24,100 bases of DNA, from IMG/VR virus record IMGVR_UViG_3300024475_000002, positions 1 to 24,100 of that record; one strand, given 5' to 3'. This DNA comes from a virus. This document shows positions 1 through 24,100 of the stretch, piece after piece. Both the position numbers and the translations under genes were made by a program. Numbering within the stretch: position 1 is the first letter of the stretch; each line of letters begins with the position of its first letter. The notes beneath the pieces are model-generated. The model did no database searches. It was not told the DNA's origin and worked only from the letters and a program-made list of their open reading frames with translations.

Positions 1-247
1 CTGTATCAGTGAACCTCGTTCTGCTTATTTCTTTTACTGGATAGCCCGTGTGCGATTCCAGCGAAATGAGAAGCCTTCTGTCTACCTCGTGTGGACTTGC
101 CAGTTCCAGTAGCCTTGCCAGACCCTGCTCTATCTGCTCTCCAGTTAAAGGCTCGATAGCACCAGCCCCTGTAAGCGAGATCGATGTTGACGAAGGTGCT
201 TCCTTTGCTGGCGTGGTGACAACAGAATTGATTCGTTTCATACTCAT
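1..247 (-). CDS. Partial unknown protein, overlaps the replication gene, runs off left edge
   Basis: An open frame of 82 codons starts at ATG 247 (or ATG 241, two codons later) and has no stop before base 1. A GGAGAACC ribosome-binding box lies about ten bases upstream, the same box used by other genes of this arm. The visible protein has a Ser/Thr/Ala-rich start, then a charged, helix-like stretch (ending near EISRTRFTDT) with a natural-looking residue mix. The whole visible part overlaps the end of the HTH replication gene in another frame. I do not recognise the family. Either it is a true overlapping gene, or its function starts beyond the edge. The shared start box and the lack of stops are the evidence; homology was not tested. 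Confidence 0.5.
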   Translation of the reverse strand, partial: MSMKRINSVVTTPAKEAPSSTSISLTGAGAIEPLTGEQIEQGLARLLELASPHEVDRRLLISLESHTGYPVKEISRTRFTDT

Positions 248-674
248 GGTCTTGGTTCTCCTGTAGCTTAAGATCGATAGACTGCTTTAGTTCCTCACTC
301 GGCAACCAATCTTCTGGCACCGCCTTCTTCTTTTTAGTTGATAGTTTAGTTGATAGGTTAGTGTTTCCCTCTGCAACAGTGGTGTTTCTGTGTGCAACAG
401 TGGTGTTGCTCTCTGCAATAGGAAAGATAGTGTACAAAGTTGATCGTTGATTAGATCCACGCACCCTAGTTACCAGCCCTTGTTCTTCAAGCCAGTTAAG
501 TTTTCTAGTTATAGTTGGTACGCTCATCTGTGTGCGATCAGATAACCTAGCTAGGCTAGGCCAGCACTCATGAGTATCTTCATTGGCATGGTCAGCTAGT
601 ACGACCATTAGCCATTTGGCATAGCAGTCAGGTATATCAGCCTTGATTGCCCTCGCCATCAGTAGAAATGACAT
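6..674 (-). CDS. Helix-turn-helix replication initiation protein
   Basis: This 222-residue protein probably opens phage DNA replication. The N-terminal half (about residues 1-95) is a winged-helix/HTH_36-type domain: a helix with YAKWLMVVLADHANED, then SLARLSDRTQMSVPTITRKL and a wing before EEQGLVTRV. A Thr/Lys-rich linker with two NTTVA copies follows. The C-terminal part (about 130-195) has the pattern EYETNQF..HHASKGSTF....DLAYRGWC, which resembles the C-terminal domain of phage O-like replication proteins. ATG 674 is chosen because GGAG lies seven bases upstream; an 18-codon upstream extension lacks this. It overlaps the nuclease gene upstream by 38 bases and another open frame downstream by 242 bases. 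Role is by family likeness; no origin was seen. Confidence 0.8.
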   Translation of the reverse strand: MSFLLMARAIKADIPDCYAKWLMVVLADHANEDTHECWPSLARLSDRTQMSVPTITRKLNWLEEQGLVTRVRGSNQRSTLYTIFPIAESNTTVAHRNTTVAEGNTNLSTKLSTKKKKAVPEDWLPSEELKQSIDLKLQENQDHEYETNQFCCHHASKGSTFVNIDLAYRGWCYRAFNWRADRAGSGKATGTGKSTRGRQKASHFAGIAHGLSSKRNKQNEVH

Positions 675-999
675 TGTGGTTCTCCAATAATAATGGTGCA
701 ATCTTTTCTGCGAACACATCGCCATCAAAGATTACTAATGTTTTTGGTGTGCCTGTCCTGCGTTTATAGAACAGCACATCTCTAACTACAGTGAATGGAT
801 TCGGGAATCCAGACTTGTCTCTGTACTTTACTTCGACCACCATTGGGTTGCCTCTGACTTCCCAGATGATGTCTCCGCTATACTCTCCTCCCAACGCTCC
901 TGATAGCGGTTGCCTTTTCGCCTTGAAGCCGAGGGCTTTGAGCCATTCAACGAATCTTTTTTCGTGGTAGTCTCCTTTAGCGCGACTCTTGCTTGCCAT
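637..999 (-). CDS. PDDEXK-type Holliday junction resolvase-like nuclease
   Basis: A 120-residue basic protein with the core of a small PDDEXK nuclease, as in archaeal/phage Hjc-like resolvases. Glu13 lies in the first helix (KGDYHEKRFVEWL), followed by a Gly-rich loop, SGD with Asp43, and then VVEVKYR with Glu56 and Lys58, the D...ExK catalytic triad. A likely job is cutting branched DNA during replication or recombination before packaging. ATG 999 is preferred over an upstream in-frame start because GAGG lies seven bases before it. The end overlaps the HTH replication gene by 38 bases, which suggests coupled translation. Fold is inferred from motifs; the exact substrate could be other than Holliday junctions. 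Confidence 0.75.
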   Translation of the reverse strand: MASKSRAKGDYHEKRFVEWLKALGFKAKRQPLSGALGGEYSGDIIWEVRGNPMVVEVKYRDKSGFPNPFTVVRDVLFYKRRTGTPKTLVIFDGDVFAEKIAPLLLENHNVISTDGEGNQG

Positions 1000-1172
1000 G
1001 TATCTGCCTCGTAACAATCAATACAGATTGTGTGATAAGTTGGTGGACTTTCTGTAGCTAATAAGCAAACGAACCAAGGTGTTTTTGTACTACAGGCATC
1101 ACATTTCTGTGGCTTGCCTGTCTTATCGTACAGTTTCTTTCTTATGGATCGTGATCTTGAGGCCAAGGGCAT
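828..1172 (-). CDS. Small CxxC zinc-finger-like protein, long overlap with nuclease gene
   Basis: A 114-residue frame whose first half looks real: a basic start, then KCDAC (CxxC), about 22 residues, and ICIDCYEADTW (CxxC), a likely four-cysteine zinc site. The second half is Ser/Lys/Glu-rich, without obvious fold, and overlaps the first 172 bases of the nuclease gene in another frame, so its residues may simply reflect the nuclease codons. The start at ATG 1172 overlaps the end of the XRE gene by 50 bases and has no good ribosome-binding site, so it may depend on translation of that gene. Function is unknown; small CxxC proteins of phages may bind nucleic acid or host proteins. The CIDCYE signature recurs in the 45-residue protein at 4593-4730. 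Confidence 0.55.
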   Translation of the reverse strand: MPLASRSRSIRKKLYDKTGKPQKCDACSTKTPWFVCLLATESPPTYHTICIDCYEADTWQARVALKETTTKKDSLNGSKPSASRRKGNRYQERWEESIAETSSGKSEATQWWSK

Positions 1173-1377
1173 CCAACCAACAGCTAAATAAAAAACCAGA
1201 AGGCACTCGTTTGTATCTTTCCCACTTATGAATCAAAGACTTAGCGCATCCTATCCTGTGTGCTAGTTCTTCTTGCGACATATTTAATTCGTTACGTCTA
1301 GCTACCATTGTAGATATTAAATCTTGGTAGCTATCTGGAACTTGTATGTCGCTCTTGAAGTGCTGAAAGTTTTCCAA
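1123..1377 (-). CDS. XRE-family HTH transcriptional regulator
   Basis: An 84-residue protein with a Cro/C1-type helix-turn-helix at about residues 24-65: MVARRNELNMSQEELAHRIG, then CAKSLIHKWERYKRVPS. Such proteins bind operators and repress or activate phage promoters. The start is uncertain: TTG 1377 gives an N-terminal segment (VPDSYQDLISTMVARR) that looks like part of the domain, while ATG 1308 would cut into it; neither has a clear ribosome-binding site. It overlaps the upstream small HTH-like gene by 47 bases, so translation is probably coupled. A possible target is the TTGCA-N3-TGCAA inverted repeat at 4775-4787, but that link is only a guess. Confidence 0.7.
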   Translation of the reverse strand: MENFQHFKSDIQVPDSYQDLISTMVARRNELNMSQEELAHRIGCAKSLIHKWERYKRVPSGFLFSCWLDALGLKITIHKKETVR

Positions 1378-1543
1378 TCGATGCTTCCACTAATAATGCA
1401 GTGCTATGTCTAAGGTCACGACCCTGCTTTGCTCTATAGTAAGTAGAGTCGCGTACCCCAGCATGTACAAACGCCTTCTTTAGATTGACGTTTGCACTTG
1501 CAGACATTTCTTTGAGTGTATCCATATAACTAAGCATGGACAC
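1331..1543 (-). CDS. Small HTH-like protein (70 residues)
   Basis: A short protein starting at GTG 1543, or ATG 1537 two codons in. The segment LKKAFVHAGVRDSTYYRAKQGRDLRHSTALLVEASIGKL is laid out like a minimal helix-turn-helix, with an AGVRDSTYYR turn-recognition helix followed by a helix that ends the fold. I infer DNA binding; no family name is certain. No strong ribosome-binding site precedes either start. It sits directly before, and overlaps, the XRE gene, so the two may act as a regulatory pair. The tail (QERHTSSR) is basic and lies in the overlap. Confidence 0.5.
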   Translation of the reverse strand: MSMLSYMDTLKEMSASANVNLKKAFVHAGVRDSTYYRAKQGRDLRHSTALLVEASIGKLSALQERHTSSR

Positions 1544-1573
1544 ATCATCTGCATCAACGCAGTGATTGTCAAG

Positions 1574-1807
1574 TTAATCGTAATGCCACAAGCTAGATTC
1601 TACGATTGTAGCTTTACGACTAACAGTTCCATGTCGATCATCAACAACAACATCATCAGCAAAAGCATCATCAGGTAAAGACGCGGCTACTTTTTCCCAG
1701 CCTTCCCTGTCTTGCTTCTGTCTAAGCGCATCGCTTTTTGTGTGCGATAAACCAGCAGTTGTTTTGCAGTAGTTTCTTACATCTTTATGGCGAACATATT
1801 TACCCAT
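1574..1807 (-). CDS. Hypothetical protein (77 residues)
   Basis: ATG 1807 has GGAG six bases upstream, and the gene follows the winged-helix gene with a three-base gap, so it belongs to the operon. The protein begins with a basic part rich in Lys, Arg and His (MGKYVRHKDVRNYCK), has a charged middle with a W in GWEKVAASLPDDAF, and an acidic patch (DDVVVDD). No cysteine pairs, signal peptide or membrane segment is visible. I do not recognise the family. Confidence 0.55.
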   Translation of the reverse strand: MGKYVRHKDVRNYCKTTAGLSHTKSDALRQKQDREGWEKVAASLPDDAFADDVVVDDRHGTVSRKATIVESSLWHYD

Positions 1808-1810
1808 TGC

Positions 1811-2167
1811 TTACTCCTCTGGCTTATAAAATTGTTTTGCCCACATGACTAGCTGTTGTCTGCCTGATTCACCTTTGCGTTTGCGATGATCTACAAAGAT
1901 CAAACCTTTTTCTTTGAGTTGTTTGTATCTAGCTGTGACTGTGCTGTATCTGTGGTTAGGAATGATATTCAAAACGTCATCAGAAATACAGCCTTTATCT
2001 GCAAACGATGTGATAGCGGCAAGAACTATGCGTTCCATTTTGCTTACATCTAATTGCTCTGCCGCATCATGACTTGTGGTTGGATCATCATTGCGTACCA
2101 GCTTGAACACTGGTGTCTCTGGAAATTTTGGCTGGTCTAATCCCAGCTTGTCGAACAAATCATTCAT
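1811..2167 (-). CDS. Winged-helix DNA-binding protein
   Basis: A 118-residue protein. Residues about 27-40 read DDPTTSHDAAEQLD, a motif seen before the HTH domain in many small phage proteins. The HTH follows: MERIVLAAITSFADKGCISDDVLNIIPN, then RYSTVTARYKQLKEKGLIFVDHRKRKGESGRQQLVMWA, which is a recognition helix and a basic wing. It probably binds DNA in regulation or replication. GGAG lies about eleven bases before ATG 2167. The start overlaps the preceding gene's stop by four bases (ATGA), so translation is coupled. The exact role is unknown. Confidence 0.65.
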   Translation of the reverse strand: MNDLFDKLGLDQPKFPETPVFKLVRNDDPTTSHDAAEQLDVSKMERIVLAAITSFADKGCISDDVLNIIPNHRYSTVTARYKQLKEKGLIFVDHRKRKGESGRQQLVMWAKQFYKPEE

Positions 2168-2442
2168 ATCGTTGTGGTCTCCCCTTTTGTTTCAATAACT
2201 ATTGAGCCTTCCATAGTTTCCCATACACCTAAATCAAACGCAGTATCTATTGCATCTTGTGGATTTTTTGCATCTACAGTTTGATAAACAGTAAATCTTT
2301 GATAGCTAGTTAAAGCTTCTGACTTACAATGTGTGCAAGCATCAACAACATTTGCTTGAAAATAATGGTGATTGCAATCATCACACTGTACGTACTCCTC
2401 ACATACAGTGCGACCAGTGATTTTAGTACGGTATATCATCAT
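2164..2442 (-). CDS. Small zinc-ribbon-like protein
   Basis: A 92-residue protein (ATG 2442, with ATG 2439 directly after; AAGGA lies five bases upstream of the first). Near the start it has VQCDDCNHHYFQANVVDACTHC, two CxxC pairs about fourteen residues apart, which fits a zinc ribbon. The second half (FTVYQTVDAKNPQDAIDTAFDLGVWE) looks like an alpha/beta segment. The last four bases overlap the winged-helix gene, and the first twenty overlap the gene upstream. Function is unknown; nucleic-acid or protein binding through the zinc site is a guess. Confidence 0.6.
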   Translation of the reverse strand: MMIYRTKITGRTVCEEYVQCDDCNHHYFQANVVDACTHCKSEALTSYQRFTVYQTVDAKNPQDAIDTAFDLGVWETMEGSIVIETKGETTTI

Positions 2443-2629
2443 CAATATCCTTTACTGGATTGGCTAATTCCCATGCGGCAATTGCACGTTTAAGAAATTT
2501 TTCTTTGTTGAACTTTGGATTGGTAGCCTTTAACTGCTCAGCCATAGCTACAATAGCACTAGGCCAAGCCATCAATGGTGCTACGTTGTCTGCAAGATAT
2601 TCGTAATGACGCTGTTGCATTAGTGGCAT
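2423..2629 (-). CDS. Small conserved-type phage protein (68 residues)
   Basis: A strong AAGGAGG lies seven bases upstream of ATG 2629. The residues HYEYLADNVAPLMAWPSAIVAMAEQLKATNPKFNKEKFL resemble a short, helical protein that I associate with replication regions of many phages (start HY..LA, middle MA..L....P.F....FL). Its role there is not known to me. The tail is acidic (DIDDDIPY). The gene starts two bases after the stop of the 69-residue gene and overlaps the next one by twenty bases, so it is part of the operon. Confidence 0.6.
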   Translation of the reverse strand: MPLMQQRHYEYLADNVAPLMAWPSAIVAMAEQLKATNPKFNKEKFLKRAIAAWELANPVKDIDDDIPY

Positions 2630-2631
2630 GT

Positions 2632-2841
2632 CTAAACCTCCTTCAAAGGTGGGCGATATGATTGATCTTCAACAGAGTCACGACCAAGAACTTCATCGTA
2701 TGTTGATGCGACTCTATCTATAGACCACATTGCTTGTTGTATTTGATAGCTGAACTGCGACTGTTCTTCTGACGCACGTTCATTAAGTAAAGCCAATGAT
2801 CGTTGAACATCTTTGACTTGATTGATAAATGATATTTTCAT
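2632..2841 (-). CDS. Hypothetical helical protein (69 residues)
   Basis: ATG 2841 is preceded by the GGGAGAACCA start box shared with other genes of this arm. The protein is mostly helical by residue pattern (MKISFINQVKDVQRSLALLNERASEEQSQFS...), with Gln- and Glu-rich stretches, and has no cysteine or membrane segment. It follows the DUF932 gene after a strong stem-loop at 2867-2910. I do not recognise a family. Confidence 0.55.
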   Translation of the reverse strand: MKISFINQVKDVQRSLALLNERASEEQSQFSYQIQQAMWSIDRVASTYDEVLGRDSVEDQSYRPPLKEV

Positions 2842-2866
2842 TATGGTTCTCCCATTGTTGAAGCAA

Positions 2867-2910
2867 GGCGCAACCGCCCCCTGCCTTATGTGGGGCGGGG
2901 CGGTTACGCC
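2867..2910 (-). other. GC-rich stem-loop between DUF932 gene and next gene
   Basis: Bases 2867-2880 and 2897-2910 are inverted copies: GGCG, one variable base, AACCGCCCC, then a 16-base loop and the complement. On the minus strand the variable position makes a G-U pair, giving a 14-pair stem; on the plus strand it is a C/A mismatch, which favours a leftward RNA. No T run follows, so it is not a normal terminator. It may protect or punctuate the mRNA, or reduce expression of the genes beyond it. Confidence 0.7.
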
Positions 2911-2916
2911 GAGCGA

Positions 2917-3783
2917 TTAAACTATATGCCAGTTAGCTTTCTTGAATACCTTGGCTAGCTGATTGTCACGCAATCGTTGTGTGTTAGCTGGTGAACGTGA
3001 CTCATTGGTATGACTAGCCCAATAAGTACAAGCATTGTACAAAGCCCATTTGTTTGAGCCTAGCTTTGACTTGTCACTGTACCAGCAGGACATGAGTGCA
3101 TCTAACATACGCTCATTCCATTTGAATGTGCTTGTCTTGTTAGGTACACGGCACATACTGTGCTTAAAGAACATCTCTGCCATTTCATCATCGACATGCG
3201 TTGACATCCATGACTTGTAAATGTCCGGTGTTTGCAAGAATGAATCCAAGCCAGCTTTGATCTTACTTGCACTGCCTTCTACATTGACGTTGGTTGTATG
3301 CTTTGCCCATGTATTAGCTACAGTGTCTGCGTGAGTACATCCATTCAGACACCACAAGCGCAGACCAAATGCTGATTGTTGAAATGCCCAGCTACTATCA
3401 TATGAGTTGAAGAATTGAACGCGAAACTTCACGTAGTCACCCACTGCTGGTTCGATAGTCAGATCATTGAAGTCTATCGTGCCGCGTAGCTTGGCACCGT
3501 TGTCAAAGATTTCAATTTTTGTTTCGTAATCATTTGACACAGACGATTGCTTTACGGCATCAAGCACAGAGTTAACTACATCATCATGCTTGATTGCTTT
3601 GTATTTAGAGCCATGAACACCAAGAACTTGGTTTGTATCTGTGCGAACAATCGCACGAGCCATAGACTGAGGCACTTCTGCATCTGGTGTGTTTGACAAT
3701 GCTGATGTAGCCCATAAGTCATATGTCTCTACAGGGAATGACCATTCGTTTTCGATGATCTGTACTGTTGTCATATCATTCAT
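2917..3783 (-). CDS. DUF932 family protein
   Basis: A 288-residue protein with the layout of the DUF932 (phage/plasmid-like, TIGR03299) family. It has an early ARAIVRTDTNQVLGVHGSKYKAI segment, a middle part with KFRVQFFNSYDSSWAF and RLWCLNG, and near the end NKWALYNACTYWASHT, the most typical stretch of the family. These proteins occur in many phages and plasmids near replication genes; their biochemical function is not established. ATG 3783 is chosen because GGAGAACCA sits just upstream; an in-frame extension of 20 codons would overlap the previous gene. The Arg/Lys-rich C-terminus ends just before a strong stem-loop. Confidence 0.85.
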   Translation of the reverse strand: MNDMTTVQIIENEWSFPVETYDLWATSALSNTPDAEVPQSMARAIVRTDTNQVLGVHGSKYKAIKHDDVVNSVLDAVKQSSVSNDYETKIEIFDNGAKLRGTIDFNDLTIEPAVGDYVKFRVQFFNSYDSSWAFQQSAFGLRLWCLNGCTHADTVANTWAKHTTNVNVEGSASKIKAGLDSFLQTPDIYKSWMSTHVDDEMAEMFFKHSMCRVPNKTSTFKWNERMLDALMSCWYSDKSKLGSNKWALYNACTYWASHTNESRSPANTQRLRDNQLAKVFKKANWHIV

Positions 3784-3793
3784 AGTGGTTCTC

Positions 3794-4165
3794 CTATTTT
3801 TGAATAATTCTAACACCAGACATTTGTTTGTCTGATGTATCAACTGAGATGTTAAGTTTGCTTACATTTCCAGATGCACCAACAGCCCTCATTACGACTG
3901 GTTGTTTAGGTGATTTTTCATAATGGAACTTGTAAGAAAATTCTTTGCCTTCTTCATCATAGCCACGTACTTCCATAACGCATCCATCTGTTGTGTGGAA
4001 CATTACACACAGACCTGATTCAAGATGCTTTTTTGTTATTAAACTTGGCTTGCTATCTTTTGGTTCTGGCAAATCTTTAACTTTACAAACCATTATGTCT
4101 TTGGTTGTCTCAATAGCATTGAATTGTATTGCACGCATTTCAGCAGATAATCTAAAAGCATCCAT
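3794..4165 (-). CDS. Hypothetical protein (123 residues)
   Basis: ATG 4165 has the GGAGAACCA start box, and the region before it matches the one before the DUF932 gene nearly base for base. The protein is soluble-looking with alternating beta-like stretches (GLCVMFHTTDGCVMEVRGYDEEGKEF, then QPVVMRAVGASGNVSKLNISVD). No known motif was found. The gap to the DUF932 start is ten bases, so the two are co-transcribed and possibly linked in function. Confidence 0.6.
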   Translation of the reverse strand: MDAFRLSAEMRAIQFNAIETTKDIMVCKVKDLPEPKDSKPSLITKKHLESGLCVMFHTTDGCVMEVRGYDEEGKEFSYKFHYEKSPKQPVVMRAVGASGNVSKLNISVDTSDKQMSGVRIIQK

Positions 4166-4189
4166 GGTGGTTCTCCTATTGTTGAATGA

Positions 4190-4423
4190 TTAGTTGCAGG
4201 TAGTATTACCCCAAGCATCAGTGCGACAGTTCACTGTATTGCCTCTGTTATCTGTCGTTGATGTGTTGCCCCAAGCATCTGTTCTTGTTGTTGAATTATA
4301 ACCTGAGTCATCACCTGTTCCATAGCATGTGGTATTACCCCACGCATCTGTTCTGCAGGTTACACCAGCTTGTAATGGCATCGAAAACATGATGATAGTT
4401 GAGATTAATAGTAAGCTTTTCAT
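4190..4423 (-). CDS. Secreted protein with TDAWGNT repeats
   Basis: A 77-residue protein. Residues 1-19 form a signal peptide: Lys2, a hydrophobic core (LLLISTIIMFSMP) and LQA before Gly20. The rest is three copies of a RTDAWGNT unit (about 23-33, 47-55, 66-76) plus a weaker one (TDNRGNT, 57-63). The first and last copies are flanked by cysteines (C23/C33 and C66/C76), so small disulphide loops in the periplasm are likely. AAGGAG lies upstream of ATG 4423. Similar short TDAFGNT-type secreted repeat proteins occur in phages and bacteria, with no function known to me. Export to the cell envelope suggests a role at the host surface, such as exclusion or lysis timing, but that is a guess. Confidence 0.7.
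   Translation of the reverse strand: MKSLLLISTIIMFSMPLQAGVTCRTDAWGNTTCYGTGDDSGYNSTTRTDAWGNTSTTDNRGNTVNCRTDAWGNTTCN
4203..4355. repeat. Three imperfect direct repeats encoding RTDAWGNT
   Basis: On the plus strand, ATTACCCCAAGCATC-like units lie near 4203-4226, 4263-4286 and 4332-4355, spaced 60 and 69 bases. They are in the coding frame of the secreted protein and encode its repeated units. Third-base differences between the copies (for example ATTACC versus GTTGCC) show that they are not fresh duplications. Confidence 0.75.
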
Positions 4424-4435
4424 TTTTCTTCTCCT

Positions 4436-4591
4436 TTATTTGCGGATGATACCGCCATATATGGCAAGCGAAATGCCGCCAAAAATTAATCCTATTTGCA
4501 TTAGGAATACGTTGGTTGACATTGGTTCAGCCATTGATGTACCGAATACCATTGCGAAAACACCTAGTCCTATTAATGTTTTGCTTATCAT
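4436..4591 (-). CDS. Small membrane protein (51 residues)
   Basis: ATG 4591 with GAGG upstream; the start lies two bases after the stop of the zinc peptide gene. The protein has two hydrophobic stretches: ISKTLIGLGVFAMVFGTSMA (about 2-21) and VFLMQIGLIFGGISLAIYGGII (about 28-49), with a short loop (EPMSTN) and a basic end (RK). That predicts a two-segment inner-membrane protein, or a signal peptide plus one segment. A longer in-frame reading up to 4780 exists but crosses the zinc peptide gene and has no start signal. Holin or anti-host functions are possible; nothing shows which. Confidence 0.6.
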   Translation of the reverse strand: MISKTLIGLGVFAMVFGTSMAEPMSTNVFLMQIGLIFGGISLAIYGGIIRK

Positions 4592-4592
4592 T

Positions 4593-4730
4593 TTAATAAT
4601 CCTCACTTTCAGCATAACAAACTTCATAACAATCAACGCAAATACGTTCTCCATCTTCGTTGATCGTTGCTGTTTCTGTAATCTTGGAATCACAACAACA
4701 ACATTTTGAAAATAATATATATTCTTCCAT
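4593..4730 (-). CDS. Small cysteine-rich zinc-binding peptide (45 residues)
   Basis: GAGG lies six bases before ATG 4730. The peptide has KCCCCDS near the start and ERICVDCYEVC near the end, two CxxC pairs that fit one zinc site, and an acidic tail (AESEDY). It is the first gene after the left-arm promoter, a place where phages often put early host-acting proteins. Function is unknown. The ICVDCYE segment closely matches ICIDCYE in the CxxC protein at 828-1172. Confidence 0.65.
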   Translation of the reverse strand: MEEYILFSKCCCCDSKITETATINEDGERICVDCYEVCYAESEDY

Positions 4731-4758
4731 TTTTTCCTCACTTTCACTGCGTACTTGC

Positions 4759-4787
4759 AGTATATAACAGTTAGTTGCACTCTGCAA
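4759..4787 (-). promoter_or_regulatory. Sigma70-like promoter of the left arm
   Basis: On the minus strand, TTGCAG (4782-4787) is separated by 17 bases from TATACT (4759-4764), a near-consensus pair with ideal spacing. The first gene starts at 4730, so the leader would be about 20 bases and holds its ribosome-binding site. The -35 box lies inside an inverted repeat, which fits control by a repressor. This promoter would serve the whole leftward operon. Confidence 0.65.
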
Positions 4788-4788
4788 C
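4774..4788. promoter_or_regulatory. Inverted repeat, candidate operator over the -35 box
   Basis: GTTGCA-CTC-TGCAAC is a perfect 6+6 inverted repeat that covers the -35 box of the left-arm promoter. A second site of the same form, TTGCA-N3-TGCAA, lies at 9958-9970 before the portal module. A phage or host regulator could bind both; the XRE and small HTH proteins of the left arm are candidates. Confidence 0.55.
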
Positions 4789-4807
4789 AAGTAATGTTGG
4801 TTGTCTA

Positions 4808-4858
4808 CCCTGCGGCGGCGTGAAAAGTGCTGCCATTTATGTGTGCAGGGGCTTTTTT
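4808..4858 (+). terminator. Hairpin with T tract, rightward orientation
   Basis: CCCTGC (4808-4813) pairs with GCAGGG (4845-4850), and inside it GGCGGC (4814-4819) pairs with GCTGCC (4829-4834) with one G-U pair. GCTTTTTT follows directly, so on the plus strand it has the form of a factor-independent terminator. No rightward gene ends here, since all genes to the left point the other way. It may stop stray transcription, or end a small unannotated RNA. Confidence 0.45.
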
Positions 4859-4876
4859 GGGCTAGTCATAAAGCAT

Positions 4877-4907
4877 AAAAAAAGCCCCGATGCCGAAGCA
4901 CCGAGGC
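4877..4907 (-). terminator. Factor-independent terminator after the gene at 4928-5341
   Basis: On the minus strand a ten-pair stem (GCCTCGGTGC / GCATCGGGGC, two G-U pairs) closes a TTCG tetraloop and is followed by seven Ts. It sits twenty bases after the stop of the leftward gene at 4928. It would separate that transcript from the left-arm operon, which has its own promoter. Confidence 0.85.
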
Positions 4908-4927
4908 AGTAGGGAGAGAAACAGGTG

Positions 4928-5341
4928 CTACTTAGCACCTTTCATAGCTTTGTATTTAGCTTCCAATCTGTCAATAGATCCAGCGACTGCCTTGCTATCG
5001 GCGTGTACCTTTGGAAAGAGTTGCTCCGAAGCTGTCTGGAAGTAATGCTCAAGATCGTCATTGACTTTGATCTGATGCTGATTCCATTCGATGTCGTTTT
5101 GAAGCTGTAAGATTCTGTCATTATCTAGCACGACACCGTGTTCTTTGTGTTCGATGTAGAGATTTAGACATTCTTCTTCCATGCTCTGTATTTTCTCCAA
5201 CTTGTTATTTGTGTTCCACTTGATATCCTTGATGATCTTGTTAGTGAAATACTGTAATGTTGAATTTGTAGTCCTGTCTGAAAGAGCAAAGAGCTTTGTG
5301 ATGTCTTTAGCGAAAGAGTTAGTGTGTACTTGCTTTGTCAT
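4928..5341 (-). CDS. Hypothetical helical protein (137 residues)
   Basis: ATG 5341 is chosen because GGAG lies six bases upstream; longer in-frame readings would run into the structured block to the right. The protein is highly charged and mainly helical (LEKIQSMEEECLNLYIEHKEHG, then ILQLQNDIEWNQHQIKVNDDLEHYF), with no cysteine pairs or membrane segment, and ends in a basic RLEAKYKAMKGAK. Coiled-coil assembly is likely. It forms a transcript of its own, with a terminator after it and the structured block at 5369-5577 before it, perhaps as its leader. I do not recognise a family. Confidence 0.6.
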   Translation of the reverse strand: MTKQVHTNSFAKDITKLFALSDRTTNSTLQYFTNKIIKDIKWNTNNKLEKIQSMEEECLNLYIEHKEHGVVLDNDRILQLQNDIEWNQHQIKVNDDLEHYFQTASEQLFPKVHADSKAVAGSIDRLEAKYKAMKGAK

Positions 5342-5368
5342 AGTTGACTCCATTTGAAACTGACGAGG

Positions 5369-5577
5369 AACTGCCCTCGCCTTATGCCCCGTCCGAAAGC
5401 ACGGCCTGACACCTACGGCGCGAGACAGCCCTGCTGGGCTGGTGAAGCGTCCAAGTATAGTCCAGCCACGGCGAGACGGATATGAACCAGTAGAAACAGC
5501 CATTGGCAGGGTGCGGCCTGCGACTATACTTGGATGACAGGTTGTGCTTCGGATAATGGGGCTTGGCGAGGACAGTT
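5369..5577. ncRNA. Candidate structured RNA of about 210 bases
   Basis: A nested set of long complementary segments. The outer stem is 5369-5381 with 5565-5577 (13 positions; one is C/A on plus, G-U on minus). GCCCC 5386-5390 pairs with 5558-5562. Bases 5391-5402 pair with 5544-5554 (one bulge). Inside, a perfect 13-pair stem joins 5450-5462 (TCCAAGTATAGTC) with 5522-5534. Local hairpins occur at 5426-5441 (CAGCCC, TGCT loop) and 5506-5521 (GCAGG/CCTGC). By my count about 59% of bases are G or C, clearly more than in the flanking genes. No protein frame fits it. It does not match RNase P RNA, tmRNA or tRNA by eye. The strand is not settled: on minus it would be the leader of the 4928-5341 gene, on plus a leader of the late genes or a free RNA. 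A nested inverted-repeat DNA element is the alternative. Confidence 0.6.
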
Positions 5578-5755
5578 GCTTGACAGGTCAAATGGTGTCA
5601 ACGGAGACACAGTAAGGACGCACTGGCTCTGTAGGTAAAGACGTGAGCAAAGAGCTTTGGGCTTTCAGATAGGTCTGTTGTCGTGGTTGTCGTTTTGTGC
5701 GTTGACAAGATGTTTAGAAAGGTATGAAAGTGGGGGGGAACACAAGGGGGGGCAG
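5578..5755 (+). promoter_or_regulatory. Intergenic control region before the late genes
   Basis: No gene is visible here. Half-sites of TTGAC type occur at 5580-5584 and, reversed, at 5587-5591 and 5597-5601, with another at 5702-5706. A tandem nine-base repeat (GTTGTCGTG, GTTGTCGTT) lies at 5677-5694. A small hairpin GTGTC/GACAC lies at 5597-5612. A weak rightward promoter could be TTGACA (5702-5707) with TATGAA (5723-5728), but the 15-base spacing is short. Two runs of seven Gs (5732-5738, 5746-5752) precede the small terminase gene, the second acting as its ribosome-binding site. Confidence 0.35.
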
Positions 5756-6127
5756 ATGACAAGTGTAGTTAAGCTAACCGATAAACAGACTGCTTTGGTG
5801 GATACATTAGTAGCAAGAGGCTGTACCATAAAAGATGCCGCTGAGATTGCTGGATACGCTAAGGGTGATGCAGGTAGAGTGACAGCACAGAAGACTCTCA
5901 AGCTCCCGCATGTGCAGGCGTACATGATGCAAGCGATAGGTGAGCAGTTAGGCGTAAGTGCTACCCTTGCCGCGGCTCGGCTTGTATCCTTATCTGGTGG
6001 TGCCAAGAGTGAGTACGTTCAGCTAGAAGCTAGCAAGGATATCTTGGACAGAGCTGGCTTCAAGGCACCAGATAAGCACATGCACCTACATGCTGGCGAA
6101 ATTAAGGTGTCTATAGACCTTGGATAA
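5756..6127 (+). CDS. terS: Terminase small subunit-like protein
   Basis: A 123-residue protein with an N-terminal HTH (about 7-50): LTDKQTALVDTLVARGCTIKDAAEIAGYAKGDAGRVTAQKTLKLPHVQAYM, as in small terminase subunits that recognise phage DNA for packaging. The segment after it (SEYVQLEASKDILDRAGFKAPDK) is also usual for these proteins before a short variable end. It is the first gene of the rightward late block and lies upstream of the large terminase, although eight genes separate them. ATG 5756 follows a GGGGGGGCAG ribosome-binding site; a longer in-frame reading would add 33 residues without support. A different HTH role cannot be excluded. Confidence 0.7.
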   Translation: MTSVVKLTDKQTALVDTLVARGCTIKDAAEIAGYAKGDAGRVTAQKTLKLPHVQAYMMQAIGEQLGVSATLAAARLVSLSGGAKSEYVQLEASKDILDRAGFKAPDKHMHLHAGEIKVSIDLG

Positions 6128-6186
6128 GGTGGGGTGGGGGTCAAAAGTGCGACTGTTATGTTCGCAAGGGGTCTACCACAGACATT

Positions 6187-6573
6187 ATGATTAAAAAAAG
6201 CACGATACAGGAATTAGTACAGAGTAGTCCTTATCATAGTTGGTTGGGTGATAGGGAGTTAGAATTGTACGTTGCTCGTCCTATTAGTTTAGGGCAGTGT
6301 TTGGTAGAGGATGGTGTGTTAGCTACTTGGGGTTTTCCTAATGCGGATCAGGTGGAAAAATATTTAGCCACTAGAAGGTTCGATGCTGATTGGTTTGCTG
6401 GTGGTGGTGATACAGTTTGGTTAGTGGATTTTATTTGTTTAGGTGGTAAGGTTGAGATTGCCAGATCATTTAAGGGGCTTATTGGTTTGTTTAGTGGCTT
6501 GGGTTATCGTGATGCTTACTGGCTTCGTACAGAGACAGGCAAGTTAGGCTGGTTTAGTTTGAAGGAGAATTGA
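6187..6573 (+). CDS. HlyC-type lysine acyltransferase-like protein
   Basis: A 128-residue protein that matches the plan of toxin-activating lysine acyltransferases (HlyC family), which move an acyl group from acyl-ACP onto lysines of a partner protein. SSPYHSW (13-19) matches the SSPLHRNW of HlyC with the catalytic His at residue 17. PISLGQ (32-37) and a central W48 follow. DWFAGGGDTVWLVDFICLGG (68-87) matches the DWTSGDRKWFIDWIAPFG region, with catalytic Asp81 kept. It is shorter than HlyC (170). No RTX toxin gene is near, so the target is likely a phage or host protein. No good ribosome-binding site lies close to ATG 6187. The family is inferred from motifs recalled, not searched. Confidence 0.65.
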   Translation: MIKKSTIQELVQSSPYHSWLGDRELELYVARPISLGQCLVEDGVLATWGFPNADQVEKYLATRRFDADWFAGGGDTVWLVDFICLGGKVEIARSFKGLIGLFSGLGYRDAYWLRTETGKLGWFSLKEN

Positions 6574-6574
6574 C

Positions 6575-7261
6575 ATGGGTTCTGGTGGTGGCGGCGGTGG
6601 AGGCGGTCAGGATAATAGTCCTAACGCTGATGCGGCAAGAACAAGACGACAGCAGGAGAAGGCTATAGAGCGTTCCCGCAGTATTCCGACTGATACAAGT
6701 GGTTCTTCAAGAGATCCGAACTTTGGTGCTAAAGCACCCGCACCGCAGATGGGCAGAAGCCCTGCGGCTTTCCAAGCAATGTTAGGTAGCACTGGACAGG
6801 GTGCAAGGGATGCGGCGGCGTTAGCTGGGCGTTCTGAGTTTGGAAGTGCTTCTAACTTTAATGCACTTGGCAAGATGGTGACTGAGGCAAGGGGTGACAC
6901 AAAGATGGTTATTCCTAGCGCAACCACTGCTGGTGCGGCTATTGCTAAGAGAAAGATGAACGAGGCTATGCTCCAGAAAATTATTGGTGGTGGAAAGCCT
7001 GTCTTTAAGGATGGCAACATTGTTGGTGTTGATGAGGATGGCACATACACTGGTCAGCCTAAGATGGACACAACGCAGGATACCAGAGATGAGCCTTCAC
7101 AGCCCAAGATAGAGGACGAGCCTGACGAGGTTGAACCTGTTGTTGCTGGCGTTGGTAGAAGCACTAAGGCTAGGCGTGGTACAGGCAGACGCGGCGTTGC
7201 GTTTGGATCTAGGCGTTCACTGGTTAATCTTAGAAGCCTTGGCAAGCGGGGGCTTGGTTAA
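6575..7261 (+). CDS. Gly-rich low-complexity phage protein (228 residues)
   Basis: Starts with MGSGGGGGGGG, continues with Ser/Ala/Arg-rich sequence, has one more ordered part (about 95-155, with KRKMNEAMLQKIIGGGKPVFKDGNIVGV) and ends with an acidic stretch (IEDEPDEVEP) followed by a very basic tail (RRGTGRRGVAFGSRRSLVNL). The tail resembles the GRRSL tail of the small protein at 10012-10227. GGAG lies upstream of ATG 6575. Disorder and the basic end suggest binding to DNA or an assembly partner. Family not recognised. Confidence 0.65.
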   Translation: MGSGGGGGGGGQDNSPNADAARTRRQQEKAIERSRSIPTDTSGSSRDPNFGAKAPAPQMGRSPAAFQAMLGSTGQGARDAAALAGRSEFGSASNFNALGKMVTEARGDTKMVIPSATTAGAAIAKRKMNEAMLQKIIGGGKPVFKDGNIVGVDEDGTYTGQPKMDTTQDTRDEPSQPKIEDEPDEVEPVVAGVGRSTKARRGTGRRGVAFGSRRSLVNLRSLGKRGLG

Positions 7262-7563
7262 TGAAAACACCAGCATGGACACGCAAGGCAGGTAAGAATC
7301 CTAAAGGTGGATTGAATCAAGCGGGGCGTGACTCTTACAAGGGCGGCACCTTAAAAGCTCCTGTTAAATCAGGTGACAACCCACGCAGGGCATCTTTTCT
7401 GCAACGCATGGGCGGCATGAGGGGTCCTGAAAGGGACGAGAAGGGCAGACCAACCAGACTTCTTCTTAGCTTAAGGGCTTGGGGTGCTGGTAGCAAAGCA
7501 GAGGCCAAGCGTATCGGCGCGGCTATATCACGCAGAAACAAAGCTAAAAAAGGAAAAGCATAA
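7261..7563 (+). CDS. DUF6321-like small basic protein
   Basis: A 100-residue, strongly basic protein. It shows the ordered motifs PAWTRKAGKNPKGGLNQAGR, then NPRRASFLQRMGGMRGP, then DEKGRPTRLLLSLRAWG, which I recognise as the DUF6321 layout found in phages and some other viruses. The function is unknown. The ATG overlaps the previous stop by one base (TAATG). A role in the virion or on DNA is suggested by its charge and its place in the packaging region. Confidence 0.7.
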   Translation: MKTPAWTRKAGKNPKGGLNQAGRDSYKGGTLKAPVKSGDNPRRASFLQRMGGMRGPERDEKGRPTRLLLSLRAWGAGSKAEAKRIGAAISRRNKAKKGKA

Positions 7564-7715
7564 TGCCAAACGTAGCAGGAAAAAAATTTGCATATAATGC
7601 CGAAGGTAAAAAGAAAGCTAAGAAGGCCGCAAAGTCATTGCTGACTAAGCAACAGGCTTCTTTGCCAAAGGCACTCCAACAAAAAATTATTAAATCAAAG
7701 ATGAAGCAATCATGA
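7563..7715 (+). CDS. Lys-rich micro-protein (50 residues)
   Basis: A short frame from ATG 7563, joined to the previous stop as TAATG and to the next gene by ATGA (7712-7715). The protein, MPNVAGKKFAYNAEGKKKAK and onward, has about one third Lys, with runs such as KKKAKKAAK, and no acidic patch. The exact couplings at both ends, and position in a gapless chain, support it as a real gene despite its size. It may bind nucleic acid; function unknown. Confidence 0.6.
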   Translation: MPNVAGKKFAYNAEGKKKAKKAAKSLLTKQQASLPKALQQKIIKSKMKQS

Positions 7716-7978
7716 AGTATACATTTACAGATGGCACTCCCTATGAAGGACCGACTATCAAGATGCCTGATGGACGTATTCTTTCTGGCGCAACCTATAT
7801 GCCAGACTCACGCCGACTAATACCTATGGAGAAAGAATATGGCGGTCAACGAAGCGGGAAACTACACGAAGCCCAAACTGAGGAAAAGCCTGTTCAACCG
7901 AGTAAAGCGAGAAGCAAAGGGCGGGGCAAGCGGTCAGTGGTCAGCAAGAAAAGCGCAAAGGCTAGCCCTGCTGTATAA
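7712..7978 (+). CDS. Small phage protein, C-terminal half overlapped (88 residues)
   Basis: The first 43 residues look conserved: PYEGPTIKMPDGRILSGATYMPDSRRLIP is a pattern (PY.GP...M.DG...SG.T) I associate with small phage proteins next to terminase genes. From about residue 43 on, the sequence turns Lys/Ser-rich and lies over the next gene (7839-8006) in another frame, so it may carry little function. The start overlaps the preceding stop by four bases. Role unknown. Confidence 0.6.
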   Translation: MKYTFTDGTPYEGPTIKMPDGRILSGATYMPDSRRLIPMEKEYGGQRSGKLHEAQTEEKPVQPSKARSKGRGKRSVVSKKSAKASPAV

Positions 7979-8006
7979 GAAAGCTGGTGGTGGATACACA
8001 TCGTGA
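7839..8006 (+). CDS. Small conserved phage protein ending GGGYTS (55 residues)
   Basis: ATG 7839 lies inside the previous gene. The protein begins MAVNEAGNYTKPKLRKSLFN and contains GQWSARKAQRLALLYKKAGGGY; I recall very similar small proteins in many phages, always with NYTKP, QWSARKAQ and a GGGY end. That likeness is why this frame is favoured over the overlapping tail. GAAAGAA lies upstream as a weak ribosome-binding site. It overlaps the next gene's GTG by four bases (GTGA). Function unknown; strongly basic, so nucleic-acid binding is possible. Confidence 0.7.
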   Translation: MAVNEAGNYTKPKLRKSLFNRVKREAKGGASGQWSARKAQRLALLYKKAGGGYTS

Positions 8007-8248
8007 AAGCTCCGCAGAAATCATTACGCGCTTGGACTAAGCAAAAATGGCGCACCAAGTCTGGCAAGCCTAGCACACAAGGCAGTAAGGCTACTGGTGA
8101 GCGTTACCTTCCAAGCAAAGCCATCGAAGCAATGAGTGACTCAGAGTATCAACGCACCACAAGAGCGAAGCGGGCGGCGATACGAAAAGGTAAGCAATTC
8201 GCCAAGCAACCAAAGGATGTCGCAAAGAAGGCGGCACAATACAGATGA
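8003..8248 (+). CDS. DUF5872-like small basic protein
   Basis: An 81-residue protein with a GTG start that overlaps the preceding stop (GTGA). It contains SLRAWTKQKWRTKSGKPSTQ, ATGERYLPSKAIEAMS and QFAKQPKDVAKKAAQYR, the run of motifs I recognise as DUF5872, seen in phages and in other viruses. The net charge is strongly positive. The function is not known; its presence beside a DUF6321-like protein, as in other phages, suggests a shared role in the particle or on DNA. It overlaps the next gene by ATGA. Confidence 0.7.
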   Translation: MKAPQKSLRAWTKQKWRTKSGKPSTQGSKATGERYLPSKAIEAMSDSEYQRTTRAKRAAIRKGKQFAKQPKDVAKKAAQYR

Positions 8249-8439
8249 GTTTCATGCACACTATTAAGGCTGAAGAACGTGAAGTTCTAAGGCGTGTTGT
8301 TAAAAAAGTACATCTAGCATACCATCCTAAAGAGTTCTGCACTGACTTAGAGGCTGACAAGGTTATCGCAACCATCGGTCCTGAGATTGTAGAACGCATG
8401 ATTAAGTTTGGTAAGGATCACAAGGTTGACCAGCTTTAA
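8245..8439 (+). CDS. Small conserved-type protein before terminase (64 residues)
   Basis: Start ATG 8245 overlaps the preceding stop by four bases. The protein is helical and ends in DKVIATIGPEIVERMIKFGKDHKVDQL, a stretch I have seen in small genes just before phage large terminase genes. No catalytic motif is visible. Its last bases overlap the start of the terminase gene, so translation of the two is likely coupled. Confidence 0.6.
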   Translation: MSFMHTIKAEEREVLRRVVKKVHLAYHPKEFCTDLEADKVIATIGPEIVERMIKFGKDHKVDQL

Positions 8440-9949
8440 GTACAAACCTGATGGCGAAGTCTTAAAATCCTTTATGAAGGACGATAGGTTCTTTCGTGGC
8501 ATACGCGGCCCTGTTGGATCGGGTAAATCAGTTGGCTGTTGCGTTGAAGTATTCCGCAGAGCCTTACAGCAGAAACCAAATAAGGATGGGGTGCGCCGAA
8601 GTCGGTGGGCAATCATTCGTAACACTAACCCACAGCTAAGAACAACTACCATCAAGACATGGCTTGATTGGTTTCCCGAAAATGATTGGGGTAAGTTTCT
8701 TTGGTCTGTGCCATATACTCATTGGATAAAGCAAGCTGACTTGGAACTTGAAGTAATCTTCCTAGCACTCGACAGACCAGAAGATGTCAAGAAGTTGCTC
8801 TCCCTTGAACTGACGGGCATCTGGATCAACGAGGCTAGGGAGATACCTAAGTCTATTATCGATGCGTGTACCATGCGTGTTGGGCGTTTCCCTTCAATGC
8901 GTGATGGCGGTCCTACTTGGTCTGGTGTTATCGCTGACACCAACGCACCAGAAGAAGATCACTGGTGGCCTATTATGTCTGGTGAAGTACCTATCCCTGA
9001 CCATATTCCTCAAGAGCAAGCCAAGATGCTTGTAAAGCCTGATAACTGGTCTTTCTATGTGCAACCAGAGGGCATGATAGAAAAGACAGATGATAATGGT
9101 AGCGTGCTGGACTATGTGCCTAATAACAAGGCTGAGAATAGTCAGAACATGCTCAAGACATATTACCCTAATTTAATACGCGGTAAGACAAAAAGCTGGA
9201 TTGATGTCTATGTAATGAATAGACTTGGCACTATCCAAGAAGGAAAGCCTGTATATCCTATGTTTGTTGCAGATACGCACATAGCCAAAGAAGAAATACC
9301 AGTTGCGGCTGGTGTGCCTTTGTATGTGGGCATTGACTTTGGACTTACTCCTGCGGCTGTCTTTGGTCAAAAGGTTAGAGGCAGATGGCTTATACAGTCA
9401 GAGATTGTAGCTATCGATATGGGCATAGTAAGATTCGCTGAACTACTGCGCCAAGAGATAGCAACTAGGTTTGCTGGCCTTAACGATGTGCATATCTATG
9501 GTGATCCTGCTGGTGACTTCCGCGCACAGACCGATGAAAGTACACCTTTTCAAATACTTAGGGGTGCTGGACTAAGAGCAAACCCAACTCATAGTAATTC
9601 TGTTGACCTTAGACTTGAAGCTGTTTCAAGCAATCTAAATAAAATGGTCGAGGGCAAGCCAGCATTTATGATTGATCGGCGTTGCCCAACCCTAATCAAA
9701 GGCTTTGAGGGTGGCTATGGATACAAGCGTATGCAAGTATCTGGTGAAAGGTTTGATGATAAGCCTGACAAGAATATGTATTCACATATCCACGATGCTC
9801 TACAGTATCTAATGCTGGGTGCTGGTGAGGGCAGACAATTAATATCTGGTCAAAGACAAGCCAAAGCTTTCAATGCCAAGGCTGAATATGATGTGTTTGC
9901 AAGAAAACCTAAACAGGCAAAACGCCAAGGTTTATGGGCTAGAATGTAA
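8426..9949 (+). CDS. terL: Terminase large subunit
   Basis: The motor that pumps DNA into the procapsid and cuts it. Numbering from TTG 8426 (507 residues): Walker A GPVGSGKS at 28-35, a Walker B-like segment TGIWINEARE at about 130-139, then an RNase H-like nuclease with YVGIDFG (Asp304), YGDPAGD (Asp360) and HIHDALQY (Asp457). The start is uncommon: no ATG is available near the conserved FKYKPDGEVL; TTG 8426 has AAGGA eight bases upstream, while TTG 8408 has none and would add six residues. The gene overlaps the end of the preceding one by 14 bases. Length is a little below T7 gp19 (586). Confidence 0.93.
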   Translation: MTSFKYKPDGEVLKSFMKDDRFFRGIRGPVGSGKSVGCCVEVFRRALQQKPNKDGVRRSRWAIIRNTNPQLRTTTIKTWLDWFPENDWGKFLWSVPYTHWIKQADLELEVIFLALDRPEDVKKLLSLELTGIWINEAREIPKSIIDACTMRVGRFPSMRDGGPTWSGVIADTNAPEEDHWWPIMSGEVPIPDHIPQEQAKMLVKPDNWSFYVQPEGMIEKTDDNGSVLDYVPNNKAENSQNMLKTYYPNLIRGKTKSWIDVYVMNRLGTIQEGKPVYPMFVADTHIAKEEIPVAAGVPLYVGIDFGLTPAAVFGQKVRGRWLIQSEIVAIDMGIVRFAELLRQEIATRFAGLNDVHIYGDPAGDFRAQTDESTPFQILRGAGLRANPTHSNSVDLRLEAVSSNLNKMVEGKPAFMIDRRCPTLIKGFEGGYGYKRMQVSGERFDDKPDKNMYSHIHDALQYLMLGAGEGRQLISGQRQAKAFNAKAEYDVFARKPKQAKRQGLWARM

Positions 9950-9957
9950 TTTGTGAG

Positions 9958-9970
9958 TTGCAGACTGCAA
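9958..9970. promoter_or_regulatory. Inverted repeat TTGCAG-A-CTGCAA, candidate operator
   Basis: A perfect 6+6 inverted repeat in the 62-base gap between large terminase and the portal module. It has the same TTGCA-N3-TGCAA form as the site over the left-arm promoter at 4775-4787. TTGCAG could also be a -35 box, with a poor TTAGCA 17 bases on. This suggests separate control of the portal and capsid genes. Confidence 0.45.
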
Positions 9971-10011
9971 TAAATTGTGGTTAGCAATAGATAGTCATAA
10001 AGGAGATTGCC

Positions 10012-10227
10012 ATGTGTGTGGGTCGTGCGCCTAAAACACCTCAAGTCGATCCTGCTATAAAGGCACAGCAAGAAGCTGATAAAGCCAAAGCCCTTGAAGA
10101 AAAGAAGGGTGCAAAGCAAGAGCGTCTTGAAGAAACCGTACAAAGTATGCGTAGAGGGTCAGGGCGTAGATCTTTGATCAGTAGTTCGGGTGGTGGTGCT
10201 GGATTCTATAATAGGTTTAATCAATGA
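10012..10227 (+). CDS. Small protein before portal (71 residues)
   Basis: GGAG lies six bases before ATG 10012. The protein has a short head (MCVGRAPKTPQVDPAIKAQQ), a charged helix (EADKAKALEEKKGAKQERLEETV) and a tail GSGRRSLISSSGGGAGFYNRF. Short proteins with a P-rich head and a GRRSLL...GG.GF tail commonly precede portal genes in podoviruses; their role is not known to me. Its stop overlaps the portal start by four bases (ATGA), so expression is coupled. Confidence 0.7.
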   Translation: MCVGRAPKTPQVDPAIKAQQEADKAKALEEKKGAKQERLEETVQSMRRGSGRRSLISSSGGGAGFYNRFNQ

Positions 10228-11819
10228 TAACATACACAGACACATCATCCTTTGGTGGATCTGGCGGTGGCAACGATAAAGTTGCCGCTATGTATTTGAA
10301 AAAATACGAAAAAGCTAAATCTATGCGCGAAAACTTTGTGCCACTCTTTGAGGAGTGTTACGAGTATGCTCTACCACAACGCGAGTCGTTCTACTATGAA
10401 ACGATTGGTCAGCGTAGGGATGATAAGATTTTTGACGAAACTGCTGTAGTTGGTGTGCAAGAGTTTGCATCCCGTTTGCAACAGGGTCTTGTGCCTAACT
10501 TTGCACGTTGGGCTGACTTTACATCTGGAAGTGAAGTGCCACCTGACTCACGCGAAAGCGTTGATAACGAGTTGGATGAAGTCACAGAGTATGTGTTTGA
10601 AGTAATACAGAACTCAAACTTTGGTCAGGAAGTGCATGAGTCATTCATGGATCTGGCTGTTGGTACAGGCATACTAAGCGTTTCAGAGGGCGATGCTGTA
10701 AATCCTGTAGTCTTTTCTGCGATACCTTTGCCGCACGTTGTTCTTGATTCTGGTCCTGATGACAAGATCGATCATGTCTATAGAGAAAGACAGGTTCGCG
10801 CATCTGATATTGCAATTATGTATCCAAAGGCAAAGCTGAGTAGCAAGCTTCAAACCAAGATCAATAACTATCCTGATGAGCGTGTAAAGATTCTTGAGAT
10901 TGTTTGTAAGGATTACAGCGTTAAGAATGAAGATGCTTATCTATTCTATGCTATTGAGTGCGATACAAAAGAAATAGTCAAAGAGGAGAAGTACCGAGGT
11001 GTTGGGTCAAATCCTTTTGTTTGCTTCCGTTGGTCGAAATGCAGTGGTGAAGTCTATGGGCGGGGTCCTCTCATCAATGCGCTTAGTGCTATTAAAACTA
11101 CTAATCTTACGATTGAACTTATACTTGAGAACGCGCAAATGGCTATCTCAGGCATATATCAAATGGAAGATGATGGAGTAGTAAACCCAGATACAATCAA
11201 CCTAGTCCCTGGAACGGTTATTCCAAAAGCTACAGGATCACGCGGTCTTGAGCCTATTCGTGCGGCTGGTTCGTTTGATGTAGCTAACCTTGTGTTGTCA
11301 GATATGCGCTTGAATATTAAACGTGCGCTATACAATGATATGTTAGGTAATCCTGATCGCACTCCTGCTTCTGCTACAGAGGTTGCAGAGCGTATGTCAG
11401 ATCTATCACGCCGCATTGGTTCTGCTTTTGGCAGATTGCAAGCAGAACTTGTTCAGCCTGTTCTTCAAAGAGTTGTGTATATTCTAAAGAAGCAGGGGCG
11501 AATTGAACTTCCGACAATCAATGGTCGTGAAGTAAAGGTACGTTCAGTATCACCTCTTGCACAGGCACAGGCTAACCAAGACATATCCTCCGTGGCTAGA
11601 TGGCTTGAGCTTGTGCAGGGCAGTTTTGGTCCAGAGGTAATGAACCTACTTATCAATTCAGAAGATACCGCCGCTTACTTAGCTAAAAAGTTTGGCGTCC
11701 CTGATACACTGATCCGCGACCTTGAGGAACGCAGACAAATGGTGGCTATGGCACAAGCGATGCAACAGCAACAAATGTCTCAACCTCAAGAGGAACAATT
11801 AATTGGGCCGCAACAATAA
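10224..11819 (+). CDS. Portal protein (head-tail connector)
   Basis: A 531-residue protein, close to T7 gp8 (536). It forms the ring at the vertex where DNA enters and leaves. Family marks: KKYEKAKSMRENFVPLFEEC, YALPQRESFY near the start, VGVQEFASRLQQGLVPNFARW, a middle part YGRGPLINALSAIKTTNLTIE, and MLGNPDRTPASATEVAERMSDLSRRIG, all typical of the podovirus head-to-tail connecting family. The C-terminus is Gln-rich (MAQAMQQQQMSQPQEEQL). It overlaps the following gene by 17 bases. Confidence 0.93.
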   Translation: MITYTDTSSFGGSGGGNDKVAAMYLKKYEKAKSMRENFVPLFEECYEYALPQRESFYYETIGQRRDDKIFDETAVVGVQEFASRLQQGLVPNFARWADFTSGSEVPPDSRESVDNELDEVTEYVFEVIQNSNFGQEVHESFMDLAVGTGILSVSEGDAVNPVVFSAIPLPHVVLDSGPDDKIDHVYRERQVRASDIAIMYPKAKLSSKLQTKINNYPDERVKILEIVCKDYSVKNEDAYLFYAIECDTKEIVKEEKYRGVGSNPFVCFRWSKCSGEVYGRGPLINALSAIKTTNLTIELILENAQMAISGIYQMEDDGVVNPDTINLVPGTVIPKATGSRGLEPIRAAGSFDVANLVLSDMRLNIKRALYNDMLGNPDRTPASATEVAERMSDLSRRIGSAFGRLQAELVQPVLQRVVYILKKQGRIELPTINGREVKVRSVSPLAQAQANQDISSVARWLELVQGSFGPEVMNLLINSEDTAAYLAKKFGVPDTLIRDLEERRQMVAMAQAMQQQQMSQPQEEQLIGPQQ

Positions 11820-12072
11820 CGCATACTTAGGACTTGATGGCTATCAGCGTAAGAAAGAAGAAGATGTAAAGATTAGCTTAAACCTAGCTAGTCTTTTCAG
11901 TACTGATACTGGTGCAGAAGTATTACGCTATCTAAGATCAATCACAATAGAACAGGTTCATGGTGCAGGGGTTTCCGATGCGGAACTGCGCCATATGGAA
12001 GGACAGCGATATATCGTTGGCCTCATTGAGTCACGCATCCGTCACGCACATAGGGCAAAAAACGATGAATGA
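11803..12072 (+). CDS. Bbp19-like small phage protein
   Basis: An 89-residue protein starting at TTG 11803 inside the end of the portal gene, with GAGGA eight bases upstream. It contains YLGLDGYQRKKEEDVKISLN, STDTGAEVLRYLRSITIEQV and ELRHMEGQRYIVGLIESRI. The last part matches the GQR..V..I pattern of the Bbp19 family, found between portal and scaffold genes in many podoviruses. Its function is unknown. The stop overlaps the scaffold start. Confidence 0.7.
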   Translation: MGRNNNAYLGLDGYQRKKEEDVKISLNLASLFSTDTGAEVLRYLRSITIEQVHGAGVSDAELRHMEGQRYIVGLIESRIRHAHRAKNDE

Positions 12073-12796
12073 AGAAGCGCAAGTAGAAGCACCACAGGAA
12101 AGTGATGTTGTTACTGAGGGCGGCGATCCGTTATTGCAAACGGAATCCGAGCGTCCTGAGTGGTTGCCAGAAAAGTTTAAGACAGCAGAAGATCTGGCTA
12201 CAGCATACTCCTCACTAGAAGGCAAGCTAGGTCAGAAGGACGAGGAAGCTAGAGAAGCTTGGATGAAAGAAATCCAAGAAGAAGCATTTGCCAATCGTCC
12301 AGCAGAAGTAGGTGACTATCAGTTGCCAGAGGGATTTGATGAAACTCAGGCAGAGGGCAATGAGTTGCTTAACTGGTGGGCCAATCAATCATATGAAAAC
12401 GGCTACAGCCAAGAGGAGTTCCAAGAAGGCATACAGATGTACATGGATGCTTTGAACGCTGATGTTCCTGACTTTGAAGCTGAGACTGCAAGGCTAGGTG
12501 ACAATGCTTCGGCAAGAACAGAAGCGGCTAGCCTGTTTGCTAATCAGTTCTTTCCAGAAGAACACATCGGCGCGATTGAGCGTATGTGCGAAACTGCCGA
12601 TGGCATCATGGCTCTTGAGCATATCATGGAACAGATAAAGCAATCTGGTCCTGCTTATGATGCAGAAACAGCTATGCAAACAAATGAAGCTGAGTTAAAA
12701 GCTATGATGTTAGATCCCCGCTATCATGATCCTGCTAGGCGCGACCCTCACTTCGTCAGCCAGATAGAATCAGGTTTCAAGAAGATTTATGGCTAG
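12065..12796 (+). CDS. Scaffolding (capsid assembly) protein
   Basis: A 243-residue, very acidic, helical protein placed directly before the capsid genes, where T7 has gp9. Marks include RPEWLPEKFKTAEDLATAYSSLEGKLG near the start (a WLPEKF...E.L..AY..LE pattern common in podovirus scaffolds) and a C-terminal AELKAMMLDPRYHDPARRDPHFVSQI. It guides procapsid assembly and leaves before DNA fills the head. ATG 12065 lies in the end of the previous gene; no ribosome-binding site is clear, so translation is probably coupled. The stop overlaps the next start by eight bases. Confidence 0.85.
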   Translation: MNEEAQVEAPQESDVVTEGGDPLLQTESERPEWLPEKFKTAEDLATAYSSLEGKLGQKDEEAREAWMKEIQEEAFANRPAEVGDYQLPEGFDETQAEGNELLNWWANQSYENGYSQEEFQEGIQMYMDALNADVPDFEAETARLGDNASARTEAASLFANQFFPEEHIGAIERMCETADGIMALEHIMEQIKQSGPAYDAETAMQTNEAELKAMMLDPRYHDPARRDPHFVSQIESGFKKIYG

Positions 12797-13310
12797 GGAT
12801 CTAATACGAGTTGGTAGGCTCTCGTTAAGCAAAAGCCTACCCCATCACGCAGAGGCAATAGCAGATGACTTACGACTGCACGATCTTAGGGAATGTTTAA
12901 TATACGGTTTAAGGCCGTTAGAAGCCCTTACAGAGCCTTTAGCTATACATGGTGCAAAAACATACACCATAAAATTAGACGACTCTCCCATCGCTATGTG
13001 CGGCTCTGTTCCGTTAGATCAATCTGGCGCAAGGATATGGATGCTTGGGACTAGCGGCATCACTAATAACTTTAGGCCATTCCTTAGAGGGTGTGCTGAT
13101 GCGATTGACCTTCTTCACAGTAATTATGAATACATAGAAAACTACGTTCCAGCCGATCATCATGAAACAATTATGTGGTTAAGCTGGTGTGGATTCACCT
13201 TTGATGATGTGACGTATGATATATGCGGTCATACTATGATGCGTTTTGTGCGTTGCAGAGAGAAACATAAAAGTGTTATTGCTGAATTAACACGGCCTGT
13301 AATGCACTGA
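12789..13310 (+). CDS. gp13-like (DUF2833) GNAT-fold protein
   Basis: A 173-residue protein related in pattern to T7 gp13, an acetyltransferase-like internal virion protein. The signs are HHAEAIADDLRLHDLRECLIYG, KTYTIKLDDSPIAMCGSVPLDQSGARIWMLGTSGI (beta strands of the core) and HHETIMWLSWCGFTFDD. In T7, gp13 helps mature the virion but its activity is unclear. Here the gene lies between scaffold and capsid rather than after the tail genes. The start overlaps the scaffold end by eight bases (ATGGCTAG). Confidence 0.65.
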   Translation: MARDLIRVGRLSLSKSLPHHAEAIADDLRLHDLRECLIYGLRPLEALTEPLAIHGAKTYTIKLDDSPIAMCGSVPLDQSGARIWMLGTSGITNNFRPFLRGCADAIDLLHSNYEYIENYVPADHHETIMWLSWCGFTFDDVTYDICGHTMMRFVRCREKHKSVIAELTRPVMH

Positions 13311-13397
13311 GCGACCCGCAAGGATACTCGCGTTGAGGATGCCACACAGATAACCGCAAAACTGTAACTCAACAACCTTAAAGAGAAGGACTGTAAA

Positions 13398-14210
13398 ATG
13401 GCGAATACTATTGACACCGCCTTTATTAAACAGTTTGAATCAGAGGTTCACATGGCTTATCAGCGCATGGGTTCTAAATTGCGGAACACAGTGCGTACAG
13501 TAAGCAATGTGAAAGGCTCAGTAGTTCGTTTCCAAAAGATCGGCACTGGCTCTGCTTCAACTAAATCACGCAACGGCATGGTAGCACCAATGGAGCTAAC
13601 ACATACAAATGTGGAAGCTACAATGTCTGACTTCTATGCGGCTGAGTACATCGACAAGCTTGATGAACTCAAGACTAACATTGATGAGCGTCAGGCTGTG
13701 GCTAAATCTGCCGCCGCCGCACTTGGTCGCAAGACTGATGAGATTTTGCTTACAGCTATGGATGCTGGCGCAAACGCAACTCAGATTCACGACACAGCTT
13801 CTGCTTTGGAAAAGGCTGATCTACTGTCTCTGTTTGAGACATTTGGTTCTGCTGACATTCCAGAGGACGGTGGACGCTATCTTGCTATGCACCCAAAGGG
13901 TTATGCTGACCTGTTTTCTATCAATGAGTTTGCTTCTAGCGACTTTGTTGGTGAACAGAATCTTCCTTACGCTGGCGGCATGAGCATGAAAGAGTTCTTG
14001 GGCTTCAAGATCTTTTCAACATCAGCCGTAACTGCTGGTAAGAACATTGCATACCATACATCTTCTGTTGGTCTGGGTGTTGGATCAGACGTTACTACTG
14101 AGTTTAACTACGTTCCAGAGCGTGTCTCACACCTTGCAACTTCCATGATGTCAATGGGTGCTGTCGTTATTGACGACAACGGCATCTATGAAGTCTTGGA
14201 CAACAACTAG
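13398..14210 (+). CDS. Major capsid protein
   Basis: A 270-residue protein that builds the icosahedral shell. It begins MANTIDTAFIKQFESEVHMA, then has RNTVRTVSNVKGSVVRFQKIG, a long helix-rich middle (EYIDKLDELKTNIDERQAVAKSAAAALGRKTDEI) and ends VATSMMSMGAVVIDD-like (SHLATSMMSMGAVVIDDNGIYEV). This is the plan of HK97-fold capsid proteins of the Phage_capsid_2 type; T7 gp10A is longer (345). AAGGA seven bases before ATG 13398 gives a strong start. The 87-base gap upstream has small inverted repeats but no clear promoter. Expression should be high, as for all capsids. Confidence 0.9.
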   Translation: MANTIDTAFIKQFESEVHMAYQRMGSKLRNTVRTVSNVKGSVVRFQKIGTGSASTKSRNGMVAPMELTHTNVEATMSDFYAAEYIDKLDELKTNIDERQAVAKSAAAALGRKTDEILLTAMDAGANATQIHDTASALEKADLLSLFETFGSADIPEDGGRYLAMHPKGYADLFSINEFASSDFVGEQNLPYAGGMSMKEFLGFKIFSTSAVTAGKNIAYHTSSVGLGVGSDVTTEFNYVPERVSHLATSMMSMGAVVIDDNGIYEVLDNN

Positions 14211-14223
14211 AGGAGATTAGAAT

Positions 14224-14487
14224 ATGGCTTATTCAGCATCTGGTCTAACTCGCATGGCAGGGGGCGGTGGTCACAACATTTGGTTTTATACAAGTGCTGA
14301 CGCTCTTTCTGTTGTACGCGCATCAGGTTACTTTAATGATGCGGCTTCTGTAATGAATGTAGGCGATCTCGTAGCTGTTTACGACAATGACGCACCAGCA
14401 ATGGCATGGACTGTAGTTCTGTCAAACACTGGTTCTGTTGTTGACGTAGCAGACGGTACTGCCCTCACAATGACAGACACAGACTAA
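14224..14487 (+). CDS. Small capsid-associated protein (87 residues)
   Basis: GAGGAG precedes ATG 14224, thirteen bases after the capsid stop. The protein has a Gly-rich start (SGLTRMAGGGGHNIWFYTSADAL) and beta-strand-like stretches (SVMNVGDLVAVYDND, TVVLSNTGSVVDV), ending TALTMTDTD. Proteins of the same form (MAYSAS.L..........WYY.S.D) lie after the capsid gene in many podoviruses, and I infer a decoration or head fibre role, not shown here. A strong hairpin follows at once. Confidence 0.7.
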   Translation: MAYSASGLTRMAGGGGHNIWFYTSADALSVVRASGYFNDAASVMNVGDLVAVYDNDAPAMAWTVVLSNTGSVVDVADGTALTMTDTD

Positions 14488-14494
14488 TTAGGGG

Positions 14495-14514
14495 GAGGGG
14501 GCGAAAGCCCCCTC
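14495..14514 (+). terminator. GNRA-capped hairpin after the head genes
   Basis: GAGGGGGC and GCCCCCTC form a perfect eight-pair stem with a GAAA loop. Only a weak T content follows (ACTTATC), so it may terminate part of the transcripts or protect the 3' end of the head-gene mRNA. It lies just before the tail gene at 14522, whose ATG has no ribosome-binding site, so it can lower expression of the tail genes relative to capsid. Confidence 0.7.
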
Positions 14515-14521
14515 ACTTATC

Positions 14522-15112
14522 ATGACAGTAAGCACAACCGCAGACTCAGCTATTGATATTTGCTCTAGGGCTTTGATCTTGATTGGGGCAAACCCGATCA
14601 CATCATTTGACGAAGGCAGTACAGAGGCACTTGTCGCTGTTAATATGTATGAAGATGTGGCTAGGGCTTCACTGGTAAACACACGATGGCGTTTTGCTAC
14701 CAACCAAGCTGTTATGAACTTGCTTACAGATGCACCTACTGGTCGTTACAATCAGGCGCATCAGTTGCCTAATGACACTTTGATGGTTCATTCTGTAACA
14801 GTTAATGACAATCTTATTAATTATCAGATTTATGGCGACAAAATATTTAGCGACACAACAACTAATGATTCTCTGATTGTTGATTACACATTTAGAGCAG
14901 AAGAAGAAAACTGGCCTTCGTACTTTGTTATTGCAGTAGAGTATGCGCTTGCCAATATCTTTGCCACATCTATTGCAAGGGATGCTAGCCTAGCACAGCT
15001 AATGCAAGCATCTGCAACACAAACTATGGCAAAAGCTCGTAGCCTTGATTCACAACAACAGACTACACGCAGGATTCCAACATCGAGGTTTGTTACTGAA
15101 AGGCGAAGTTAA
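14522..15112 (+). CDS. Tail tubular protein A (gp11-like)
   Basis: A 196-residue protein, equal in length to T7 gp11. It starts with AIDICSRALILIGANPITSF, the typical ICSRAL..LGA.PI helix of tail tubular protein A, followed by VAVNMYEDVARASLVNTRWRFAT, and a later YTFRAEEENWPSYFVIAVEYALANIFA. It joins the portal ring to the tail nozzle. ATG 14522 directly follows a hairpin and has no ribosome-binding site. The stop overlaps the next start by one base (TAATG). Confidence 0.87.
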   Translation: MTVSTTADSAIDICSRALILIGANPITSFDEGSTEALVAVNMYEDVARASLVNTRWRFATNQAVMNLLTDAPTGRYNQAHQLPNDTLMVHSVTVNDNLINYQIYGDKIFSDTTTNDSLIVDYTFRAEEENWPSYFVIAVEYALANIFATSIARDASLAQLMQASATQTMAKARSLDSQQQTTRRIPTSRFVTERRS

Positions 15113-17379
15113 TGGCTCGTATTCGCGTACCTATTAGCAACTTTCAGTTTGGAGAAGTCAGTCCGTCTTTGGTTTCAAGGACGGATACGCCTATCTACAA
15201 CAATTCTGCAAAGAAGGTAGAGAACTTCTTCTTACGCAATGAAGGCGGCTTGTTAAAAAGATTTGGAACTGAAAAGCTGTATGAGTTTGATACTACTGTT
15301 GACGCAACAGTTACACAGCAAGTTCGTATTGTGCCGTTTATCTTTTCTGATGATGAGCGTTACATTGTAAGCCTAGAGAATCTAAAGATTAGAATCTTTC
15401 AGATTGACCCTAGTACTGGTGCTATATCTTTAATTCAAACAATTACTGCTGACACTGGTTCAGCCGCTTTACCGTTTGGTCACGCTATACTGCCAGAACT
15501 TACATACGCACAAGCTGGCGATGTTATGTTCATAGCGCATCAAACCTTTATGACTCGCAAACTTGTACGCACAGGGCTTACAACATTTCAAGTTGAAACG
15601 CTTATCTTTGATGAAAGCGCAGATGGATTCCGCAGTAATGAGCCATTTTATTCGTTTCAGCCTGTAGGCATGACACTAGATCCTTCTGCTTCTACTGGCA
15701 CAGGGATTACAGTAACAACAAGCGCAAGTTACTTTGATACTACTGGCAGTCAATCAGGTGGCAACTATGCAGATTCAAAGCATGTTGGCGTAACACTACG
15801 CTATCATAACAATGAAATCATATTAACTTCTGTGCAGTCTGCAACACAGGCTACAGGGAATATAATACATGATAATTTGATTGTAAGGCTGGATACTGAT
15901 GCAATCGAAACTATTGATGGCAGTGCTGATATACTTATTACATTTCCTCTGCATGGTTTAAGCACAGGAGATACTATTGTTATAAGTGATGCTGGTGCTG
16001 TTGGCGGTATTAATGCCAATCAAATAAATGGCACTGAAACTGTTCAAGAAGTTATTGATGATAATGTTATTGTTGTAACATCTGGCGGTACAGCAAATGC
16101 TTCTGCCGTTGGCGGTGGCTCACCTAAAATTGTAACACATGCACCTACTACACAGTGGGGTGAGCAATCATACAGTACATTGCGAGGATTTCCTGCGGCT
16201 GTAACTCTGCATGAAAACAGATTGTGGTTGGCTGGCACTCTTGCACAACCTGATGGTATATGGGCTAGCAAGCCAGCATCATACTTTGACTTTGATGTAG
16301 GTGATGGTGAAGATGGCGATGCCATTGATTTAACTGCGGCTATTGGTGAAATCAATACTATACGTCACCTTATGTCTAATCGTGATCTACAAATCTTTAC
16401 CAGCACATCAGAAATGTACATACCTTCATTCACTGAGAAAGCTATTACGCCTACTAATGCACAGATACGCAGACAAACTCCGTATGGTAGTAACTTTGTT
16501 CGCCCAGAGTCGTTTGATGGTGCAACAATCTATGTGCAAAAAACTGGATCTGTTGTGCGCGAGTATATCTATTCAGATTCAGAAGCGGCTTATGTAGCAA
16601 CTGGTATATCTACATTATCGCCACATTTGATCAGCAACCCTGTGCAGATGTGTATCTTGCGCGGTGCAATCAATCGTCCTGAGTCATATGCCTTTGTGCT
16701 AAATGACACTGGTAAGATTGCTGTGTTTACATCGAACAGAGCAGAGCAAAGGGCTGGTTGGTCTGAGTGGACAACATCAGGTAAGTTTCATTCTGTGTGT
16801 GTAGTAGATGATCGTGTGTTCTGTGTAGCTAAGTATGACTTAGGTGCTGGCACTGAGAAGTTTATTTTGATGGAGTTTAACTCATCTTTTAATATGGACT
16901 TTGCAGATACGTTTAGCGGTACTGCTGGTGTGTTTGATGTATCTAGTCACTTTGCCAATGGCGCAAAAGTAAAAGTTGTGAACGGCACTGACTATCTAGG
17001 CGAGTTTACTGTAGCTAGTGGCAATGTAGATGTGTCTGCTGTGCAGGAAATAACATCAGCCGAAATTGGCTACGCATTTGATGTTAAGGCTGAAACACTA
17101 CCGATTGATGCTCAGATAGCAGGAGGGCCACTCACAGGCGAACCTCGCGCCGTTAATAGGGTAGTGGTGGATCTATTAGATACCTTATCTGTATCGATCA
17201 ATGATAAGAGGCTAGTTATTCGTCAGGTAACAGATGACTTTAGTGTTGCCAGAACGCCTGTCACTGGCAAAGAAGAATTTAGATTGCTGGGTTATAGTAA
17301 AGATCCAACAGTTAGCATTACACAAACAGCACCATTATCATTGCAAGTTAATGGTATTATAGCAGAGGTATCGTTCTAA
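15112..17379 (+). CDS. Tail tubular protein B (gp12-like)
   Basis: A 755-residue, beta-rich protein close in length to T7 gp12 (794). It forms the tail nozzle. Marks: FQFGEVSPSLVSRTDTPIYNNSAKKVENFF at the start, GLLKRFGTE, YVDD-like YIVSLENLKIRIFQ, GFPAAVTLHENRLWLAG (a very typical stretch), and FTSTSEMYIPS. The C-terminal part (GEPRAVNRVVVDLLDT) also fits. It is coupled to its neighbours by TAATG on both sides. Confidence 0.9.
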   Translation: MARIRVPISNFQFGEVSPSLVSRTDTPIYNNSAKKVENFFLRNEGGLLKRFGTEKLYEFDTTVDATVTQQVRIVPFIFSDDERYIVSLENLKIRIFQIDPSTGAISLIQTITADTGSAALPFGHAILPELTYAQAGDVMFIAHQTFMTRKLVRTGLTTFQVETLIFDESADGFRSNEPFYSFQPVGMTLDPSASTGTGITVTTSASYFDTTGSQSGGNYADSKHVGVTLRYHNNEIILTSVQSATQATGNIIHDNLIVRLDTDAIETIDGSADILITFPLHGLSTGDTIVISDAGAVGGINANQINGTETVQEVIDDNVIVVTSGGTANASAVGGGSPKIVTHAPTTQWGEQSYSTLRGFPAAVTLHENRLWLAGTLAQPDGIWASKPASYFDFDVGDGEDGDAIDLTAAIGEINTIRHLMSNRDLQIFTSTSEMYIPSFTEKAITPTNAQIRRQTPYGSNFVRPESFDGATIYVQKTGSVVREYIYSDSEAAYVATGISTLSPHLISNPVQMCILRGAINRPESYAFVLNDTGKIAVFTSNRAEQRAGWSEWTTSGKFHSVCVVDDRVFCVAKYDLGAGTEKFILMEFNSSFNMDFADTFSGTAGVFDVSSHFANGAKVKVVNGTDYLGEFTVASGNVDVSAVQEITSAEIGYAFDVKAETLPIDAQIAGGPLTGEPRAVNRVVVDLLDTLSVSINDKRLVIRQVTDDFSVARTPVTGKEEFRLLGYSKDPTVSITQTAPLSLQVNGIIAEVSF

Positions 17380-17828
17380 TGGCTATTCCACTAGGTATTC
17401 AAATAGCCGCTACTGGCCTTTCAATGTATTCACAGATACAGCAAGGCAAGGCGGCAAAGAGTCAAGCCGCATTTAACAGACAGCAATATGAGCAATCAGC
17501 AAGGCAGTCTGAAATAGAAGCTTTGCAAAAAGCAAACATTCGTATGCGTGACTTTGAATCTGCACAGTCTGCTAACATGGCGTTCTTTTCTTTTATGAAC
17601 AGAGACACATCTGACAGATCTATGAAAGCTTTTATGGACCGCCAAAAAGAAATTGCTTTGTCAGATGTAGAATCAATAGAGTCAACTGGCATGATGACTG
17701 CATCACAGCAAAGAGCAATGGCTGGTATGGAAGCCGCTAAAGGTAGATCTGCTGGCAGAGAAGCATTGCTTGGGGCAACAACATCGATAGTTACTGGAAT
17801 GTATCGTTACCACCAATACAAAACTTAG
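17379..17828 (+). CDS. Internal virion protein, gp14-like
   Basis: A 149-residue helical, Ala/Gln/Ser-rich protein that opens with IPLGIQIAATGLSMYSQIQQGKAAKSQAAFN, the hydrophobic stretch and QGKA... helix found in podovirus internal core proteins of the gp14 type. In T7, gp14 (196 residues) is ejected and forms a pore in the outer membrane at infection. The place after tail tubular protein B and before two very large genes agrees. Start overlaps the previous stop (TAATG). Confidence 0.75.
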   Translation: MAIPLGIQIAATGLSMYSQIQQGKAAKSQAAFNRQQYEQSARQSEIEALQKANIRMRDFESAQSANMAFFSFMNRDTSDRSMKAFMDRQKEIALSDVESIESTGMMTASQQRAMAGMEAAKGRSAGREALLGATTSIVTGMYRYHQYKT

Positions 17829-17839
17829 TAGAGATAAAC

Positions 17840-20506
17840 ATGGCAGTTATTAGACAACGCAGACAAAACATTGCAAGCAACATCGGAGTCATTCGTGCTG
17901 ACACTGGTGCAACGCAGTCTTGGGCAAAAGTTGGCGAACTAGCTGATACGTTTATTGAAAACTCTTTTAACGATCTAAAGCGCATTGCCAAAGAGAAAGG
18001 CATTGAAACTGCACAGGCCGCATCTGCCGCAGACCTTAGAGTTATTGATCCTGTTACTGGCGATATAAAAGCATTTAGTATTCCTGATGGCTTTGGAACT
18101 GTTGCACAGCAAGCCTATAAAGAAATAGTTGAGGCTAGATACCTAAAGCAAACAGAAACAGAATTTAAGAATAAAGCTTCTGAAATAGCTATAAAGTTTC
18201 AGTTTGACTCAGATCCTGTTGGTATGTTTTCAACAGAGTTTGGCAAATACATTGATGAATCTGCAAAGAACACATCACCAAGATTTGCACAAGCTATAGA
18301 AAATCTAGGCAATAGCTTACTTGCATCGAACAAAATGTCCTTGATGCAGGATAAAATTATCAGAGATAGAGATCAGCAAGCTAAAGATATTAAACTAGGC
18401 GTAGATGAAGCTGTTAAGGACATTGCGGCAATCGCATCGTCACTTAACTTTAATGATGTGACACAAACAGATATTGATGAATTAATTAAAGCTCAATCAC
18501 AAAGCATACAAAACGGTGTTAAGTCAGGTTTATATAGTGAAAAAGCTGGCAATGCTTATATCGAAGATCTTAAAAGCGCACAATATACTGGATTAGCACA
18601 GCGTATCATATCGACTATAGCTAGCGATCCATTGTTAAAATCTAATGATGTAGTTCAAGTTAATAAAGTTATACGTTCTCGTGGCGTTGGTTTGGACAAG
18701 TTGCCTACTAAATTACAGCCTCTTGTTAATAGCTTTTTATCAAATGATGACTTTCCTGATTTTCAAGATGGATTGCTTAGTGATTTAACTGGATTTGCTC
18801 GACAGCTTTCTAGTGATGAAACAACACAGAGAGCTAATAAAACAAGGCAAGAACAAGAAGCTAATGAACAAGCAGTAAAAGATTTCTTAAAGGTTAATAA
18901 TGGCATTAAAGAAGATCAGGCAACTGCATCTAGCAACATTCGAAATAGCGTTAGCACAGGAAATTTTGCAGACGCATTTGCTGAGTTTACAAGATACTCA
19001 AAAGAAATAGACAATAAAATTGGAATTGCTACCGAAGCTGGTAGAGGCTCTATTTTCTTGCAAAACTCAAGATCAGAAGTGCGTCAAGATTTGCTCTACG
19101 GAATGATGAGTTATGCTGTTAATTCTGGCTCTGATAATGAATATACAGAAGGTGTAGCTTTAGGTGAGTACCTTGAAAGCAATGGTCAAAGAGGCGAACT
19201 TAACGACAAACAAAAAGCTATTGCAGACAAAATCATTGATCTACATACAGGCGAAGATAGGACATTTATTCGCCGTGAAATGAGTACCCTTCTTAGTAGT
19301 GTTAAGCCAGAAACAGTTACTTCTGAACAAATTGCAGAAATAAATATTGGTGCTGGATTAATGACAAGCAACACGGCAACAGAACAAAAAGCCGCTAATA
19401 ATATTTTATCTAAAATATTACCTTCTGGTTTGAAAGGTGTTCCATTAGAAAACGCTATGCTAGCTGTAGATTTTTCTAACCCAACAGCAGAAACAGAACC
19501 ATTTATTAATAAATTAGATGATATGTTAATGAGAAATATTGTTCCGAAATCTGTTCAAACTGTCCTTGATACAGTTGTTTCTGGATCTGTTGTAGATGAA
19601 ACAGTTTTAATAAAGGGATTAAATTTATATAAAAGATACTCAAACTTCAAAGGCCCTAAAGGCACATTTGTAAATAAGCTTCGCCCAGCACAAGGTAAGG
19701 GTGTAGATGAAAATACTCAAAGTGTTTTAGAAACCGTTTTGCAAATAACAAATGTTGAAGGTGTAGAAGATATTTCTAACGTCTTTGATAAGGTGGTTGC
19801 AAACTCAAATGATCCTGTAAAAATTACAAATGGATTATCAAGAATATATCAAAACAAATTTACAAAAGTTAAAGATCCAAGAAACAAGCACACCAAATAT
19901 CTAAATTCAAAATTTGGTAGCAACTTTACAGCGCAACAAATGTTTTCGCCAATGATAGAAACGATGGCGGCAAATGGTCAAAGCATGAGCCAAATTGAAG
20001 CTAGAATTACAGAAGTGTATGAAAGTCATTTTCCTGAAACTGGTGGTATAGTAGTAGACCCAAATTCTGGAACATCTAATAGATCTGCTTTTGCTCTTGA
20101 TAGAGTCTTTCCTGATAGCGATTACAAAATTGCTTTTATTGTTGAGGCGCAAGAAAAAATATCAGAAGAAATGGATGGCAACTTTAGAATATCTGAACAT
20201 TTTATGGGCAATCCAATAGATAAAGTTGTTTTGGTTCCGTTTCCAGATCAGTCGCTAGTGGGTGGTACTGTTAGATATATTGCTCATCATGTAAAGGATG
20301 GCGAACTTACTGCTTTGCTTGGTGATAATGGCCCTGTGGTTATTGCAAGCGATATAGCTAACGATAGAATTAAAAATATTGAAGCAGAACGTGAACTAGC
20401 TAGGTTAGATGCTGGCAGAGCCACCGACAAACAAATTAGAGACAGAGCAAAAGCTTCTGTAACTGGTAGAAGCCCACAACTTTCTATGGATATAGATGCC
20501 CCATAA
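17840..20506 (+). CDS. Internal virion protein, gp15-like
   Basis: An 888-residue, mainly helical protein (T7 gp15 is 747). The start RQRRQNIASNIGVIRADTGATQSWAKVGELADTF is the usual opening of these proteins, followed by long charged, Ala/Ser/Asp-rich helices and no cysteine or catalytic motif. It is expected to be part of the inner core ejected into the periplasm. The last quarter (MSQIEARITEVYESHFPETGG, then DRVFPDSDYKIAFIVEAQEKI) is better ordered. AGAGAT lies before ATG 17840. Order in the genome supports the call more than sequence does. Confidence 0.75.
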   Translation: MAVIRQRRQNIASNIGVIRADTGATQSWAKVGELADTFIENSFNDLKRIAKEKGIETAQAASAADLRVIDPVTGDIKAFSIPDGFGTVAQQAYKEIVEARYLKQTETEFKNKASEIAIKFQFDSDPVGMFSTEFGKYIDESAKNTSPRFAQAIENLGNSLLASNKMSLMQDKIIRDRDQQAKDIKLGVDEAVKDIAAIASSLNFNDVTQTDIDELIKAQSQSIQNGVKSGLYSEKAGNAYIEDLKSAQYTGLAQRIISTIASDPLLKSNDVVQVNKVIRSRGVGLDKLPTKLQPLVNSFLSNDDFPDFQDGLLSDLTGFARQLSSDETTQRANKTRQEQEANEQAVKDFLKVNNGIKEDQATASSNIRNSVSTGNFADAFAEFTRYSKEIDNKIGIATEAGRGSIFLQNSRSEVRQDLLYGMMSYAVNSGSDNEYTEGVALGEYLESNGQRGELNDKQKAIADKIIDLHTGEDRTFIRREMSTLLSSVKPETVTSEQIAEINIGAGLMTSNTATEQKAANNILSKILPSGLKGVPLENAMLAVDFSNPTAETEPFINKLDDMLMRNIVPKSVQTVLDTVVSGSVVDETVLIKGLNLYKRYSNFKGPKGTFVNKLRPAQGKGVDENTQSVLETVLQITNVEGVEDISNVFDKVVANSNDPVKITNGLSRIYQNKFTKVKDPRNKHTKYLNSKFGSNFTAQQMFSPMIETMAANGQSMSQIEARITEVYESHFPETGGIVVDPNSGTSNRSAFALDRVFPDSDYKIAFIVEAQEKISEEMDGNFRISEHFMGNPIDKVVLVPFPDQSLVGGTVRYIAHHVKDGELTALLGDNGPVVIASDIANDRIKNIEAERELARLDAGRATDKQIRDRAKASVTGRSPQLSMDIDAP

Positions 20507-20525
20507 CGCTGGCGAAAGTAAATAA

Positions 20526-23500
20526 ATGTCAACAAACGTATATGCAAGCACACCAAAACAATCCATTACTGGCGTACAGTATTCGGAAGGTGTTGGTAAA
20601 GATGAGTCGCCAAAGTTTTGGTCTGACACATTACCAGCAAATCTTGGTTATCAATACATACCTATAGCAGAAGCTATACGCGACCAGTTTAAGTATCGTG
20701 ATGAATATGAAGTTGGCTACAATCCTTTAACTGACATGGAAGGTTATGAGGAGTTTGAATCACATTTAATAAATGCGCGTAATCCTAAACATATGGCTGA
20801 AATGAAAACGAGCCTCGATCTTAATCAAGAACGTCGCAGAGTTATGGCTGAGTCACCATTTGTTTATAACCTTGGTGCTGGCATTATAGATCCAATTAAC
20901 CTTGTGGCATTACCTTTTGGCGGTGCGGCGTCAACTTTAGGGCGTCAGTTCCTTAGATCAGGCGCATCTGTTGGTACATTGCAAGCTGGCCTTGAGGCTG
21001 GTCGCGCACCATTCGATCCGTTAGCCACACCAGAAGAAGTAGCTATGAACATTGGTTCGGCTTTTGTTGTTGGTGGCCTTATAGGTGGTGCTGTATCTGT
21101 TCCTGCTAGCAGGAGAGCGTCAGCTATACGCAAAACTAATGATGAGTTAGATGAGTTTCTTGAAGTTACTGGTAATTTGTCACGAGCAGACGCTGAAACT
21201 GTAGGTAACAGAGAAGCCAGAATACTTGGCAATGAAGCAGATGAAGTGTTGTCAACACGCAGAACTAGCTTACCCAAAAGCATAGACGCACTAGAAGAAA
21301 GCGTTAATGACTTAGAGATTCGCATTGAAGCACATAAAAATTCAGCAGAAAAAGCCGCATCAGCAACTGATGAATTAGAACTCAAAGCTTTGCGTGATGA
21401 AAAAAAGGCAAAGATGACTGCCTTAGATAACAACAAAAAAGATTTGAATAACATACGCGTAGAGCAACAGATACGCAGAGCAGAAGATATACAAAAACTT
21501 AATACAGAAGATGCACACGGCATGGCTAAGAATTGGTTTACCGATAGCTGGATGTATAAAGCTGTGCCATCCCCTGTTAAAAGAACATTGCAGGGTGCAA
21601 TACCTGATAGCGTTAAGAAGCATATGGTTAAGCTAGGTGGTGATTCTGGCGTTTTGCTTAAGATGCACCAGCTAGGAATAGCTAGCCCAAAGTCAGTATA
21701 TCAATATGCACAAACCCATAATGGTGAATGGTTACAGGTTTACTCAAGTATGTTGCAGAGTTTTGGGCAACATTCTGGCAAAGGTGTTAGCACATTTACA
21801 GACCTTAACCTATCTAATATTGATGGCTCTTTTACTGTTTTTGCAAAAGAAGCAAACAGAAAATATATAAATGGCATTAAGGGTGCTACCAAAGGCGAAC
21901 AAGAAGCCATTGAACTTATGGCTAACTTCTACAAAGATTGGGAAGCACGTCTTAGAGAAACAGGACAGATCGGTAACGTAAAGAAATATCAATCACAGAT
22001 TATTAACAAAGAAGCCAATCTGCAAAAAACTATAGATAAAATATCTGAACTTGAAGGAAGGGCTGACACAGAAAAAGCTGGCCTATCATTAAATCAAACT
22101 AGCTATTTAGAAATACTAAGAACAAAACAGGCTAGATTAGAGTCAGAACTTATCGATCTTGAGGTGCAGATTGCGGCGGCTGGTGATGAGTCATCTGTGC
22201 CAGCTATGGAAGAAGTTATGTTTCCTAGATATTGGGACAGGGATCAAATTAGCAGACGGCGGCAAGAGTTTGCTCAAGTATTGTTTGATTGGTACAAAGA
22301 AAACCCAGAGATATATGTGCCTAATCCTGATGCACAGGGTGGCAACTTTGTAAGAAACATATCGCAACTATCTGATGGTGAAATACAGCTACGCTTTGGT
22401 GAAAAGTTTGGTGTTAAAAAGATTGTTACAGATGCTAAAGAATCTATTCCTGCAATCGGTGACAAAAAGATTTTAGGTACATTTGTTTACTTAGATGAAT
22501 CAACAGGCATAGCTTATATAAATCGCACTCGCGCTTACAAGCGATACAAAGAGTTGCAAGAGGCTATGTCTAATCCAGAGCAAGCTTATGCTAACCTAGC
22601 AAAGCTAGACCCTGCAAAGATCCAGTATCATCAACGCAAGTATATGCTAGATAACTTTGGTAGCTTTAAGAACTTTAATGATTTCCAAGACTTTGTTTTG
22701 TTGCATGAGTTAAGCCACAACATTCGCCGCCAAGAATATAAAGAAGATCTTATATCTTTGGAAATGCGTGTTAATGATTCTGCAATCAAATACATGGGCG
22801 AAATACATGCCGACATTAGAAACAGAGTGCCATTGTTTCTAAAGAAAACTCTAGCTACAGATGATGCGTCTGTAATGAAAAGAGTTGATGAAACTATTGA
22901 TGAAATACTAGGTATAACTGATGTAGCTGATGATGCTAATGCGTTTTATGGGCAAGGCAAGTCTAAGCATTTTAAGCATCGCAAGTTAGATATACCTAAT
23001 GCGCTAGTGTTTGACTTTATAGAGCAAGATCCTCTTGCTGTAATGAGGGCTTATACTATGCGTACTGCACCATTGTATCAGTTTGCCAACCTGTTTGATG
23101 GCAAAAGCCTTGATGATTTGCTTGAAGATATTGATGACGATATGTTTGCGGCTGGCAAGTCTATGAAAGAAATGAATAGAGTTAGGCGCGATTTTACGCA
23201 TATGTATGATCGTGTTGTTGGCTCTGTACAAAGGCGTGATCCAACATCATTCGATATGAGAGCCGCTAAAGTATTGCGTGATGGCGCACAGCTTAACTAT
23301 CTAGGTTCTGCTGGTTTTGCCAGTATAACTGACTTTGCCAAGATTATGATGGAGCATGAGCTTGGAGATATTTTTCGTGGTTTGTTTGGTCTTATAAGTG
23401 ATAGCAGACTACGCATGACAATGAAGGAAGCATCATACGCTGGTGAGGCTAGGGAAATTATTCAAGGCTCATCGCATATGCGCCATGTTGATGAAATATC

Positions 23501-24100
23501 TAACAATCCTTTTGGCGAAGGTAATCGTATTGATCGTGTTTACGACAAAGGTGTTGGAAAACTTAAAAGCGGTTTCTTTTATCTAAATGGACTTGGACCG
23601 CTTACAAATATAATGAAGAAGCTGGATGCTGTAGTCAGGGGACATTCTATAATACAGATGTCTATTCGTTTGGCTGATGGCAATGCAAAGCCATTTGAAA
23701 TTAAATATCTGGCTAGGTATGGCATTGATGCTGGCAAGGCGCGTGAGTTTAAGAAGCTGGTTGATGATGGTATTATTGAAAATACCAAAGAGAATGGTTC
23801 TGGTTTATGGCTACCTAACAGCGACAAGTGGCCTACAGAAGCTAAAGATTTGCAGATGGAATTTAGATCTTCAATGAATAGCGGAATCATGAACACTATT
23901 CTTATGGGTACTCCTGCTGACAAGCCAATCATTGTTGATGGTGTTGCGTATGTTCCGTTTCACATTGCTAGGAAGTTTGGGTATGAACAAGATCCGCGTG
24001 TGCGTGGATATTCTCGTATAGAAAATGGATTGCTTGGATTGCCGTTCCAGTTCTATTCATATTCGTTTGCGGCGGCAAATAAGATAACTGCGGCATATGC
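20526..24100 (+). CDS. Large internal virion protein, gp16-like, with HExxH motif (partial)
   Basis: An open frame of 1191 codons from ATG 20526 that runs off the right edge. It is the third of the internal protein genes, so it matches T7 gp16 (1318 residues) in place and size. The start has an IRDQFKYRDEYEVGYNPLTD region and two hydrophobic Gly-rich stretches (GAGIIDPINLVALPFGGAAS, about 120-140, and SAFVVGGLIGGAVS, about 180-193), then long coiled-coil-like helices. HELSH at 727-731, in FVLLHELSH, is a zinc metallopeptidase-type HExxH motif, with Glu746 as a possible third ligand. No lytic transglycosylase domain was noticed in the visible part. A weak ribosome-binding site (GCGAAAG) lies upstream. 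Confidence 0.82.
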   Translation, partial: MSTNVYASTPKQSITGVQYSEGVGKDESPKFWSDTLPANLGYQYIPIAEAIRDQFKYRDEYEVGYNPLTDMEGYEEFESHLINARNPKHMAEMKTSLDLNQERRRVMAESPFVYNLGAGIIDPINLVALPFGGAASTLGRQFLRSGASVGTLQAGLEAGRAPFDPLATPEEVAMNIGSAFVVGGLIGGAVSVPASRRASAIRKTNDELDEFLEVTGNLSRADAETVGNREARILGNEADEVLSTRRTSLPKSIDALEESVNDLEIRIEAHKNSAEKAASATDELELKALRDEKKAKMTALDNNKKDLNNIRVEQQIRRAEDIQKLNTEDAHGMAKNWFTDSWMYKAVPSPVKRTLQGAIPDSVKKHMVKLGGDSGVLLKMHQLGIASPKSVYQYAQTHNGEWLQVYSSMLQSFGQHSGKGVSTFTDLNLSNIDGSFTVFAKEANRKYINGIKGATKGEQEAIELMANFYKDWEARLRETGQIGNVKKYQSQIINKEANLQKTIDKISELEGRADTEKAGLSLNQTSYLEILRTKQARLESELIDLEVQIAAAGDESSVPAMEEVMFPRYWDRDQISRRRQEFAQVLFDWYKENPEIYVPNPDAQGGNFVRNISQLSDGEIQLRFGEKFGVKKIVTDAKESIPAIGDKKILGTFVYLDESTGIAYINRTRAYKRYKELQEAMSNPEQAYANLAKLDPAKIQYHQRKYMLDNFGSFKNFNDFQDFVLLHELSHNIRRQEYKEDLISLEMRVNDSAIKYMGEIHADIRNRVPLFLKKTLATDDASVMKRVDETIDEILGITDVADDANAFYGQGKSKHFKHRKLDIPNALVFDFIEQDPLAVMRAYTMRTAPLYQFANLFDGKSLDDLLEDIDDDMFAAGKSMKEMNRVRRDFTHMYDRVVGSVQRRDPTSFDMRAAKVLRDGAQLNYLGSAGFASITDFAKIMMEHELGDIFRGLFGLISDSRLRMTMKEASYAGEAREIIQGSSHMRHVDEISNNPFGEGNRIDRVYDKGVGKLKSGFFYLNGLGPLTNIMKKLDAVVRGHSIIQMSIRLADGNAKPFEIKYLARYGIDAGKAREFKKLVDDGIIENTKENGSGLWLPNSDKWPTEAKDLQMEFRSSMNSGIMNTILMGTPADKPIIVDGVAYVPFHIARKFGYEQDPRVRGYSRIENGLLGLPFQFYSYSFAAANKITAAY

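What the first reader, a model, noticed from the sequence alone, without database searches (positions are those of the whole stretch)
5369..5577. Undescribed-looking structured RNA of about 210 bases at the divergence point
The sequence shows nested long stems: 13 positions (5369-5381/5565-5577), five pairs (5386-5390/5558-5562), ten or eleven with one bulge (5391-5402/5544-5554), and a perfect 13-pair stem (5450-5462/5522-5534), plus two local hairpins. By my count about 59% of bases are G or C, against clearly less in nearby genes. It lies between a leftward gene and the rightward late genes and matches no RNA family I know (RNase P, tmRNA, tRNA and group I introns checked by eye). It could be a phage regulatory or counter-defence RNA, a leader for the 4928-5341 gene, or a nested inverted-repeat DNA element.
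Basis: partly seen in the sequence, partly recalled or inferred. Interest (0 to 1): 0.75.

Follow-up and report, generated by a model that had tools for sequence, protein, structure and literature searches.

The report
Giant rod-shaped phage RNA beside terminase
Phages related to a virus of the ocean bacterium Pelagibacter carry, just before a DNA-packaging gene, a stretch that appears to encode an undescribed rod-shaped RNA; one side of the rod is the reverse strand of a neighbouring gene, and paired mutations show that evolution keeps the rod, though its job is unknown.

Summary
The 210 bases are the top half of a 407-nt imperfect palindrome (5270-5676) that folds as one near-continuous rod with a three-way junction near the top (-219 kcal/mol on +; best of 57 other windows -135). 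No Rfam match. Relatives keep it in the same place and on the same strand, just upstream of the small terminase gene terS. In 13 aligned sequences 35 of 46 pairs show double compensatory changes. In the wider phage family, isolate Hodr included, 25 of 31 loci have a long hairpin there, arms 57-574 nt. The left arm takes in part or all of a divergent gene for a helical protein; where the whole gene is included, the right arm is its non-coding inverted copy. Mismatches favour G-U over A-C on the terS-direction strand (279 to 50), but the folding-energy strand difference lies outside local background in only 7 of 13 loci, and Hodr shows none. So a selected structure is near 0.9; an RNA on that strand about 0.75. 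No transcript data exist. I favour a cis-antisense regulatory RNA (0.36); a scaffold or packaging RNA is the main rival.

The parts
5270..5676 (+). whole rod-shaped RNA candidate (407-nt imperfect palindrome)
   Evidence: inverted arms with one centre; MFE -219.3 on + and -173.2 on -, best of 57 other 407-nt windows -134.7
5303..5357 (+). lower left arm; overlaps, antisense, the start of the leftward gene; pairs with 5588-5642
   Evidence: 76% complementary; 8 of 13 pairs of helix 1 of alignment A2 with double changes
5588..5642 (+). lower right arm, partner of 5303-5357
5426..5441 (+). side hairpin of the three-way junction (CAGCCC-TGCT-GGGCTG)
   Evidence: 7 of 8 pairs of helix 4 with double changes in 13 sequences
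5450..5462 (+). 5' strand of the 13-bp apical stem (partner 5522-5534)
   Evidence: 11 of 13 pairs with double changes, 99.4% of cells paired
5463..5471 (+). invariant apical motif CAGCCACGG
   Evidence: invariant in 13 of 13 sequences (7 of these were brought in by a pattern holding 8 of its 9 bases) and in 9 of 9 found without that pattern
5506..5521 (+). apical hairpin GCAGGGTGCGGCCTGC, one position variable
   Evidence: also in the pattern
5522..5534 (+). 3' strand of the 13-bp apical stem
4928..5341 (-). leftward gene, 137 aa, no Pfam or PHROG match; family predicted as a helical hairpin
   Evidence: AlphaFold2 of relative L029 with a 15-sequence alignment, mean pLDDT 86.4; pN/pS 0.13-0.35 in 11 pairs of homologues
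4884..4907 (-). intrinsic terminator after the leftward gene, outside the rod
   Evidence: 10-pair stem followed by seven T
5702..5728 (+). promoter-like TTGACA ... TATGAA (spacer 15) between rod and terS
   Evidence: TTGACA within 160 nt upstream of terS in 27 of 29 sequences
5732..5752 (+). double G-run element GGGGGGGAACACAAGGGGGGG
   Evidence: two runs of four or more G, 4-18 nt apart, in 26 of 29 sequences
5756..6127 (+). small terminase subunit terS
   Evidence: PF03592 27.9 bits, cut-off 26.1; phrog_2538 E 1.7e-9; searched as 5759-6127

Best explanation
The element is a structured RNA read in the terS (+) direction, about 400 nt here and about 240 to 1,170 nt in relatives: a rod with a covarying three-way junction and invariant apical motifs. 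Its 5' arm is by position the antisense strand of the leftward gene's start (in some relatives of the whole gene); its 3' arm folds back on that antisense arm and, where the whole gene is included, is a non-coding inverted copy of it. Most likely mechanism: cis-antisense control of the leftward helical-protein gene. When transcribed, the RNA can pair with that gene's ribosome-binding site and start codon, while rod formation limits how long the antisense arm stays open; the conserved top would dock a protein, possibly the leftward protein itself. Shown here: the structure, its conservation, its antisense overlap, an excess of G-U over A-C on this strand. Inferred: that it is transcribed, that it silences the gene, that a protein binds it.
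For: Covariation: A6, 13 sequences, 46 pairs, 92.9% of cells paired (shuffles 74.4%), 35 pairs with double changes (shuffles 18.1; slid controls 6-15); A2, 9 sequences, 83 pairs, 26 with double changes (shuffles 12.9; slid 2-6). Other branches: compensatory doubles exceed the maximum of 300 permutations in 12 of 16 contrasts, e.g. 46 against 10. Strand: GU 279 to AC 50 in 16 representatives; WC-GU single changes exceed WC-AC in 15 of 16 contrasts, which share sequences; + folds better in 15 of 16 and the difference exceeds every background window of the same contig in 7 of 13 loci. Four-fold sites have G/A below 1 in 9 of 11 window genes, so mutation bias does not predict the A-to-G half of the excess. 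Position: in 14 of the 16 loci L134-L149 terS was found, always downstream in the same direction. The leftward gene's start, or all of it, lies in the left arm in the clusters and in L025, L029, L040.
Against: No transcript has been seen. No conserved rightward promoter at the left end: median background rank 0.24 in 14 loci, suggestive at most. The folding-energy strand difference lies within background in 6 of 13 loci, and in the window itself at least one of 57 ordinary windows differs more (-52.3 against -46.1). Hodr shows no preference (GU 7, AC 9; -410.0 and -412.2). Under a null conditioned on mismatch composition the excess shrinks to 279 observed against 214 expected. Rods differ greatly in length and apical sequence between branches, and simple antisense control needs no second arm. 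Synonymous rates in the overlapped part of the gene are not consistently lowered.
Confidence: 0.36

Rival explanations
1. A structural or scaffold RNA acting in trans, for example an RNP with the leftward helical protein or an RNA that helps terS-dependent DNA packaging; overlap with the leftward gene is incidental.
For: Constant neighbourhood with terS and the leftward gene; invariant apical motifs; helix 5 keeps Watson-Crick pairs without one-sided change; a lengthened ROP helical hairpin is among the weak structural matches (rank 12, E 0.46, TM 0.89 by target).
Against: Helical hairpins match many proteins by chance; the best PDB E-value is 0.2. In some relatives the right arm follows the whole gene, which a scaffold does not need.
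Confidence: 0.25
2. A DNA element: a hairpin in single-stranded + DNA at a replication origin or packaging start site.
For: Sits at the divergence point next to terS; helix 5 is strictly Watson-Crick in 168 of 169 cells; G.T is also tolerated in DNA hairpins (recalled); strand preference is absent in Hodr and within background in 6 of 13 loci.
Against: A cruciform would be strand-symmetric, yet G-U exceeds A-C 279 to 50. Arms of 1.1 kb in all are far larger than origin or pac hairpins known to me.
Confidence: 0.16
3. The 5' leader of a long late transcript that reads through into terS and alters termination or translation (put-like, recalled).
For: Same strand and immediately upstream of terS.
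Against: A promoter-like TTGACA lies within 160 nt upstream of terS in 27 of 29 sequences, right of the rod in the window, so the main terS transcript would start after it.
Confidence: 0.11
4. A quasi-palindrome without function, its arms kept alike by template switching or conversion.
For: Double changes are clustered in 2 of 4 contrasts tested (P 0.009 each; 0.19 and 0.67 in the others); blocks of the right arm are present or absent between close relatives.
Against: Does not predict G-U over A-C, the invariant apical motifs or the covarying side hairpin.
Confidence: 0.07
5. A double-stranded RNA decoy against a host nuclease or RNA-sensing defence.
For: Great length of paired RNA; structured RNAs from terminase genes activate CBASS in staphylococci (PMC10686824; start of abstract and passages).
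Against: Not tested here; the staphylococcal RNA triggers a defence, it does not block one.
Confidence: 0.05

Closest known systems
Large structured RNAs GOLLD and ROOL (PMC12286853, start of abstract in a listing; phage link recalled)
   Same: long structured non-coding RNAs found by comparative genomics
   Different: no Rfam match of this element; this one is a single rod with one three-way junction and overlaps a gene in antisense
Phage and plasmid antisense RNAs (P4 CI RNA, P1/P7 C4, ColE1 RNA I with Rop), recalled
   Same: structured regulatory RNA beside or overlapping its target; Rop is a helical hairpin, as the leftward protein is predicted to be
   Different: those are short RNAs (recalled) without a second arm copying the target gene; no Rfam match here
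cabRNA of staphylococcal phages (PMC10686824, abstract start and passages)
   Same: about 400 nt in two phages, structured, from the terminase region
   Different: comes from within terS and terL; not a rod upstream of terS; cabRNAs of different phages share no sequence
Rod-like RNAs with a reading frame along one arm (hepatitis delta, Obelisks), recalled
   Same: imperfectly self-complementary rod of about 1 kb with one frame along one arm
   Different: here encoded in phage DNA at a fixed place and variable in length; no sign of RNA replication looked for or seen
Hairpin RNA loci born by inverted duplication of their target in plants, recalled
   Same: hairpin arms resemble the gene they could target
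   Different: bacterial virus; no Dicer or Argonaute pathway shown

Membership tests
Any Rfam 15 family | covariance-model score at or above gathering | tested here: not met
   0 matches in the window; 0 at E<=5 for 5300-5780
Structured non-coding RNA | compensatory pair changes beyond shuffled and slid controls | tested here: met
Structured non-coding RNA | one-strand preference | tested here: inconclusive
   for: GU 279 to AC 50, 15 of 16 fold better on +, 7 of 13 beyond background; against: Hodr, 6 of 13 within background, weaker excess under the conditional null
Structured non-coding RNA | transcript exists | not testable with these tools
   no RNA data at hand
cis-antisense RNA | overlaps a gene on the opposite strand including its start | tested here: met
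   5270-5341 lies in the gene 4928-5341 of the other strand
cis-antisense RNA | own promoter at its 5' end | tested here: inconclusive
   median background rank 0.24 in 14 loci
cis-antisense RNA | represses that gene | not testable with these tools
   needs an expression assay
phi29-type packaging RNA | match to its Rfam model (that Rfam holds one is recalled) | tested here: not met
   no Rfam match
retron ncRNA | adjacent reverse transcriptase | not tested
   no search with reverse transcriptase models was made
transposon or IS end | target duplication or transposase | not tested
   no dedicated search was made

The most novel reading that the evidence does not exclude
A new kind of phage genetic unit: a protein gene and its own non-coding inverted copy, kept in register by compensatory evolution so that the antisense strand forms an RNA rod up to 1.1 kb long, whose top carries a conserved functional domain and acts with the encoded helical protein.
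Probability: 0.28. Interest if true: 0.9.

Novelty: new variant of a known kind. Interest (0 to 1): 0.72.

Why it matters
If transcribed, this would be, to my knowledge, among the longest near-continuous RNA hairpins kept by selection in a phage, in relatives of a phage of SAR11, a group known for its abundance in the sea (recalled). A gene whose reverse strand is held to pair with a non-coding copy of itself is an unusual meeting of coding and structural constraint, and one infection RNA-seq experiment on isolate Hodr or a nearer relative would test it.

Tried and rejected
Known RNA families were rejected after Rfam searches at gathering scores and at E<=5; tRNA and tmRNA by ARAGORN. A leader for the leftward gene was rejected because the favoured strand is antisense to it. 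Mutation bias alone was considered for the G-U excess and judged insufficient from four-fold sites. A first self-complementarity scan used lenient scores that ran into random sequence and was replaced. The z-scores come from the best of many windows against mononucleotide shuffles and are not used. Structure search of the leftward protein family gave no PDB match at E<=0.001 and two uncharacterised phage proteins in BFVD at that level; PHROGs and Pfam gave none for the window's protein and weak ones, best E 0.005, for relatives. Promoter scans gave no conserved rightward start. A scan of genome contigs for the apical motif found 0; a near search of phage records with the window found 0, a distant one only terS of Hodr. 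Paper searches: searches found 0; one search found 2 and one search found 22 (12 listed), seen as listings only and none about this element by title or abstract start; one search found 4 for cabRNA, of which passages of one were read.

It showed that the folding-energy difference between strands lies within local background in 6 of 13 loci. It also showed that one search printed nothing for Hodr through my handling of the output: with the same scores the match is there (E 2.8e-24, 774 columns, 160 of them gaps).

Rows dropped: of 32 loci with enough sequence upstream of terS, one search left out L023 and L032 as near copies and added Hodr, giving 31. and one search used 16 of the 25 loci above threshold, leaving out L004, L012, L014, L020, L048, L058, L063, L064, L075 and the six below threshold. 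One search tested strand background in 13 of those 16 (not L001, L011, Hodr; the window has its own control); background windows were few (2 to 25 per locus). One search used 16 chosen pairs. One search covered the window and 88 of 133 loci. L020 was left out of A6 for its insertion, L012-L014 for weak similarity, and L098, L100, L101, L141, L142 as near copies. One search used 15 representatives, 14 scorable at the left end.

Full report
Observation. The element does not stop there: inverted arms 5303-5357/5588-5642 and 5270-5298/5648-5676 have the same centre. The 407 bases 5270-5676 fold as one near-continuous rod, -219.3 kcal/mol on + and -173.2 on -, while the best of 57 other 407-nt windows reaches -134.7 on its better strand. 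No Rfam family matches.

Setting. To the right lies terS (5756-6127), to the left a 137-aa leftward gene without Pfam or PHROG match followed by its own terminator. Capsid and head-tail connector genes mark a tailed phage. The nearest isolate by large terminase is Pelagibacter phage EXVC031P Hodr, 63.5% over 98% of the query. The window is an unnamed virus record of 24,100 bases.

Direct relatives. The conserved top, used as a pattern, gave 17 stretches in viral contigs, of which 9 are contigs not held before (compared). A covariance model from 8 sequences gave 14 matches in 89 sources: ten strong, which include the 8 it was built from, then L013, L012 and L014 (E 7.5e-8 to 2.5e-4) and L007 at E 0.15, not significant. 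In 14 of the 16 loci L134-L149 terS was found, each time downstream of the element and in its direction. In 13 sequences realigned without the model, 92.9% of pair cells form standard pairs (shuffled 74.4%), 35 of 46 pairs have double changes (shuffled mean 18.1, slid 6 to 15), and 0 of 500 shuffles reach any of the five measures. The 13-bp apical stem has double changes in 11 of 13 pairs with 99.4% of cells paired; the side hairpin in 7 of 8. CAGCCACGG is invariant in 13 of 13, with the caution that 7 of these came through a pattern holding 8 of its 9 bases; it is also invariant in the 9 sequences of A2 found without the pattern. A2 covers the longer region: 83 pairs, 26 with double changes against 12.9 in shuffles, with one of the five measures (further pair types) reached by 4 of 500 shuffles.

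Wider family. Of 31 loci examined upstream of terS (the window's copy, 29 contigs, Hodr), 25 have a hairpin scoring more than twice the best of six shuffles, with arms of 57 to 574 nt; L034, L044, L045, L050, L065 and L073 do not. In L025, L029 and L040 the left arm contains the whole leftward gene. The gene stands first leftward of terS in the ten loci whose frames I listed, 124 to 245 aa across the loci seen; for L044, L050 and L073 I judge it one family by place and by eye, and Hodr's copy is only 12% identical to L029's. It is under purifying selection in 11 of 11 comparisons (pN/pS 0.13 to 0.35) and predicted as a long helical hairpin. In those loci the right arm is a non-coding inverted copy: the longest + frames listed over it are 57 aa in L040, 56 in L029 and 85 in L025, and in L093 it still reads ITRNVTQT-stop where the gene reads MTRNVTST (translated by eye). 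Blocks of the right arm present in L093 and L087 are absent in L096 and L090-L092, and the top differs entirely between L093 and L094.

Selection and strand. In 16 pairwise contrasts compensatory double changes exceed the maximum of 300 permutations in 12; the other four differ at 7 or fewer positions per side. Clustering of the double changes, expected from conversion, is seen in 2 of 4 contrasts. Mismatches in 16 representatives are GU 279 and AC 50 on the terS-direction strand, while arm composition predicts a ratio near 1.4 (my arithmetic from the table). A stricter null conditioned on mismatch composition expects 214 and 46. The + strand folds better in 15 of 16. Controls temper this: ordinary windows of the window's record also lean to + (39 of 57, mean -8.2, extreme -52.3, against -46.1 for its rod), and on their own contigs 7 of 13 rods exceed every background window while 6 do not, with 2 to 25 background windows each. 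Hodr shows no preference. Four-fold sites have G/A below 1 in 9 of 11 window genes, so mutation pressure should not give the A-to-G half of the excess. I read this as selection on pairing (near 0.9), probably in a + strand RNA (about 0.75); single-stranded + DNA is not excluded.

Mechanism. No RNA data exist. TTGACA occurs within 160 nt upstream of terS in 27 of 29 sequences and two G-runs in 26 of 29 (first seen); in the window they stand between rod and terS, so the rod is probably not the usual terS leader. Promoter scores at the rod's left end are only suggestive. The favoured strand is antisense to the leftward gene including its start. I therefore favour a cis-antisense regulator with a folded top that may bind protein (0.36), then a trans-acting scaffold or packaging RNA (0.25).

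Novelty. Phage non-coding RNAs and antisense RNAs are known kinds. A rod formed by a gene's reverse strand and a maintained non-coding copy of it I did not find described; those searches cover only an open-licence library and exact terms.

Noticed in passing
window 5702-5752: Block before terS: TTGACA (27 of 29 sequences) and two G-runs (26 of 29). The paired G-runs, GGGGGGGAACACAAGGGGGGG here, might be a G-quadruplex or a protein site.
   Followed up: partly
L007 6690-6760; L012 1669; L013 1816; L020 622: A small palindromic module (CCCGCTTGCGCG...AAGCGCGGG, with variants) sits inside the rods; in L007 one copy lies nested in another. The core string occurs elsewhere in genes, but without the matching second half by eye.
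   Followed up: partly
L093 and L094, apex of the rod: The apical hairpin differs completely between two otherwise near-identical phages, on both arms at once, as if swapped as a cassette.
   Followed up: no
window 4190-4423, - strand: Small protein with a signal-like start and repeats of RTDAWGNT (ORF list).
   Followed up: no
window 4928-5341, - strand, and relatives: Leftward protein family: predicted long helical hairpin; weak match to a lengthened ROP variant (9cfs, E 0.46) and to two uncharacterised uncultured-phage proteins (E 8.2e-5 and 5.9e-4).
   Followed up: partly
L082 (Hodr) 11942-12635: 694-nt self-complementary stretch with many gaps that takes in the first 95 or so bases of terS (annotated start 12036), without strand preference.
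   Followed up: partly
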